From Bdellovibrio bacteriovorus (lineage in GTDB: Bacteria > Bdellovibrionota > Bdellovibrionia > Bdellovibrionales > Bdellovibrionaceae), in assembly GCF_001592755.1 (NCBI RefSeq), contig NZ_LUKF01000016.1:434001-498000 (forward strand): 64,000 nucleotides of DNA, given 5' to 3'. Each line of letters starts with the position of its first letter. The first letter of the stretch is position 1. Below, one piece after another: positions 1 to 64,000 of this stretch. The position numbers were made by a program, and so were the translations under genes. Below the pieces are notes generated by a model. The model made no database searches and had not been told where the DNA came from. It was given only the letters and a program-made list of their open reading frames with translations.

Positions 1-1544
1 TTGGAATCAAAGCTATCACTGTTCCCATCTATCAGAACAACACCGCCGAAGACGTGGAATACATTCTGAATAACTGCGGCGCCAAGGTTTTGGTCTGCGA
101 AAGCCGCGGTCCTTTAAAAACTTTCGAATCAGTTAAAAACAACTGCCCGAAGGTTGAAAAGCTCATTGTGTTTGAAAACACCTGCCCGAATCCTGACGCT
201 ATCACTTGGAATCGCGTGCACGAAATGGGCGAAGGTCATTTGAAGAAACACGCCGACAGCTATCGTCGACTTTGTGAAACAATTAAACCTGAAGACACTG
301 CAACCATTCTTTACACTTCAGGCACCACGGGACGCCCTAAGGGCGTGATCTTGACACACCTTCAAGCTTTTAGCGAAGTTTCAGAGGCCTTCCCCTATTG
401 CGGAGCCAATGAAAAAGACATCTCTTTAAGCTTCCTGCCCTACGCTCACATCTTGGGTCGTATCGAGCACTGGGGTCATCTGTATATTGGCTTCACCATG
501 GCCTTTGCAGAAAGCTTAGAAAAGATTCGTGGGAATCTGACAGAGATTCGTCCCACTATTTTAGTTTCAGTGCCGCGCATTTTTGAAAAAATCTATGCCG
601 CGATTTGGGCGCAAGTACAAACGCAGCCCTTAAAGATGAAAGTCTTCACTTGGGCTTTAGATATCGGTCGTAAAGTCGGAGAGCATAAACTCAGCGGACA
701 GATTCTTCCTTTAGATTTATTAGTGAAATACGAATTGGCACGCAAGCTGGTCTTAGGAAAAATCACGGATGCCTTTGGGGGTCGTCTGCGTTTTGCTATC
801 AGTGGCGGGGCGCCGATCTCTAAAGACATCGCACTATTTTTTCATTCTGCGGGGATTTTAGTTCTAGAAGGCTATGGTCTAACAGAAACAACGGCCGCTA
901 TCACCGTCAATACGCCTTTTAATTATCGCTTCGGTTCTGTCGGTCGTCCCATTGGCGAAGTGAAACTGAAGATCGCTGAAGACGGCGAGATTTTAGTGAA
1001 AAGCGATAAGGTTATGAAAGAGTACTACAACAATCCGGAAGCCACGAAAGAGGTCTTTACGGATGGTTGGTTTCACACCGGCGACATTGGAGAAATTCTT
1101 CCTGGTGGTGACCTTAAGATCACGGATCGCAAAAAAGATTTGATCAAGACTGCGGGCGGTAAATACGTAGCGCCTCAGAAACTGGATGGTCTTTTGAAAT
1201 TGTCTCCTTACGTTGCTCACGTGCATGTTCACGGAGATCAAAAGAAGTATATCGTCGCACTATTAACTTTGGATCGCCCTTCGGTTGAAAATTTGGCGAA
1301 AGAAAAGAACATCAGTTATAGCGACTGGAATTCTTTAGTCGCCTCCCCTTTCGTACAAGAAATTGCACGTAAGGCCGTCGCCGATGCCAATTCACAATTG
1401 GCTAGCTATGAGGCCATAAAAAAGTATGCAGTCCTTCCCAACGAGTTTACTATTGAGGGTGGCGAATTAACGCCGTCTTTAAAAGTAAAACGTAAAGTCT
1501 TAGATCAAAAATTCAAGGATAAGATCGAGGAACTTTACTCATAG
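1..1544 (+). CDS. Long-chain acyl-CoA synthetase, AMP-forming (5' end outside window)
   Basis: Activates fatty acids to acyl-CoA through an acyl-adenylate. The reading frame is open from nt 3, before the first internal ATG at 54, and that extra stretch reads as ordinary synthetase sequence, so the start lies upstream of the window. The phosphate-binding motif YTSGTTGRPKG is encoded near nt 312-345. GYGLTETT, GWFHTGDIG and DRKKDLIKTAGGK follow in the expected order of the ANL superfamily. The closest type appears to be the FadD15/long-chain CoA ligase group, judged from the GGAPISKDIALFF segment. The next gene starts 8 nt after the stop, so the two are probably cotranscribed. Chain-length specificity cannot be told from sequence. 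Confidence 0.93.
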   Translation, partial: GIKAITVPIYQNNTAEDVEYILNNCGAKVLVCESRGPLKTFESVKNNCPKVEKLIVFENTCPNPDAITWNRVHEMGEGHLKKHADSYRRLCETIKPEDTATILYTSGTTGRPKGVILTHLQAFSEVSEAFPYCGANEKDISLSFLPYAHILGRIEHWGHLYIGFTMAFAESLEKIRGNLTEIRPTILVSVPRIFEKIYAAIWAQVQTQPLKMKVFTWALDIGRKVGEHKLSGQILPLDLLVKYELARKLVLGKITDAFGGRLRFAISGGAPISKDIALFFHSAGILVLEGYGLTETTAAITVNTPFNYRFGSVGRPIGEVKLKIAEDGEILVKSDKVMKEYYNNPEATKEVFTDGWFHTGDIGEILPGGDLKITDRKKDLIKTAGGKYVAPQKLDGLLKLSPYVAHVHVHGDQKKYIVALLTLDRPSVENLAKEKNISYSDWNSLVASPFVQEIARKAVADANSQLASYEAIKKYAVLPNEFTIEGGELTPSLKVKRKVLDQKFKDKIEELYS

Positions 1545-1552
1545 GGAGACCT

Positions 1553-2716
1553 GTGACTCTTGTCCCTCTATTTCTTGTCGTCTTTGTAGATATTCTGGGA
1601 ATGATGATGATCATTCCCCTTCTGCCCTTCTTCGCGATGAAAATGGGCGCCTCTGTCTTTGAGACCGGCCTTATCACTGCGGCTTATGCTGTCATGCAAA
1701 TCCTTTTTAGTCCCGTTCTTGGCAGGCTTTCAGACCGTTATGGTCGTAAGAAGCTGTTGTTGTTAAGTCAGGTGTTTTTGGCGGCAGGATTCTTTCTTTT
1801 AGCTTCCTCCACCAGTGTGACGATGGTTTTTATCGCACGCATTCTTTCGGGAATAGGCGCGGGCAATTTATCTTTAGTGCAAGCGATGATCGCCGATTCC
1901 ACTCGAGAAGAAGAACGAACTCGGGCTTTCGGTTTATTCGGAGCTATCGTAGGATTAGGACTTACTATCGGACCTGCATTGACCGGTATTTTTGCAAAGA
2001 TCGATTGGACGGTTCCTATCTATGTGAGTTTTTCGTTGGCTTGCTTGAGCTTTCTTCTGTGTGCAACATTGCTCCCTAACAAAATGCCCGCGTTGGTCGT
2101 CAGAAAATCCATCATAGAGACACTGCACGGTTTCTGGCAAACGTCGGGAACCCGCCAATGCTATTTGCAGTTCCTTCTTTTCTTTTGCTCCTTTGCATTT
2201 TTGGTATCAGGGTTGGGCCTCATCATGGAAAGTCGGTTCTTCACTGCTGAAGGCCGACGCTATGGCCCTTCAGAGATTGGATATCTCTTCGGCGTCTTAG
2301 GCGTGATAGGCATCGTTGTTCAAGGTGTTCTGTTGCCACGCTTAGAAAAGACCTTCGGCAATCATCGGCTGACTTTGTCAGGATTTCTTTTAACCATCTT
2401 AGGTTATTTGGGTGTTGGTTTCTTTCATAACGTCTATTTCTTCTTTTTTGCCTGCGGACTTTTTGGGATTGGTAACTCATTAATACGTCCGACAATCACC
2501 AGCCGCTTGACAAAGACTTTACACAAATCAGATGAAGGCATGGCTTTGGGATTTTCAAGTTCGTTGCAGTCCCTGGCCCATGTGATCTGTCCTCCCTTAG
2601 GTGCATTTCTAATTCAGCATCACTGGGTCCCTCAATTGGGTATCTTGATGGCCCTTCTATCTTTGATGGGTTATGTCATCGGATTGCGAAATCAAGACAC
2701 CGTATCAGCCCTGTGA
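1553..2716 (+). CDS. MFS drug/metabolite exporter (DHA1-like)
   Basis: A 387-residue polytopic protein with about twelve hydrophobic segments, the usual size of a 12-TM major facilitator. The cytoplasmic loop between TM2 and TM3 carries the motif A sequence GRLSDRYGRKK, and the N-terminal half resembles TetA/MdtG-like proton antiporters. It starts at GTG 1553 behind the SD GGGAG at 1544-1548, which overlaps the stop of the acyl-CoA synthetase gene. That spacing suggests translational coupling. The substrate is unknown; export of a fatty-acid-derived compound is possible from context but unproven. Confidence 0.88.
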   Translation: MTLVPLFLVVFVDILGMMMIIPLLPFFAMKMGASVFETGLITAAYAVMQILFSPVLGRLSDRYGRKKLLLLSQVFLAAGFFLLASSTSVTMVFIARILSGIGAGNLSLVQAMIADSTREEERTRAFGLFGAIVGLGLTIGPALTGIFAKIDWTVPIYVSFSLACLSFLLCATLLPNKMPALVVRKSIIETLHGFWQTSGTRQCYLQFLLFFCSFAFLVSGLGLIMESRFFTAEGRRYGPSEIGYLFGVLGVIGIVVQGVLLPRLEKTFGNHRLTLSGFLLTILGYLGVGFFHNVYFFFFACGLFGIGNSLIRPTITSRLTKTLHKSDEGMALGFSSSLQSLAHVICPPLGAFLIQHHWVPQLGILMALLSLMGYVIGLRNQDTVSAL

Positions 2717-2728
2717 TAGCCTTTTTCC

Positions 2729-3154
2729 ATGCTTCCTAAAAGACACCCGGTTCATATATTTGTTTGGATTGCTGTTGTGATCGCCGTCGCTCTTTTTCTG
2801 CGCGCCTCGATTCAACATTCAGCGCATGTCTTTACGAACATCTTTATTTTCTTATTGAATCTGTTTATCTGGCTTGCGGTTTTGAATTTAAATTATCTGA
2901 CTCAGAAGTTTGCATTTAAAAAGCTCGTCTGGATTTTACTGTTCATGCAGGCACTGACCATTTTCTCGGCCTATCACATGACCCAGCAGGTGCTGCTCTT
3001 TGGTTTGATCGCAAGTTTGAGTTTAAATCTGCTCGCGTACTTCGTGTATATGGCGAATGAGAAAAAAGTCGCAACAGTTGTCGTTCTTGCCTCGCTGGCA
3101 TTCCTGGTCAGTCTTCTGACAACACCGCTAGAGTTTTGGCTGACGGCGGGATAG
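2729..3154 (+). CDS. Small integral membrane protein, unknown function
   Basis: A 141-residue protein made almost wholly of hydrophobic stretches, about four predicted membrane helices, with a short basic N-terminus (MLPKRHPVH). It follows the MFS gene by 12 nt, so it may sit at the end of the same operon. No clear SD precedes ATG 2729. No family is recognised. It could be a small accessory membrane subunit or an orphan. Long hydrophobic codon runs argue that the frame is real. Confidence 0.6.
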   Translation: MLPKRHPVHIFVWIAVVIAVALFLRASIQHSAHVFTNIFIFLLNLFIWLAVLNLNYLTQKFAFKKLVWILLFMQALTIFSAYHMTQQVLLFGLIASLSLNLLAYFVYMANEKKVATVVVLASLAFLVSLLTTPLEFWLTAG

Positions 3155-3186
3155 TTTTTTCCTTTCTTAAAAATTAGGGCGTTGTT

Positions 3187-3622
3187 ACTGCCACGATGGC
3201 AGTAAGCGGTTGCGTTATGTCGTTGGTCGTCTCGCAAAAAGCGGGCGGATTTAATTCAATTGTGATTAGTAAGATTTTTTCAATTCTAGCTACTACCCCC
3301 GGGTAGGTACTTTTACTTCCACGGTGGAAGTAAGTGTTAGCGTCACCGGTAAACTGAGGTTCTTTATAAGAAGGAAATTTATCCGCAAACAAGTATAAAG
3401 AGATTAGTTTCTCGAAATCAGCGTAGTACTGTCTGGAAAGCTATTCTCGCTTCAAGCTATTTCACTTCCACCGTGGAAGTAAGCTTCAGCGTCAATCGTT
3501 GAACGGAGGTTTCAGAAACAGAAACAGAAACAGAAACAGAAACAGAAACAGAAACAGAAACAGAAAATTACGAGTATTAAACTTAGACTACCAGAAGTAA
3601 AATCTACTGCCACGATTGCAGT
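3187..3622. repeat. Array of four spaced palindromic repeats
   Basis: This fills the 618-nt gap between 3154 and 3773. The 17-nt palindromes lie at 3187-3203, 3315-3331, 3464-3480 and 3606-3622, with start-to-start distances of 128, 149 and 142 nt. Copies read ACTGCCACGATGGCAGT, ACTTCCACGGTGGAAGT, ACTTCCACCGTGGAAGT and ACTGCCACGATTGCAGT. The fourth stem position changes from G to T together with its partner, C to A, so pairing is kept. Each copy is followed by AAG(C/T), four variable bases and GCGT(T/C). Copies 2 and 3 stay similar for a further stretch (GAGGTT). No convincing ORF lies between them. Confidence 0.85.
3513..3566. repeat. Nine-copy hexanucleotide tandem repeat (CAGAAA)n
   Basis: Nine perfect head-to-tail copies of CAGAAA, lying between palindrome copies 3 and 4. 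It is in non-coding DNA, so copy-number change would not shift a reading frame, though it could alter spacing in a regulatory region. Such perfect short repeats are prone to slipped-strand mutation. Confidence 0.95.
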
Positions 3623-3720
3623 AAGCAGATGCGTTAATAATGACTATCAAGCTCGAAGCGATAACGGCCGTTCAATGTTTTCCAAGCTCAGAGCGATTTT
3701 GATTGAGCATTCAATTCAAA

Positions 3721-3748
3721 AAAAAAGCGCAGTTCGCACTGCGCTTTT
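3721..3748 (-). terminator. Bidirectional intrinsic terminator
   Basis: A stem of AAAAGCGCAG pairs with CTGCGCTTTT around a 6-nt loop. It lies 24 nt beyond the stop of the caspase-like gene at 3773. The A run on one side and the T run on the other let it work in both directions. Confidence 0.8.
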
Positions 3749-3772
3749 CTATTCACCTTTTTAAAATGCGAA

Positions 3773-4984
3773 TTACAACTTCAGCTGTCCCGCTTCGAAA
3801 AGATCAAGACCTTTCATGATCTGTCTCATCTGATCGCTGAACACTGTGGACTTTGTGTCATCCAAATCAACGGTCTTACAAGGAACGGCACCGACAACAG
3901 CTTTAAGAACGTTGCATTTCACGATTGTCGCGCAAGTCGTATTGCCACATGCCACCGGAGTTCCGCTGAAGAAATTCATTGTACGATTAGACTCGTAAGC
4001 TTTGGTTTCAATCGCTTCACGGCAGGCGTTGCGTTTTTTGCTGCTCTTATCAACCGGACACATCCAGTCGACAACGGCGTTAATCATCTCTTGACGAGAA
4101 GACTGTTTTGAAAGCGGAGTCACTGTCGGGCTTAACAATGTATAGTGAATCAATGCTTGGGGAATCAGGCTTTCCACTGGTGAAAACACCTTATAAAAAC
4201 CTAAACCTTTGCTGAATCTTCCGAAGTCATCGTAATAAGCCGTGTTCACCGGACGAAGACGAAGGCATTTGCGAGTTCCACAATCAAGGCTTTGACGGAT
4301 CACGCTTGTTGTTTGACCAATACGAGAAAGATTTTCTGGGAAAGAACCAGGATTGTGTTCATACCACTGACCATCACTCATCGGCTCGTGGAAATCAGAA
4401 GATGTCATACTTCCAAACACAGGACGACGCCACAATTTCGCACCCGTTGGAGCTAACAACCAGCCCGAGTTGCAAGAGTTGAATACCACAATCGCGTTAG
4501 GAGCTAAAAGACTGCCGATTTGAGCAAACTCTTCGTCTTCGTGATTGATTCGATCCCGTTTATCTTGCAAACGAAAACCATTGTACGTGTTCGCATGACC
4601 GAAAAACTGCAAAGAGCTGATCGGCGCATTTAGATATCTCATAGCCAAAATGAGACGGCTCTTAACAAGTTCATCCTTATCTGCTTTACGGAAGCCGAAG
4701 CCCGCATTAGCAAGCATAGAGCGCTCAGCCTCGAAGTATTCATTCACCGGGCTGATGATGACACGTTGACGCTCTGGAAAGCGATCTCGTGAGACTTTAG
4801 CAGCTAATATAGCGGTCTTTAAAAACTGGTTGCCTTGATCTGCACCAAAACCAGCCACGAATACATCCGTCGGTACGCCCGCACGGATCGTAGCCGGCTC
4901 AGAGGCAATAAAGTAGGCGTGTGCTTTTTGAGTAGCGATTCCTGAAAGGCACAGGAAGGCTCCAAGAATAAATTTGAAATTCAT
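3773..4984 (-). CDS. Exported caspase-like (clan CD) hydrolase candidate
   Basis: A 403-residue protein with a signal peptide (cleavage probably after AHA, residue 23). A hydrophobic strand ends in FFGHANTYNG (His130). About 40 residues later a second strand ends in VVFNSCNSGW (Cys171). This His-then-Cys order, each after a beta strand, is the hallmark of clan CD peptidases (caspases, gingipains, clostripain, CHAT domains). Between them is an acidic segment (NHEDEEF). The C-terminal half is Cys-rich and probably disulphide-bonded. It stands alone, with a terminator after it. No exact family is recognised. A second protein of the same design is encoded at 42468-44273. Confidence 0.7.
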   Translation of the reverse strand: MNFKFILGAFLCLSGIATQKAHAYFIASEPATIRAGVPTDVFVAGFGADQGNQFLKTAILAAKVSRDRFPERQRVIISPVNEYFEAERSMLANAGFGFRKADKDELVKSRLILAMRYLNAPISSLQFFGHANTYNGFRLQDKRDRINHEDEEFAQIGSLLAPNAIVVFNSCNSGWLLAPTGAKLWRRPVFGSMTSSDFHEPMSDGQWYEHNPGSFPENLSRIGQTTSVIRQSLDCGTRKCLRLRPVNTAYYDDFGRFSKGLGFYKVFSPVESLIPQALIHYTLLSPTVTPLSKQSSRQEMINAVVDWMCPVDKSSKKRNACREAIETKAYESNRTMNFFSGTPVACGNTTCATIVKCNVLKAVVGAVPCKTVDLDDTKSTVFSDQMRQIMKGLDLFEAGQLKL

Positions 4985-5145
4985 ACGACCTCACTTCGTG
5001 ATTTATAAAGTGAGGCATTAACTATCATATGTTTGGGAACATCTAAAGAAGCGGTGACAAAGTCCGACACCGCGATGAAAGATCTTCAAAGCAAGAACGA
5101 AAGTGTCTAGAGACTAGACACTTTCCCGAGTGAAAAGCTTATAAA

Positions 5146-6336
5146 TTACGGCAATAAAACGATTTGCGAGCTGATCACCTTACGACCGTCTTTATCGATC
5201 GAGATCGCTTGCGCTAGATAATAGATCCCGTGAACAAGCCCATCCAAGTTCACCGTGTGATCAGTCACTAGATTCGCATCTACAGGAGTATAAATTTCTT
5301 CACCTGTATACACGTTAAGAATTCTCAACTGGCTGTTGGCTGGAAGATTGGTCTTCCAAGTTAAGACCGCCGTTGGAGCCGCCGCAGAGACCACGACGAA
5401 ATCCGACAAAGCTAACTCCACAGGTGGTTCTTCAGGGGGACAAGGGTTCGTTGTTTGCGCAGGCATTTTATAGTTAGCTGCTGCGATCGTCGACCAACCC
5501 AATTGCTCTAAGAACTTCACGGGCAACAATTTCTTTCCATTGTCAGGATTGTAGAAATATTTGTTGGAAGCAACACCACACAACGGATTGCTGTTTTGTT
5601 TCTTCCACGTCTGGGCCTTTTTATGATGTTTCCAGATCATCACATTCGCAATATGGTAGCGTGGCCCCTGATAGTAAAGAATCTTGATCGGAAGTTCGGT
5701 CCCCTTCTTCAATTCTACCGTGCGGAAAGCACAACCCATACGTGTGGAGTGGTCACCATCATTATTAATGATTTCATTCCACTGATTATTTTCTTTCACG
5801 AAAACGCGCGATCCATCGTCAGATAGAGTTGCGAGCTCGTAGTGACCTTCTTTATCTTTGTCAGAAAGTTTTAAGACAGATGTGTATTCGATGGCAAAGT
5901 TCTCAATCAGCTTATTGCCTTGAGCATCCACCAAGAATTCATCATTCACGTTTTTAAAACCCGCCGTAAATGGCGACGTAGGAACATTCACGTCAGCAAA
6001 GTAAAGCTTGGCATCGAGCTTTAAACCTTTGTTGTAATAGTCCATCACCCCTGAAATCTTTTGACCCATCTCTGGAGTTCGCAGAATCAGCTTTCCCAAC
6101 AATCCACTCTCAGGTGTCGTCCCCGCACTTTGAGAAAGCGGAGTACAAACGGTGTTTGCTGGATCTTCAAAAGTTACATTTTCAAGTGGTTTTGAAGCCG
6201 GTGCTCTATTAACACCCGAATAGGAGCATTTAATTTTCTTAAGATGCCCACGTTCATAGCGGATGTCTTTCTTGAACCAGCCTGCTTCGGCAGAAAAGGA
6301 CAATAGCAATGCCATTACTATCAGTGATTTTCCCAT
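5146..6336 (-). CDS. Exported PA14-like protein with Fn3-like C-terminus
   Basis: A 396-residue protein with a signal peptide (MGKSLIVMALLLSFSAEA). Residues of about 140-235 fit a PA14-type beta-barrel: an aromatic strand, GHYELATLSDDGSRVFV, and later KILYYQGPRYHIANVMIW. PA14 domains usually bind glycans or other ligands on cell surfaces. After a Pro/Glu linker, residues of about 300-396 look like a fibronectin III-type fold (ALSDFVVVSAAAPTAVLTW). Neighbours on the same strand encode other exported proteins, including a fibre. A role in surface or prey-wall recognition is inference. Confidence 0.72.
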   Translation of the reverse strand: MGKSLIVMALLLSFSAEAGWFKKDIRYERGHLKKIKCSYSGVNRAPASKPLENVTFEDPANTVCTPLSQSAGTTPESGLLGKLILRTPEMGQKISGVMDYYNKGLKLDAKLYFADVNVPTSPFTAGFKNVNDEFLVDAQGNKLIENFAIEYTSVLKLSDKDKEGHYELATLSDDGSRVFVKENNQWNEIINNDGDHSTRMGCAFRTVELKKGTELPIKILYYQGPRYHIANVMIWKHHKKAQTWKKQNSNPLCGVASNKYFYNPDNGKKLLPVKFLEQLGWSTIAAANYKMPAQTTNPCPPEEPPVELALSDFVVVSAAAPTAVLTWKTNLPANSQLRILNVYTGEEIYTPVDANLVTDHTVNLDGLVHGIYYLAQAISIDKDGRKVISSQIVLLP

Positions 6337-6455
6337 TACACGTACCTCTTGGTTTTTCCTATATCTATAAGTTTAACAAATATGGAAAAATCGTGGCGAT
6401 AAAATGACAATGTTGTTTGAAGATGAGATTAGACTGTCTTCGACTGAGACGGAAA

Positions 6456-9326
6456 CTAGAGCCCTAGTTTCTGTTTGATCATTTCGAGATCTTTTTTAAG
6501 AGCTGCATTTTCTTTTTCTAAGTTCTGCATGCGTTCTTCATTAACGACTTTAGCTTCTTCTAAAGAAGCGATCTTACGCTCTAGCGCTACAATCTGTGAT
6601 TCTTGGGCTTTGCACATGCCGTAGAGTTCGTGCGTGCTTTCGATCAGTGGGGCGACGAGTTTAGAGTAAGCGACGGCCTTATATCCATCCGCGCCTGTAG
6701 TCACCGCTTCAGGATATACCGCTTCCACTTCTTGTGCGATCACACCAATATCCTGTCCAGCTTGAAAAGACTTATTTGGAAAACTTGCGCGGTCCCAGAC
6801 AAAACTGACACCTCGCAATTTTAATATTTTTTCCAAAGCAGCTGACAAAACGTGGATATCTTTTTTATATCGTCGGTCCGACGAGCTCGTCCACGTGTGA
6901 GTGCCGCCCGCGTTTCCATTTACATATAAAGAATATCCCGTAAATACTGTGGAATTAATCCCTACTCCTCCACCCATGTAGGGATTCGACAAGCCGTTCG
7001 ATGGAAGTAGGGATAGTACAGGAGTCCCGAGTGAATCATGCTTAAACGAAAGTGTTCCCAAGGGTCCCCAAGTAGAAGTAGAAGTCGATCCGGCTTGACC
7101 GATATTCCACGCGCTGAGGTTGGAGCCGCTAGAGTTGTAGATTCGTAATCCCGTTGCCGTGGTATTCGCCGAAGTCAAACCAAGTGGAGTTGCTGACGCA
7201 TCATCAGAGATCTGTACTCTAAAGCCAGGGATTGTAGTTCCAATCCCCACTTTACCGTCATTCGAAATTCTAATGCCCGAACTTCCTGTCGTGGTCCCGT
7301 TTTTGGTCACGACTAAGTCCAAAGCCATACCTTGTGCGGTCGCCGTGTGATTTTCAGTTGCGGAAATACTTACACCAGCATAGCCGACAGGATTGATTGC
7401 ATTGGCGCCAAAGAATGCTGCAATACCTTGCCCACTCAGCGGATGAGTCGGAGTCGCCAAAGTTCCTCGAGCAGTGTATCCATAAAATGCAGAATAGTGA
7501 TCAGGGTCCGTCGATACTGTCGTCGCACCGATAATTGACGAAGTTCCATCGCGCGTAACATCTAACGACGTCCTTGGACTACTTGTTCCAATGCCTACGT
7601 GACCGGCATTCGTAACGGTGACTCTGTTCAATCCTGCAGTCTCAAAATGCAGTGAATAATTGTCATTAGTTCCAATCGTGAGCGGCGCAGAAAATGTGTT
7701 CCCGTCTTTAACGACAGCGCCCGTGCTTCCAATATTCGCACAAGTCGCCATACCGCTGGCATCAAACGAAACTAACTGTCCCACGGTACAACTGAAACCA
7801 TTTACCTGAGCCCCAGTTCCATTCGAGATCAAAAGTCTATTCGCAGGTAACGAGGCGCTTCCCGTCCCGCCCTGTGCAACAGGCAGAGTTCCAGTCACAT
7901 CGGCAAAACTCAACGCCATCGGTGACCAGTTTGTTCCGTTGTATTTCAATATCTGTCCATTGGAAGGCATCGTCGCTGCGATATCACGTCCCTGCAGTTT
8001 CACCACTGAAGGATTTGGATAAGTGCCTGACAAATCACCGCCGGCAGTCCCCGTCGCACCAGTAGAAATTCCTGAACTTAAAAGCTCCCAGCTTGAACCA
8101 CTATCACGATAAATTTTTTGCGTATCTGTCGTCACGTACAGGCGACCGGCAGTTCCCGCTGTGGGCTTTCCTGTATCCGTACCTGATTGAATACTTGGAG
8201 TGCCGCCCGAATTTTTAACTGCATCAGTGATACCATAACCGGCAAGCGTTGTCGGCGTTCCACTTGTGATTTGCGACCAAGGAAGTCCTGGAATATCTGA
8301 CGCAATCAAACCTCCGCCTGAAGTCACGCGACCTTTTCCATCCACGGTCACTTTGGCGTATGTGCCAGCCGTTCCCACTGAATTCAAAGTTAAAATACCA
8401 TTCGTCGCAAGCGAGGCATCACCAGTCAAGGGGACTGCCATTGCTTTATTGCTGCCATCACCAACAAATATATTTCCTGCAGGCAGAGCTCCGGAAAGTT
8501 TATTATTAAAAGTATTCCAGTCACCCGTGCTTAGATAACCGCTTTCCGTTCCACTTGCTTGTGGAATAGAAATCTGAGGCGTCGTCGTTGGTGTCGTCAC
8601 ATTCAGAGGAGCCAAAGCCGTTACATTCGTGACGGTTCCTGTGCCCCCACCACCGGTCGCAGAGATCGTAATTGAACCCGCACCACTCGTGATGTTAATA
8701 CCGGTACCCGCATTTAAAACGCCGGATTGATAAACAGAGCCATTCCCAATCAAGATACTTCCATTAGCGGGAGCCGCCGTCGGGAAAATATTTAGAATAG
8801 AATCAAGAGTTGTATAACGAGCAAAAAGACTATCCACGTTCGCTTGAGTCGTGGTCGCGTTGACGTTCACAAAATCAGAGGCCTGCTTATCACCCAAACG
8901 CTGTGCCTGAATTGCATAAGGGACAGAAGTGATTGTCACGTCAGGAGTTAAAACTGTGGCCCCGACAGTGATGCGCAATGAACGAGACGATGAACTTCCT
9001 GCGGCGACGGGTGATGAACCTTCGCAGTTTACGGTCCCGCTTTGCGCAAAGATTCGCTCTAAAGTGTTCGTCGTTGAGTCGGTTCTATTTCCGGTACCAA
9101 CGATCACGCTGAACTGACCTACGGAACCTGGAGTCACCGTTTGAGTTTCACGATACAAAACACAAGATCCGCTTTGCAAAACTTCAAAGGTCACCGTTTG
9201 CGCCGTCGTAATGGGAGTGTCTGTGGCATCCGTCAGAATACCTTCGTACGTCAACATCGGGCCAGGACCTGTCGCAGCCACGGCTTGAACACTTAAAGAA
9301 AGAAGAATCGCCAAGATCGACTTCAT
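6456..9326 (-). CDS. Tail-fibre-like surface protein with S74 chaperone domain
   Basis: A 956-residue exported protein with a signal peptide ending near AVAATG. The N-terminal domain begins MLTYEGILTD. A long Gly/Thr/Ser/Asn-rich shaft follows with fibre-type segments (GTVTNVTALAPL, LSGTYPNPSV, VAQGGTGSASL, two GIGT repeats). Near residue 815 is SSDRRYKKDI, the start of the intramolecular chaperone domain of peptidase family S74. Ser816 and Lys821 have the spacing of the self-cleavage dyad of phage endosialidase fibres. The last 60 residues are a coiled coil, as expected for a trimer. Bdellovibrio is known to carry such mosaic trimeric fibres for prey contact. Its start overlaps the lipoprotein stop by ATGA. 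Confidence 0.88.
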   Translation of the reverse strand: MKSILAILLSLSVQAVAATGPGPMLTYEGILTDATDTPITTAQTVTFEVLQSGSCVLYRETQTVTPGSVGQFSVIVGTGNRTDSTTNTLERIFAQSGTVNCEGSSPVAAGSSSSRSLRITVGATVLTPDVTITSVPYAIQAQRLGDKQASDFVNVNATTTQANVDSLFARYTTLDSILNIFPTAAPANGSILIGNGSVYQSGVLNAGTGINITSGAGSITISATGGGGTGTVTNVTALAPLNVTTPTTTPQISIPQASGTESGYLSTGDWNTFNNKLSGALPAGNIFVGDGSNKAMAVPLTGDASLATNGILTLNSVGTAGTYAKVTVDGKGRVTSGGGLIASDIPGLPWSQITSGTPTTLAGYGITDAVKNSGGTPSIQSGTDTGKPTAGTAGRLYVTTDTQKIYRDSGSSWELLSSGISTGATGTAGGDLSGTYPNPSVVKLQGRDIAATMPSNGQILKYNGTNWSPMALSFADVTGTLPVAQGGTGSASLPANRLLISNGTGAQVNGFSCTVGQLVSFDASGMATCANIGSTGAVVKDGNTFSAPLTIGTNDNYSLHFETAGLNRVTVTNAGHVGIGTSSPRTSLDVTRDGTSSIIGATTVSTDPDHYSAFYGYTARGTLATPTHPLSGQGIAAFFGANAINPVGYAGVSISATENHTATAQGMALDLVVTKNGTTTGSSGIRISNDGKVGIGTTIPGFRVQISDDASATPLGLTSANTTATGLRIYNSSGSNLSAWNIGQAGSTSTSTWGPLGTLSFKHDSLGTPVLSLLPSNGLSNPYMGGGVGINSTVFTGYSLYVNGNAGGTHTWTSSSDRRYKKDIHVLSAALEKILKLRGVSFVWDRASFPNKSFQAGQDIGVIAQEVEAVYPEAVTTGADGYKAVAYSKLVAPLIESTHELYGMCKAQESQIVALERKIASLEEAKVVNEERMQNLEKENAALKKDLEMIKQKLGL

Positions 9327-9886
9327 TGAGTGATCCTTCCGCGAATCTTAAATCCTCCCCCTGAAGCCACATGCTGATCCTGAGCACGCACGCGACCACG
9401 CAGATGCAAGCCCGTTCCGGTTTGCACTTGTGATCCCGCTAAAATCTCATGAGACATTGGCGAGGAAGGGACATACTTCACGTTCACGGTGCGATAGATA
9501 AAATCACCAATGCGCGGTTGCGCACGGAATTTCACCGACACCGTATCCCCGTTTGAAAAAGTCATCGCATCCCAGGGAGCTTTGGAATTAGAAAGAGTGA
9601 TTTCAAACTTTCCATTTTCGCAGGTATTCTTGGCCGTCGACTGATAATCCGCTGGATTTACCCACGTCGTGCCACCATCAAAGCTCATCTGTACTTCGCC
9701 TACGAAAGCGGAGCACTCCGCCTGCAAAGACACGGAATTCATGCTCGCGGTGATCACGTGATTGTTGGTGAAATTGAAACCGTCAATAGAACGCAAGATA
9801 GAAACTGTCGGAGTCGTATCCGTACAGCCCGCCATCAAAAGAAAGAGGCCCAAAATGTTGATCTTGCTGACGTTCTTATTTTTCAT
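9323..9886 (-). CDS. Lipoprotein paired with the fibre protein
   Basis: A 187-residue lipoprotein. A basic N-terminus and hydrophobic stretch lead to the lipobox LMAGC (Cys21). The mature part has beta-rich segments, including VQMSFDGGTTW, that suggest a small Ig-like domain. Its stop overlaps the fibre gene start by four bases, so the two are translated together, and the lipoprotein could anchor or help assemble the fibre at the envelope. Its SD GAGGGG at 9890-9895 (minus strand) can pair with CCCCTC just upstream. Confidence 0.8.
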   Translation of the reverse strand: MKNKNVSKINILGLFLLMAGCTDTTPTVSILRSIDGFNFTNNHVITASMNSVSLQAECSAFVGEVQMSFDGGTTWVNPADYQSTAKNTCENGKFEITLSNSKAPWDAMTFSNGDTVSVKFRAQPRIGDFIYRTVNVKYVPSSPMSHEILAGSQVQTGTGLHLRGRVRAQDQHVASGGGFKIRGRITQ

Positions 9887-9958
9887 TGACCCCTCATTTA
9901 TCGGTAAAAACGAGGGGAAGCTTTAAGTATCAGCTTGAAACGTTCTCAGAATGAAACA

Positions 9959-11056
9959 CTACTTTTTGCGGAAAATATGAAACTGATAAACCCCGGTGCC
10001 ATCTTTGCTTTGGGCCCAAAGATTACGATCTGACAATGGCTCCCAGTTTTTCGTATCAATAGCGGTGGGCGCTCTCATAAACGAGCGGATGACCATCTGA
10101 CTTTGGCTTCGAGTCTCAGGGGAAAGCTTTTGTAAAATCTGATTGGCGTCAGGCTCTGACAGGTAAGAAATCGTGTCGGACAACGAGATAAAATCATAAG
10201 CATGCTTAGGAAGCTCTTCCAAAAGATTCCCATGAAGATAACGGACTTGAGTGCTGGACTTTTTGACAGCCTCGACGGTTTCAAAGTGTGCTTCTAACGG
10301 CAAACCTTCCTCATAAGCAATTCGGCCTAAAAACAGAATTTGCATGAAGTAGTTTTTACGAACCAACTGAGTTCTAAAAATGCGATCGAACTCTTCCATA
10401 ATAAATTGAGAAGGCGCCCGCTGCTCAGTTCTGTGCTCGGACTTCCCGCTGAAATGTCCCTTGTATAAGAACTTATTGAAAACATACTCGCTGGCGGCAA
10501 CTTTGATAAAACTATTCCAACGAATTTTCGGCCAATGCTTTTCATAGAGTTCGATTTGTTCTTCCAAGCTTTGGGCTGCAAAAACTTTACTGAAATCACA
10601 TTGCAAGACCTCACGGAAAAGATATCCCAATTTTTGAAAGTGAGATTCCCAACGACCCAATAAAATAAAACCTTTAGGCTTCCATCCCGACACGCGCTCG
10701 TTCCAATAGTTCTTTGCGTCCTGGGACAAAGTTAATCTTTTATAGAGCGCTTCGCGATCATCCCCTTTATCGCTGCCCGCTTGCAGGGCTCCACGATATC
10801 CCATAAAGAAAAGATACTCTTCATATGTTAACGTCTTCATGGCTTGCAAACGCAGTTCACAAAGATAAAGCTGACTGACTGACATATCGATCACATCAAG
10901 ATACTTCGGATTTTTCGCCATCAAAGGCAAACAGCGTGCACCAGAGCCGGCGATACTGAACACTCTTTCCACCCCATTTGGCAGAAGATCATACTCGATA
11001 CGCGTGTCTTCATTGGACAAGGTGTAATTCAGATCAGAAAAATATTCTTTTGCCAT
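9959..11056 (-). CDS. BtaA/DUF3419-like aminocarboxypropyl transferase
   Basis: A 365-residue cytoplasmic protein resembling the DUF3419 family, whose founder BtaA moves the 3-amino-3-carboxypropyl group of S-adenosylmethionine onto diacylglycerol in betaine-lipid synthesis. The N-terminus NYTLSNEDTRIEYDLL matches the family's opening. VFSIAGSGARCLPLM (residues 33-46) is the SAM-binding loop, followed by DVIDMSVSQLYLCELRL. A second conserved part is near YDFISLSDTISYLS. The SD AGGAG precedes ATG 11056, 9 nt after the barrel gene. It closes an operon of lipid-related genes. No BtaB methyltransferase is present, so the product need not be a betaine lipid. Confidence 0.72.
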   Translation of the reverse strand: MAKEYFSDLNYTLSNEDTRIEYDLLPNGVERVFSIAGSGARCLPLMAKNPKYLDVIDMSVSQLYLCELRLQAMKTLTYEEYLFFMGYRGALQAGSDKGDDREALYKRLTLSQDAKNYWNERVSGWKPKGFILLGRWESHFQKLGYLFREVLQCDFSKVFAAQSLEEQIELYEKHWPKIRWNSFIKVAASEYVFNKFLYKGHFSGKSEHRTEQRAPSQFIMEEFDRIFRTQLVRKNYFMQILFLGRIAYEEGLPLEAHFETVEAVKKSSTQVRYLHGNLLEELPKHAYDFISLSDTISYLSEPDANQILQKLSPETRSQSQMVIRSFMRAPTAIDTKNWEPLSDRNLWAQSKDGTGVYQFHIFRKK

Positions 11057-11065
11057 GAAAGCTCC

Positions 11066-12127
11066 TTAAAACGCTAAATTGCCACTTAATTCTAAACGTA
11101 AACCAACCACGGTGCCACCGGTAATCTCTTCATAAATCTTATATAGACCACTGACGCCCGCATAATTCTGCACAAAGCCCGACACCGTAAAATAATCTGT
11201 AATATTGTAACCGTAACTGAAACTTCCGAAATTGCTTTCTGCATCCGGGTTATAGAATGCCTGAAGCTGCACGTCGTGACGGTTCGGGTTCCACTGTCCC
11301 GTCAGGTAATAAGAGGTTTCGTAAGCCAAGCCGTTCGGGACTAAAGTTTCATATCGACTAACTTGAGTCAGCAAGATCCAGTTCCCCCAAAAGATATCAC
11401 AACCCAAGGTCGCAAACTTTCGGTCTTGTTGATTTTCCAACGCCTTACGATCATGAACGTATCCCAATTCAAATTTCGGAACGGCATTTTCAAACGCATA
11501 GTTCCCCGTAACGCCATAGTGATCGGTGGTAAGGACTTGCGCAGATAAAGCGGAAAATGCAAAGTTCCCCCAATTCCACTTCACGCGTCCACCAAAGCTG
11601 GTGTTCTCTTCGACATCGGGTTGAGGAATCGGCACAGGGTAATAAGACTCGGCAAGCTCCCCCACACCCACAAACTCCAAAGAATAAGTTTCCCGGGCAT
11701 ACGAGAAAACAACTCCGGTAGAATGAGTGAGCTGGTCGGCCAAGGGATCAAAGAACAAGCGGTTCCATCGGCGTCCCGTCCACACATCCAGAGAGGGAAC
11801 AGTCCAACTTTCGCTCCAACGCAAAGCCTGCCGTCCTACCCGCACATAAAAAGAATCGAGGTTGAATTCAAAGTAAGCTTCTTGAAGATATCCATGGGAA
11901 GGTGATCTGCGCACGAAGGCCTGATCTTCGTTTCCTTCAAACTCACCAAAGCCTTCGACGAAAATTCCGAAAGGCCCGACTTTCGAGTTCAACTTCCCTT
12001 TGACGATCAGGCGATTGGCCAACTCTTCTTCTGTGCCTTGAATATATTCATAGCGAGGCGCGACCGTAAGGTCCGCCATCGCGACGGCTGAATTTAAAAG
12101 AAGGATCAGAAGAAGGCCAAATCTCAC
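11066..12127 (-). CDS. Outer-membrane beta-barrel protein (lipid operon)
   Basis: A 353-residue protein with a signal peptide (ending AVAMA) and alternating aromatic/hydrophilic strands throughout, ending in an aromatic residue (SGNLAF), as outer-membrane barrels do. RVGRQALRWSESWTVPSLDVW recalls DUF1302-like or porin-type barrels that accompany lipid transporters. It starts with GTG 12127, which shares a base with the stop of the LolA-like gene (TAGTG), so the pair is translationally coupled. This suggests a periplasmic carrier handing cargo to an outer-membrane protein. The family assignment is tentative. Confidence 0.72.
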   Translation of the reverse strand: MRFGLLLILLLNSAVAMADLTVAPRYEYIQGTEEELANRLIVKGKLNSKVGPFGIFVEGFGEFEGNEDQAFVRRSPSHGYLQEAYFEFNLDSFYVRVGRQALRWSESWTVPSLDVWTGRRWNRLFFDPLADQLTHSTGVVFSYARETYSLEFVGVGELAESYYPVPIPQPDVEENTSFGGRVKWNWGNFAFSALSAQVLTTDHYGVTGNYAFENAVPKFELGYVHDRKALENQQDRKFATLGCDIFWGNWILLTQVSRYETLVPNGLAYETSYYLTGQWNPNRHDVQLQAFYNPDAESNFGSFSYGYNITDYFTVSGFVQNYAGVSGLYKIYEEITGGTVVGLRLELSGNLAF

Positions 12128-12825
12128 TACTTCATGCTTTCCATGTTACGAACGGTAAAAAAGGATTCACCGAAAGTCTTTTTACCCATGGCAAGGATGC
12201 GCACGAAGCTGACTTGTTTATTTGTATCTTCGATTTTCAAAGTCGTCGGGCGAGTCGCGCCGGCGATACTTTTATAGTCTTCAAAAAACGCTCTTTTAAG
12301 AACGGTTTTTCCGTTCAATCCCAAATATTCCGCACGCAAGGGTTCGAAGTTCCCTTTTTTCAGCCAAAGACGAATCCACGCATAAGTCAGATTGTCTTTG
12401 TTGCCTTTAAGAAGAAGCTGCACTTCTTTACCGTTGTCGGCTTCTTTCGTCACATCGTAATCGCCGTACCAGCGAGTGCGCGAGATATCGCCATTAGAAA
12501 CTTGACCTGAAAGTTTTTGTGCCAAGGACAAACGCATCGAGCGCTTCAAGTTAGGAACATAAGCGTGGAAGTCACGATCCAACATCAACATATTGCGACC
12601 CTTGTCCCGAGCCGGTTCTTTAGTAACGATCAAGGTTTTATCCTGCCCCTGCAAAAAAACTTGGAATACAGAATTGTTTTCCGGAGTCTCTACACGGATT
12701 TTCATTTCATAAGATTCTGCCGGATTGCGAATATTGTCGGCCTTTTTAACCCACTCTGCGGGATTTTCTTCCGCGACCGCATGAACTGCAAATACAAAGG
12801 TGCACAAGGCTAAAAGTGTCTTCAT
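12127..12825 (-). CDS. LolA-like outer-membrane lipid/lipoprotein carrier
   Basis: A 232-residue exported protein with a signal peptide ending AVA. The mature part matches the family annotated as outer membrane lipoprotein-sorting protein: VKKADNIRNPAESYEMKIRV, then GRNMLMLDRDFHAYVPNLKRSMRLS, and YDVTKEADNGKEVQLLLKG. The fold is the open half-barrel of LolA/LolB with a hydrophobic groove. It has no lipobox, so it should be soluble in the periplasm. AGGAG stands 4 nt before ATG 12825. Its neighbours are lipid enzymes, so it may carry a lipid rather than a lipoprotein. Confidence 0.8.
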   Translation of the reverse strand: MKTLLALCTFVFAVHAVAEENPAEWVKKADNIRNPAESYEMKIRVETPENNSVFQVFLQGQDKTLIVTKEPARDKGRNMLMLDRDFHAYVPNLKRSMRLSLAQKLSGQVSNGDISRTRWYGDYDVTKEADNGKEVQLLLKGNKDNLTYAWIRLWLKKGNFEPLRAEYLGLNGKTVLKRAFFEDYKSIAGATRPTTLKIEDTNKQVSFVRILAMGKKTFGESFFTVRNMESMK

Positions 12826-12833
12826 GACATCTC

Positions 12834-14966
12834 CTATTTATTTCTTTTTGAAAGAGCCAGTTGTCGTGTGAGCTCAATTTCCTTATCCGTGATAATTCCT
12901 GTATGACCTTGAATCGCCGCCAATTGAACTCCGTGGCGACGGGCCATTCTATAGATCTGCTTAACCTTATTCCACTCAATATCGCGGCCCATGGTAAAGG
13001 CCTCGAACTGTCCTTCCAAAGTCAGCAATGCCGTTTCCGCTAAGCACGCATAAACCGCTTTACCAGGAAGCCCCATATCAAAATCAATCTCGACCGGTCC
13101 TGGTAAAATCACTTCACCCGATTCGATGATTAAAACATCCGGTCTTTTCTTCGCATCTTCAATGTCGAAATCCAAAGGGCGGGAACAATCACAGACTACT
13201 GCGCCTGGTTTCAACAACATCACGTCCACAATTTTGTGATCAAACGCGGAAGTGGCCGTCACAAGGACATCCGCCTGCGGAGCAAGCTCGTTGGCATCTG
13301 TAGCAATTGTGATTTCACAACCTGGAGCCATTTTCTGAATCGTCTCTTTCAGTTCTTGCAGACGATTCATACGAGGCGCTACCAGACACAGTTTCTTAAA
13401 GACCAGCGAAAGAAGTTTTGCAGAAACTTGCCCAATAGAACCTGTGGCACCAATCACCATCGCCATGCCGTCAACCATGCCTGTCTGCGGATCTTGATTC
13501 AAAAGACGCATTTTTTTAACCACGTCATTTAAGGCCCACAGTGTCGCTGAAGCACTTAAACTATTTCCCGTTGTCACCGGAATGGGACTGTTCTGATTGA
13601 TAGTGATCCCTTGGTCGCCCACGATTTTCGTGTAAGCGCCAAGGCCAATCATCTTCGCTCCGCGATTGGCGGCATCGTAACAGATGCCTTCAATCTTGCG
13701 ATAAACGACTTCGGGATCCGTGTTTTTTAAAACTTTCGGTGTTGCTGGTAAGGCATAGATAATACCATTGATCTCTTTACCCGATTCTTCACTGATGACA
13801 TGTTTCACGTGCCCATGAACAAAAGGCGGAACTTTCGAAGCCATTTTATCAAAAGAATCATTCCATTCTTTCGGCATGTACTTCAGTGCAGAAAGCCCCG
13901 GCACACGCATAAAATCGCTATGAGATAAGGCATGAATCACAAACGCAAAATCCGGTTCTTTTTCACTTAAGATTTTATTCTTAACGACGTTGATACCTTT
14001 AGAAATCTTCGCTTGCGTGGAAGTATTGCGAGTCATCACATACTTGCGCGCCACCTGACGGATTTCAGTATCCTCCGTCATCAGTTGCTCCCACTCTTCA
14101 ATGCTTAAAGGCGCCGTGCGGTTGTGCACCAAACGCAAAGTCGCATCCAAAACAGAATAATTCATGTAAGGATGCACTCGATAATTTTCCGGGAACAAAT
14201 TAATAATACTACGAGGATTGTACTTCTTTACTTCCGCTTCCATCAAAGGATGCGAAGACCAAATGACCAGATCTTTCCCGCGTACAAACTCCGTAGCGGC
14301 TGAGTCGAAAAGTAAAAGAAACGGCAAGTCACAGAAAACATACTGAACATTTTCAACCTGTGCCGCCAAAGAGGAGCGACTCATCTTTTGAAGTTTTGTT
14401 TCCGCCAACGGAGTGTTGTTACGAAGATCTTTGAAGTTTGCGACATTCAAAACCAGTTTTGAAAGCGTCATCAAACCTGGGAAAGGTTGAATCAACCAAG
14501 GTACGCCCAATAAAGAATAGGCGTCACCGATGTAAACGGATTTGCGATAGCGATGACGAATGTATTCTTCCAGCTCGGCGCAAAACACCGCCGATGGGAA
14601 AAAGATCCCACCTTCAGGCTGAATCTTCCCCGATTCAATTTTTTTAACTAAAGAATTAATGTTCGCGATTTCACGAAGCCCCGTTCCATCACATAAAGGT
14701 ACTGGCGAAGGAATCCCCATGATTTCTAAATACTGGCGATGAACATAGCTTTTTTGTTCAAGCTTAATTACCGGAGGCAGGCTTGTTAAAGCAAAGGCAT
14801 CCACTTGATTGCGAAGCGTTTCAATCAGACGGCGCACGCCATCCACAGAGAAATTCACACTAAAGCGCTGCACTTCAAAGTGACTGCCGTTAAATTCAAA
14901 CTCATAAGCCGCATCCCAGTGCGGTCGGCCGAAACTAATTTCGGCGATTCGATACGAATGCTTCAT
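12834..14966 (-). CDS. Acyl-ACP-reductase-like enzyme with unknown N-terminal half
   Basis: From about residue 340 the protein lines up with the cyanobacterial long-chain acyl-ACP reductase (fatty aldehyde former). The pattern F-I-H-x2-S-x2-H, then GLGAYTKIV, TTGNSLSA, the nucleotide loop VIGATGSIG, and finally VYACLAETALL fit; the Cys of that last motif corresponds to the catalytic cysteine of the family. The N-terminal 340 residues are not recognised and are absent from the cyanobacterial enzyme. ATG 14966 is preferred because TGGAG precedes it by 5 nt; an upstream ATG at 14990 has no SD. The gene overlaps the SDR gene by about 30 nt, which implies coupling. The product is probably a fatty aldehyde, inferred. 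Confidence 0.75.
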   Translation of the reverse strand: MKHSYRIAEISFGRPHWDAAYEFEFNGSHFEVQRFSVNFSVDGVRRLIETLRNQVDAFALTSLPPVIKLEQKSYVHRQYLEIMGIPSPVPLCDGTGLREIANINSLVKKIESGKIQPEGGIFFPSAVFCAELEEYIRHRYRKSVYIGDAYSLLGVPWLIQPFPGLMTLSKLVLNVANFKDLRNNTPLAETKLQKMSRSSLAAQVENVQYVFCDLPFLLLFDSAATEFVRGKDLVIWSSHPLMEAEVKKYNPRSIINLFPENYRVHPYMNYSVLDATLRLVHNRTAPLSIEEWEQLMTEDTEIRQVARKYVMTRNTSTQAKISKGINVVKNKILSEKEPDFAFVIHALSHSDFMRVPGLSALKYMPKEWNDSFDKMASKVPPFVHGHVKHVISEESGKEINGIIYALPATPKVLKNTDPEVVYRKIEGICYDAANRGAKMIGLGAYTKIVGDQGITINQNSPIPVTTGNSLSASATLWALNDVVKKMRLLNQDPQTGMVDGMAMVIGATGSIGQVSAKLLSLVFKKLCLVAPRMNRLQELKETIQKMAPGCEITIATDANELAPQADVLVTATSAFDHKIVDVMLLKPGAVVCDCSRPLDFDIEDAKKRPDVLIIESGEVILPGPVEIDFDMGLPGKAVYACLAETALLTLEGQFEAFTMGRDIEWNKVKQIYRMARRHGVQLAAIQGHTGIITDKEIELTRQLALSKRNK

Positions 14967-15960
14967 ACCCGCTCCAGAATGCTTGTTCATATTCTTTAAA
15001 CTCAGGACACCAAGAAGGGCCTAGAACTTTGCGCGTCGCCTCGGTGTCGTAAGTTGGAAAGTTCATTAAATAAAAAAGTTCTTCTTCAGGAAAGCGCGCC
15101 ACCAGACTTGAAACTTTCATCATCAAAGGTTTTGGCACTTTGCTGACAAGGGTGATGCCTTTATTAGGAATCGCCAGGCGCTTTAATGTGGCCGTGTAAA
15201 GTTCTTTTGCCGTCAAACCGTACGTCGGCGTAACATGAAAGCTTTTATAGCCTTCAGGTTTTTCGGTCAGAGCCCATTCGCAAAATTTCACAATGGCTTC
15301 TGCGGCTTTATCCACAGGAACAATCGGCATCTTCACCGATTCATTTCCTGGCAATGGCAATGCCGTTGGAAGTGATTCAATCAAAGGACGGATTTTTTTA
15401 AAAGACTCTGGAGCGTGATAAGGTCCATCGATACGTTCGATGCGGCCTTTCTTAGTATCCCCGACAAGCACTCCCAAACGCAGATTGATTCGTGATTTGA
15501 TATTCTTCACCGGCCAATTGTGCAAAACCTGTTCACCCAACGCTTTCGAATCAGAATAAGCATCCGGGAAGGCTTTAGAAAAATTAAGATCGTAAGGTTT
15601 CACCGTCGAAAGGGTTGAGTTGATAGCCGCCGCGACAGTGCTGGTATTAAGGAAGTACGGAATTTCTAAAGCCTCAGCGACTTTCAGTGCAATTCCCATC
15701 GCCGAAATATTATGTTGAAAACAATCAACATAAGATCCTTTCAGATCATAAAGTCCTGCCATGTGTACGATGATGGAATATTTTTTTGAGCGAAGAGTTT
15801 CAAAATTAAGATCTGCATTCCAATGAGTCAGATCGCCCTGGACTTCTGTCTGGCCTGAACGTGACAGGACGTCCACTTCGAATTTTTCACGAAGAAGTGG
15901 AACGACCAATTTTCCGAGAAAGCCAGTGCCCCCGGTGACGAGGATACGAGGTCTGCTCAC
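14935..15960 (-). CDS. Extended SDR / fatty-acyl-reductase-like NAD(P) oxidoreductase
   Basis: A 341-residue Rossmann protein. The dinucleotide loop is VTGGTGFLG (residues 8-16). The active-site pair Y135-x3-K139 is in YSDSK, preceded by NTSTVAA. The overall plan fits extended short-chain dehydrogenases of the male-sterility/fatty-acyl-reductase type or a 3-beta-HSD-like epimerase. GTG 15960 is chosen because TGGAGG lies 5 nt upstream. A longer frame to 16068 would run inside the lipid kinase gene. It sits between a lipid kinase and the acyl-reductase-like gene, so reduction of an acyl or keto lipid is the likely job. The substrate is unknown. Confidence 0.82.
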   Translation of the reverse strand: MSRPRILVTGGTGFLGKLVVPLLREKFEVDVLSRSGQTEVQGDLTHWNADLNFETLRSKKYSIIVHMAGLYDLKGSYVDCFQHNISAMGIALKVAEALEIPYFLNTSTVAAAINSTLSTVKPYDLNFSKAFPDAYSDSKALGEQVLHNWPVKNIKSRINLRLGVLVGDTKKGRIERIDGPYHAPESFKKIRPLIESLPTALPLPGNESVKMPIVPVDKAAEAIVKFCEWALTEKPEGYKSFHVTPTYGLTAKELYTATLKRLAIPNKGITLVSKVPKPLMMKVSSLVARFPEEELFYLMNFPTYDTEATRKVLGPSWCPEFKEYEQAFWSGYEAFVSNRRN

Positions 15961-15979
15961 GGAGCCTCCAGAAATATCA

Positions 15980-16978
15980 TTATTGTCGGACCATGATAGG
16001 AAGTCCGCGATGTAAGCAGCGGATTGAAATTTCCTGCACGTCCTTAAGAAGAATCTCGCCATCCCCAAAGAAAGTCAAAGAGCGGCGGGGGTTCTGGCTC
16101 TTTAGTCTGAACTCTCGAAGTTCGAAAGTTTTAAAGGCATTGAATTTTTCTAAATTACCTTTACGGATTCGCAAAGCAGCCATTGCATGTTGCTGGGCCG
16201 TTTTAGTTTCGGATAAAAGTAAGTTCACGGTGCCATCGGTATTGGACGTGTAAGGAGCCGGTAAAAAGCTCGCGCCAATACTTTGCTGATTGCTGACTAG
16301 AACGATGGGTGAATTTGTCTCGACGTTAACCTTGCCCGGAATTTCAATTTCAAGACCCCAGCCATCGGGATTCCAAGTGCGAATCGCTTCGGCGGTCATC
16401 ATCGAATAAACACCGGGTCCCATTTTCTTTACCGCGTAATAACTTTTTTCTGCAAGATAGCGGAAGGCTTTTGCTGATTTGGGACAAGTCGAAAGAGTGC
16501 GAAGATGATTTCTAAATTTATTTGCGAGCTCCGCAGCCACTGCCGGAAGACCTAAGCCTCCGTTAGTCAACATATAAGCTTTTTGTTCGGGAGAACTAAC
16601 CTCGATTACATCGATATTCTTAACGACACCTTCAAAGATATTGCGAACCGCGCGATCAATGCGGTGAGAGACTCCAATTTCATGAGCTAAATCGTTCGCG
16701 GTTCCCGAACGTACGATAGTAATAGGTGGAATCTTACTTAAGTCATCATACTTCATTAAACATTGAAGCGCGACATTGATGGTACCATCACCACCACAGA
16801 TAATGATGGCGTTGGTTTTATGAGACATCTCTTCATTAAGGAAATCCGCCATCTCCGTCAGCGTCTGCGGACGGCTGAAACGAAGGTCACAGCGAAACAA
16901 AGCTTCGCGTACTTTCGCTTCAATCAGATCTGCATTCACAGACCCGGCTTTGGAATTTACCAGAACGGATACTCTCAT
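15980..16978 (-). CDS. Diacylglycerol-kinase-family lipid kinase
   Basis: A 332-residue enzyme of the DAGK catalytic family (DgkB/YegS/sphingosine kinase type), which phosphorylates a lipid hydroxyl with ATP. VLVNSKAGS at the N-terminus, the nucleotide motif GGDGTINV (residues 62-69) and VRSGTANDLAHEIG follow the family order. FFGDGEILLKD near the C-terminus is the conserved final loop. ATG 16978 is chosen because it begins the conserved sequence and has the SD GAGGA 9 nt upstream. An upstream start at 17038 would add 20 unrelated residues. It appears to be the first gene of the lipid operon. Confidence 0.9.
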   Translation of the reverse strand: MRVSVLVNSKAGSVNADLIEAKVREALFRCDLRFSRPQTLTEMADFLNEEMSHKTNAIIICGGDGTINVALQCLMKYDDLSKIPPITIVRSGTANDLAHEIGVSHRIDRAVRNIFEGVVKNIDVIEVSSPEQKAYMLTNGGLGLPAVAAELANKFRNHLRTLSTCPKSAKAFRYLAEKSYYAVKKMGPGVYSMMTAEAIRTWNPDGWGLEIEIPGKVNVETNSPIVLVSNQQSIGASFLPAPYTSNTDGTVNLLLSETKTAQQHAMAALRIRKGNLEKFNAFKTFELREFRLKSQNPRRSLTFFGDGEILLKDVQEISIRCLHRGLPIMVRQ

Positions 16979-17218
16979 AAAATTTAGTCCTCGGTGGAAC
17001 ACAAAAGCAATTCTTATACCTAAGGTTCTTTGAGTCATGAGCGCTAAAATAGAACTGGCACTCTAGAAGATGACTAAAAACGTCACTTTGGCACCGTTGT
17101 ACAGAGAGTGGACACAATAAGCAAGAGTCAGGATGTCACCGACTCATATATCTAATAGATGGACACTGTGGACCCACATTTGAAACACGTAATGAAAAAT
17201 CAGAGAAAACTCAAAATA

Positions 17219-17247
17219 AAAAATCCCGCAATGATCGCGGGATTTTT
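17219..17247 (-). terminator. Intrinsic terminator after the ABC permease gene
   Basis: AAAAATCCCGC pairs with GCGGGATTTTT around a 7-nt loop, 24 nt past the permease stop. It separates the AMIN/barrel/ABC unit (17271-20443) from the lipid enzyme unit (9959-16978). Confidence 0.88.
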
Positions 17248-17270
17248 CAAAGATAGATCTTCTTGGAAAT

Positions 17271-18479
17271 CTATGTCGAACGAAGAAGCTCTGGGATCGA
17301 CTTCTTAAGAAGTTTCACTGTCGGATAAAGACTTGCTAACACCGTTGCAATCATCGGCAAAAGAAGAGCCTGCACGTAGTGCGGAGCCATAATATCTAAG
17401 TACACGATAAACTGACGCGTGATCCCCGGTGCCGGCGGCATGGGAATTCCTCCGCGCAGTAACGTCTTGTCGATGAGGACCGCCAAGCAGATTCCTAAAA
17501 AGCCCCCCAAAGTTCCTAACAAGCTATTTTCAATAAGCAGGATACGGAAAAGGCGCGAGCGTTTTTCGCCGTTGGCGCGAAGGGCACCCATCTCTCCGGC
17601 TCTCTCTAAAAGACCGACAGAGATCACGTTGAAAATACCCATCGCCACGATCACCAGAATAATAGAGCGAATGAATGCAAACTGCGCATTCAAGAAATCG
17701 ACAGAGTTCTGATAATAGTTTTTGTCTAAGATTTCAAAAGGAATGGCTTCGACGTTGGAGTTCGCATCGTGAATGTCTTTTTCAACTTGTGGCCAAGCTT
17801 CCACTCCCTTTGTCGCTAAAGAAAACATTTCGATACGATTGGTATCTAAAAGCTGATGAGCTTGCTTCAGGTCCACGCGATAAAAAGAGTCATCAATCAC
17901 TTTCTTACCGGTAAAGAAAATGCCTGACACTTTGAGATCAGCGCCATTCAATTGGTTATTCACGGTTTGAGTTAATAACGTGACCGTATCACCGACTTTA
18001 GCGTCTAAGCTTTCGGCCAAACCCTTACCCAAGATCACTTCATCGACACTTTGTAAGTTGCCGCCGGAAATGAAATTCATGTCAGTAAAAAACGCGTTTT
18101 CTCTTTCGGGAATAACACCCTCCCCTTTACCACCTAAGGTGATTCCGCCTTTGACGATAAAAGAATAGAAAGAAACACGAGGAAAGACTTGAGTCACTGA
18201 CGATGAGGAACGAATTTGTTTTTCGATCTCTTCCGGATTTTCAAACCAAGCCTTCCAAGGAGTTTCATGTACTTTGCCGAAATAGTTTTTCGGAAACACT
18301 TGTCCATAGCCGTAATATCCATGAATGACGTTTTCACGGTACTGATTCATCACACCCGAATTAAAGCCTTGATAAATCAAAAGGCCCGCGGCACCAAGCG
18401 CGACGGTACAAAGGCTGGCCAAAGTTCGGCGAGGATTTCTAAAAAGATTGCGCCAAGCAATTTTAATCAGCTCAAACAT
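17271..18479 (-). CDS. ABC transporter permease (FtsX/MacB/LolE type)
   Basis: A 402-residue inner-membrane protein. One membrane helix near the N-terminus (LASLCTVALGAAGLLIYQGF) is followed by a large periplasmic domain of about 230 residues (MacB_PCD). Three C-terminal helices form the FtsX domain (SIILVIVAMGIFNVISVGLLERAGEMGALRANG across the first). This 1+3 layout belongs to the type VII ABC family, including LolCE and MacB, which pull lipoproteins or other amphiphiles out of the inner membrane. Its ATG overlaps the ATPase stop (TAATG). Confidence 0.9.
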   Translation of the reverse strand: MFELIKIAWRNLFRNPRRTLASLCTVALGAAGLLIYQGFNSGVMNQYRENVIHGYYGYGQVFPKNYFGKVHETPWKAWFENPEEIEKQIRSSSSVTQVFPRVSFYSFIVKGGITLGGKGEGVIPERENAFFTDMNFISGGNLQSVDEVILGKGLAESLDAKVGDTVTLLTQTVNNQLNGADLKVSGIFFTGKKVIDDSFYRVDLKQAHQLLDTNRIEMFSLATKGVEAWPQVEKDIHDANSNVEAIPFEILDKNYYQNSVDFLNAQFAFIRSIILVIVAMGIFNVISVGLLERAGEMGALRANGEKRSRLFRILLIENSLLGTLGGFLGICLAVLIDKTLLRGGIPMPPAPGITRQFIVYLDIMAPHYVQALLLPMIATVLASLYPTVKLLKKSIPELLRST

Positions 18480-19159
18480 TAGCGACTCTCCTGGATGCGA
18501 CCATCTTTCATCGGATAAACAGACTTAGCAAAGCTCACAAGATGCGAATCATGCGTAGAAAAAATGAAGCTGGTGTTTTCGGCTTTTTGCAGTTCCTTAA
18601 AAGCATTGATGGTTTTTTCTGCGGTGACCGAATCCAGATTCGCCGTCGGTTCATCTGCTAAAACCACGACCGGTTTTTTAGCAATCGCGCGGGCAATGGC
18701 GACGCGCTGACGTTGTCCACCCGAAAGCTCCAGAGGTTTTTTCTTGGCATGATCTGCCAATCCCAAAAGGTCTAAGGTTTCCAGCGCCGTTTTCTGAGCC
18801 TCGGCGTGATTATAGCCCAAGGAAGGAAGAAAATAAGACGTATTTTCTAACACCGTCAAAGTCGGAATCAGATAAAAAGATTGAAAGATGAATCCGACTT
18901 TATGCAAACGAACTTGTTCTTTTTCACTTTCTTCAAGACGAGTCACGTCTTCACCAGCGAATTCGATATGGCCATTCGAAGGAGTGTCGATCAATCCTAA
19001 CAGATTCAGCAACGTCGTCTTTCCAGTCCCACTCGGGCCTACAATACAAGTGAAGCAGCCCTTTTCCAACTCCAGATCGATGCCTTTAAGAACAGGAACC
19101 TGTTGTTTATTCCAAAGATAAGAGTACTCAAGCCCACGAAGACGATACAGTGCACTCAT
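18479..19159 (-). CDS. ABC transporter ATP-binding protein (LolD/MacB type)
   Basis: A 226-residue ATPase with Walker A GPSGTGKTT (residues 41-49), the signature LSGGQRQRVAIARA, Walker B VVVLADEP and a switch histidine in FSTHD. Size and sequence fit the LolD-like group that serves FtsX-type permeases. It is joined to its permease by a one-base overlap and sits 12 nt after a barrel gene. Together with the LolA-like protein of the next operon, it would supply the inner-membrane engine of a Lol-like route. Confidence 0.95.
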   Translation of the reverse strand: MSALYRLRGLEYSYLWNKQQVPVLKGIDLELEKGCFTCIVGPSGTGKTTLLNLLGLIDTPSNGHIEFAGEDVTRLEESEKEQVRLHKVGFIFQSFYLIPTLTVLENTSYFLPSLGYNHAEAQKTALETLDLLGLADHAKKKPLELSGGQRQRVAIARAIAKKPVVVLADEPTANLDSVTAEKTINAFKELQKAENTSFIFSTHDSHLVSFAKSVYPMKDGRIQESR

Positions 19160-19171
19160 GCCGGTGATTCC

Positions 19172-19918
19172 TTACATGTAAAAGCGAAAACCCAAAGAGA
19201 TAAAACCGCCCGAAAAATCCAGCTCGCGCTGTTCCCCGGATGTATTTAGGACCGCGTCTCCACTGCTTTTCGCACCAGAAAACGTTGTGACATCTTTCGA
19301 GTATTTTAAATTATCTATTTTTAGTTGACGATAGCCGAACTCAACAAGAATGGTTGTCGTGTCTGACAAATTACCTTCATAACCCAAAGAAGCTTGCAAA
19401 GAAGTTCCCGAACCTTTGGACTCGGCCGTGTGATCGGCGACACCTGGGAACGCTGTTTGCCCATCCGCAGTTAAAGTGTATGCATTTTTCATCGTGACAC
19501 TGGCAAGGCCTGCGGTCGCAGAAATGAAGGAACGATAACTTGCTGTACTTTGCAAATTAACTTCAACGCCCACCTTTGGAACATATCCTAATATCTGACT
19601 GTTCGCCGAATACAAATCGGCAGTTCCATTATTCGCGGTCGAATCCAAAGTGGAAGGTTTTAAAATTTCAAAACCAAAGCGGAAATTCAAGTAGCGAACT
19701 GAATACAGAAAACCAAATTCGCCGGAGTAGTTGTAATTCACTCCCCCGCTGTAGTTGATGCCAGAGCTGGCTTCGCCATCCAGCCCTTCCGTCCCGATAG
19801 CCGAACCTCCCCCTGAAACCAGGAAGTAGGCCGCGAAAGTTTCTTTTTGAATATTGAACACTCGTGCTTGAGCCGTGCTCGTTAAAAGCAAAAGCGGTAA
19901 GAGCCAGAACTTCATCAC
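19172..19918 (-). CDS. Small outer-membrane beta-barrel protein
   Basis: A 248-residue exported protein with a signal peptide ending TAQA. Alternating strands (FLYSVRYLNFRFGFEI, TILVEFGYRQLKIDN) and a C-terminus ISLGFRFYM ending near an aromatic residue fit an 8-12 strand barrel. It lies between the AMIN-like gene (3 nt before) and the ABC ATPase gene, so it may be the outer-membrane end of that transporter. No specific family is recognised. Confidence 0.7.
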   Translation of the reverse strand: MMKFWLLPLLLLTSTAQARVFNIQKETFAAYFLVSGGGSAIGTEGLDGEASSGINYSGGVNYNYSGEFGFLYSVRYLNFRFGFEILKPSTLDSTANNGTADLYSANSQILGYVPKVGVEVNLQSTASYRSFISATAGLASVTMKNAYTLTADGQTAFPGVADHTAESKGSGTSLQASLGYEGNLSDTTTILVEFGYRQLKIDNLKYSKDVTTFSGAKSSGDAVLNTSGEQRELDFSGGFISLGFRFYM

Positions 19919-19921
19919 GGT

Positions 19922-20443
19922 CTATTCCGTAATCAGATCGATAACGACTTTGCTTGTCGTCTTGTTGCCAGCCACCTGATAAACGCGCACTTTTGTATCT
20001 TTCTTAAGATCCAAAGTCAGATTCAAAGAACTGTCGATCGGATCCAGACTCATCGATGTTTTCGTCACGGCCATTGAGTTTTTCATCAATCCCGAAAGAC
20101 GAGTTTGATCAATGTTCGCATTCGGCATCTGGGAAAAATCAATCACCAAACGCGAAGGATTTTTTTTCAATTCCGCAAAATAATAACCTGGAAGTCCCTT
20201 GATCGTACCGCCATTCAAATCGCCGATATCCATCACGATACGCTCTACTTTTTTCTTTGTATCCGCCGTGCGACGAACATCCATCAAAGTGAAACCCGTG
20301 CCGGCAATTCCACCGAAACTGACACCTTGACCTTGAAGAATTTTAGAAACCGGTTTTGCCTTTTGCGCGGGAACTGCGGCAACTGCAGGTACGGCCAACA
20401 TAACGGCCCAAGAGAAAGCAAAAACACATCCGATGTTTTTCAT
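19922..20443 (-). CDS. Exported AMIN-domain-like protein
   Basis: A 173-residue exported protein with a signal peptide (ending AVAA). The mature part resembles an AMIN domain: IVMDIGDLNGGTIKGL, SRLVIDFSQM and LNLTLDLKKDTKVRVYQV. AMIN domains target periplasmic proteins to peptidoglycan or to secretin complexes. ATG 20443 is chosen because AAGGAG lies 6 nt before it and the signal peptide begins there; a frame opening at 20680 would add 79 unlikely residues. It is the first gene of a four-gene unit ending with the ABC permease. Confidence 0.78.
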   Translation of the reverse strand: MKNIGCVFAFSWAVMLAVPAVAAVPAQKAKPVSKILQGQGVSFGGIAGTGFTLMDVRRTADTKKKVERIVMDIGDLNGGTIKGLPGYYFAELKKNPSRLVIDFSQMPNANIDQTRLSGLMKNSMAVTKTSMSLDPIDSSLNLTLDLKKDTKVRVYQVAGNKTTSKVVIDLITE

Positions 20444-20510
20444 GATCGACTCCTTTCGATGCTCACCTAAAAGAGTAAAAGAAGACCCCCTCCCTGCCAA
20501 CCCTAAAACT

Positions 20511-20614
20511 AAAAGGCACCTGCTTTTTAAAAGTGCCTGCTTCTTTTCTGTCATGCAGAGCAGTACAAAAAAGAAGCAGGCACCTTTAGGCGCTGGGTGC
20601 CCATTTTGGGCACC
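20511..20614. repeat. Cluster of inverted and direct repeats upstream of the AMIN operon
   Basis: AAAAGGCACCTGCTTTTT (20511-20528) is followed directly by AAAAGTGCCTGCTTCTTTT (20529-20547) and, inverted, by AAAAGAAGCAGGCACCTTT (20569-20587). The last two can pair over about 18 bp with a 21-nt loop. A separate hairpin GGTGCCC-ATTTT-GGGCACC lies at 20596-20614. The whole lies between divergent genes, so it could be a terminator-like barrier, a dispersed extragenic repeat or a leader structure for the AMIN operon. Confidence 0.75.
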
Positions 20615-20728
20615 GGGATTGGAAATTTTGCGACTGGATTCGAATATATCCCAGCTGAAGAAATTCTCATAAGGCACCAAACTTGAACCTTAGATGGCTG
20701 TTGAAAGATTTATTTTAAGGAGCCACTT

Positions 20729-21280
20729 ATGAAAAAGTTGGTTTATTTCGTCTTTGCTCTATTCCTCGCAGCCTGCCAGCCGGGCGATGATGGTGGCGCG
20801 GGGACAACAACAGTAGTAACACCGTTGAACACGGGTTGTTTGACGGGACAAGCCTATTGTAACAATACCGTGTATTCACAATACTACGGATTTATTCCTT
20901 ATCCGGGCATGTACAATTACGCGTACAACTACACGAATTATTTTAACCAATACGGATTCTGTGGTTGCCCCGCAGGTTATTCTGCAACTTACAACGGGAG
21001 CTTCGGCTTAGGTTGTATTCACAACGATCTAATCAACCCTTACTACAACACTCTTTACTACTGGCAGTGGGGTTACACTTGGGGCTACACGACTGCAGCT
21101 CCACAAACGACGATCAATATTCCACAAATCTCAAACGTACCGGGAGCAAGTAATAGTGCCAGCGCCTGCAGAAATAAATTAACTCAGAGCTGCCTATTGG
21201 ATCAGGGAAACACTTGCGGCGCAGGGGCGACGTGCCGCCAAGTGATCTACGGATCAAATCTTGGAGTATGTACTTACTAG
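20729..21280 (+). CDS. Cys/Tyr/Asn-rich lipoprotein
   Basis: A 183-residue lipoprotein with the lipobox LAAC (Cys16), preceded by the SD AAGGAG. The mature protein is unusually rich in Tyr and Asn (MYNYAYNYTNYFNQYGF) and has about ten further cysteines in pairs such as FCGCPAGY and CGAGATCRQ, reminiscent of small disulphide-rich EGF-like folds. It stands alone, with a terminator after it, and is divergent from the AMIN operon. No family is recognised. A surface adhesive or structural role is conceivable only from composition. Confidence 0.75.
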   Translation: MKKLVYFVFALFLAACQPGDDGGAGTTTVVTPLNTGCLTGQAYCNNTVYSQYYGFIPYPGMYNYAYNYTNYFNQYGFCGCPAGYSATYNGSFGLGCIHNDLINPYYNTLYYWQWGYTWGYTTAAPQTTINIPQISNVPGASNSASACRNKLTQSCLLDQGNTCGAGATCRQVIYGSNLGVCTY

Positions 21281-21334
21281 AGCGAGTGCGGCACTCCTCG
21301 ACCGTTTTTACGGAATAATACGCCGCAATATCAC

Positions 21335-21370
21335 GGGCCCTTGGACGGATAAAACCACCAAGGGCCCTTT
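21335..21370 (+). terminator. Intrinsic terminator after the Cys/Tyr-rich lipoprotein
   Basis: GGGCCCTTGG pairs with CCAAGGGCCC over 10 bp, followed by TTT and a T-rich stretch. It is placed 55 nt after the lipoprotein stop. Confidence 0.82.
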
Positions 21371-21467
21371 CCATTTTTAGACGCCTTTTTACACCTAGTT
21401 TTTGCTTTATTTCTGCTCTGGTTCGTGAAAGAAAAGAAGAGTCTTTTAACTCTCTTGGAGGCACATC

Positions 21468-23501
21468 ATGAGCAATCCTCTTTTACAACCTTTTACCAAT
21501 AAAGACCAAGCTGTTCCCTTTGATCAAATCAAAGTGGAGCACTATCTTCCGGCTTTGGATGAAGCGATCAAAATTTCAAAAGAAAACATCGCGAAACTAA
21601 AAAGCAATCCGGCCACTCCTGACTTCGAAAATACAATTGTGGCTTTAGAAGCGGCTTCCGAGCTTCCAGACCGTATCACAGGGATTTACTCAAACCTGGA
21701 AGTGGCGCACGCAGATGAGGCTTTGCAAGCGTTAGCGAAAGAGATTTATCCCAAGGTCACTGCCTTTGCGTCTGACGTTTCTTTGGATGAAGAAATCTTT
21801 AAGCGCGTGAAAGCCGTTTACGATAAACGCGATTCTTTGAACCTGAACAAAGAACAAGCGCGCTTGTTAGAAAAAACTTATCTGTCTTTCACTCGCAACG
21901 GTGCTTTGCTTTCTGAAAAAGACAAAGAAACTCTTCGCAATATCGATCAGGAACTTTCTGTTCTTGGACCGAAGTTTTCTGAAAACGTTTTGAAGGCGAC
22001 AAACGCTTTTGAAATGTTCTTGGATAAAAAAGAAGACGTCGAAGGCCTCCCTGAGGGCATCCTTGAAGGAGCCGCTGCAATGGCTGAAGCCAAAGGCCAA
22101 AAAGGCAAATGGCTTTTCACTCTTTCAATTCCGTCTTACCTGCCATTCATGACGTATGCGAAAAATCGTGCCCTTCGTGAAAAAATGTGGAGAGCTTACG
22201 CTTCTCGTGCTTACAAAGGAACTTTCGACAACCAAGAAACAGTTTTGAAGATCGTTCAACTTCGCGATCAACGCGCAAAACTATTAGGCTTCAAAACTCA
22301 CGCTGATTTCGTATTGGCAGAGCGTATGGCGAAGAACCCGCAAACAGTGACAGAGTTCCTTTCAAAACTTTTGAAGGCTTCTAAAGATGCCGGCAAAAAA
22401 GATTTGGCGGAAGTCACAGAGTACGCGAAGAAATTAGACGGCGTTTCTGACATCCAGCCTTGGGACTTCGGTTACTACTCCGAGAAATTGAAAGAAGATA
22501 AATACGCTTTCAATGAAGAAGATCTTCGTCCTTACTTCCAACTTGAAAAAGTGGTCGACGGTGTTTTTGCTCACGCGAAAAAACTGTACGGCCTGACTTT
22601 CAAAGAAAACAAGGACATCCCGGTTTATCATCCAGAAGTAAAAGCTTACGAGATCTACGAAGATAAATCTGGTAAGTACATGGGTCTTTTCTATACAGAC
22701 TTCTTCCCGCGCGAGACCAAAAAAGGCGGCGCTTGGATGACTCAGTTCCGTGGGCAAGGCTTGCTTAACGGCGAGATGAAACGTCCTCACGTCAGCATCG
22801 TGTGTAACTTCACGAAACCGACGCCGACGAAGCCTTCTCTTTTGACTTACGATGAAGTACGTACATTGTTCCATGAATTCGGTCATGCTTTGCATGGCAT
22901 GTTGTCTGAAGTGACTTATCAATCTTTGAGCGGCACCAATGTTTATTGGGATTTCGTAGAACTTCCATCGCAAATCATGGAAAACTGGGTGGGTGAAAAA
23001 GAAGGTTTAGATCTTTTTGCTCGTCACTATGAAACCAATGCGGCGATGCCCACAGATTTAATCGAAAAATTAAAAGCGTCGCAAAAATTCCAAGCGGGTT
23101 ATGCGTCTTGCCGCCAATTGCAATTCGGTATGATGGATATGGCTTGGCACTCAACGGATCCTTCGACAATCAAAGATGTCGATGCGTTTGAAGAAAAGGC
23201 GACGGCCGAAACCCGTCTGTTCCCTAAGATCGATGGCGCAAATAGCTCTTGCAGCTTCAGCCATATCTTTGCAGGTGGATACTCAGCGGGATATTACTCT
23301 TACAAATGGGCTGAAGTGTTGGATGCCGATGCCTTTGAGTTCTTCAAAGAAAAAGGTTTGTTCAATGCCGAAGTGGCTCAGAAATTTAAAGACAATGTTC
23401 TTAGCAAGGGCGGAACGGAACATCCGATGGAACTTTACAAAAAATTCCGCGGTCGTGAGCCAGATCCGAATGCGCTTCTAAGACGCGATGGTTTGATCTA
23501 G
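21468..23501 (+). CDS. M3 family oligopeptidase (PrlC/OpdA-like)
   Basis: A 677-residue zinc metallopeptidase that cleaves short peptides in the cytoplasm. The zinc motif HEFGH is at residues 469-473, with the third ligand region (FVELPSQIMENW) about 25 residues later, both typical of family M3. Length and the N-terminal start (LLQPF near the first residues) fit oligopeptidase A/Dcp relatives. There is no signal peptide. The SD TTGGAGG lies just before ATG 21468. Its stop overlaps the NAD kinase start (TAGTG). In a predator it could help digest prey peptides, which is inference. Confidence 0.95.
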   Translation: MSNPLLQPFTNKDQAVPFDQIKVEHYLPALDEAIKISKENIAKLKSNPATPDFENTIVALEAASELPDRITGIYSNLEVAHADEALQALAKEIYPKVTAFASDVSLDEEIFKRVKAVYDKRDSLNLNKEQARLLEKTYLSFTRNGALLSEKDKETLRNIDQELSVLGPKFSENVLKATNAFEMFLDKKEDVEGLPEGILEGAAAMAEAKGQKGKWLFTLSIPSYLPFMTYAKNRALREKMWRAYASRAYKGTFDNQETVLKIVQLRDQRAKLLGFKTHADFVLAERMAKNPQTVTEFLSKLLKASKDAGKKDLAEVTEYAKKLDGVSDIQPWDFGYYSEKLKEDKYAFNEEDLRPYFQLEKVVDGVFAHAKKLYGLTFKENKDIPVYHPEVKAYEIYEDKSGKYMGLFYTDFFPRETKKGGAWMTQFRGQGLLNGEMKRPHVSIVCNFTKPTPTKPSLLTYDEVRTLFHEFGHALHGMLSEVTYQSLSGTNVYWDFVELPSQIMENWVGEKEGLDLFARHYETNAAMPTDLIEKLKASQKFQAGYASCRQLQFGMMDMAWHSTDPSTIKDVDAFEEKATAETRLFPKIDGANSSCSFSHIFAGGYSAGYYSYKWAEVLDADAFEFFKEKGLFNAEVAQKFKDNVLSKGGTEHPMELYKKFRGREPDPNALLRRDGLI

Positions 23502-24406
23502 TGAGTGCAAAAGTTTCGATGAGCAAAAACAGTAAATTAGTTCTAGAAGAAAATAGCAGCATTGCTTTAGTTTACCGCTTAGAGACGGCGCAAGCCGTCT
23601 CTCTAGCAAAAAAGGTTTCTGATTATTTGAAAGACAAGGGCTTTGATGTTTTCACCGGCCCTGATCAAAAAATCATTCCCGGCACCAAAGCCGCTAAAAC
23701 AAAAAAACAATTGGACCAGTTAAAGCTGATCATTGTTCTGGGTGGTGATGGAACGTACTTGCGCGCCGTTCGCCTTCTTGAAGGGCGCAGCACGCCGATT
23801 TTGGGCTTTAACATGGGCTCACTGGGCTTCCTAACGGCTCATGCCGCTGAATCCGTTTTTGATGTCATCGAAAAAACTTTGGCGGGAAAAATGGTTCTTC
23901 GTCCCCGCTCTATGCTTTTTGCAAAAATTCTTCGCCGTGGAAAAGTGCGGGATGAGTTCCATGCACTGAACGACATCGTGATTGAAAGAGGCTCAATGAG
24001 CCAATTGATCAACACGGCTATTTATTCTGAGAAATTCCTGGTCAGCGAAGTGAAGGCCGATGGTTTTATCGTCGCCAGTCCTTCGGGCTCGACAGCGTAC
24101 AATCTCGCTGCGGGCGGTCCTTTGCTTGATCCAGAGTCCCCGGTATTTGTGATGACGCCTGTTGCGCCTCACTCTTTGACGTCTCGTCCTTTGATCTTCC
24201 CTGACAATAAAGAGCTTTCTTTCAAGCTTGATGGGAAAACTCAAAAAGCGCATTTCATCGTGGACGGTCAAAAGATGACGGAACTCACGCCTCAAGACGA
24301 AGTGATTGTGACAAAGTCTTGTTACGATCACATGATGGTGCGGGAACCTAATCACAACTACTTCCACTTGCTTCGCGAAAAACTTAAATTCGGAGATCGC
24401 AGCTAG
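23501..24406 (+). CDS. nadK: NAD kinase
   Basis: Makes NADP from NAD and ATP. A 301-residue protein with the family motif GGDGTYLRA (from residue 81), GFNMGSLGFL, and SPSGSTAYNLAAGGP in the C-terminal domain. The GTG start shares a base with the M3 peptidase stop, so translation is coupled; an ATG six codons later is a possible alternative. RecN follows after 23 nt, an order (nadK-recN) that recurs in many bacteria. Confidence 0.95.
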   Translation: MSAKVSMSKNSKLVLEENSSIALVYRLETAQAVSLAKKVSDYLKDKGFDVFTGPDQKIIPGTKAAKTKKQLDQLKLIIVLGGDGTYLRAVRLLEGRSTPILGFNMGSLGFLTAHAAESVFDVIEKTLAGKMVLRPRSMLFAKILRRGKVRDEFHALNDIVIERGSMSQLINTAIYSEKFLVSEVKADGFIVASPSGSTAYNLAAGGPLLDPESPVFVMTPVAPHSLTSRPLIFPDNKELSFKLDGKTQKAHFIVDGQKMTELTPQDEVIVTKSCYDHMMVREPNHNYFHLLREKLKFGDRS

Positions 24407-24429
24407 AAACCTAGTTTGCAGGAGATATT

Positions 24430-26124
24430 ATGTTACTAGAGCTGAAAGTTTCTAATTTCGCCATTATCGAAAACTTGCACATCACCTTCAAAGAAGGACT
24501 TAACATCTTGAGCGGTGAAACAGGTGCCGGTAAATCCGTTCTTCTTAAGAGCTTGAGTCTTTTGATGGGCGGAAAAGCATCTAGCGACACGATCCGTACC
24601 GGCGCTTCCCAGGCGACGATCGAAGGCTCGTTTGATATCAGCAAACGCTACGACATCATCGACAACTTAAAAAGCATGGGTATTGAAGTGGATGAAGACA
24701 CTTTGATCGTTCGTCGTGTTTTAAGTGCAGGTGATAAATCGAAAGTTTATTTGAACGGCAGTCTTAGTACATTGAACAGCTTGCGCGACATCGTGGCTCC
24801 TCTGGTGGAGTTAGCAGGTCACTCAGCACCTTTGATCGAAATGACCGGCCAACATGAAAACCGCAATTTGATGTCTAAAGCTTACCACTTGGATCTTTTG
24901 GATCAGTATGCGGGCACTTGGGATAAGCGTCTTTTGTTCACTGAAAAGTACAATCGCTATCACGCCATCTTTGAAGAAATCAAAAAACTAGAAAGCGATG
25001 CCAAACAAAAAGCACAGCGTTTGGATTTCTTAATTTACCAGCGCGATGAAATTGCCAACTTGGATTTGTCTCCGGGCGAAGATCTTGAACTTGAAGTGGA
25101 AGTTAAGAAGCTTAAAAACTCTTCGCGCATTGGTTCTTTCGTGGATCAAGCCGAAGAAGCGCTTTACACCGATGACGATTCCGCAATCAGCCGTTTGAAT
25201 GCCGTTCTTAAAAAAGGCCTGGAACTTGCGGGCGTGGATCCGCAGATTGCGACGAAACTTGAAAATCTTGAACAAGCGAAAGCTTTGATTGATGAGACCG
25301 TCTATGAGCTTCGTCAGTATGCTTCGAAGATCGATGCCGATCCTCAGCGCCTAGAAGAAGCGGAAGGTCGTTTGAGCGATCTTCGCAAGTTGCAAAAAAA
25401 ATATGGCTCGACAGTAGACGATATTTTAAAAGCCTTGATGGATATGGAAATTGAAATTTCCAATCTGCAAAATTCTGAATCCAAAGTAGAATCCTTAAAG
25501 AAAGAAGCTTCAGCGATCTTAAAAGAGCTAGAAACTTTAGGAGCCGATCTTCACAAGCGCCGTCTAAAAGGTGCCGACTTGCTTTCAGAAAGCGTGAATG
25601 CCGAGCTATTAGATTTAAACATGAAAGGTGTCACCTTCCACGTTCAGGTTGAAAAGATGGAGCTTTCTTCTTCGGGCATGAGTGACGTGGAATTCCTGAG
25701 CCAGACTTCCGCAAAAGACGTAAAACGTCCTTTGGCGAAATTTGCTTCGGGAGGCGAGTTGAGCCGTATCCTTCTTTCTTTGAAGCGCGTGGTGGGCTCG
25801 ACAAATCAGCCTCGCACTTATCTTTTCGACGAAGTGGATACCGGCGTTTCCGGTGAAACAGCCGAAAAAGTCGGAAAGAAACTAAAGACCATTGCTAAAG
25901 GACAGCAAGTGATCTGTGTCACTCACCTTCCGCAAGTGGCTGCCTTCGGTGATGCTCACTTCTTTATTCAGAAATCTCCGCAAAAAGGTTCTGTGGCGAT
26001 GCTTGTGTCAGAACTCAAGACAAAAGATCGTGTGCAGGAACTGGCTCGTCTTATCAGTGGCGAGAAAATCTCTAAAACTTCTGTCGCTCACGCCGAACAA
26101 CTTTTGGCAGAAGCTCAAGCCTAA
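24430..26124 (+). CDS. recN: DNA repair protein RecN
   Basis: A 564-residue SMC-like ATPase of double-strand break repair. Walker A is GETGAGKS (residues 29-36), a long charged coiled-coil centre covers about residues 150-370, and the C-terminal signature FASGGELSR with Walker B TYLFDEVDTGVSG completes the split ATPase head. ITHLPQVA-like CVTHLPQVAAFGD follows, as in other RecN proteins. The SD CAGGAG precedes ATG 24430. No LexA box was recognised in the short upstream gap. It is terminated by the hairpin at 26152-26199. Confidence 0.96.
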   Translation: MLLELKVSNFAIIENLHITFKEGLNILSGETGAGKSVLLKSLSLLMGGKASSDTIRTGASQATIEGSFDISKRYDIIDNLKSMGIEVDEDTLIVRRVLSAGDKSKVYLNGSLSTLNSLRDIVAPLVELAGHSAPLIEMTGQHENRNLMSKAYHLDLLDQYAGTWDKRLLFTEKYNRYHAIFEEIKKLESDAKQKAQRLDFLIYQRDEIANLDLSPGEDLELEVEVKKLKNSSRIGSFVDQAEEALYTDDDSAISRLNAVLKKGLELAGVDPQIATKLENLEQAKALIDETVYELRQYASKIDADPQRLEEAEGRLSDLRKLQKKYGSTVDDILKALMDMEIEISNLQNSESKVESLKKEASAILKELETLGADLHKRRLKGADLLSESVNAELLDLNMKGVTFHVQVEKMELSSSGMSDVEFLSQTSAKDVKRPLAKFASGGELSRILLSLKRVVGSTNQPRTYLFDEVDTGVSGETAEKVGKKLKTIAKGQQVICVTHLPQVAAFGDAHFFIQKSPQKGSVAMLVSELKTKDRVQELARLISGEKISKTSVAHAEQLLAEAQA

Positions 26125-26151
26125 CAGCTGATGAAGAATTCGTAAGTAGAG

Positions 26152-26199
26152 CCTCCTTATTTCCCCAAGTAAAATGGGGATAAATAAGGAGGTTTTTTT
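26152..26199 (+). terminator. Terminator hairpin that also contains the next gene's SD
   Basis: The left arm 26152-26166 pairs with the right arm 26176-26192 over 15 bp with a two-base bulge, followed by seven T (26193-26199) and then ATG 26200. The right arm ends in AAGGAGG, the perfect SD of the NmrA-like gene. One structure can therefore both stop recN transcription and hide the ribosome site of the following gene. Confidence 0.85.
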
Positions 26200-27144
26200 A
26201 TGATTCTGGTCATGGGAGCCACGGGTAATATAGGCTCTAAAATCGTTACCCACTTACTTGCTCACGGTCAAAAAGTGCGTTGCGTGGCCCGACACTTTCC
26301 TAACAAAGAAAACTTCCAAGGCGCGGAACTTGCCCAAGGCGACGCGAATAACGTGAGTTTCTTAATGGATGCCATGCGCGGTTGCTCGGCAATATTCACC
26401 ATGATTCCACCCAACCCCAAAGCCGAAGAATCCCGTTTCTATCAAAATAAGTTTGGCGAAGTGATTGCCGAAGCTATCGAAGAAGCCGGCATCAAAAAGG
26501 TCGTCAACCTCAGCAGTGTTGGTGCGGATTTAGAAAGCGGTACAGGCCCCATCTTAGGATTGCATGATCAAGAAGAGCGCTTGGGTGAAATCACTCATGC
26601 CGACATCATGCACTTGCGCTGTACGTACTTTATGGAAAACTTAAATAATAATATTTCTAGCCTGATCGGCATGAATCGTTTCTTTGGTACAATCAACGGG
26701 GATGTACCAATCCCCATGGTCGCGACAAGAGATATTGCGGCTCGCGCGGCATTCTTATTGATGAATCCAGATTTTAAATCCCACAACGTCGAATACCTAT
26801 TGGGAGAGCGAGATATTTCAATGAACGAAGCTGTTAAGATCCTGGGAGCTGCCGTCGGTCGCCCTGACGCTGAATACGTTGAAGTGCCTCCGCAAGAAAT
26901 GCGCAATTACTATATCGGTGCAGGATTAAGCGAAGACTGGGCGGATGTTTATCTCGAGATGGAAGACGCATTCGGCAACGGCACCATCGCAGGAACTTTT
27001 CAGCGCAACAAGATCAACACGACCGCCACCTCTATTGAAGAGTTTGCTCGCACTACTTTTGCGGATGCCTACAACAAAGCTTTGGCGAAACAAAACCAAG
27101 TGCGCTTTCAACAAACTCAACGCGGCGGCGAAGCCCGACCTTAG
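26200..27144 (+). CDS. NmrA-type NAD(P)-binding SDR
   Basis: A 314-residue atypical short-chain dehydrogenase. The N-terminal loop VMGATGNIG (residues 4-12) and the pattern of GCSAIFTMIPPNPKAEE, then VVNLSSVGA, fit the NmrA/QOR2 group, which act as redox sensors or NAD(P)-dependent reductases. The typical Tyr-x3-Lys pair is not evident, in line with NmrA-like proteins. It is preceded by the SD AAGGAGG, which is buried in a terminator stem. Its substrate is unknown. Confidence 0.85.
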   Translation: MILVMGATGNIGSKIVTHLLAHGQKVRCVARHFPNKENFQGAELAQGDANNVSFLMDAMRGCSAIFTMIPPNPKAEESRFYQNKFGEVIAEAIEEAGIKKVVNLSSVGADLESGTGPILGLHDQEERLGEITHADIMHLRCTYFMENLNNNISSLIGMNRFFGTINGDVPIPMVATRDIAARAAFLLMNPDFKSHNVEYLLGERDISMNEAVKILGAAVGRPDAEYVEVPPQEMRNYYIGAGLSEDWADVYLEMEDAFGNGTIAGTFQRNKINTTATSIEEFARTTFADAYNKALAKQNQVRFQQTQRGGEARP

Positions 27145-27221
27145 TCTGAGTCCCCAACAAGCCTTTTGGAAATCCAAGAGGCTTGTACCCACCTTCACCC
27201 CATCATGATAGCCTGAGTCCC

Positions 27222-29315
27222 ATGAAAAAAATCACTTACGCTGTTTTACTTCTGGGAGTTTCCTGCATGCACAAAGATCTTCGTTCTTATCCGCAACCTG
27301 AAAAAGTTCCGGTGACGCTTAATAAGCACGGAGACATAAGAACCGATGAATACTTTTGGCTGCGTGAACGTGAAAATCCGAAAGTCATTGATCACTTGAA
27401 AAAAGAAAACGAATTCACGGCCCAGGCAATGAGTTCGGTGAAATCTTTGGAACAAACACTTTTCACCGAGTTAAAGTCTCGTGTAAAGGAAGATGAATCA
27501 TCGACCCCAGTAAAAGATGGCGATTATTACTATGCTGCTCGCTATGAAAAAGGACAACAATACCCGCTTTATGTTCGCTACAAGGGTTCACCGAAAGGGA
27601 CGGAAGAAATTCTTTTGAATATGCCGGAACTAGCGAAAGGACATGACTTCTTTGAATCTACGGGACCACGCATGAGTCCCAATCACAAGATCATGGCCTA
27701 TGCCGTAGATACAGTGGGACGTCGCTTTTATACCGTGTATTTCAAAGATCTTGAAAGTGGAAAGCTTCTGCCCGACACGATTCCCAATATGACTTCGAAT
27801 CTGACTTGGGCTAATGACAATGAAACCGTTTTTTACGCCGAACAAAATCCAGAAACTTTGCGCAGTGAAAAGATCTATCGCTACAACTTGCGCACGCAAA
27901 AGAAGGACTTGGTTTATCACGAAAAAGATGAAACCTTCAGTACTTACGTTTACAAGTCATTGTCAAAGAAGTTCATCTATATCGGTTCTAGCAGCACATT
28001 AACGACGGAAGTTCGATTCATTGAGGCTAACAAACCCACGGAAGCCTTCCGCGTCTTCAATCCTCGTGAACGCGAGCATGAATACTCGGTGACGGACGAT
28101 GGTGAACGCTTCTACATCATCACAAATAAAAAAGCTAAAAACTACAAGCTGATGACGACGGACCTTTCTCACACGGATGCTAAATCCTGGAAAGACCTGA
28201 TTCCTCATCGCGCTGACACATTCTTGCAGGATGTGACGGTGTTTAAGAATTATCTGGTTTTGGATGAAAGAAAGAATGGTTTAACTCAAATCCATATCAC
28301 CGACAAAAAAGCCAAAAATTCTTATTTCATCCCGTTTGCGGACGGCAGTTATATGGCTTCCGTCGGCGACAACCGCGAGTTTGATGCCGAGTGGGTGCGC
28401 TATGATTATGAGTCCATGCGCCTGCCCCCTTCTGTTTATGAGTTCAATATGAAAACTCACGAGCAGGTTCTAAAAAAAGTGCACGAGGTTCCTAACTACA
28501 ACCCGGAACTTTACAAATCGGAACGCATCTTTATCACGGCTCGTGATGGTGTGAAGGTGCCGGTCTCTTTGATCATGAAGAAAGATCATAAGGCTGACGG
28601 CACGTCTCCTCTTTTAATTTATGGATACGGCTCTTATGGGGCTAGCATGGATCCCTGGTTTAGCAGCGACGTCTTTAGCTTGGTGGATCGCGGATTTGTT
28701 TTTGCTAAAGCTCACATTCGTGGCGGCAGCGAAATGGGACGTGAATGGTATGACACAGGCCGTACGATGAATAAGAAGAACACTTTCAATGATTTCATCG
28801 ATTGCACCGAAGCCTTGGTAAAAAATAAAACCGCTTCTGCAAAGCGTGTCTTTGCCATGGGTGGCAGTGCCGGTGGCTTATTGATGGGAGCCGTGATGAA
28901 CATGCGTCCTGATCTTTATCAAGGTATCGTGGCGCAGGTTCCATTTGTGGATGTGATTACGACAATGCTGGATGATACGATTCCACTAACGACCGGCGAA
29001 TATGATGAATGGGGAAACCCCAACGAAAAAGCCGCCTATGAGTACATCAAATCCTATTCACCGTATGACAACGTCAAAGACCAGGCTTACCCGAACACTT
29101 TAGTGACGACGGGTTTGCATGATTCCCAAGTTCAATACTGGGAGCCTGCAAAGTGGGTCGCTAAACTGCGCGATCATAACAAAGGACCTTCCCTGATTCT
29201 GCTTAAGACGAATATGGAATCAGGTCATGGAGGCGCCTCAGGACGCTTTGAACAACTGAAGGAAACGGCCACCGAGTATGCCTTTATTCTGATGGTGAAT
29301 GAGAACGTAAAATAA
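27222..29315 (+). CDS. Prolyl oligopeptidase family lipoprotein (S9A)
   Basis: A 697-residue serine peptidase cutting after proline in short peptides. The catalytic Ser549 is in GGSAGG, Asp634 in GLHDSQV and His669 in SGHGG. The N-terminal part is the seven-blade propeller gate. The start ATG 27222 gives a lipoprotein signal with Cys15 in LGVSC, so the enzyme is probably anchored in the envelope rather than cytosolic. A start at 27183 would put unlikely residues before the signal. No good SD is visible. A shared terminator follows at 29314. Confidence 0.93.
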   Translation: MKKITYAVLLLGVSCMHKDLRSYPQPEKVPVTLNKHGDIRTDEYFWLRERENPKVIDHLKKENEFTAQAMSSVKSLEQTLFTELKSRVKEDESSTPVKDGDYYYAARYEKGQQYPLYVRYKGSPKGTEEILLNMPELAKGHDFFESTGPRMSPNHKIMAYAVDTVGRRFYTVYFKDLESGKLLPDTIPNMTSNLTWANDNETVFYAEQNPETLRSEKIYRYNLRTQKKDLVYHEKDETFSTYVYKSLSKKFIYIGSSSTLTTEVRFIEANKPTEAFRVFNPREREHEYSVTDDGERFYIITNKKAKNYKLMTTDLSHTDAKSWKDLIPHRADTFLQDVTVFKNYLVLDERKNGLTQIHITDKKAKNSYFIPFADGSYMASVGDNREFDAEWVRYDYESMRLPPSVYEFNMKTHEQVLKKVHEVPNYNPELYKSERIFITARDGVKVPVSLIMKKDHKADGTSPLLIYGYGSYGASMDPWFSSDVFSLVDRGFVFAKAHIRGGSEMGREWYDTGRTMNKKNTFNDFIDCTEALVKNKTASAKRVFAMGGSAGGLLMGAVMNMRPDLYQGIVAQVPFVDVITTMLDDTIPLTTGEYDEWGNPNEKAAYEYIKSYSPYDNVKDQAYPNTLVTTGLHDSQVQYWEPAKWVAKLRDHNKGPSLILLKTNMESGHGGASGRFEQLKETATEYAFILMVNENVK

Positions 29316-29345
29316 AAAAAGGCCGAGTGAACACTCGGCCTTTTT
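29314..29345 (+). terminator. Bidirectional intrinsic terminator
   Basis: GGCCGAGT pairs with ACTCGGCC around GAAC, flanked by seven A and five T. It serves both the prolyl oligopeptidase gene and the converging L,D-transpeptidase gene. Confidence 0.93.
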
Positions 29346-29367
29346 CTTTCAAATTTATCTAGAAATC

Positions 29368-30165
29368 TTAGTTAACGTCTTCAACGATGATCAACGCACT
29401 GAATGTGTTGAACTTCATCAACTGACCGGTTCTGCTGTGCACGATCTCTTGTTGAGAGATGTATTTCACATTTCCGTTTTCATCTAGAACTGGAGTCCCA
29501 TCCAGATTCACCGCCGGAACTACAGAGCGTTCGGTTTCTTTCACGCGGAAGAAAAGGTTTTCAGCCGTTTCTTTATCTTGACGAATGCAACCACCCGAAG
29601 CGCGGCTTCCCAACATATCTACGTAACCTCTATAGACTTGGTGAAGTGCCAGACCATTTTCGATATCAAAAAAAATCGCGTACGGCATATCTGAATCCCA
29701 AGAACTTGATTTGTGGTCTTCAGACAAATATTTCGGAGTGTAATATCCTGTGGGTGTTTGCGACCAATAAGATTTTGGAGGCGCGCCTGTGCAAACTTTG
29801 TTTTTACGGCGAAGTTCAAAGCCTTCACGGCCTGTAGAAACCTTCGTTTTATGGATCAAATATCCATTTTCGTAAACCTTCATAGTTTGGGCCTCGTAAC
29901 CGCGAGAGGCTTTGTTCACAACGATCACATAGCGAAAACCACGCATCCAAGGCTTTGTATCAAAATCACTTTCAGAAAAACGACCTTTAAAATGCTCAGG
30001 TAACTTTTCTGTCGTCTGCTTCTCAAAGGCCAAAGTCGCTGCATATTCCTGCTCATTATACTTACAGTCGTTAAACGTGTTTTTAACTTTACCCCAGAAC
30101 GACGCCGACGCTGTCTGAGATACCACCAACGTCATTACGATGGCGCCATACTTCATTACGTTCAT
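29368..30165 (-). CDS. L,D-transpeptidase (YkuD family)
   Basis: A 265-residue exported protein with a signal peptide ending ASA. The YkuD active site is clear: His175 (LALHQV) and SRASGGCIRQD with catalytic Cys193. Such enzymes form 3-3 crosslinks in peptidoglycan, attach proteins to it or exchange D-amino acids. B. bacteriovorus is known to use L,D-transpeptidases on its own and the prey wall. An extra N-terminal segment of about 70 residues precedes the domain. Monocistronic by its flanks. Confidence 0.93.
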   Translation of the reverse strand: MNVMKYGAIVMTLVVSQTASASFWGKVKNTFNDCKYNEQEYAATLAFEKQTTEKLPEHFKGRFSESDFDTKPWMRGFRYVIVVNKASRGYEAQTMKVYENGYLIHKTKVSTGREGFELRRKNKVCTGAPPKSYWSQTPTGYYTPKYLSEDHKSSSWDSDMPYAIFFDIENGLALHQVYRGYVDMLGSRASGGCIRQDKETAENLFFRVKETERSVVPAVNLDGTPVLDENGNVKYISQQEIVHSRTGQLMKFNTFSALIIVEDVN

Positions 30166-30360
30166 AAAAAAACTCCAGTCTATAAAAATAAATGACGAAA
30201 ACAGGAGAGCAATTACCCTGCCAGGAAATCACCAGTTCAGAACAAAACTAAACATAGCAGGCCAAAAACGGATTTTCGTTTTCACCCGTGAGCGGCATTT
30301 TCGCTAAGAAGTTCTACATGTAATTTTTACTTTATAACGATTTTAAGAGGGAAAGAGGAG

Positions 30361-30392
30361 AAAAGGGCGGCCCCTCTCAGACGGGGCCGCCC
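30361..30392 (-). terminator. Intrinsic terminator after acnA
   Basis: GGGCGGCCCC (30365-30374) pairs with GGGGCCGCCC (30383-30392) over 10 G+C base pairs, followed on the minus strand by TTTT and a T/C-rich run. It is 10 nt past the aconitase stop. Confidence 0.9.
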
Positions 30393-30402
30393 CAAAGAAT
30401 CT

Positions 30403-33078
30403 TTAAGTCAATTTGCGAAGAACGTAGTGAAGAATTCCACCGTTCTTGTAGTACTCAAGCTCAACAGCAGTATCGATGCGTGAACGCACTTTGATTTCTT
30501 CTGTTTTACCAGTAGTGCGAGTGATACGAACAGTAAGATCTTGCTGCGCTTTCATGCCCGCTTCAATACCCACGATGTCCAAAATCTCTGAACCATCCAA
30601 GTGCAAAGTCTTGCGGTCCGTGCCGGGATGAAATTGCAATGGCAATACACCCATACCAATAAGATTGGAACGATGGATGCGCTCAAAGCTTTCCGCGATA
30701 ACCGCTTTAATTCCTAAAAGACGCGTTCCTTTTGCCGCCCAGTCACGAGACGATCCCGTGCCATACTCTTTACCAGCAACGACAACCAAAGGTGTTTTTT
30801 CAGCCTGATACTTTATGGAAGCATCATAGATCGCTAAAACTTCACCGGATGGAATATGTTTCGTCATTCCGCCTTCAACCAAGCCACCCAGCATTTCATT
30901 TTTAATGCGAATGTTGGCAAATGTTCCGCGCACCATAACGTCGTCATTACCACGACGAGAACCATAAGAGTTAAAATCCTGTGGCGCAACGCCCTTACCA
31001 ATCAAATAACGACCCGCTGGAGAATCTTTTTTAATACTTCCCGCAGGCGAAATATGATCCGTCGTAATGGAGTCACCCAAAATCGCGAGAACGCGCGCGC
31101 CCTTCACATCTGTTAGCTTTTCTGGCGTCATTGTCATGCCGGCAAAGTACGGTGGATTTTTGATATAAGTACTTTCATCCCACGAATATGTTTGCGAAGA
31201 GGTCGTATTGATTTTCTTCCAATCCTCCGTTCCCGCAAAAACATTTCCGTACCGAGAATCAAACATCTTTGTTTCAACAGTTTTATTCACAAGATCTTGG
31301 ATCTCTTGATTGCTTGGCCAGATATCTTTCAAGTAAACAGGCTTGCCAGCTTTATCTTCGCCAATAGCATCTTTCGTAATATCAATGTGCATGCTGCCGG
31401 CAAGAGCGTGGGCCACCACCAACATCGGCGATGCCAGGTAGTTTGCTTTGATGTGCGGATTGATACGGCCTTCGAAGTTGCGGTTTCCAGAAAGAACAGA
31501 CGCCACAACTAAGTTTCCTTTTTCAACAGCCGTCGCAATTGGTTGAGGCAATGGACCGGAGTTTCCGATACAAGTTGTACAACCATAACCGACAAGGTTG
31601 AAGCCCAATTGATCTAAGTATTTTTGTACGCCGGATTTTTCTAAATAATCTGTCACGACTTGGGAGCCTGGAGCTAACGAAGTCTTCACCCAAGGTTTTA
31701 CTTGCAAGCCTTTTTCCACAGCTTTTTTCGCAACCAAACCAGCACCAATCATCACGGAAGGGTTGGAAGTGTTCGTGCAACTTGTGATAGCCGCAATAAC
31801 AACATCGCCGTGACCGACCGTGTAGCTTGCGCCTTCCACGGCCATCTGCGATTTTTCTTTGGATGTCATATTGTCAGCAACTTGAAATCCTGAAACCAAT
31901 TGGCTTTGAAAATCTTTTTGAGCGTTTGCAAGAACAACGCGATCTTGAGGCCGCTTCGGCCCTGCCAAAGACGGTTCCACCGTTGAAAGATCTAAGTCTA
32001 AAATATCTTGGAAGAAGTAGTGCTTTTCATTTTCTTCAGAACGCCACAAGCCCGTCGCTTTCGCGTAGCTCTCTACAAGTTCAATCGTTTCTTGAGGGCG
32101 GCCCGACAAGCGAAGGTATTTAATCGTCTCTTCATCTACAGGGAAGAAACCGCAAGTGGCGCCGTACTCGGGAGCCATGTTGGCGATAGTCGCACGGTCA
32201 GCAAGAGGCATAGACGCCAAACCTGATCCAAAGAATTCTACGAACTTTCCAACGACGCCTTTTTTACGAAGCATCTGAGTGATCATAAGAACTAAATCAG
32301 TCGCCGTTGCACCTTCTTTAAGTTTGCCATGCAAACGGAAGCCAATCACTTCAGGGATTAACATGCTGAGCGGTTGCCCTAGCATCACCGCTTCGGCTTC
32401 AATACCACCAACGCCCCAACCTAAAACAGAAAGACCATTCACCATTGTGGTGTGACTGTCTGTTCCGACAAGTGTATCTGGGAAGGCATGTCCTTCAGAA
32501 CTCCAGACAGTTTTACCAATGTATTCAAGATTCACTTGGTGGCAAATACCAGTACCCGGAGGAACGACTTTGAAGTTTTGGAACGCGTTCTGGCCCCATT
32601 TTAAGAACACATAGCGTTCGTGATTTCTTTCGAATTCCATTTTTACGTTTTCATCGAAAGAACGATTGGTTCCGAAGGAATCCACCATCACCGAGTGATC
32701 AATCACCAGATCCACGGGAACCAGCGGATTGATCTTTTTCGGATCGCCACCCAGATTTTTCATCGCGTCTCTCATCGCCGCTAGATCGACAACCGCAGGG
32801 ACACCTGTGAAGTCTTGCATAAGAACGCGCGCTGGGAAGAAAGAAATTTCGCGAAGCAAAGATTTAGGATCCAAGCTAAGAAGAGAGTCGATATCTTCTT
32901 TCGTCACATGCAGTCCATCTTCGTGACGCAGAAGATTTTCTAGCAGGACTTTCATGGATACAGGAAGTTTTTGTAGATTCGGGTGAGAGATTTTTTGTTG
33001 GTTGAAAACCGTATAGGATTTCGCTCCCACCTGAAGAGTTTCTTTTGTTTTAAAGCTGTCTTTGGATTGAATGTGCAT
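30403..33078 (-). CDS. acnA: Aconitate hydratase A
   Basis: Converts citrate to isocitrate in the TCA cycle using a [4Fe-4S] cluster. An 891-residue protein, the usual AcnA size. [10 protein letters not shown] carries the first cluster cysteine and [13 protein letters not shown] the other two. The swivel domain includes [14 protein letters not shown]. The SD GGGGGA precedes ATG 33078, 15 nt after the NUDIX gene, so the two are probably one operon. Nothing unusual. Confidence 0.98.
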
Positions 33079-33093
33079 AAGACGTCCCCCGTC

Positions 33094-33642
33094 TTAATTC
33101 CACTCCCCTCGCAGGATTTTATCAAGCCAAAAAGCCCCGATCTGGGTTTTCACATCCGAGACTTTTCCCTCTTGAACCAAGCGCATGAGGTCTTCTGGTT
33201 TTACTTCGACGACCTCAATAAACTCACCATGATCCAGCTTCTGCTGCGCAAAATTCAGTTCGCGCGCCAAGTAAAGATCTATGTGTTCGTTGGAATAACC
33301 GATGACAGGATGAATCGTTGTTAAGAATTTCCAGTCCTTAGCTTGGTAACCAGTCTCCTCCAAAAGTTCGCGTTGGGCTGTAAATAGAGTTTCTTCATTG
33401 GGATCCCGTTTTCCCGCAGGAAATTCTAAAAACACCTGCTTAACCGCATGACGGTACTGGTGAATCATCACGACATTTCCGTTCGGAAGAAGAGGAATCA
33501 TCATCGCCGCACCTGGATGAAGGATGTATTCACGCGTGTAAGTACGGCCGTCGGGAGCCTGGACCTGATCCTGCTCTACGCGAAGGAACCGGCCTTTAAA
33601 AATCTGTTTTGTCGAGAGAGTTTTTTCTTCGAGATGCTTCAT
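33094..33642 (-). CDS. NUDIX hydrolase, ADP-ribose pyrophosphatase-like
   Basis: A 182-residue NUDIX enzyme. The Nudix box runs from GKRDPNEE through REllEETGY, in the right spacing G-x5-E-x7-RE-U-x-EE-x-G-U. The flanking sequence, with FPAGK before the box, fits ADP-ribose or nucleotide-sugar pyrophosphatases (NudF type). It precedes acnA by 15 nt. The true substrate is not certain. Confidence 0.92.
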   Translation of the reverse strand: MKHLEEKTLSTKQIFKGRFLRVEQDQVQAPDGRTYTREYILHPGAAMMIPLLPNGNVVMIHQYRHAVKQVFLEFPAGKRDPNEETLFTAQRELLEETGYQAKDWKFLTTIHPVIGYSNEHIDLYLARELNFAQQKLDHGEFIEVVEVKPEDLMRLVQEGKVSDVKTQIGAFWLDKILRGEWN

Positions 33643-33809
33643 AAAAAAAGAGTCTCATACAGAGAACACTTTGTCTCAATATAACTCCCCTGGACAAAAG
33701 ATGATCCCGTCCTTTGTCCTAAACCTGTATAATGTTAGTTGCATACACTATGTGGATTAAAAGATTCTAATAGTGATTCAAATATGGTGGGAATCAGGAG
33801 GATTCTTTT

Positions 33810-34565
33810 ATGAAGATGTTGAATAAAGTAGGACTTTTTCTTTCAACAGTTCTCGCAGTCTCGGTCTTCAGCGTACAAGATGCAAATGCACAAAGACGTT
33901 TCGGCAGCAGCCGTGGCCTTTCGGGAGACATGGCTTTGGGTATTGGCTTATCGACCGTCTCTGCAGATCAAGACGACATCAATAGAGTTATTGATTACAC
34001 CACTAATGGCGGTTTCGCGAACGTCAAAAACATGGGTTCGGCCTTGGAGTTCTATGTGAACTGGAGTTATCGCTTTAGCGGTACAATGTATGCGATGGTG
34101 ATCCGTCCTTCATACTTCACTCAAAAAACGGATGGTTCTGGAGCTGCAGGTTCGTATGACTATGAGTTGACTGGGTATACGGTATTCCCAATTTTCCGCC
34201 TCTACCCTTTGGAAAACTCTTTCATCAAATTCTATATGCAGACTGGTTTGGGCTATGGAAGCTTAAGCGGCTCTATGACTGCTGGTTCAAAGAATCTTGA
34301 TTTTAAAGGCAGTGCTTTCGGAGCGATGGGCGGCATTGGAGCTGAGTTCTGTTTCACCGATACTCACTGCCTGACTGTCGAAGGTAATATGCGCTACATG
34401 CCTATTGAGCGTAACGTATCTACTGGCGGCAACTGTACGGCGGCCAATGATATTCCAGGCGTCAGCCAGTGTGGAAACGGCGCTGAAGTTGAACGTGATG
34501 GCTCTGACTTAAGAACGACCATGTCGGGCGTTCAGGGTCTTATTGGCTATACAATGAATTTCTAA
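33810..34565 (+). CDS. Outer-membrane beta-barrel protein
   Basis: A 251-residue exported protein with a signal peptide ending ANAQ. Alternating strands through the mature part (ALEFYVNWSYRFSGTMYAMVI, FIKFYMQTGLGYG) and the C-terminus LIGYTMNF ending in Phe are classic for a barrel inserted by BAM. Two cysteine pairs lie in loops. The SD AGGAGG lies before ATG 33810, and a TATAAT box is seen at 33728-33733 in the 167-nt leader. It is monocistronic with its own terminator, so probably well expressed. The function is unknown. Confidence 0.82.
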   Translation: MKMLNKVGLFLSTVLAVSVFSVQDANAQRRFGSSRGLSGDMALGIGLSTVSADQDDINRVIDYTTNGGFANVKNMGSALEFYVNWSYRFSGTMYAMVIRPSYFTQKTDGSGAAGSYDYELTGYTVFPIFRLYPLENSFIKFYMQTGLGYGSLSGSMTAGSKNLDFKGSAFGAMGGIGAEFCFTDTHCLTVEGNMRYMPIERNVSTGGNCTAANDIPGVSQCGNGAEVERDGSDLRTTMSGVQGLIGYTMNF

Positions 34566-34593
34566 TCTAAATTGTTCCTATGTCCGATCACCT

Positions 34594-34622
34594 AAGGGCT
34601 CCGAGAAGGAGCCCTTTTTTTA
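34594..34622 (+). terminator. Intrinsic terminator after barrel gene
   Basis: AAGGGCTCC pairs with GGAGCCCTT around GAGAA, followed by a T run. Confidence 0.93.
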
Positions 34623-34696
34623 TATTCTCGTCAGGAATAATAACATATTTACTATGACCCTTTAACTTCCTGAGGCCTTTCTGTATAAACGGCCCC

Positions 34697-35398
34697 ATGA
34701 AAACACTGATCGCATCTCTTCTATTGTCTTTAGTCTCTGTTGCCCAAGCCGCCGTTGAGGGCAGCACGATTCCCAATGCTCACGTGATTTACAGCGAAGG
34801 CGATATAGCCGTCATTCGTGGCAAAGCTCCGGCAAATAAAAAACAAATGGAAGAGCTTCTGGCTTTGGGCGTGGAGGAATTTTTAATCTTTAAAAACGAC
34901 ACCAAAGGAGAAGTCGCAAAACAGATCACTGCTTTGCAAGGTTTGGGAGTCGCTAAAACATCCATCACCCATATTCCATTTCTTTGGAAAGATCTTCATG
35001 ACTTCAAATCTTCCTGCGAAATGACGATGCAAGCTTTGCGCACAATTGAAAAAGCAGTCGAAGACAATAAGAGCATCTACTTCCACTGCACTGTCGGGGA
35101 AGATCGCACCGGATACCTTGCGGGTCTTTGGGGACTTTGGGCAGGCACTTATAAAACTGTGAAACAATCCGTGAATGAGGAACTCTGCGCTCGCGGATAC
35201 GAAGCGGGCAATCCGCGCAAACCCTATCGTGATGTGGTTTTCAAGATTCGCGAAACTTTGACCCCGACTTATTTAAAAATGACGGTGATTCTGGCAGAAG
35301 CCAAACAAAGAGGTCTTTCGTTAGATGAATCCTTGTGTAATGCAGAACCGGAATTAAACGTGGACGTCTCGAAGTTCTACTGTGGAATCAAAAAATAA
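34697..35398 (+). CDS. Exported protein-tyrosine/dual-specificity phosphatase-like protein
   Basis: A 233-residue protein with a signal peptide ending AQA. The phosphatase P-loop C-x5-R is HCTVGEDRTG, with Cys131 and Arg137; an Asp (WKDLHDF, D99) is placed to be the general acid. The family cleaves phosphotyrosine or, in relatives, inositol phosphates or phospholipids. Export to the periplasm is unusual for a tyrosine phosphatase and argues for an extracytoplasmic substrate, perhaps a prey molecule. Its stop abuts the stop of the converging lipoprotein gene with no gap. Confidence 0.85.
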   Translation: MKTLIASLLLSLVSVAQAAVEGSTIPNAHVIYSEGDIAVIRGKAPANKKQMEELLALGVEEFLIFKNDTKGEVAKQITALQGLGVAKTSITHIPFLWKDLHDFKSSCEMTMQALRTIEKAVEDNKSIYFHCTVGEDRTGYLAGLWGLWAGTYKTVKQSVNEELCARGYEAGNPRKPYRDVVFKIRETLTPTYLKMTVILAEAKQRGLSLDESLCNAEPELNVDVSKFYCGIKK

Positions 35399-35833
35399 TT
35401 ACTGCATTCCGTTTAATAACGATGAGTTTCCCATATCCGAATATGCGCGGGTGCCGTTGGTTAGAAGCATCGGCTCTGCCGTTCGCGAATACAGATAAGA
35501 CTGATTGGAATAGATGCGGTTGGCTCCGTCAGACAACTGCCCTTCGGTTCGCTCAAAAGAAATATTCAAGGCTTTCGCCAGCATTCCCTTCTTGCGATTA
35601 TTGGTCTCCATCTTACTTAAAACTTTATCTAGTTCGAGCTTCAGTTCAGCGGCAGCTAACGTATCTCTTTTATCTTCCGCTTTTACGATACGGCTTCTTA
35701 GTTCCGAAGCCTTCGTGGGCAGGGCCTTATCCAGAATAAATTCCGCCTCCAGTCTTTCTTTAGAGACAGTCTGGCACGCCATCATAAAGGCGCACAGAAT
35801 AGGAATTAGAAATTTAAAGTTCGATGTTTTCAT
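35399..35833 (-). CDS. Small lipoprotein, unknown function
   Basis: A 144-residue protein with the lipobox MMAC near residue 20. The mature part is a charged helical segment (residues of about 25-85, many Lys/Glu/Leu) followed by a polar tail. ATG 35833 lies just after AGGTGG; a GTG two codons upstream is less likely. It is convergent with the phosphatase gene without any gap. No family is recognised. Confidence 0.7.
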   Translation of the reverse strand: MKTSNFKFLIPILCAFMMACQTVSKERLEAEFILDKALPTKASELRSRIVKAEDKRDTLAAAELKLELDKVLSKMETNNRKKGMLAKALNISFERTEGQLSDGANRIYSNQSYLYSRTAEPMLLTNGTRAYSDMGNSSLLNGMQ

Positions 35834-35958
35834 AGCCACCTGCTGTTATTACTGCAAAGTGTGCCAAACACATCAGGAGCGTCTCAAAATGAGATTCGGC
35901 TTTCATCTCTAAGAAAGATAAGTTTGAGATGTTTAACGAGCTGGCAGATGTTGCCGTT

Positions 35959-36708
35959 TTAGGACTCTAAATACACCCAATTCGGCTGGCCGTCTTTGAT
36001 ATGAAAGACCTTAACTTTTTCTTCGAACCACGAACCCAAATTCACCGTGCGCACTTTTCTGCCGCGAATATCAACGACGTGATCGTCAAAGACATGCATG
36101 TGGCCCGAGATAATAATATCGAAAGGCTTTTCTTGATAAACCTTTTCTGTGTGGGCGCGAATCATCTGCACCAGCTGAGATTCGTTCGTCGCGCGATAGT
36201 GACCACTGCGCGCACGACTGCGTTTGCTCGCTCGATTTCCGACGTAATCCCAGAACTTCCCAGGAATGATGTTTCCCAAAGGTTTGATATAAGGGTTGCG
36301 GATGATACTACGGTATTTTAGATACTTTTCATCGGCCAGATTGATCAAATCACCATGTTCACAACGAACAATCAGGCCATCCAAATTATAGTACTGAGCT
36401 TCCACATGAACTTCGACGCCTAATTGCTTTTGGAAAAAGCCTTCGACGTGAACGTCGTGATTGCCTTCAATATACGTGATGCGGGCTCCGGCTTTGCGGA
36501 GGTCTCGCAAGGCTTCGATTAAATCCGGAAACTTTTTAGCGAAATACGAATGACCGCCCACCCAAAGATCGAAAATATCACCCAGCATGAAAAGATGAAC
36601 TTGCGAAGGATTTTGCTGCAGCAAAGAACGCAAAAAGCGCAACAGGATTTTCCCATTGCGCTCTTCTGCGGATTTTAAGTGAATGTCAGATAAAAACCAG
36701 GCTTCCAC
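35959..36708 (-). CDS. lpxH: UDP-2,3-diacylglucosamine hydrolase-like phosphoesterase
   Basis: A 249-residue calcineurin-like metallophosphoesterase. Metal-binding blocks are SDIHL, GDIFDLW, EGNHDV, CEHGD and SGHMHV, in LpxH order. LpxH splits UDP-2,3-diacyl-GlcN to lipid X in lipid A synthesis. The GTG start shares a base with the ftsZ stop (TAGTG), so it is translationally coupled to cell division genes, an uncommon place for lpxH. A close relative (LpxH-like enzyme or other diphosphatase) cannot be excluded. Confidence 0.85.
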   Translation of the reverse strand: MEAWFLSDIHLKSAEERNGKILLRFLRSLLQQNPSQVHLFMLGDIFDLWVGGHSYFAKKFPDLIEALRDLRKAGARITYIEGNHDVHVEGFFQKQLGVEVHVEAQYYNLDGLIVRCEHGDLINLADEKYLKYRSIIRNPYIKPLGNIIPGKFWDYVGNRASKRSRARSGHYRATNESQLVQMIRAHTEKVYQEKPFDIIISGHMHVFDDHVVDIRGRKVRTVNLGSWFEEKVKVFHIKDGQPNWVYLES

Positions 36709-38348
36709 TATTCTTTATTCAAATCAAAACCTTGTTTCTTGCGAATGAACGCCGGTACTTCAAGATTTTGGCTAGAGAATGGAGAGCTCAAAACTTCGCG
36801 AGCCATGCGACGAGCTTCTTCCAAAGATTGCTGTTCATGATCCACGTTCATAGACAACTGTTCAGGGTTGTTATGACGAGCTTTCAAGTCTTGGCTTTCT
36901 TTGAAAGCGCGAGCTTTCGCTAGCAACATATCACGAGGAGAAACAGCCGCTTCAACTTGAGGTTGAATTGGTGTTGCCACTTCTTGTTGTTGCGGCTGAG
37001 GTTGTTGAACCATCATGTTTTGCGCCGCTTGTTGCGCTACTTGCGGAGTCACTGGAGCTACTGGCGGAACTACAACCGTCTCAGTTACCGAGGGACCCTC
37101 CTGTTGTGGTTGCGTAAAGTTCATCACGTGGGATTGAACAGTCGCAATTGGTGGCAACTCAACAGGGGCCGCTTGCTGTGGAGCTTGCGGCATCTGTGGC
37201 ATTGTCGGCATTTGAGGCATCTGCGGCATTTGGAATTGCGGCATTTGCGGCATCACCGGCATTTGGGGCATTTGTGGCATCTGAGGCATTTGCGGCATCA
37301 TGTTCATTCCGCCGAATTGCGCTGTTGCCTGTTGGTTCAAGAAGTTTTGCATTTGATTTACTTGAGCCATGTCGTTCACAAGTTTCACATCGTGAGAATC
37401 AAAACCAGTCGCAATTACAGTCACGCGAACTTCGTCACCCATGTTATCATCGATAACCGCACCGAAGATGATTTCTGCATCTTCATGAGCTGCTTCCGTG
37501 ATAAGAGTCGTCGCTTCGTTCACTTCATATAGAGAAAGATCAGATCCACCTGTGATGTTCACGATGATACCAGTCGCGCCATCGATTTTAACATTTTCAA
37601 GAAGTGGAGAAGAAATCGCTGCTGTCGCGGCCTCAACAGCGCGGTTTTCACCTTTCGCTGCACCAGTACCCATAATTGCGATACCTTTAGAAGACATAAC
37701 AGTGCGGATGTCGGCGAAGTCCAAGTTGATCAAACCGCGGATATTGATAAGGTCGGAAATACCTTTCACTGCTTGAAGAAGAACTTCGTCCGCTTTTTTG
37801 AAAGTTTCCAATAGTGGCGTTTTTTCAGCGGCGATCGAAAGTAGCTTTTGATTCGGGATAACGATCAAAGTATCTACGTTCTCTTTTAGTTCCTGCAAAC
37901 CACCTTCAGCGTGTTTACCGCGTTTTTTACCTTCGAACAGGAAGGGCTTAGTGACCACACCGATTGTCAAAGCGCCAAGTTCGCGCGCAATCTTCGCAAC
38001 AATCGGAGCGCCACCTGTACCTGTTCCGCCACCCATACCCGCAGTGACGAACACCATGTCCGCGCCTTCCAATTTCTCAACAATCTCATTATACGATTCA
38101 ATCGCAGCTCTGCGACCCACATCTGGGTTTGCACCTGCGCCCAAACCTTTAGTCAAATCAAGACCCAACTGAATTTTGTTAGGGGCTTTATTTGCATTCA
38201 AAGCTTGGATATCTGTGTTGGCAACGATGAACTCAACACCGGTCATATTAGACTCGATCATTGTCGTTACAGCGTTGCTTCCGCCACCGCCGACACCGAC
38301 AACTTTAATATTCGCTCCGATATTGATATTTTCCTCTAGCTCAAACAT
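36708..38348 (-). CDS. ftsZ: Cell division GTPase FtsZ
   Basis: The tubulin homologue that forms the division ring. A 546-residue protein, longer than the usual 380-400. Residues 1-325 are the GTPase core with the signature GGGTGTG (107-113). The linker (about 326-530) is long and Gln/Pro-rich and includes a run of MPQ triplets at 351-389. It ends with a conserved C-terminal peptide, VPAFIRKK, that binds FtsA and other partners, plus about ten residues beyond it. It follows ftsA by 61 nt. Confidence 0.98.
37182..37298 (-). repeat. Tandem MPQ-coding repeat in the ftsZ linker
   Basis: About 12 near-perfect 9-nt units on the minus strand encode Met-Pro-Gln, with a few changed to MPV, FQM or MPT. 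It lies in frame in the disordered linker of FtsZ. Repeat gain or loss in 9-nt steps would change the linker length without breaking the protein. Confidence 0.9.
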
Positions 38349-38409
38349 TCGACCCTCCCCTATTAATACCGCCAGCCCAGGCTACGGCGGTGATGCAAGT
38401 AAAAAACTT

Positions 38410-39663
38410 TTAAAAAATCTGTCCGAAAAAATCTTTGATCTTCTTCGTGATACCGTCGAGAGACTCGCCGATGTTCACTTCCTGCTGCTGATGACCTGCC
38501 TGCAAATCTTTTCTTTGTGCCAGTGCATACAACAAAAGACCGACGGCTGCTGAGAACTCTCCAGATTTCACAACATCTGTCAGACCGCCGATTTGCTGAG
38601 GAGTACCTCGGCGAACCGGAATATCAAAAATAAACTCACCCATCTCAATCAGACCATCAAGTTGACTTGCGCCGCCGGTAAGAACGATTCCCGAACCCAA
38701 CATTGGCATCAAACCACTCATGCGCAAATCGTTCGCGATCAAGTTCAAAGTTTCCTCTGCTCTTGCTTCGATCACGTCTGCTAAGTCTTTGCGAGGAATC
38801 ACGCGGGATTTTCTTCCGCCAACACCTTCGACTTCGATAGTTTCATTTTCATTCACCATAGAAGCCATGGCACAACCATGCTTCTTCTTTAAAGCCTCTG
38901 CCGCGAACTGAGGAGTGCGAAGTCCTACAGCCACGTCATGAGTGAAGTGTTGACCGCCCACCGGGATTGTCGATGAATGCGCCACACTTCCGTTAACGAA
39001 ATACAAAGCGTTGCAAGCGCCGCCGCCCATGTCGACAACACACACACCCAGATTCTTTTCGTCATTAGAAATAACTGCGGTTGCTGAAGCCAATTGCGCC
39101 AGAACCAAGCCAGAAATTTTAAGTCCCGCTTTTTCAACACATTTTACTGAGTTGTTGATCGCGCTTTGACTGCCCGTCACGATGTGAACGTTGGCTTCTA
39201 AGCGGATGCCTGACATTCCCACAGGATCTGTGATGCCGTCTTGGCCGTCGACTTTGAATTCTCTTGGAAGAATGTGCAGAACCGTGCGATCTGCGGGAAC
39301 CGCCACAGCTTTCGCCGCTTCGATCACGCGATCAATTTCTGAAGGAGTCACTTCGCGATTTTTAATTGCGACCATGCCCTTTGAATCAAAAGAGGAAATA
39401 TGTGTTCCCGCAACGCCGACCCATACTTCAGAGACGGAGTAGCCAGACATCAATTCTGCTTCTTCTTTAGCTTTTTTAATGGATTCCGTTGTGGCCTCGA
39501 TATTCACCACAACGCCTTGGCGAATGCCCGTATTAGGAGCAGTTCCTACGCCAGCGACTTCGATTTTTCCGTCGGAATTGACTGTGCCGATCACAAAAGA
39601 GACTTTGGTAGACCCAATGTCCAAACCAGCCAATACCGGTGCCTTCGGTTTTGATGTACTCAT
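38410..39663 (-). CDS. ftsA: Cell division protein FtsA
   Basis: A 417-residue actin-like protein that tethers FtsZ to the membrane. GLDIGSTKVSFVIG at the N-terminus is the phosphate 1 motif, VVDMGGGACNALYF phosphate 2 and GIVLTGGASQLDG the adenosine motif. The C-terminus (ITKKIKDFFGQIF) is the amphipathic membrane helix. It lies between ftsQ and ftsZ in the standard order. Confidence 0.97.
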   Translation of the reverse strand: MSTSKPKAPVLAGLDIGSTKVSFVIGTVNSDGKIEVAGVGTAPNTGIRQGVVVNIEATTESIKKAKEEAELMSGYSVSEVWVGVAGTHISSFDSKGMVAIKNREVTPSEIDRVIEAAKAVAVPADRTVLHILPREFKVDGQDGITDPVGMSGIRLEANVHIVTGSQSAINNSVKCVEKAGLKISGLVLAQLASATAVISNDEKNLGVCVVDMGGGACNALYFVNGSVAHSSTIPVGGQHFTHDVAVGLRTPQFAAEALKKKHGCAMASMVNENETIEVEGVGGRKSRVIPRKDLADVIEARAEETLNLIANDLRMSGLMPMLGSGIVLTGGASQLDGLIEMGEFIFDIPVRRGTPQQIGGLTDVVKSGEFSAAVGLLLYALAQRKDLQAGHQQQEVNIGESLDGITKKIKDFFGQIF

Positions 39664-39777
39664 CCTTAAGTCCTCACGGATGCTTAATCTAATGTTGTAG
39701 AACCACCCAATAAAATCATTTCAAAGGGTTTTCAAAGCGAGCTTGACCCGACTTTGATCGGTCCTCCAGACTTAAGC

Positions 39778-40524
39778 TTAGGGATCCTTACGCAACCTGA
39801 CAAGGACTTTCTTAGACAGATTCGCATCTATGACGCGCGCGTCAAATTGGCGAGATTCGAGATAGTCGACGACTTGTGAGACTCGAGCGGCCTTCAGTGA
39901 AACTTGGTCTTCGCCCATCTTCACTTGAATTCCGGTCTTTATCATCGTCATCCAAAAACCTTCTTTAGAGTCGTGGCGAATTTCAGAAATCGTTTTTTTA
40001 CTGAACGATCCTTCAGCAGGAATTTGTTCGATCACTTCCACTGCTTTTTTTCTAAGCTCACTTTTCTTCTGAAAACTTTCGCCATCAAGAAGAGCCACAT
40101 CGGGAGCTTGCTTGGTTTCAACAGGATCTAAAAAACTTCCGTCTTTGATAATAGGAACAAGCTTTCCGCCTTTACCCATATAAAGAAGCTTCACTTCATA
40201 AGGACGAACACGCACCGCCAAAGTTGCGGGCCAACTGCGTTTGATATTAAGTTGTTCCACCCAATTAAGATCAGACACTTCACGAGAGATTTTTTTAAGT
40301 TTGATATTCCAAAGAGAGATACCTTTGTACTTCGCTAAAGAAGCTTCTAAACGGTCGACATGAGGTTTTAAGAATTGCTCTTGCCCTGCTGGAGGGTTTT
40401 CAAGAATCACTTCGATTTTCGTGATATTGAAGAAGCCATTTTTATTGAGATAAAAAAGGGAACCCGCAAGCGCTACAGGCAAAACAATAAATCCAAAGAT
40501 GAGTTGTAAAACGAGCTTCTTCAC
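39778..40524 (-). CDS. ftsQ: Cell division protein FtsQ
   Basis: A 248-residue single-pass inner-membrane protein. The TM segment covers residues of about 5-25, followed by a POTRA-like region (GFFNITKIEVILENPP) and the beta domain (LNWVEQLNIKRSWPATLAVRVRPYEV), where VRPYEV-like text is typical of FtsQ/DivIB. The start is GTG at 40524, with GGAG upstream. It is the first gene of the ftsQ-ftsA-ftsZ-lpxH run; the preceding DNA is turned to the other strand (chemoreceptor). Confidence 0.93.
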   Translation of the reverse strand: MKKLVLQLIFGFIVLPVALAGSLFYLNKNGFFNITKIEVILENPPAGQEQFLKPHVDRLEASLAKYKGISLWNIKLKKISREVSDLNWVEQLNIKRSWPATLAVRVRPYEVKLLYMGKGGKLVPIIKDGSFLDPVETKQAPDVALLDGESFQKKSELRKKAVEVIEQIPAEGSFSKKTISEIRHDSKEGFWMTMIKTGIQVKMGEDQVSLKAARVSQVVDYLESRQFDARVIDANLSKKVLVRLRKDP

Positions 40525-40755
40525 GAGGTTCTCCGAGCAAATCCTTTGCTGTCGTAGATTTTAGACTAGCAAGAGCGGCCCTCACTTTGTAGTTATTTAC
40601 GTGAGGAGATTTCCTTTCACCCCTGAAGCAAGACCAAGGTCGCAGCCTTGAAACACTTTCCAACCTAAACTCTCGAAATAAATGCAGAACACGAGTTCTT
40701 AAGTATTTTTTTTATTCGATCAGCCACCGATAGAAAGATTACGAAGGAGACATCT

Positions 40756-42285
40756 ATGAAACTCGGAACGAAGATTATTTCAAACGTGGGCTTGTCCTGT
40801 GTGATTTGTACGCTTGCCGCCGTTGCCATTTCTTCGTCGAAGGTTCATAACCAAGGACGCACGCAGCTTATTGAGAAATCGCAAGCGATTCTTTCACGAC
40901 TGGAAGCCATTCGAGGCTACATCGCCACACAGGGAAAATTAGAAAACGATTTTGCTCACGCTGTTAGCAAATTTCCTGACGGAAAATTGCCTGAAGAAGA
41001 ACGTCAAAATTTACTTCGCAAAGTTCCTATTTTTGCCTCTATCGTCGTAGGATTTGAAAATGCTAAAAATGATGGATATCAGTTCCGCGTATTTGCCGAT
41101 AAAGCTCGCCGCGAAGGCAACAAAGCGACCGTAAAAGAATTAGAAATCCTAAAACAATTTGAAGCCAACAAAGACCTGAACGAAATCGTTGAAGATACAG
41201 ACCAAGCCGTCATCGTGTATCGACCGGTCCGTCTTTCTGCCGCGCAAGGCTGCTTGCTCTGCCATGGTGATCCAGCAACAAGCCCCTGGAAGAACGGCAA
41301 AGATATCTTAGGCTACCCTATGGAAAATTGGAAAGATGGAAAGCTTCACGGCGTTTTTGCCGTGACTGCATCTACAGAGGAAGTCACTGCCGCGGCGATG
41401 AATACAACCTACTCTATTCTAGGTTGGGCTTTATTAATTACTGTTTCTATTCTTGTGGTTTCAATCATCCTCGTGCGTAAGCCAATGACGGCTCTTTTAG
41501 AGTCCATTAGTTTACTCAATGTCGCAGGGACACAAGTTTCTAGTACGGGTAAAGAAATTCGCGACTCAAGCCAAAACTTGAGCAACGCCGCCGTCACCGC
41601 CGCTGCCTCGATCGAAGAGACCTCGGCATCGACGGAAGAAGTTTCCAGCATGGTGAAAATGAATACGGAACACGCCAGCAAAGCCCGCGATCTGGCTCAT
41701 CAAGCACAAGAAAAAGCGCGCATCGGTGAAGAAGAAGTCCGTAAACTGACGCTTTCGATGAATGAAATCACAACAAGCTCAAAAAAAATCGAGGAGATCA
41801 TTACCGTCATTGACGATATCGCTTTCCAGACGAATCTTTTAGCTTTAAATGCTTCGGTGGAGGCTGCCCGCGCCGGTGAACACGGAAAAGGTTTCGCCGT
41901 GGTGGCTGATGCTGTACGCAGTTTAGCCCAAAGAAGTGCGACATCCGCAAAAGAGATCTCAACGTTGATCAATGAAAGCGTTTCGAATATTGAAAAAGGT
42001 CATAAGGTTGTTCAATCCAGCGAGGTCTCTTTGAAAGAAATTGTGAAAAGTATTGAGCATCTGTCTGTGCTCAATGATGAGATTTCAAATGCCAGTGGCG
42101 AACAAGAACAAGGCATCGCGCAAATCAATAAAGCTCTCTTTGAAATGGATAAGATCACTCAAGCCAACGCGGCGGCAGCAGAAGAGTGTGCGGCCGCGTC
42201 CGAAGAATTAGCGAATCAATCTGTCGTTATGGACGATGCTGTTAAGAATTTAAATCACATCATCACCGGTAAAACGGCGGCTTAA
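40756..42285 (+). CDS. Chemoreceptor with periplasmic heme-c (Tll0287/DUF3365-like) domain
   Basis: A 509-residue methyl-accepting protein. TM1 is residues of about 7-26 and TM2 about 221-240. The periplasmic part between them has the heme-c site CLLCH (Cys166, Cys169, His170) within [10 protein letters not shown], as in Tll0287-like (DUF3365) sensors. A clear HAMP is not seen after TM2. The signalling tip [20 protein letters not shown] is followed by [16 protein letters not shown]. There is no C-terminal receptor pentapeptide. The gene interrupts the dcw cluster. It likely senses redox, oxygen or NO, inferred. Confidence 0.92.
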
Positions 42286-42349
42286 ACATGAAGACTTGTT
42301 GCCTCTAGACGACGCCTCATAGCCGAGGATGTATTTAATCCCTTAGAAG

Positions 42350-42386
42350 AAAGGACGAATTCTCAAATTGAGATTTCGTCCTTTTT
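42350..42386 (+). terminator. Intrinsic terminator after the chemoreceptor gene
   Basis: A 15-bp stem with one mismatch (left arm 42350-42364, right arm 42370-42384) around AAATT, then TT. It lies 64 nt past the stop. Confidence 0.85.
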
Positions 42387-42467
42387 CGTCACCTGTCAGT
42401 CTTTTTCACTCTCAAACTCAGCACGGACTTCAGCGCTGTGGATACAAGCTTGCACCACTGATTCTGT

Positions 42468-44273
42468 ATGAGAACACATCTGCTTTTACTGTTAGGATCC
42501 CTCTTATTTTCGGTAGCCGCATCGGCCGCTCCGAAAAGAATCTGCACAATGACTTTAAACTCTGAAAACGAACGCGAAGTTCTAAAAAGCCTCTATGCCG
42601 GCAGCGATGTGGAAGTCACTGAGTTAGTTCCCACCAATAAAGATCCTCACTGGCTACAGAAAGCCTGTCAAAGCGGTATCGAGTGTGATGTGCTTCTAGT
42701 TTCAGGTCACTTTGGTGGCGTGTTTTTTGGTGAAGGTGTGAGCACAACGCTGGATCTGAAGGAAATTGAAAAACTGAGTTGCGAAAATACCTGCGCGGGA
42801 ATTTTAAATAAGCCCAAAGATGTTTTCTTAATGGGTTGCAACACTCTGGCAACAAAAGTTCCCGACAAACGTTCCATTGAAGAATACGTTGAAGTTCTAA
42901 TTAAAAACGGTTTTCCTCGCGACCTCGCCGAACGCGTCGCCTTTTCCCGTTATTCCGATTACGGCATGAGCATCAGCCAAATATTCTCTTCGGCCTTTCC
43001 TCAAGCGGAAAGACTGCATGGATTTTCTAGCACAGGCCCGATGGGCAGTGTGGCGGGCCCCATGATGCGTAAAGCTTTGAAAGACATTTCTAAAGACACC
43101 TTCTTTAGCAAAGGCCCTAACACGCAGAAACTTAAAGACGTGTTCGCTGGAACGAGCTATCGCATCGTAAATCCAAAGACGGAAATGGATCCAAATTATC
43201 GCACTCTTGCATGTAAAACCTATTCTCAGGAAACAGCTCACAACAAAGAAGCTATCGAGTTCATTTCACGGAAAACAAATTTGAAAAAATACTACGAACC
43301 CTTGCTAGAGGCCTCGCAAAATCCGTCGTTTTTAGAGCAGCTCCAAAATACGGTTCAGCCCTCCCCTGAAATCACTAAAAACTTCGAAAACTTTTTTGCC
43401 CAAATCAGCTCGGCGAAGTCTTTGCCATTAAAAATGAAATTTCAATTCTTGGAATTGCAAACAAAGCTGGGCTGGATGCCCGAGATGGTAAAGCAAGAAC
43501 AACAAGAAAAGCTGATCCGCCAAAGATTAGCGAACGGCCTGAACTTCATCATCACGGATCAGTTATGCACAATGAAAGATCACTTGAAAAACACCGAACT
43601 CAAAGGCGACTGGATCAAGCTAGATAAAGTAGGCATCCCCTTCATGCCCCGAGTAGCCCAGTGTTTCGGTTCCTACGACACGCGCATGGAAGACTTACTG
43701 AAAGCCATGACAACAATGGACGATCCATCATGGAGACGCGAAGCCGTTCGCGCCCTAGCTCGCCGTCTGACACAATTAGAAGTTCAAGATCTCTTAATAG
43801 CCTCATCTTCGTGGTCCGTCCGCGACCGCCAAGACGTGCTGTACACTTTAAACCAAAAACAACAAGACCCATTGCCACCCATGGCCCAACACTGCATGCT
43901 CAAAGCCAAACACCAAGACACCGCAGATTCACGCGACGGCTACCGCTGGGGCTGCTACAAAGATTTCGAACACCTGATCGACACCCCAGCAAAGTGCCAT
44001 CAAGTCGCCGAACAATTCGAAACCAACAGCGTCTCTGGCATAGACTGGAATTGTCTTACAAGATTCAATTCAAAAATCCATTTAGGCGCGTGCCTAGCAT
44101 CAGCCGACCGCAACCAAGACCCCGAAAACTCCGACGACATCCGCTGGTACTGCTGGAGCAAACTCCAAAACCAAAACCAACTCAGCCGCTCCGAATGCCT
44201 AGCCCTCGCCTCCTCAATGCGAATCCAAGGCAACCGCTTCAAAGCCAACTGGAACTGCATGAACCGTCTCTAA
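42468..44273 (+). CDS. Second exported caspase-like (clan CD) hydrolase candidate
   Basis: A 601-residue protein with a signal peptide ending ASAA. Strand plus His is CDVLLVSGHFGG (His81), and strand plus Cys is DVFLMGCNTLA (Cys124). The His-Cys gap of 43 residues is almost the same as in the protein at 3773-4984 (41), although overall similarity is low. Residues of about 140-210 carry conserved-looking FSRYSDYGMSISQIFSSAFP. The C-terminal third has six or more cysteines in repeated blocks (DSRDGYRWGCYKD, DIRWYCWSK), as if three related small modules. It lies inside the dcw cluster, between the chemoreceptor gene and murC. Function unproven. Confidence 0.7.
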   Translation: MRTHLLLLLGSLLFSVAASAAPKRICTMTLNSENEREVLKSLYAGSDVEVTELVPTNKDPHWLQKACQSGIECDVLLVSGHFGGVFFGEGVSTTLDLKEIEKLSCENTCAGILNKPKDVFLMGCNTLATKVPDKRSIEEYVEVLIKNGFPRDLAERVAFSRYSDYGMSISQIFSSAFPQAERLHGFSSTGPMGSVAGPMMRKALKDISKDTFFSKGPNTQKLKDVFAGTSYRIVNPKTEMDPNYRTLACKTYSQETAHNKEAIEFISRKTNLKKYYEPLLEASQNPSFLEQLQNTVQPSPEITKNFENFFAQISSAKSLPLKMKFQFLELQTKLGWMPEMVKQEQQEKLIRQRLANGLNFIITDQLCTMKDHLKNTELKGDWIKLDKVGIPFMPRVAQCFGSYDTRMEDLLKAMTTMDDPSWRREAVRALARRLTQLEVQDLLIASSSWSVRDRQDVLYTLNQKQQDPLPPMAQHCMLKAKHQDTADSRDGYRWGCYKDFEHLIDTPAKCHQVAEQFETNSVSGIDWNCLTRFNSKIHLGACLASADRNQDPENSDDIRWYCWSKLQNQNQLSRSECLALASSMRIQGNRFKANWNCMNRL

Positions 44274-44300
44274 AAAAAAGCCAAAACCATGAGGCACTAA

Positions 44301-44336
44301 AAAAAATCCTCGACGCAAAAAACGCCGAGGACTTTG
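44301..44336 (+). terminator. Probable terminator after the caspase-like gene
   Basis: TCCTCGACG (44307-44315) pairs with CGCCGAGGA (44323-44331), one mismatch, with an A-rich loop and preceding A run. The T tail is short, so strength is uncertain. Confidence 0.65.
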
Positions 44337-44368
44337 TTATTTAATCGTTTGAAATTCTGAACATCGTA

Positions 44369-44594
44369 GGCTGCGGAAGTGAAGGGAGCTGCTAGGGATC
44401 TCCTCCGAAGGAAGGCCTTTGCCGGCGCCAGGACAAAAATAGCAGGATGCTATTTTTGCGCGTCAGCCCCGAAGGGGTTGAGGGCAGGAGCCCGAAACAT
44501 CCGCGAACCGCACGAAGTGCGGCGGCAACTGAGCCCGGATGGCGTGCCGACCGAAGCGAGGAGATCCCTAGCAGCTCCCTTCACTTCCGCAGCC
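44369..44594. repeat. 226-nt element with perfect 37-bp terminal inverted repeats
   Basis: The left end 44369-44405 and right end 44558-44594 are exact reverse complements over 37 bases. The 152-nt interior holds further hairpins with purine loops: 44435-44457 (10-bp stem, loop GGA), 44464-44480 (7-bp stem with one wobble, loop GAA), 44482-44493 (loop AGGA) and 44508-44522 (6 bp, loop GAA). There is no ORF or target duplication at the borders. It sits 17 nt from the murC stop. It fills most of the 338-nt gap between 44274 and 44611. It could be a MITE-like element, a REP-type palindrome or a structured RNA. Confidence 0.92.
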
Positions 44595-44611
44595 CACCGG
44601 TGGCTCTGATT

Positions 44612-45973
44612 TTAAAGCTGATTCAAAACATCAAGACCAAGTTTCCATCCGTCGCCGGCTCCTAGAGTGACGAAGACATCGCCTTCTTTGAGGAGGCCCA
44701 GCACCTTCTGAGTAGCCTTCTCATCACGAAGGAAATAAGAAGCATTGGCATGTTTCATATCTAAAGCTAGCTTTTCACTGCTGATTCCAGGAATAGGCGC
44801 TTCACCCGCCGCATAGATATCCGTCAGAAGAACTGTGTCTGCCTCTTTGAAAGCCGTCGTGAAATCATGCCAGCAGTGTTGCGTGCGTGAATAACGATGC
44901 GGTTGGAAGAAGACAACCAGGCGTTGACCCGGATACTTTTCACGGAAGGCTTGCAAGACCGCGCGCACTTCTGTGGGATGGTGACCGTAGTCATCGTAAA
45001 TTCTGATGCCGCGCTTTTCGCCTTTAAAGTGGAATCGACGATCCACACCTTCAAATCGTTGCAGACCTTTTGCACAAGTGGCAAATGGAATTCCCGCCGC
45101 GACACCCGCACAGATGGCCGCTGTCGCATTCAAAGCATTATGACGACCGGGAACTTTCAAACTGAATTCGCCCACCAAGTGGCGCGTTCCTAAAAGACGG
45201 TCGCCGCGATACAAAGAATAATTGCCTTGCTCACCCGAAAGAACCAAGTCGTTCTTTTCATCAAAACCATAGAACAAAATACGTTTTGGGAAGTTTTCAA
45301 AAATCTGACGGATCACCGGATCATCACCGCAAGCGATGACTTTTCCATAGAAAGGAACCTTCTGGGCAAAGTCATAAAAACTTTTTTGCAAGTTTTCAAA
45401 AGTCTTATAGTGATCCAAATGGTCGGAATCCACGTTCGTGATGATCGCCACTTCCGGAGAAAGTTTTTGGAAGCTGCCATCAGACTCATCGGCTTCAGCG
45501 ACCAACCAGTCACCGGAACCCAACATCGCCGTGGATTTGATCAATTCAAAACGTCCACCGACAACAATGGTGGGACTTAAATTGGCTTCTAAGAAAATCG
45601 CGGACGTCATCGACGTCGTCGTCGTTTTACCGTGAGTGCCGGCAACGGCAACACCACGCTTAAGACGCATGATTTCGGCCAAAGCTTCCGCTCGAGGAAT
45701 TAACGGAATTTGACGAGCACGGGCTTCAGAAATCTCGGGGTTTCCATATTGAATAGCGCTGGAATAAACCACCACATCCGCGTCACCCACATTAGAGGAC
45801 TGATGTCCTTTAAAGACTTTCACTCCAATTTCGCGAAGACGTTCTGTATTGGCGTTATCTGCGATATCACTGCCTGAAACTTTTGCGCCGATATTGTGAA
45901 GAAGCTCCGCGAGCCCACACATACCGATGCCCCCGATACCTACGAAATGAAATTTGGCTTGTTGTAACTTCAT
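44612..45973 (-). CDS. murC: UDP-N-acetylmuramate:L-alanine ligase
   Basis: Adds the first amino acid, L-Ala, to UDP-MurNAc. A 453-residue Mur ligase with HFVGIGGIGMCG at the N-terminus, ATP-binding AGTHGKTTTT (residues 111-120), and IYDDYGHHPTEVRA in the C-terminal domain (the DDYGHHPTE motif is MurC-specific). Its start overlaps the murG stop by four bases. No terminator of classic form follows; the 226-nt element begins 17 nt after the stop. Confidence 0.98.
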   Translation of the reverse strand: MKLQQAKFHFVGIGGIGMCGLAELLHNIGAKVSGSDIADNANTERLREIGVKVFKGHQSSNVGDADVVVYSSAIQYGNPEISEARARQIPLIPRAEALAEIMRLKRGVAVAGTHGKTTTTSMTSAIFLEANLSPTIVVGGRFELIKSTAMLGSGDWLVAEADESDGSFQKLSPEVAIITNVDSDHLDHYKTFENLQKSFYDFAQKVPFYGKVIACGDDPVIRQIFENFPKRILFYGFDEKNDLVLSGEQGNYSLYRGDRLLGTRHLVGEFSLKVPGRHNALNATAAICAGVAAGIPFATCAKGLQRFEGVDRRFHFKGEKRGIRIYDDYGHHPTEVRAVLQAFREKYPGQRLVVFFQPHRYSRTQHCWHDFTTAFKEADTVLLTDIYAAGEAPIPGISSEKLALDMKHANASYFLRDEKATQKVLGLLKEGDVFVTLGAGDGWKLGLDVLNQL

Positions 45974-47040
45974 TGCAAGATTTCCTTTGCGATCGTGGTC
46001 GCCGCTTGAGGGATGTAGAAGTTCTTTATATTCTGAACCATCTGTTCACGCAAAGCTTTATCGTTTCTTAAAGATTGAACTTCTGAAATCAATCTTTCCG
46101 GAGTTAAATCTTTCTGTAAAATCATGCGACCGGCATTTTTTGACACAAGACTTTCAGCATTTTTTTGCTGATGATTGTCGGCGGCTGGCAAAGGAATAAT
46201 GATAGGAATAATCCCGAAAGCCGCAGCCTCTGCGATGGAGCTGGCGCCACCGCGACTGACGATGATGTCGGCCCAACGATAGTATTTTGGCATGTCGTAG
46301 ATGAACTCTTGTGGCTCAACACTGCAAGGAGCTCCACGATATTTTTCCGAAATGGTTTTGAAATCCAAAGAACCGAGTTGATGAACGACAGATAAATTGC
46401 GAACCCATTCTCCGCCGGACATGATGGCATCACTGAGGCAGTTATTGATGGCGCGGGCCCCTTGACTGCCACCGAAAGAAAGCAGATGAAAGTTTTCATC
46501 TTCCCTTTTTTCTGTCTGCGCATTTTCAATCTCTTCACGCACCGGCATACCGGCTTGAATCACGTTGTCACTTTTTAAATGCTTCTTTGCTTCGGAAAAG
46601 ACGACAAAACATTTATCCACGAATCTTGCCAGCAGACGATTCGCCATTCCTGGCATTGCATTCGGCTCCCAGATCGCGGTGTTAAATCCAATAATACTAG
46701 CGGCAAGCACAAAAGGACCTGAGGCATAACCGCCTACACCGATCACGTACAGAGGTTTTAATTGTCCTAATAAGCGAATCGACTGCCAAACACCCAAGGG
46801 AATTTTGAAAAGAGTTTTCAGCTTTTGAACGGGGCTTTTCACATTGAGCTTGCCCGACTCAATCAAGTGAAGTGGGAAACCTTCGCGAGGAACAATCTTC
46901 GTCTCTAAACCCATCGCCGTGCCGACAAAATGAACTTCCACACTAGGATCCATTTTTTGAATGGCGCGTGCGATTGCTATACCAGGATAAATGTGACCAC
47001 CGGTCCCACCACCCGCGATCACAATCGTCTTTTTACTCAT
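45970..47040 (-). CDS. murG: Lipid II synthase (undecaprenyl-PP-MurNAc-peptide GlcNAc transferase)
   Basis: A 356-residue GT28 glycosyltransferase that converts lipid I to lipid II at the inner face of the membrane. The N-terminal loop GGGTGGHIYPG, the middle FGGSQGARAIN and the UDP-GlcNAc site RGGASSIAEAAAFG are all present. It overlaps ftsW by one base (TAATG) and murC by four. Confidence 0.98.
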   Translation of the reverse strand: MSKKTIVIAGGGTGGHIYPGIAIARAIQKMDPSVEVHFVGTAMGLETKIVPREGFPLHLIESGKLNVKSPVQKLKTLFKIPLGVWQSIRLLGQLKPLYVIGVGGYASGPFVLAASIIGFNTAIWEPNAMPGMANRLLARFVDKCFVVFSEAKKHLKSDNVIQAGMPVREEIENAQTEKREDENFHLLSFGGSQGARAINNCLSDAIMSGGEWVRNLSVVHQLGSLDFKTISEKYRGAPCSVEPQEFIYDMPKYYRWADIIVSRGGASSIAEAAAFGIIPIIIPLPAADNHQQKNAESLVSKNAGRMILQKDLTPERLISEVQSLRNDKALREQMVQNIKNFYIPQAATTIAKEILQ

Positions 47041-48182
47041 TAGTTTTTCACCTTCGAATGCGTCCAGCGTGATCCGAATCGACGAGAAAATTTATCCTCT
47101 TCAAAAGAGTTTTCGATATTCAGGATCAAACCAAACATAAAACACAATGATACCAAAGAACTTCCGCCGTAACTCAAGAATGGTAGAGTCAAACCTTTCG
47201 TCGGAAGAAGTCCCATGACCACCCCCGCATTGATAAAGACACTCAGTCCAAAAGTCACTGACAAACCTAGGGCCAACGCTCTTTTAAAGGGTTCTTCAGC
47301 TTTCACTGCGATCTGGATGCCGCGGAAAACTACGAATCCGTACAGAGCCAAAATCGCCACAAAACCGATGAAGCCCATCTCTTCACCCAATACCGCCATC
47401 GTGAAATCCGTGTGCGCTTCAGGTAAGAAGAAGAGTTTTCCTTGTCCTTGTCCCAAACCAGCGCCCGTCAAACCACCCGAGTGAAAACTGAGCATACTCT
47501 GAATCACCTGGAAACCTTTTTGCGCCGGGTCCGACCACGGGTCTAAGAACGCCAGGACACGGGCACGACGGTAAGGAACCGACATCACCAGAAAATAAAA
47601 CGCAGGGATCAAAACCGCAAAGGACGCGATAATGTATTTCCACTGTAAACCGAACGCAAAAAGCAAAGTCACACCCACCATCATGATGATGGCGAAAGTT
47701 CCGAAGTCAGGTTGCTTCAATAAAAGTCCCAACGGGAAGATCATAAATAGAACGATCCAATGCCACTTCACACGGGCTAAGAAGTTTTCCTGGCGGACCA
47801 CAAGACTTGCGAACAAAAGACTGAATGAAATTTTCAGCAATTCCCCCGGTTCAAAACGAATCCCTAAAGGAAGTTGAATCCAGCGCATAGCCCCACCAAC
47901 GCGAACACCCAAGCCCGGAACATAGGTCGCTAATACACCCAACGTCGCTAAAAGCCAAAAAGCCCAGCCGTATTTTTCAATGTAGCGAAAGGGAATATGA
48001 ATGGTCGCAATCAGAACCGCAAAGGCAATTAAGGCGAAGATCAGTTGTCGCTTAAAGAAGAAAAGGCCGTCGCCGTAAGATTCGATCGCGAAAATAAAAC
48101 TGGAAGAATAAACTTGGACAAGGCCAATACCCAGAAGAGTGATGATGGCTAAAAACAAGCTGCTAGACAAATATCTCAACAT
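47040..48182 (-). CDS. ftsW: Peptidoglycan polymerase FtsW (SEDS family)
   Basis: A 380-residue protein with about ten membrane helices, the SEDS glycosyltransferase of the divisome working with FtsI. Family markers include GLGLGQGQGKLFFLPEAHTDF-like text and PTKGLTLPFLSYGGSS near the C-terminus. It is coupled to murG by overlap. A lipoprotein gene precedes it by 85 nt. Confidence 0.97.
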   Translation of the reverse strand: MLRYLSSSLFLAIITLLGIGLVQVYSSSFIFAIESYGDGLFFFKRQLIFALIAFAVLIATIHIPFRYIEKYGWAFWLLATLGVLATYVPGLGVRVGGAMRWIQLPLGIRFEPGELLKISFSLLFASLVVRQENFLARVKWHWIVLFMIFPLGLLLKQPDFGTFAIIMMVGVTLLFAFGLQWKYIIASFAVLIPAFYFLVMSVPYRRARVLAFLDPWSDPAQKGFQVIQSMLSFHSGGLTGAGLGQGQGKLFFLPEAHTDFTMAVLGEEMGFIGFVAILALYGFVVFRGIQIAVKAEEPFKRALALGLSVTFGLSVFINAGVVMGLLPTKGLTLPFLSYGGSSLVSLCFMFGLILNIENSFEEDKFSRRFGSRWTHSKVKN

Positions 48183-48267
48183 AGATGGGACTCCCGACCT
48201 TTAGTTAATCAGAAGTCCAATTTATCGTCTATGACTCTCAATTTGAGTTTTTAAAAGCTGGACCCGC

Positions 48268-48636
48268 TTATTCGGAGATCACTTCGGCGTTGGGATCTTC
48301 CGTTTCCGCTTTAGGAGCCGGAGCTGAAATCGCCTTCTTAGCCGTCACTGCACCCTTCTTTGTCGAAGCACAGCAGTAGATCACACCATTTTGGTCTGAA
48401 GAGTTTTTGTAGTTAGTGATCGAGAAGTTGCGATTCGCGTCACAGCGACGCGCCATTTGCATACTGAGTTCTACATCCAAGTCAGGATTCAAATCACCGC
48501 TGACGAATTCACAGTACATTCCGGTGCTAGCTGCTAATTTTTCACGTTGTTCCTGGCGAGCTTTAAAAGTTCCGGAAGCGCAACCGGAAAGAAGAAGAGC
48601 GGAAGATGTGAAGAGGATGAAAAGACGTTGGGACAC
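48268..48636 (-). CDS. Small lipoprotein in the dcw cluster
   Basis: A 122-residue protein with lipobox LSGC (Cys19). The mature part has five cysteines (including MYCEF, RRCDAN and VIYCCAS) and an acidic tail (ETEDPNAEVISE). GTG 48636 follows the SD AGGAGG by 5 nt. It lies between murD and ftsW. No known dcw lipoprotein is recognised. A role in division or wall synthesis is possible only from position. Confidence 0.8.
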   Translation of the reverse strand: MSQRLFILFTSSALLLSGCASGTFKARQEQREKLAASTGMYCEFVSGDLNPDLDVELSMQMARRCDANRNFSITNYKNSSDQNGVIYCCASTKKGAVTAKKAISAPAPKAETEDPNAEVISE

Positions 48637-48657
48637 TTAAGCCTCCTGGCTAAAAGA

Positions 48658-48748
48658 AGACCGTCCTTCTTGGACGGTCTGATGCTTGGTGAGCTGCTTC
48701 AGCTACGGGCGCGCGTGCGCGCGCCCTGCGCTCTGCCGGCTCCGCCGG
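48658..48748 (-). terminator. Terminator plus string of GC-rich hairpins after murD
   Basis: Four hairpins stand one after another: 48736-48748 (CCGGC stem, 3-nt loop), 48707-48726 (GGGCGCGC stem, 4-nt loop), 48692-48704 (AGCTG stem, 3-nt loop) and 48658-48680 (AGACCGTCC stem). The last one is followed by TCTTTT on the minus strand and looks like the real terminator of murD. Confidence 0.8.
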
Positions 48749-50137
48749 TCAATGAAACTTTCTCACGATTTCTTTGAAATAATCGCCGCGCTCTTCGAAA
48801 CTGTCAAACATGTCGAAGCTTGAGCAGCCTGGAGATAGAAGAACGGTGTCGCCGATTCTGGACTTTTGGTAAGCGATAAGAACCGCCTCCTCAAATGTAC
48901 CGATCAAGAAAGTCTCAGAGAAGTCACCGAGGTCACGGTTGATTCTTTCTTTGGCTTCCCCGACTAAAATCAAGGTCTTCACCTTTCTTTTCACGGCAGT
49001 ACGCAAAGGTTCGTAATTCAAATTCGTATCTTTACCACCCGCGATCAAAATCACGTTTTCATCGAAAGTGTCCAAAGCGCGAAGAACCGCGTGCACGTTT
49101 GTTGCTTTAGAGTCGTTGTAGAAAAGAACTCCGCCCACTTTACGAACATACTCGATACGGTGTGGAAGACCTGAGAAACTGTCGATCACTTTTTGAACAG
49201 CTTCGCGAGTTGCCCCGTGTTCACGAGATGCCAGGATCGCGGCCATCACGTTTTCAACAGAGTGCTTACCGCGCATTTTCATGTTCTTGATCGTGAAAGT
49301 TTCGATCTCGGGACCTGTGCGAACACGGATCTCATCACCGATATTCACCGCACCACCGATGTTCATGATTTGTGGCTCTAAAGCCGGTTTGCGAGAGAAG
49401 TAGAAAATTCTTCCGCGTTGAACCGCTGGATCACGCGCCAACTCAACAACCGCGTTGTCGTCAGCATTCAAGATGCTTGTTGTCGCTTGATTTGTGTTTT
49501 TGAAAATACGTCTTTTGGCGTTTACGTACTCTTCCATAGAGCGATAACGATCCAAATGATTTTCGGCCAAGTTCGTGAACACGATGTTCATCGGGTTGAA
49601 CGTGTCACAGTGTTCAAGCATGAAGCTAGAAACTTCCGCGATCACCACTTGCGCTTTTTCTTCAGAGCGCAAGTAATCAACCAAAGGTTTTTCATTCGCG
49701 CCACCCACCCAAGTTTTGATGCCGGATTCTTTAAGAATCGCTTCGGTGATTTTCGCAACAGTCGTTTTACCGTTTGTTCCCGTCAAACCAATGATAGGTT
49801 CTTTGATAAAGCCTGCAGAGAATTCAAACTCGCCCGTGATGCGGATACCTTGAGATCTTGCGTAATCGAAGATTTTCAAATTGCTAGGTACGCCCGGTGA
49901 CAAGATCACAAGATCTTGCGCAATGAAAGTTTTTGGACTGTGACCGCCCAATTCAAACTTGATTGGCAAATCACCCAATTGTTCTAACTGAGTCGAAAGT
50001 TCAGGTTTGGATTTATGATCCGTCACTGTCACTTGCGCGCCATGCTTAGTCAGGAAGTGCGCCAAAGAGGCCCCCGTCTTACCAAGACCGACGACAAGAA
50101 TTCTTTTATCTTTTAATTCGCTAAACTCTTTATACAT
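48749..50137 (-). CDS. murD: UDP-N-acetylmuramoyl-L-alanine:D-glutamate ligase
   Basis: A 462-residue Mur ligase adding D-Glu. VGLGKTGASLAHFL at the N-terminus, ATP loop GLTGTNGKTT, and YNDSKATNVHAVLRAL in the C-terminal domain (DSKATN is MurD-typical). It follows mraY by 4 nt, the classical mraY-murD order. Confidence 0.98.
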   Translation of the reverse strand: MYKEFSELKDKRILVVGLGKTGASLAHFLTKHGAQVTVTDHKSKPELSTQLEQLGDLPIKFELGGHSPKTFIAQDLVILSPGVPSNLKIFDYARSQGIRITGEFEFSAGFIKEPIIGLTGTNGKTTVAKITEAILKESGIKTWVGGANEKPLVDYLRSEEKAQVVIAEVSSFMLEHCDTFNPMNIVFTNLAENHLDRYRSMEEYVNAKRRIFKNTNQATTSILNADDNAVVELARDPAVQRGRIFYFSRKPALEPQIMNIGGAVNIGDEIRVRTGPEIETFTIKNMKMRGKHSVENVMAAILASREHGATREAVQKVIDSFSGLPHRIEYVRKVGGVLFYNDSKATNVHAVLRALDTFDENVILIAGGKDTNLNYEPLRTAVKRKVKTLILVGEAKERINRDLGDFSETFLIGTFEEAVLIAYQKSRIGDTVLLSPGCSSFDMFDSFEERGDYFKEIVRKFH

Positions 50138-50141
50138 TTTC

Positions 50142-51218
50142 TTACCTCAACTTCAGAGTCGAAAGACTTAATACTGCAAGCAAAATAGAGATGATCCAGA
50201 AACGCACGATGATCTTTGTTTCTGTTAAACCACCCAATTCAAAGTGATGGTGAATCGGCGCCATTTTAAACACACGCTTCCCGGTCATCTTAAATGAAAT
50301 CACCTGAGTGATGACCGACAACGCTTCCACCACGAACACACCACCAAGAACAACCATTAAAAGTTCGTTCTGAGTGATCACGGCCATGGTGCCCAAGAAA
50401 CCGCCCAATGAAAGCGATCCCACGTCCCCCATGAATACTTGTGCGGGGTACGCGTTAAACCACAAAAATCCCATTCCTGCAGCAACAATCGTCGCTGCAA
50501 CCGGAGTTAATTCACCCGCCCCGATCACATGCGGGATTTGCAGGTAATTCGCGATGGAAAAGTGACCTGTGACGTAGGCAAATAAACCTAAAGTCGCCGC
50601 TGAGATCATCACCGGAACAATCGCCAAACCATCTAAACCGTCAGTTAAATTCACCGCATTGGCTGTACCCACAATCACTAAAGATGCAAACACGATGTAG
50701 AGGTAGCCAAGCTCCAAAGAAACGGATTTTATAAAAGGAATTGTCACCGCTGTGCTGAGTCCGTGATAGTGAACTAAGTAAGCAATCACTCCACCGCTGA
50801 TTAAAAACTCTCCGGCCAAACGGATTTTACCAGAAAGACCTTTGGAGTTTTTCTTACTCACTTTGAGCCAGTCATCCATGTAACCGATCAAACCAAAGCC
50901 CCAAGTGATAAGCAGCACCGCCCACACCAAAGCATTCGTCATGTCGACCCAAAGAAGACACGGAATCAAAGTGGAAAGAAGAATCAATCCTCCACCCATT
51001 GTCGGTGTTCCCGCTTTTTTCTTATGTGTTTGAGGACCGTCATCGCGGATCGCTTGCCCAAAGTGCTTCATCTGCAAACGACGAATGAAGTAAGGTCCCC
51101 ACATCCAACACAGCAAAAAGGCCGTGAAGAACGAGATAAACGTACGGACAGTTAAGTACCTGAAAACATTCAGAGGCGAAAACTGATCCGCCATCGAATA
51201 AAGCCATTGATAAAGCAT
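50142..51218 (-). CDS. mraY: Phospho-MurNAc-pentapeptide transferase
   Basis: A 358-residue polytopic enzyme that moves phospho-MurNAc-pentapeptide to undecaprenyl phosphate (lipid I). Key parts are DDWLKV (aspartates), [10 protein letters not shown] and the histidine motif [10 protein letters not shown]. The first ATG at 51218 is used; a weak SD (GAGG) lies about 12 nt upstream. Confidence 0.98.
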
Positions 51219-51357
51219 GCTGGAGATATCCTCTGTTGTGACTTGTAAATTTAAATTTCCTAGGAACTTAAAGGGTTTAGCATGAACGGATTCGCAAAAG
51301 CAAGAAAAACTTTATAACTAATTGATATTACTAATGTTTTATAAACCTTATGAGATA

Positions 51358-51374
51358 TGACAGTCGTCATGTCA
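51358..51374. promoter_or_regulatory. Dyad in the mraY/CBS intergenic region
   Basis: TGACA-N7-TGTCA, overlapping ATGAC-N4-GTCAT, lies 50 nt upstream of the CBS gene and about 140 nt before mraY on the other strand. It could be a regulator site. No regulator is recognised for it. Confidence 0.3.
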
Positions 51375-51422
51375 CAGACCTTTAGAAATGATAAAATTGA
51401 AACGTGATGAAGGAGGTCCGTT

Positions 51423-51887
51423 GTGAAACTCGTATTAAAAAATCACATAAGTCGTAAGCTTATCACTGTGCCGACAACAGCCACAGCTGCAGAGGCACAA
51501 CGCCTGATGGCCAACTACTGGATTCGTCACCTGCCCGTGATGGACGAAGAAGACGATTACATCATCGGGATGCTTTCCGACCGCGATTTAATGCGCGCTT
51601 CTTCGCTAGAGGTGACGGTCGACAAAATCATGACCTCACCCATTAAAACTTTCGATATCGACACCCCGATCGATGATGTCGTGGAAGCGATGATTGAAGA
51701 AAAAGTCTCTGCCTTTCTTATTACTAAAGAGGAAGAAGTGGTGGGTATCGTGACGACAGAAGACATGCTTTTGGTTCTTCATCAGGTTTTGAAAAAAGAA
51801 GATACGACCACATGGAATTTGAGCGAGATCTTAGTAAATCCGGCCCTGCAACGAGCCGCCTACTTGGTAGGCCAAGCGGGTATCTAA
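51423..51887 (+). CDS. Two-CBS-domain protein
   Basis: A 154-residue protein with two CBS domains (residues of about 1-58 and 72-130): ITVPTTATAAEAQRLM, HLPVMDEEDDYIIGMLSDRDLM, then TFDIDTPIDDVVEAM and VVGIVTTEDML. CBS pairs bind adenosine nucleotides and regulate partners. A strong SD AAGGAGG precedes GTG 51423. No effector domain is fused. The partner is unknown; a small hydrophilic protein gene follows. Confidence 0.9.
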   Translation: MKLVLKNHISRKLITVPTTATAAEAQRLMANYWIRHLPVMDEEDDYIIGMLSDRDLMRASSLEVTVDKIMTSPIKTFDIDTPIDDVVEAMIEEKVSAFLITKEEEVVGIVTTEDMLLVLHQVLKKEDTTTWNLSEILVNPALQRAAYLVGQAGI

Positions 51888-51906
51888 CTTTGAAAAGGGG
51901 GATTGT

Positions 51907-52137
51907 ATGAATAAAGAAAAAACTACGAAACCCAGATTCGCCAGTCATAAAATGAATTATGGAAAAATGAATGAGCGTGATGCCCGCGCTTCCGGTTATA
52001 CCGATAAGCAAGGCCGAGCCGTAGACATGGCGAAACCAGATGTCGAAGGCTCTCCAACGGGTGCCTATACTGACATCGGTGCGGGACGCTCCTCTGTGGT
52101 TCATCCCTCACCTAAAAAATCCGAAGATCGTCATTAG
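51907..52137 (+). CDS. Small hydrophilic protein, unknown function
   Basis: A 76-residue, highly polar protein rich in Lys, Gly, Asp and Ser, with no signal peptide. It has an AGGGGGA SD before ATG 51907 and lies 19 nt after the CBS gene, so the two are probably cotranscribed. Its stop overlaps the stop of the converging GNAT gene. Composition suggests an unfolded stress-type protein, but no family is recognised. Confidence 0.65.
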   Translation: MNKEKTTKPRFASHKMNYGKMNERDARASGYTDKQGRAVDMAKPDVEGSPTGAYTDIGAGRSSVVHPSPKKSEDRH

Positions 52138-52406
52138 TGCTTTAAGATGGATTTTTCTTCGGGATGTTTTTCGAACCATTTTTTGACATAGGGGCATGTT
52201 GCGATCACTTGGGCGTTTTCTTGCTTCGCTGTTTTTAGGGCTTCGCGCACCAATTGATCCGCAACATTTTTCCCGCGAGCTTCCGGAGGAACTTCGGTGG
52301 CATATAGATCATAAACATCTCCTTTACGACGATAAAGAAGATGCGCTTCCCCACCCTCTACCATAGTAAGAAATTTGTGACCCTGAACATCGTGCTTAAA
52401 TTCCAT
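52134..52406 (-). CDS. Small GNAT-like acetyltransferase (YjdJ type)
   Basis: A 90-residue protein of the short GNAT family (Acetyltransf_CG): LYATEVPPEARGKNVADQLVREAL has the acetyl-CoA loop (RGKNVA), and VIATCPYVKKWFEKHPE is the family's C-terminal signature. ATG 52406 is chosen since ATGAGGT immediately upstream supplies an SD; an in-frame ATG at 52418 overlaps that SD. The acceptor is unknown. Confidence 0.88.
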   Translation of the reverse strand: MEFKHDVQGHKFLTMVEGGEAHLLYRRKGDVYDLYATEVPPEARGKNVADQLVREALKTAKQENAQVIATCPYVKKWFEKHPEEKSILKH

Positions 52407-52527
52407 GTTCAACCTCATTGTTAAAAGTTGTGACTTTTATTTTTATCTCTAAAAAACAAATCAGCAACACCAGACTTCGTGTAAAATGGCGTTACGTGTT
52501 CTTGCAAATTCACAGAAGGAGATTTCG

Positions 52528-53313
52528 ATGCAAATGGATTCCATAGATCTGCAATCACTTCGATTGGCTAAGGAACTCTTAGAAAAGCCGGGACTCACCG
52601 CGCGTATCGCCGCGAAGATCGGGGCCCCTGTGGAAAAAGGCCTTTCCCTGTTACCAGATAAAGTTCAGAAGACCGTGCATAAAGCGGCAGAAAAATCCAT
52701 TCACGTCGCCTACGATCTTGCGATGCGCACCGTGCCCCCTTCGAACGACAAAACTTCACACAACCTAGGACATAAGCTGGCCGTCGCCGGGACAGGAGGC
52801 GCGGGAGGCTTTTTTGGCCCGGCCTCCCTTCTTATCGAACTGCCTATTTCGACAACCTTGATGATGAGATCCATCATCGACATCGCCCAAAGCGAAGGCG
52901 AAGACATTTCAGACGTGGATACGAAACTGGCTTGCCTTGAAGTTTTTGCGTTTGGTGGACTGAGCACTGCCGACGATGCAGCGGGTTCGGGTTACATCAT
53001 GACCCGTGCGGCTTTATCCAAAGCCTTCACCGATGCGGCAAAAGCTTTTCTTGGAAAAAGCCTGGCAGAAGAAAGTGCGCCGATCATGGTAAGACTTCTT
53101 TCCAGTGTGGCATCACGCTTTCAATTAGTCGTCGCAGAGAAAGCGGCCGCACAACTCATGCCTTTAGTGGGAGCCTTAGGTGGAGCCGCCGTCAATGTGA
53201 TCTTTATGGATCATTTCCAAGACATGGCTCGAGGTCACTTCGTCGTTCGCCGTCTAGAAAGAAAATACGGTATCAACGAAGTGCAGACGATGTATCGCGA
53301 ATTAACTATTTAG
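52528..53313 (+). CDS. EcsC family protein
   Basis: A 261-residue protein resembling EcsC (AGTGGAGGFFGPASLLIELPISTTLMMRSI in the middle, then DTKLACLEVFAFGG). Hydrophobic Gly/Ala-rich stretches suggest membrane association. ATG 52528 is chosen because AGAAGGAG lies 6 nt upstream; an ATG at 52486 lacks an SD. EcsC proteins are named after a Bacillus ABC transporter operon but their function is unknown. It overlaps the sensor kinase gene by 8 nt, stop to stop. Confidence 0.85.
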   Translation: MQMDSIDLQSLRLAKELLEKPGLTARIAAKIGAPVEKGLSLLPDKVQKTVHKAAEKSIHVAYDLAMRTVPPSNDKTSHNLGHKLAVAGTGGAGGFFGPASLLIELPISTTLMMRSIIDIAQSEGEDISDVDTKLACLEVFAFGGLSTADDAAGSGYIMTRAALSKAFTDAAKAFLGKSLAEESAPIMVRLLSSVASRFQLVVAEKAAAQLMPLVGALGGAAVNVIFMDHFQDMARGHFVVRRLERKYGINEVQTMYRELTI

Positions 53314-54586
53314 GAAGACGGATCGTAAACTCGCTTCCCACATTCATTTTGCTGGTGACTGTGATCGTTCCCTCATGAGCTTCGATCACGGCACGAGCGA
53401 TGGCTAAGCCCAATCCAAATCCCGACTTCCCCGGTGACCTAGCGGTATCAGCACGATAAAAAGGCTCAAAGATATGAGTCAGATCTTTTTCGGAAATTCC
53501 AATCCCTTGATCTTTCAATTTCAAAACCCAGTGATCACAGTCTTTCTGCAAGGAAATAGTAAGTTCGTTAGGTTCAGAAGGCTTCGCGTACTTCATCGAA
53601 TTCTCAATGAGATTGCGCAAAACACGCTCCATTTGCATCGCATCCATATGTAAGGAGGCCTCTTCCGGCAGATTCAGATGCACCTTCATCGACTCTTCGT
53701 AATCAGAGGCGACATTTGAAATGAGCTCGCTTAAATTCACATTGGACTTTTTAAGCGACTTCGCCCCTTCTTTCAGACGATAAGATTCCAAAATCTGATG
53801 AATCAATTCTTCCATCTTCGAAAGATCATCTTTTATGGAGGCCTTCATTTTTTCATCTGCTAAAAGATCCACAGCCACCCCGACGCGAGTCAAAGGACTG
53901 CGCAATTCGTGACTGACGTCTCGAAGAAGCTGCTCTTTAGCGACGATCATCTTTTCAAGGCCGTCGGCCATGTTGTTGAAAGAATCCGCGATAAGACCGA
54001 ATTCGCCGCGATGATTTGTTTTAATACGGTACTTCAAATTCCCTTCCGAGATTTTGTTCACCCCTTCGACGACCACCTTGATGGGAGACATCATCCAACG
54101 AATAGTCAAAAAGCTGATCGCCATAATAAAGAAAATAAAAGAGGCCACCCAAAGAAAAGGAAACAACCACGCTCGAGGGATTTCATCATACGAAATAAAC
54201 CAGACAGTGCGCGGTGTAACGCCTTTAACTTCTGCAAAGTAGAAACCGTTGGTTTTTCCTAAGGAAAGCTTATTTGAAAAATCCTTATCCATCTTTTCGG
54301 TGGTCGCAAAACTGGGAAGTCCCTGACTGTCAGCCAGCTGTTCGAAGCCTTCACGACGGACATGCAATTGCAGGTCTTTATAGATACGACGAATGTCGTC
54401 TTCATTCTGAATTTTGGCACCTAAACTTTGAAAGTAGTTGACGGCGTTGTTTTCAATCACCGGCGACAAAGATTTCTCAGGGCTTAAGGAATGTCCTAAC
54501 AGAGCCAAGCCCCCGACAATCAGAAGTGATGTCAGAAGAAATGCCAGAAACACTTTGATAAGAAGTTTCATTCCACGGGGTTTCAC
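53306..54586 (-). CDS. Sensor histidine kinase (CpxA-like)
   Basis: A 426-residue membrane kinase: TM1 (about residues 7-30), periplasmic sensor of about 110 residues, TM2 (about 141-163), HAMP, H-box LRDVSHELRSPLTRV with His226, N-box LIENSMKYA, and GFGLGLAIARAV. GTG 54586 is chosen because GGAGG lies 7 nt upstream and it overlaps the regulator stop by four bases. Its neighbours encode an OmpR-type regulator and, divergently, a CpxP/Spy-like protein, so an envelope stress role is likely. Confidence 0.93.
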   Translation of the reverse strand: MKPRGMKLLIKVFLAFLLTSLLIVGGLALLGHSLSPEKSLSPVIENNAVNYFQSLGAKIQNEDDIRRIYKDLQLHVRREGFEQLADSQGLPSFATTEKMDKDFSNKLSLGKTNGFYFAEVKGVTPRTVWFISYDEIPRAWLFPFLWVASFIFFIMAISFLTIRWMMSPIKVVVEGVNKISEGNLKYRIKTNHRGEFGLIADSFNNMADGLEKMIVAKEQLLRDVSHELRSPLTRVGVAVDLLADEKMKASIKDDLSKMEELIHQILESYRLKEGAKSLKKSNVNLSELISNVASDYEESMKVHLNLPEEASLHMDAMQMERVLRNLIENSMKYAKPSEPNELTISLQKDCDHWVLKLKDQGIGISEKDLTHIFEPFYRADTARSPGKSGFGLGLAIARAVIEAHEGTITVTSKMNVGSEFTIRLPK

Positions 54587-55278
54587 AGTGTTTCCTCCAC
54601 AGGAGCAATAAAGCAATATCCTTCTCCCCATACAGTGCGCAGGAAGACAGGAGTTTTGGCAGGGTCTTTTAGTTTTTGTCTTAGACGGCTGATCGCCACA
54701 TCAATGCTGCGATTATAGGCTTCCCAATCTACGCCGCGAAGTTCGTCCATAATACGATCACGGGAAAGACTTTGGCCGGCGTAAGACATCAGAAGTTTCA
54801 ATAATTCATACTCGTGCGTACTTAGATTCAAATTCTGCTCTTCTAAGAAAGCCGTGCGAAGCTGGGTGTCTAAAACGAGAGCTCCGGAACGAAGTTTAGT
54901 TCCACCGACAGAAGTCTTTTTATATCGGCGAATCAGACTTTTCATACGAGCCACAAGTTCGCGGGCTTCAAAAGGTTTGGGCAGATAATCATCCACTCCC
55001 AATTCCAGACCTAAAACTTTGTCGGAAGTTTCGCCGCGAGCTGTGAGCATCAGTATCGGCAGATCGCTGAAGCCTCGAATTTTTTTGCACACTTCAAAGC
55101 CATCCATTTCGGGTAGCATCACATCTAAAATAATCGCATCAAACTTTTCACGCTTTAAAGCGGACAAAGCTTCTGAAGGAAAAGTGAATTGCACGGTCTC
55201 CAGTTCAAATTGACTGAAATACTGCTTTAACAATTCTCCTAATTTTTGATCGTCGTCGATCAGGGCAATGCGATTCAT
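54583..55278 (-). CDS. OmpR/CpxR-type response regulator
   Basis: A 231-residue regulator. The receiver domain has IDDD at the N-terminus, phosphoacceptor Asp52 (ILDVMLPEMDG), Thr in LMLTARG and Lys in LPKPFEA. The C-terminal winged helix (LSTHEYELLKLLMSYAGQSLSRDRIMDEL) is OmpR type. It is coupled to the kinase. A triple GTTAC-like site stands in the divergent promoter region (55340-55364), which may be its own target. Confidence 0.96.
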   Translation of the reverse strand: MNRIALIDDDQKLGELLKQYFSQFELETVQFTFPSEALSALKREKFDAIILDVMLPEMDGFEVCKKIRGFSDLPILMLTARGETSDKVLGLELGVDDYLPKPFEARELVARMKSLIRRYKKTSVGGTKLRSGALVLDTQLRTAFLEEQNLNLSTHEYELLKLLMSYAGQSLSRDRIMDELRGVDWEAYNRSIDVAISRLRQKLKDPAKTPVFLRTVWGEGYCFIAPVEETL

Positions 55279-55339
55279 AAAAGTATCTTAATCCATTTAC
55301 AGATTTCGCGAAAGCCCCAAACCCTTGAATAATCAAGCA

Positions 55340-55364
55340 GTTACAATTTGTTACAAATATTAAC
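55340..55364 (+). promoter_or_regulatory. Phased GTTAC repeats, putative CpxR-like operator
   Basis: GTTAC-AATTT-GTTAC-AAATA-TTAAC: three half-sites at exact 10-bp steps, the third degenerate. CpxR of E. coli binds GTAAA-N5-GTAAA, with the same spacing. It lies between the divergent regulator and CpxP-like genes, 74 nt before the latter. Confidence 0.6.
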
Positions 55365-55438
55365 AATCCGGCAACCACTTCGCCCTCAGAACCACCTAAA
55401 CTCATATTCAAGAAACCCACTCATCCGAAGGAGTTGAT

Positions 55439-55876
55439 ATGAAAATCGTAGATAAAAGAAAATGGCCCCGTGTTCTGGGCGTTGTCTTAGCGGTCGCTGG
55501 CGTCGGTCTGATGACGGGTTGCCATCGCAGTCCTGAAGAAAGAATCAATGCCGTGAGCGAAAAAATCGCGGATAAGTTTGATTTCAATGAGCAACAAAAA
55601 GCCTTGCTAAATGATATCGCCGCAGACGTGAAAAAAGATTTCGCCGAAGAAAAAGCCGTTCGTCAGTCTTTATATGGTGATTTCAAAACCATGTTGCTTT
55701 CTGAAGAACTTGATAAAGCCAAAATCAAAGAAGTGATCAAACAACGTCAGGCGCGCATGGATGCAAGAACGGATAAATACATTGATAAGGTGTCTGCTCT
55801 TCATAAAAGCTTAACGCCTGAACAGAAAAAGGAACTGGTCGAAAAAATCGAAAAGTTCCATAAAAAGTGGGAGTAA
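55439..55876 (+). CDS. CpxP/Spy-like periplasmic lipoprotein
   Basis: A 145-residue protein with a TAT-like/lipoprotein N-terminus and lipobox MTGC (Cys28). The mature part is all helical and highly charged, with an LTxxQ motif of the CpxP/Spy family in SLTPEQKKEL near the C-terminus. Such proteins act as chaperones and, as CpxP, restrain the CpxA kinase. Lipid anchoring differs from CpxP of E. coli. It is divergent from the regulator-kinase pair. Confidence 0.85.
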   Translation: MKIVDKRKWPRVLGVVLAVAGVGLMTGCHRSPEERINAVSEKIADKFDFNEQQKALLNDIAADVKKDFAEEKAVRQSLYGDFKTMLLSEELDKAKIKEVIKQRQARMDARTDKYIDKVSALHKSLTPEQKKELVEKIEKFHKKWE

Positions 55877-55904
55877 ATTATGTATTTCGCGCTTTTTACC
55901 AGAG

Positions 55905-55929
55905 CGCTGAACCTGCCAAAGGTTCAGCG
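55905..55929 (-). terminator. Hairpin after murF / CpxP-like gene
   Basis: CGCTGAACCT pairs with AGGTTCAGCG around 5 nt, 2 nt from the murF stop and 29 nt from the CpxP-like stop. No long T run follows on either strand, so it may be a weak or factor-assisted terminator. Confidence 0.55.
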
Positions 55930-55931
55930 TG

Positions 55932-57353
55932 TTACTGCTTCTCCGCGAAATCTAAAGGTTCACAAGGGAACACAAAGCGTTCCAGCTTTGTCCCGCGTGA
56001 CGCCTTCACTACCGCGATATCTCCAGATTTTAAAAACTGACCCAGATCCTGGCCTGAAGATTCCTTAAAATCTTTCTCGATCAGGGATGGATTTTTATAG
56101 CCGGCTTTTTGCAGGCCTTTCCCGAAGGCCTCATAGTCGTCACCGATAAAATAAACCTTATCGAATCCTGCTTGTCCCACCCAGGTGCCCAGTTCTTCAT
56201 GCAAGGAGGCTGAGGCACTTCCTAGTTCACGCATCTGACCAAACACACCGACTTTTCGACCCGAAACCGTTAACAGCTTCATATTGTCGATCAAAGCTTT
56301 CATGCTGTCGGGATTTGCATTGTAAGCATCAAAAATCATTTGCGCGCCCGATTTTAAATTCACGAGCTGATTGCGGCCCCAATTTGTTTTGCAGTGAGGA
56401 AGACCTGACCATACTTGTGCCGGAGTCATTCCTGCAGCTAGCCCCAAAGCCGCCGCAGCCATCAGATTCGTCAGATTTTGAGATCCAAAGACTTGGACTC
56501 TGGCAGAGCCGGACTGACCACTGATGCTTCCTTTGATCGATAGTTCTCCCATGCTCATAGAGGCAATTGTCAAATGCACATCGGCACGAGGGTCTTCGGA
56601 TGAAAACGTCAGAAGTTTTTCGTGCGGGTATTTTTCTGTCGCTCTCACGTACATTTTGTGAGTTTGTGCGTTATCTAAATTGTAAATGCGAAGAGTGTTA
56701 GAACCAGACGCAATATAGATTTCTTCTTTGGCTTCAGCGACTTTTTCAATCGTCCCGAAGAATTCCATGTGCGCACGTCCCACCATCGTGCAGACAACCA
56801 CATCAGGTTCTGCGATGTGCACTAGCTCTGTGATTTCTCCGGCGTGATTCATACCCATTTCTACAACGGCGACTTCGGCGTCCGCAGGAATTTGCAACAA
56901 GGTGAAGGGAACGCCCCAATGATTGTTGAAAGAACCTTTGTTGTAGTGAACTTTTTTAACCGAGCCGATCAAAGCGGCCGTAAATTCTTTCGTTGTCGTC
57001 TTACCGTTAGAGCCCGTGATTCCCAAAACTATGGCTTTAGACTGACGGCGCGCCCAAGTCCCCAACTGTTGAAGAGCCTTCAATGTGTCAGGTACTTTCA
57101 AAATCGTCACTTGGCCTTTTAATCTTTGTACAAGATCGCTGTCTTCATGAACTAGAAGTCCTGAAGCTCCTTGCTGAACCGCTTTATCTAAAAACTGATG
57201 TGCATCGAAAGCTTCGCCTTTGAGGGCGATGAAAAGCTGACCTTTGAGGTCCGCTCGTGTGTCCGTTCCGATGCCTTGAAATTTTTCTTCTTTCAATCCC
57301 AGAGCTTCAGCACCTGTGACTTTTACAATGGTTTGCACATCCATGGCTCTCAT
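55932..57353 (-). CDS. murF: UDP-MurNAc-tripeptide:D-Ala-D-Ala ligase
   Basis: Adds D-Ala-D-Ala to complete UDP-MurNAc-pentapeptide. A 473-residue Mur ligase with GITGSNGKTTTKEF for ATP, YNKGSFNNHWGVPFTL typical of MurF, and FDAYNANPDSMKAL in the C-terminal domain. It follows murE by 5 nt with the SD AAGGGAG, the classical murE-murF order. Confidence 0.97.
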   Translation of the reverse strand: MRAMDVQTIVKVTGAEALGLKEEKFQGIGTDTRADLKGQLFIALKGEAFDAHQFLDKAVQQGASGLLVHEDSDLVQRLKGQVTILKVPDTLKALQQLGTWARRQSKAIVLGITGSNGKTTTKEFTAALIGSVKKVHYNKGSFNNHWGVPFTLLQIPADAEVAVVEMGMNHAGEITELVHIAEPDVVVCTMVGRAHMEFFGTIEKVAEAKEEIYIASGSNTLRIYNLDNAQTHKMYVRATEKYPHEKLLTFSSEDPRADVHLTIASMSMGELSIKGSISGQSGSARVQVFGSQNLTNLMAAAALGLAAGMTPAQVWSGLPHCKTNWGRNQLVNLKSGAQMIFDAYNANPDSMKALIDNMKLLTVSGRKVGVFGQMRELGSASASLHEELGTWVGQAGFDKVYFIGDDYEAFGKGLQKAGYKNPSLIEKDFKESSGQDLGQFLKSGDIAVVKASRGTKLERFVFPCEPLDFAEKQ

Positions 57354-57358
57354 TGCTT

Positions 57359-58849
57359 TTATCTCCCTTGTAAGGCTTCTTCGGCCACTTTCACGTCACT
57401 GAACGGGAATTTTTCTTTGCCGATGATTTGGTAGTCTTCATGGCCCTTGCCCGCGATCAAAACGACATCGCCTGGCTGCGCCTTTTTAATAGTTTGATGA
57501 ATGGCTTCTTTACGATCGATGTAAACTGTCGCCTTTGATTTATCAGCGCCTGCCACACCTACCAAAATATCATTGATAATGCGTTGAGGATCTTCCGTAC
57601 GTGGATTGTCCGACGTGATCACGACATGATCAGAAAAACGCAGCGCCATCTGCGCCATCAAAGGACGTTTTCCTTTGTCGCGGTCGCCACCGCAGCCAAA
57701 CACGGTCCAAATTTTCGCTGAAGAATTTAAGTTCTCACGCACTTTTGTTAAAGCGGTTAAAACGTTTTCTAAAGCATCTGGAGAATGAGCATAGTCGACA
57801 AAAACCGCGAGGTCTTGTTTATTAGGCACTGATTGTAGGCGCCCCGGAACACCGGTGAAACTATCTAAGGCGCTGATGCAAATTTCTAGAGGAATCCCCG
57901 CCGATAAACCCGCACCTAAAGCTGCTAGGGCATTCATCACATTGTGGGTGCCAGACATCGGAAGACGGATCTCACCTTCACCCATAGGGGTTTGCACTTT
58001 AAAATGCGTCAGTGCAAAATCCATTTTCAAAATTTCATAACGAATATCTGAATCCTTGGAACCATACGTCCACAGCACCGCTGGATCCGCCACTTTAAGA
58101 CGACGGCCATATTTATCTGCGGTATTCACAATCGCATAACATGGGGACTTCTCTGTCTTCCAAAGAAGATCCGTGAAAAGTCTTTGTTTCGCTTCAAAAT
58201 ACTGATCCATGGTTTCGTGATAATCCAAATGATCCCGCGTGAGATTCGTGAAGATCACGGTATTAAATGGCACACTGTCGACGCGCTTTTGATCAAGGGC
58301 GTGCGAAGAAACTTCCATCGCTACGGCCATCGCTCCGTCGTCGCGGAACTCGCGCAGGCGCTTTTGCAAAAACACAGGATCTGGCGTCGTCATTTCTGAA
58401 GGCCATACTTTATCTAACAAATGATGATTGACGGTGCCGATCACACCGGTAGGAATTTTTCCAGCATTCAAAATCGCTTCAGTCATGTACGTGACGGACG
58501 TTTTTCCGTTCGTTCCGGTGACACCGACACAGAAAAGTTCCTGCCCTGGATCCAGATAATAGCGACTTGCTAAAAGATCCAAAGTTTCACGCGAATTTTC
58601 TGTTTGCCATACAAAACCGGCATAACCTGCGGGAACTTTCGCCTTGTCTTCAACGACCAAAGCGGCGGCCCCTTTTGCCACAGCATCGCCTAAGAAACTA
58701 TGTCCATCCAGTTTGCTGCCACGAATCGCAACGAAAACAGAGCCAGGAACAACCAAGCGCGCGTCATTAAAGACACCGCTGACTTCCGCCTCAGACAAAG
58801 TGTAATTCGAAGTTCCTGGAATGATGGAAAAGAGATTATTCAGTTTCAT
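57359..58849 (-). CDS. murE: UDP-MurNAc-dipeptide:meso-diaminopimelate ligase
   Basis: A 496-residue Mur ligase adding the third residue. The ATP loop is GVTGTNGKTS. The motif DNPRTEDP near the C-terminus is the mark of meso-diaminopimelate specificity, so the wall is probably the A1-gamma type of Gram-negatives. VDYAHSPDALENVL is the other MurE signature. It begins the murE-murF pair; the gene upstream on the other strand is an esterase, 34 nt away. Confidence 0.98.
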   Translation of the reverse strand: MKLNNLFSIIPGTSNYTLSEAEVSGVFNDARLVVPGSVFVAIRGSKLDGHSFLGDAVAKGAAALVVEDKAKVPAGYAGFVWQTENSRETLDLLASRYYLDPGQELFCVGVTGTNGKTSVTYMTEAILNAGKIPTGVIGTVNHHLLDKVWPSEMTTPDPVFLQKRLREFRDDGAMAVAMEVSSHALDQKRVDSVPFNTVIFTNLTRDHLDYHETMDQYFEAKQRLFTDLLWKTEKSPCYAIVNTADKYGRRLKVADPAVLWTYGSKDSDIRYEILKMDFALTHFKVQTPMGEGEIRLPMSGTHNVMNALAALGAGLSAGIPLEICISALDSFTGVPGRLQSVPNKQDLAVFVDYAHSPDALENVLTALTKVRENLNSSAKIWTVFGCGGDRDKGKRPLMAQMALRFSDHVVITSDNPRTEDPQRIINDILVGVAGADKSKATVYIDRKEAIHQTIKKAQPGDVVLIAGKGHEDYQIIGKEKFPFSDVKVAEEALQGR

Positions 58850-58883
58850 AGACTCGGTTTCAAGAATAGCGTATGACTAAGTT

Positions 58884-59570
58884 ATGAGACAACTCGGAAA
58901 GATACATTGCCAAGAAATAAATAAAGACGATAACGCGCCCTGGGTGATCTTCTTCCACGGTTTTGGCGCTGATTGTAATGACCTTTTTTCTTTGGGAGAA
59001 ATGATCTCCACTAAGAAAACTTACAACTGGCTTTTCCCGAATGGGATTTTAGAAGTTCCTATTGGTCCCGCATGGATGGGACGCGCTTGGTGGACAATCA
59101 ACATGATGGAAATCCAAGAAGCGCAAGCCCGCGGTGAACATCGCGATTTCAGCAATGACACTCCGAAGGGTCTTTCCAAAGCTTACGACGCGGCCATGGA
59201 AATGATTCGTCAGCTCAAAGTGCCTTGGAACAAAATTGTGCTGGGTGGCTTTAGCCAAGGTGCGATGCTGGCAACAGAGATTTATCTGCGTGCGCCCGAA
59301 ACACCTGCGGGACTTGTCATTATGTCAGGCACCTTGCTTCATCAAGAAGAATGGAAAAAGCTTATCCCCGCACGCGAAGGACAGCGCTTCTTCCAAAGCC
59401 ATGGCGAGATGGATCAAGTTCTTGGCCACAAACAGGCGCAGAAACTAAATACTCTTTTAAATCAAAATGGCATGAAGGGATCTATGCTGAGCTTCCGTGG
59501 AGGTCACGAAATCCCAGCCCCCGTGATTATTAAAATCAGCGAGTACTTAAACTCGATTCAAACTGATTAG
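58884..59570 (+). CDS. Alpha/beta-hydrolase, phospholipase/carboxylesterase family
   Basis: A 228-residue serine hydrolase without signal peptide. FFHGFGADCNDLFSLG holds the oxyanion loop; the nucleophile Ser124 is in GGFSQGAM; Asp probably in GEMDQVLG and His in RGGHEIP, the YpfH/acyl-protein-thioesterase layout. The gene divides murE from the epimerase gene. Its 3' end overlaps the converging epimerase gene by 24 nt. The substrate could be an acyl ester of small or lipid type. Confidence 0.9.
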   Translation: MRQLGKIHCQEINKDDNAPWVIFFHGFGADCNDLFSLGEMISTKKTYNWLFPNGILEVPIGPAWMGRAWWTINMMEIQEAQARGEHRDFSNDTPKGLSKAYDAAMEMIRQLKVPWNKIVLGGFSQGAMLATEIYLRAPETPAGLVIMSGTLLHQEEWKKLIPAREGQRFFQSHGEMDQVLGHKQAQKLNTLLNQNGMKGSMLSFRGGHEIPAPVIIKISEYLNSIQTD

Positions 59571-60416
59571 TAAAGAATGCAACCATTCGCGAGCGGGCTT
59601 TGATTGAAAGCCCGCGCTCTTCGCTTTCTCTACATTTAAAAACCAATCTTCCGAAATTCCATAAGGCGACCAATTTTCAGGCGAAGGTTCTTGCAAAAGC
59701 TGGGCTTTCCGTCCCGTGATGGATTCAATGTCGCTCACAAGCTCTTTCAACGGAATGGCGTCTTCAGAGGCAAAATTAAAGGGTCCTTCATGCTTCGTAT
59801 GCACGAGCCATAAAAGAGCCCGGGCCGCATCTTCTGAAGTAATAAAAGAAAACTTGGCATTTAAATTCGGGAAGTACAAAGGCTCGCCCTTTTTTATTTT
59901 CTGAATATGGCCCAACAATCTTCCCGTATAGTCATCCTCGCCGACAACCACCGGAAAGCGCGCAAAAGAGCATTTAAAAGGAGCTTTCGTGGCGAAGTAA
60001 TGTTCTGCGGCTCTTTTGCCTTCGCCGTACTCTTCCGCAGGATTTGTGGGCTTTTTGGGCTGATACATATAAGCGTTGTAATTTTCTTCCAGAAGATTGC
60101 CGCCTAAGTCATACACCGACATCGTTGAAGTCATAATGTAGTAAGAGGTTTTTTCCGCGAAGACCTCACAACTGGCCGCTGCATCTTCCGGAGTCATACA
60201 GACCTGATCAACGACGACGTCAAAATTCAAAGATCCTACGGCCTGCGCCAGGGACTCTTTGTTTTTTCGATCCCCTTTTAAACGATGAACACGGGCCCCG
60301 AAATCATCTTCTTGCTTTCCTCGAGATAGCACCCAGATTTCGTGACCTTCGCGAATCAGGGAGTGCACAAATCTTTTCCCAAAATAGCGAGTCCCACCCA
60401 ATACAAGAATCTTCAT
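59547..60416 (-). CDS. NAD(P)-dependent epimerase/reductase-like protein
   Basis: A 289-residue extended SDR. LVLGGTRYFGKRFV has the dinucleotide loop (GGTRYFG), a variant seen in the CSP41/isoflavone-reductase-like group. VDQVCMTPEDA and later ITSEDAARALLWLV also fit. The classical Tyr-x3-Lys is replaced or displaced. Its start overlaps the nucleotidyltransferase stop by four bases. The substrate is unknown. Confidence 0.85.
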   Translation of the reverse strand: MKILVLGGTRYFGKRFVHSLIREGHEIWVLSRGKQEDDFGARVHRLKGDRKNKESLAQAVGSLNFDVVVDQVCMTPEDAAASCEVFAEKTSYYIMTSTMSVYDLGGNLLEENYNAYMYQPKKPTNPAEEYGEGKRAAEHYFATKAPFKCSFARFPVVVGEDDYTGRLLGHIQKIKKGEPLYFPNLNAKFSFITSEDAARALLWLVHTKHEGPFNFASEDAIPLKELVSDIESITGRKAQLLQEPSPENWSPYGISEDWFLNVEKAKSAGFQSKPAREWLHSLLISLNRV

Positions 60417-61174
60417 ACTGAAACGTCCTTCTGAAGTGTCTGAATTTTTGATCTTAGTTCTGCGGCCGCCACCTGCATGGATTTCAAATCCGGCACTTGC
60501 AGCAGCTTCTCTATGTACTGCGATTCAGTCGGTGGCAAATCGCGATACAGATATCTCAATCCAAAATCATGCTTCTGCGGGGTCCTGTGTCTACGGACCA
60601 ACTGCACCCACATCATCACCAGTCTCTGATAGAACGTGTAGCTGTCAATGTACTTTCCTCGTAAAGATTCTTTCAGGAAAGTTCTGTACAGGATTTCAAA
60701 ACGCGCAATCCATTGAGACCATTCGATTTTTTTCGAACTTTCATAGCGAGGCTGTTGCGACGCCTGTTTTAGGATATCTTTTTTATCAAAAAGAACTTGC
60801 GGCGAACCATGACGTTCGACATTGAAATGCTCGGCATAATCTTCTGAAGACAACGATTGAAAAACACCGATATCCAGATAATACGTTTCGGAAGTTTGAT
60901 CTAAAACATAGAATTTTTGGGCGAAGTTTTTCCAGGGAGAATCTTCCACCTTCCAAATATGGGTGATGGTCGCAATCCCTTTAAGAGTGTCCTCAACTGT
61001 TTGGAAGATTTCGTCTGGATTCGTGCTGATGATAACAATATCCGTATCAGAAAGATCATCTTCAAAGCCTGTCGCGGTAGATCCGCCCAGCCAAGCTCCT
61101 TCCGCAGATGAGGACTGCTGAAGATTTTGAACTAAAGAATGAACGATTTTATTTTTATCAAATCCCGTCGCCAT
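60413..61174 (-). CDS. Nucleotidyltransferase-fold protein
   Basis: A 253-residue protein with the polymerase-beta type motif GGSTATGFEDDLSDTDIVII: Gly-Ser, then Asp-x-Asp for metal binding. This places it with minimal or aminoglycoside-type nucleotidyltransferases. The C-terminal helical half is not recognised. ATG 61174 begins the conserved part, though a GTG at 61207 is possible; neither has a good SD. A small inverted repeat (CCATAC and GTATGG) covers ATG 61174. It is coupled to the epimerase gene. Function unknown. Confidence 0.75.
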   Translation of the reverse strand: MATGFDKNKIVHSLVQNLQQSSSAEGAWLGGSTATGFEDDLSDTDIVIISTNPDEIFQTVEDTLKGIATITHIWKVEDSPWKNFAQKFYVLDQTSETYYLDIGVFQSLSSEDYAEHFNVERHGSPQVLFDKKDILKQASQQPRYESSKKIEWSQWIARFEILYRTFLKESLRGKYIDSYTFYQRLVMMWVQLVRRHRTPQKHDFGLRYLYRDLPPTESQYIEKLLQVPDLKSMQVAAAELRSKIQTLQKDVSV

Positions 61175-61247
61175 ACAGAAAGTATGGCGGGCCTGAGGAC
61201 GAATCACTAGAAGGATTTTTAAGTACTACGATATAAGACGCCAAGTT

Positions 61248-62810
61248 TTAGCGGGTTAGCTCTGCTAAAACATCCCAACCGAACTTTTCGATTTTAGCGT
61301 CACCGATACCGTAAACAGATTTCATTTCTTCCAAGTTTTGCGGATTCTTAACCGCTAAGTGCTTTAAAGTCTGATCACTGAACACCACAAACGCCGGCGC
61401 ATCGAGTTCTTTCGCCTTGGCTTTACGCCATTGACGAAGGATCTCGTAACGCTTCTCTTGAACTTCATCCAAAACAAAGTCCATGTCGGAAGCTTTGGGT
61501 TTCTTGGTCTTTTTCAATGAGGTTTTAATTTTTTCTAAAGTTTGATCCAGCACCAACGATGGCGTCAGCGGTTTCAAAATACGACGAGAAGATTTTGGAT
61601 CACAGTTATCACAGTGTCCGCAACGCTCAATACGTTGAGAATCTTTGTAGTAAGTTAGAATTTCCGCATGACGACACTCGCCGCCTTCGGAATAGTTCAC
61701 CAAGGCTTCTAAGTTTCTCCAACGAGCACTTTTGATTTCTTCGGGCGCTTCTGAGCTGTGAATGAAGTAAGACTGCAAGCCTTTGTCTTTTTTTGAATAC
61801 AAGGCCACGCACGTCGACTCGGCCCCATCGCGGCCACCACGCCCCATCTCTTGATAAAGCGCATCGATGTTGGCTGGGATTTGATAGTGAACGACCAAAC
61901 GCACGTCGGGCTGGTCAATCCCCATTCCAAAAGCGTTCGTCGCAACAAGAATCCTAAGATCTCCGTTGGCATACGCTTCTTGTGTTTGTGCGCGAACTTC
62001 GGCCGTTAAGCCCGCATGATAAAAACCAACTTGTTTGAATTTTTTTTGTAAAAGGGCCGCTGTGGTCTCTGTCACTTTGCGAGTGCCACAGTAAACGATG
62101 ATTCGACCTTGCGGCGTGGACTTGATACTTTGAAGCAGCAATTCCAACTTCGCCTCTTCGTTTTCACAAAGCTCCACCTGATAATAAAGGTTCGAGCGAT
62201 AAAATCCGTGAACCATGCGTTCCGGATTTTTCAAATTCAAATGCTTTGAAATATCATCCAGAACCGTCGGCGTTGCCGAGGCCGTGAGCGCAAGAATCGG
62301 CACATGCGGGCAGATTTTCTTAAGGACACTTAATTGCGCATACTCTTCACGGAAATCATGCCCCCACTGTGATACACAGTGAGCTTCGTCCACCGCAAAA
62401 AGAGCGATCTGACGATGTTGAATCCATTTTTGAAAGCCTTCTTTCTGAGCCCTTTCCGGCGAAAGGTACAAAACAAAGGCGCCGCCTTTATTCAACTCAG
62501 CAAAAACATCGCGTTTTTCATCGTCCGATTGACCTGAGTGCAAACAGCCCGCAGGAATGCCCAGTCTTTGTAAAGACATCACTTGGTCTTTCATCAAAGC
62601 TATCAAAGGTGAAATAACAATCACCAGCTTTTGAAAGTGGACAGCCGGATATTGATAACACAAAGACTTACCGCCTCCCGTAGGCAGAACGGCTAAGACG
62701 TCTTTTTTTGCAAGAACCGCATCAATGATCTCTTTTTGCCCGCGACGAAATTGCGGAAGATTGAAGTATTTTTTTAGTAGATCAGATTGCGATGCCTGCT
62801 GGATTTCCAT
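61248..62810 (-). CDS. recQ: ATP-dependent DNA helicase RecQ
   Basis: A 520-residue SF2 helicase that unwinds DNA 3' to 5'. Walker A is LPTGGGKSLCYQ, Walker B DEAHCVSQWGHDFR (DEAH plus aromatic loop), motif VI QEMGRGGRDG, then the zinc cysteines (GGECRH and RCGHCDNC). A C-terminal HRDC domain (YGIGDAKIEKFGWDVL) is present. The winged-helix part looks short, as in compact RecQ proteins. ATG 62810 is preferred by family alignment; a frame to 62963 adds 51 unrelated residues. Confidence 0.95.
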   Translation of the reverse strand: MEIQQASQSDLLKKYFNLPQFRRGQKEIIDAVLAKKDVLAVLPTGGGKSLCYQYPAVHFQKLVIVISPLIALMKDQVMSLQRLGIPAGCLHSGQSDDEKRDVFAELNKGGAFVLYLSPERAQKEGFQKWIQHRQIALFAVDEAHCVSQWGHDFREEYAQLSVLKKICPHVPILALTASATPTVLDDISKHLNLKNPERMVHGFYRSNLYYQVELCENEEAKLELLLQSIKSTPQGRIIVYCGTRKVTETTAALLQKKFKQVGFYHAGLTAEVRAQTQEAYANGDLRILVATNAFGMGIDQPDVRLVVHYQIPANIDALYQEMGRGGRDGAESTCVALYSKKDKGLQSYFIHSSEAPEEIKSARWRNLEALVNYSEGGECRHAEILTYYKDSQRIERCGHCDNCDPKSSRRILKPLTPSLVLDQTLEKIKTSLKKTKKPKASDMDFVLDEVQEKRYEILRQWRKAKAKELDAPAFVVFSDQTLKHLAVKNPQNLEEMKSVYGIGDAKIEKFGWDVLAELTR

Positions 62811-62965
62811 ACCCGTGTACTTTCTGTGAAAGAGTTCTGCGAAGCAACAACAATCTGGCCTTCGCTTTGAAACTCTTCGAGCAAAGAATGAACTGGGATT
62901 AGGTTTTATCTGAGGAAGAAAAGACTGACACAAGTGGCCGATGTTTGAAGAAAACTCGGACAAAA

Positions 62966-62994
62966 AAAGGGAAGATCTTCACAATCTTCCCTTT
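62966..62994 (-). terminator. Intrinsic terminator after ftsI
   Basis: AAAGGGAAGAT pairs with ATCTTCCCTTT around 7 nt, followed on the minus strand by a T run. It is 4 nt past the ftsI stop, so ftsI does not run on into recQ. Confidence 0.92.
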
Positions 62995-62998
62995 ACTT

Positions 62999-64000
62999 TT
63001 ATTTCATTATAACCGTGATCTCTTTTGTTTCCGGAACCATCGATCCCGCATCGGGAATGGTATCGGCGACGACTCCCTGACCGACGAATTTCACTTTCAA
63101 GTCTTGACCGTTGATACGGCGAAGAACTTCACGTGTGGTCATGTTCTTTAAGTTCGGAACAGTTTCCCCTGTCGCCACTTCCGTGACTTTATCTAACTCT
63201 GTCGCGGTTAACACTTCTTTCGGTGGGATTTTCACAACTGGTTTAGGTTCAGCGGCAATACGACGCACCTTTTTATCAACAGTCGAAACCTCAGCCATCG
63301 GAAGTGGAGCAATACCTTCTTTGCGAACCGCATAAGAAGCCAATCGCGAGAATAACGGAGCCGCCACTGTCGCGCCATAATAAGCTTTGCGAGGAGAATC
63401 CACGGCGACGTAAATCACAAACTTGGGGTCATTTGCCGGAATGAATCCGCCGAAGCTAGAAATGTAAGCGCCTTTTAAGTAACCACGTCCGTTCGGATTG
63501 ACTTTCTGAGCCGTCCCGGTTTTTCCGCCGACCATGAAACCATCGACACGAGCGTTGCCACCCGTTCCCCCTGTCGTCGTCACCCCAACAAGCATCGCCC
63601 GCATTTGCGCCGCTTGCTCTGCCGTCAAGACACGTCGAATGGGCTTCACTTCAGTCTCTTTAAGCTCTCCTGTTTCAGCATCACGAATGCTGTGAACGAT
63701 GTACGGAGTGTTCAACACACCACCATTTGCAATGGCAGCAAAGGCATTGGCCACTTGCAAAGGAGTCGCAGAGATACCATGACCAAAAGAAATATTACTG
63801 AGCAAGTGCTGTCTCCACGGAAGAGCCTGCACCATGCCGCGCGCTTCGCCCGGAAGATCCACACCCAGTCTTTGCCCAAAGCCGAAATCTAAAAGACCTT
63901 GGCGAAGTTTGTCTGACCCCATTTTAAACGCGATCTTAGTTGTTCCGACGTTTGAAGAGACCGCAAGAATTTCACTCACTGTCAGATCTTCAAACTTTTC
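62999..64000 (-). CDS. ftsI: Penicillin-binding protein FtsI-like, C-terminal part (start outside window)
   Basis: A transpeptidase that crosslinks septal peptidoglycan. The frame is open to the window edge at 64000. The S-x-N motif is SSNVGTTK, the K-T/S-G motif GGKTGTAQK, and FGHGISATPLQVANAF lies between them, as in class B PBPs. The last 60 residues (VPNLKNMTTREVLRRING to the end) form a PASTA domain, absent from FtsI of E. coli but known in several other lineages. The SxxK motif and N-terminus lie outside. It sits upstream of murE in dcw order, split by four genes. Confidence 0.93.
   Translation of the reverse strand, partial: EKFEDLTVSEILAVSSNVGTTKIAFKMGSDKLRQGLLDFGFGQRLGVDLPGEARGMVQALPWRQHLLSNISFGHGISATPLQVANAFAAIANGGVLNTPYIVHSIRDAETGELKETEVKPIRRVLTAEQAAQMRAMLVGVTTTGGTGGNARVDGFMVGGKTGTAQKVNPNGRGYLKGAYISSFGGFIPANDPKFVIYVAVDSPRKAYYGATVAAPLFSRLASYAVRKEGIAPLPMAEVSTVDKKVRRIAAEPKPVVKIPPKEVLTATELDKVTEVATGETVPNLKNMTTREVLRRINGQDLKVKFVGQGVVADTIPDAGSMVPETKEITVIMK

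Follow-up and report, generated by a model that had tools for sequence, protein, structure and literature searches.

The aryl polyene (APE) clusters provide a precedent for lipid export by way of a LolA-like protein (ApeL), their product residing in the outer membrane (PMC8253772). They resemble the system described here in bringing together specialised lipid genes, a LolA-like chaperone, an inner-membrane transporter and an acyl-ACP synthetase in one cluster. However, APE clusters use ketosynthases and dehydratases, an RND transporter and a LolB-like protein, whereas the Bdellovibrio system pairs a thioester reductase and BtaA-like and UbiA-like enzymes with an ABC transporter of FtsX/LolD type and a DUF1302-like barrel; neither the module nor the identified genes of a second operon that accompanies it include the APE ketosynthase, dehydratase and ACP set.

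Betaine-lipid synthesis by BtaA/BtaB, in which BtaA makes DAG-homoserine from DAG and SAM (PMC3972451), shares a BtaA-type DUF3419 enzyme with the module, where, in contrast, no BtaB is recognised nearby and a reductase, an SDR and a kinase are constant company. PigE and TamH, which are reductases fused to a class-III aminotransferase (PMC8341465, PMC9594044), and the cyanobacterial acyl-ACP reductase have a reductase domain homologous to that of the module, with the catalytic Cys retained, but the module enzyme has an N-terminal domain of about 340 aa in place of the aminotransferase. The Lol lipoprotein pathway (LolCDE–LolA) has its permease, ATPase and carrier families in common with the module, which differs in its sub-equivalog scores, its single permease and the presence of canonical candidates elsewhere in the genome. 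A literature search returned no description of this gene combination, and the preliminary description of the locus had likewise known of none.

An eight-gene unit beside resident genes

The window, 64,000 nucleotides in all, contains ten minus-strand ORFs between positions 9959 and 20443, each of them found where it had originally been placed. Their conservation in other genomes shows that they are not chance ORFs, and a plausible ribosome-binding site precedes most of the ten. (The start of the reductase is better set at 14966, and that of the DAGK, whose listed ORF begins at 17038, at 16978.) The tight spacing claimed within the units was confirmed: lolD and ftsX overlap by 1 nt, as do the lolA-like gene and the gene for the 353-aa barrel, the SDR and reductase genes overlap by about 32 nt, and the remaining gaps are 3–19 nt. 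An intrinsic terminator on the minus strand, previously given as 17219–17247 and recovered by a pattern scan at 17217–17249 (15 pairs, T-rich tail), lies between ftsX and the DAGK gene and separates two transcription units.

Eight of these genes (9959–19159), namely lolD, ftsX, DAGK, SDR, acyl-reductase, lolA-like, barrel and btaA-like, are one co-inherited unit. Orthologues of ftsX (at least 71% identity), the 353-aa barrel and the DAGK (57–100% identity) are present in the same 16 of 24 Bdellovibrio genomes; the other eight have none of the three, and contain only partial-length ftsX paralogues of at most 36% identity. The reductase, btaA, lolA-like and UbiA-like genes follow the same split (15 of 23 genus genomes). 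Among 290 genomes of the phylum, the reductase and the btaA-like gene are found together in 87, the reductase alone in two, the btaA-like gene alone in 12 and neither in 189. The co-occurrence test that the preliminary description put forward for Bdellovibrionota gave a strongly positive result for eight of its ten genes. Conserved neighbourhoods through the phylum (n = 43) include the SDR in 40 cases, the DAGK in 38 and btaA in 32. Distances between module proteins are strongly correlated (Pearson 0.88–0.98, uncorrected for shared species history). The scan of the genome collection, made with a single-sequence query, reached few relatives outside the phylum. Cluster details vary, since in some cases a lactonase-like protein and a P450 directly follow the reductase, with btaA further off.

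What, then, are the other two genes? The AMIN-like secreted protein (19922–20443, minus strand; Pfam AMIN, 0.005) and the 248-aa barrel (19172–19918, minus strand; Pfam, 1.2e-4) both fall below the Pfam cut-offs. The barrel is present near an M3 peptidase in all 24 genus genomes, including the module-less ones, and the AMIN gene precedes it in nine loci read without the module at this site. Because both persist where the module is missing, they are resident neighbours and were rejected as members; the ten-gene locus first proposed thus holds for the eight co-inherited genes but not for these two. In one genome with an empty site, DNA similarity stops exactly at the stop codon of the 248-aa barrel and restarts in the next gene past btaA.

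Synthesis enzymes and the second operon

The family assignments made earlier were borne out by profile matches, the two resident genes excepted. The lipid kinase (15980–16978, minus strand) belongs to the DAGK/YegS family, having a DAGK_cat domain (E 4.7e-21) with a GGDGT motif kept in 38 of 38 aligned relatives. The SDR (14935–15960, minus strand, GTG start) is of the NAD_binding_4, fatty-acyl reductase-like type (PF07993, E 1.1e-16), its motifs YxxxK and GxxGx[LI]G being conserved in 40/40 and 38/40 sequences, respectively. The last module gene (9959–11056, minus strand) encodes a BtaA-like SAM:3-amino-3-carboxypropyl transferase (DUF3419), with a PF11899 match (E 7.1e-60) over residues 3–364 of 365. 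So strong and full-length a match would be expected if this were an ordinary homoserine or betaine lipid (DGHS/DGTS) pathway for phosphate saving, lying among unrelated genes. However, that explanation is very improbable: BtaA works on DAG and does not need a reductase, SDR or kinase, the co-occurrence with the reductase is almost perfect, and the neighbourhoods examined contain no gene recognised as btaB-like.

The two-domain acyl-thioester reductase (12834–14966, minus strand) resembles PigE and acyl-ACP reductase in its C-terminal half, both in NCBIfam (1.9e-50 and 3e-17, respectively) and in the PDB (PigE chain 4ppm, E 1.5e-40; acyl-ACP reductase 6jzu, 1.1e-17). In the numbering of the 718-aa ORF, C649 aligns with PigE Cys296 and, like the NADPH-loop residues G514, A515, T516, G517, I519 and G520, is invariant in 38 sequences, so the homology includes the catalytic Cys and the NADPH loop. 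Both equivalog cut-offs are nevertheless missed (AcACP_reductase, 62.9 vs 449.7 bits; PigE, 172 vs 850), making the enzyme a relative rather than a member of these groups. Its N-terminal domain had no match in Pfam or PDB profile searches, stand-alone relatives of that domain showed no pattern among their neighbour genes, and a fold predicted for the reductase from four sequences had a mean pLDDT of 33.5 and was set aside. A sphingolipid-type pathway, with the DAGK as ceramide kinase and the SDR as keto-reductase, would recall the sphingophosphonolipids made, with serine palmitoyltransferase, by a strain called Bdellovibrio stolpii (Bacteriovorax stolpii) (PMC6148460). However, it would leave the thioester reductase and BtaA without an evident role, and a serine palmitoyltransferase could be recognised neither in the module nor in the second operon nor among the conserved neighbours; we consider it extremely remote.

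A co-occurring second operon elsewhere in the genome includes formyltransferase-like, hydrolase/AMP-ligase, UbiA-like and rifampin-phosphotransferase-type genes, and the locus at 9959–20443 therefore does not hold the whole system. Two distant relatives carry both halves, together with lolD, ftsX and the lolA-like gene, in one same-strand run. The first (L122) reads DAGK, SDR, reductase, btaA, formyltransferase, hydrolase, AMP-ligase, UbiA, phosphotransferase, lolD, ftsX, lolA-like and barrel, and the first twelve genes of the other (L123) are identical in order. The histories of the second-operon PPDK and UbiA are weakly correlated with the module (r 0.4–0.6 against the reductase, again uncorrected for shared history). 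Within the 802-aa fusion, the hydrolase carries the Ser nucleophile motif GHSWGG, whereas the nucleophile of OleB-type hydrolases is an Asp. Given this motif, and with no OleA recognised in the neighbourhoods, an OleBC olefin pathway was rejected. The large phosphotransferase-type enzyme has an ATP-grasp domain first, then a long middle domain and a C-terminal His swivel domain with an SHxA[IV] motif, which is the domain order of rifampin phosphotransferase and PigC; NCBIfam, in contrast, names this subgroup PEP synthase. That name was rejected on the domain order, and enzymes of the rifampin-phosphotransferase type are often misnamed in this way (PMC4844700).

Could the product be a fatty-acid-derived natural product, secreted or cell-bound (a pigment, signal or antibiotic in the style of the prodiginines and tambjamines), rather than a membrane lipid? 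PigE is the closest relative of the reductase, the large second-operon enzyme is PigC/RedH-like (E 2.5e-105), and the phylum has related clusters in which a fusion of the reductase with a class-III aminotransferase lies beside genes of the phosphotransferase, UbiA and Lol-like types; the product might also be a soluble, secreted metabolite. On the other hand, the lipid kinase, BtaA-like enzyme, LolA-like carrier and outer-membrane barrel suit a lipid better, and the conserved neighbourhoods contain no genes recognised as bipyrrole, PKS or NRPS genes, so that a natural product of this kind appears unlikely.

Transport genes

The module begins with a lolD-like ABC ATPase (18479–19159, minus strand; TIGR02211, E 3.5e-61), whose P-loop is kept in 18 of 18 aligned relatives and whose gene is linked to the reductase in several families. 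It is followed by an ftsX/lolCE-like permease (17271–18479, minus strand; FtsX PF02687, 4e-16, and MacB_PCD). The LolA-like periplasmic carrier (12127–12825, minus strand; LolA_like PF17131, E 2.6e-30) has orthologues within the genus only in module genomes, and in other families these lie near btaA-like genes. The predicted outer-membrane barrel of 353 aa (11066–12127, minus strand) has no Pfam family of its own by Pfam search, but is related to DUF1302-like barrels that occupy the same place in other clusters: it matches the barrel of about 400 aa that follows the lolA-like gene in other families (hhalign profile match, probability 98.6, E 9.7e-16), one of which is a DUF1302 match (2.7e-10).

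By profile, these genes belong to the LolD, LolCE and LolA-like families, and they might constitute a second lipoprotein-sorting pathway that lies beside the enzymes by chance. However, the equivalog cut-offs are missed (LolCE, 86 vs 362 bits; LolD, 206.5 vs 307.8 bits), and two better LolC/E candidates (255 and 212 bits), distinct from the module ftsX, and a Pfam LolA candidate are found elsewhere in the genome, which makes the module transporter an additional one. (The two LolC/E candidates likewise score under the LolCE cut-off.) The canonical Lol pathway was rejected on these grounds. Furthermore, the transport genes lie within the synthesis run in distant families, and in the genus they are missing exactly where the enzymes are missing; lipoprotein sorting therefore has little to recommend it. 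In many relatives, mostly of one family, no transport genes were detected next to those for synthesis, and 51 of 89 reductase genomes had no LolA-like match of at least 150 bits, so the exporter is either not universal or diverged.

Proposed pathway and its significance

The joint synthesis and export path of the preliminary description is partly supported: several families link its enzymes to Lol-like genes, and in two cases a single co-directional run contains both, but the locus holds only a part of it. The eight genes are probably a mobile module that supplies half of a specialised-lipid pathway and a dedicated exporter, the other half being the separate operon in the same genome. Overall, we lean towards a pathway that makes a specialised lipid and has its own Lol-like exporter, an analogue of the aryl polyene clusters built from different enzymes. 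We infer its substrates, order of steps, product and direction of transport as follows. The PigE/AAR-like domain would convert a fatty acyl thioester to an aldehyde, which the SDR would probably reduce to an alcohol. The second-operon AMP-ligase would activate a carboxylate that enters the pathway, lipid intermediates would be phosphorylated by the DAGK-type and rifampin-phosphotransferase-type enzymes, and the UbiA-like membrane enzyme would join the chain to an acceptor. The BtaA-like enzyme would use SAM to attach a 3-amino-3-carboxypropyl (homoseryl) group, and the formyltransferase-like enzyme may formylate this group. FtsX–LolD would then pull the lipid from the inner membrane onto the LolA-like carrier, which would bring it to the outer membrane, where the DUF1302-like barrel would take it up.

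A more specific version, which we regard as a long shot, is that a prenyl mimic is made from fatty acids. The reductase and SDR would produce an alcohol from an acyl (perhaps 2-enoyl) thioester, the two kinase families would make the phosphate or diphosphate, and the UbiA-like enzyme would transfer the chain like a prenyl group, giving an ether-type homoseryl lipid placed in the outer membrane of the predators by the Lol-like relay.

The gain and loss of synthesis and carrier genes as a block make an undescribed surface lipid of predatory bacteria likely. A set of 13 functions, combining synthesis with Lol-like transport, phylum-wide in predators and gained or lost as a block in Bdellovibrio, leads us to predict a class of lipid not yet described, with its own route to the outer membrane. 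The natural pairs of strains with and without the module could be used for lipidomics and predation tests, and the module would serve as a model for Lol-type parts that serve lipids rather than lipoproteins.

Gene content and boundary of the unit

All ten minus-strand genes that the preliminary description had joined into one lipid synthesis and export locus at 9959-20443 are present as described, with the tight spacing reported for them and with the terminator, here placed at 17217-17249. Most of the families also stood in profile searches: the BtaA-like protein belongs to DUF3419 (E 7e-60), the LolA-like protein (E 2.6e-30) and the DAGK (E 4.7e-21) were recovered, and so were the SDR, FtsX and LolD, but two proteins, the 248-aa barrel and AMIN, matched weakly, below Pfam cut-offs. 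The 353-aa predicted outer-membrane barrel matched no family of its own in the profile search. The name acyl-ACP-reductase-like holds for the C-terminal half of a 718-aa protein, an acyl-thioester reductase by its matches to NCBIfam PigE (1.9e-50) and PDB entries 4ppm (1.5e-40) and 6jzu, an acyl-ACP reductase (1.1e-17), but not for the N-terminal ~340 residues, for which profile searches found no Pfam or PDB family. The protein is 85% identical to that of B. bacteriovorus kdesi (G246, record L039). A two-domain relative outside the phylum, in a Desulfobacteraceae MAG (L040 9056-11440), stands alone, without other module genes.

The unit consists of eight genes, lolD-ftsX-DAGK-SDR-reductase-lolA-like-353-aa barrel-btaA (9959-19159), since presence and absence split alike among genomes of the genus, whereas the other two proposed members, AMIN and the 248-aa barrel, stay where the module is missing. 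Orthologues of ftsX (71-100% identity) occur in 16 of 24 genus genomes, the remaining eight having distant paralogues only; the 353-aa barrel is present in the same 16 and missing in the same eight, DAGK orthologues (57-100%) divide identically, and so, among the 23 genomes that represent the genus in the phylum sample, do the reductase, the BtaA-like and LolA-like proteins and the UbiA-like protein of a second operon. The 248-aa barrel, on the other hand, is found in 24/24 genomes, as is an M3 peptidase encoded near it, and AMIN followed by this barrel was seen in all nine loci read without the module at the site (L112-L120), eight of them in genomes without any module and the ninth in a genome (G166) that has it elsewhere. 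Flanking the module are genes for a 956-aa fibre-like protein (6456-9326, minus strand) that has an S74 chaperone domain at its C-terminus (PF13884, E 6.6e-17) and for a small protein (9323-9886), both also present in a genome where the site is empty; a 396-aa protein with a PA14 domain (5146-6336, minus strand; PF07691, E 1.2e-6) adjoins the fibre-like gene.

Co-occurrence across the phylum and a second operon

The co-occurrence within Bdellovibrionota that the preliminary description had set as a check is borne out for eight of its ten genes. Among 290 genomes, the reductase (main matches) is found in 89 and the BtaA-like protein, with a score of about 120 bits or more, in 99, in sets compiled by hand from tables: both occur in 87, the reductase alone in 2, BtaA alone in 12 and neither in 189. 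The Fisher value is extreme, but the genomes are not independent, and the within-genus split is cleaner evidence than these counts, yet may reflect few events. Sampling was of Bdellovibrionota, with other phyla barely covered. In 43 reductase neighbourhoods, the SDR adjoins in 40, DAGK in 38 and BtaA in 32. A LolA-like gene scoring 150 bits or more is found in 41 genomes, and 38 of these also have the reductase; in the genomes compared by coordinates, its distance from btaA is no more than about 12 kb. In some genomes (L063 5629-7850, L068), genes for an MBL protein resembling lactonases and for a P450 stand directly 3' of the reductase, with btaA several kb further.

Other neighbourhoods contain a further conserved set: a formyltransferase-like protein, an alpha/beta hydrolase, an AMP-ligase (PRK09274, OleC-related), a UbiA-like protein, a large PPDK-type enzyme and sometimes a GNAT. 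In the source genome this set is gathered into a single operon on a different contig (G000:C20, about 84818-91500), with hydrolase and ligase fused into 802 aa. Both halves and the transport genes form one co-directional run of thirteen genes at locus L122, and the first twelve recur in identical order at L123. The 353-aa barrel has homologues (hhalign 98.6%, E 9.7e-16) in the barrels that follow the lolA-like gene at L122 and at five further loci; one of these six matches DUF1302. With ATP-grasp at its start and a His domain at its end, the PPDK-type enzyme has the domain layout of rifampin phosphotransferase, whose group is often misnamed PEP synthase (PMC4844700). The UbiA-like protein of the source genome (L090 6819-13501, minus strand, on C20) retains the first Asp-rich motif, FDEIKDYEVD; EFARKTF seemingly stands in place of the second, suggesting that the substrate is unusual.

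Predicted chemistry and transport

Cys649 of the reductase aligns with Cys296 of PigE, the counterpart of Cys294 in AAR (PMC8341465), and the enzyme's glycine-rich NADPH loop is kept, as are the YxxxK of the SDR, the GGDGT of the lipid kinase and the swivel-domain His. BtaA moves a homoseryl group from SAM onto DAG (PMC3972451). From these features and the BtaA chemistry, an acyl chain would be reduced, intermediates would be phosphorylated and an aminocarboxypropyl group would form part of the product. In sister clusters of the phylum (L092 4261-18471 and L096 3749-9880), the reductase domain is instead joined to a class-III aminotransferase, and the fusion gene adjoins phosphotransferase-type and UbiA-like genes; L092 also has CarS-like (CDP-archaeol synthase family), P450 and Lol-like genes, and the CarS-like gene of one related cluster lies beside UbiA, FtsX, LolD and LolA-like genes. 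These fusions and the CarS-like gene support aldehyde formation as a step common to the clusters, and a lipid-like product.

Against 85 bits for the module's permease, two LolC/E candidates elsewhere in the genome score better (255 and 212 bits), and a Pfam LolA is present there too; the ABC pair and carrier of the module are thus additional to these Lol candidates. Aryl polyene clusters offer an earlier case of lipid export with LolA-like proteins (PMC8253772); like them, the module has a LolA-like protein among lipid genes, and its predicted role is likewise the export of a lipid. No published description of the module was found in searches of an open-access library, which is not proof of absence.

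Probable mobility of the two halves

In pairwise distances, the reductase tracks the SDR, DAGK, BtaA, FtsX, LolD and LolA-like proteins at Pearson 0.94-0.97, and PPDK tracks UbiA at 0.92, high values that are uncorrected for the species tree and so partly reflect shared ancestry. PPDK and UbiA correlate with the reductase at only 0.61 and 0.43, respectively, the UbiA and PPDK sets also differing in their coverage of loci, which qualifies the contrast. This difference suggests that the module and the second operon were exchanged separately.

G260 is a genome with an empty site (L113): AMIN is followed by the 248-aa barrel, p187 (the gene beyond btaA) and the S74-chaperone protein, with no module in between. 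DNA similarity to the window extends up to the stop codon that closes the gene for the 248-aa barrel (position 19172) and restarts inside the p187 gene. G166 and G193 have the module at another site and in a different internal order. Because of the empty site and the other placement, the module moves as a block, by gain or loss.
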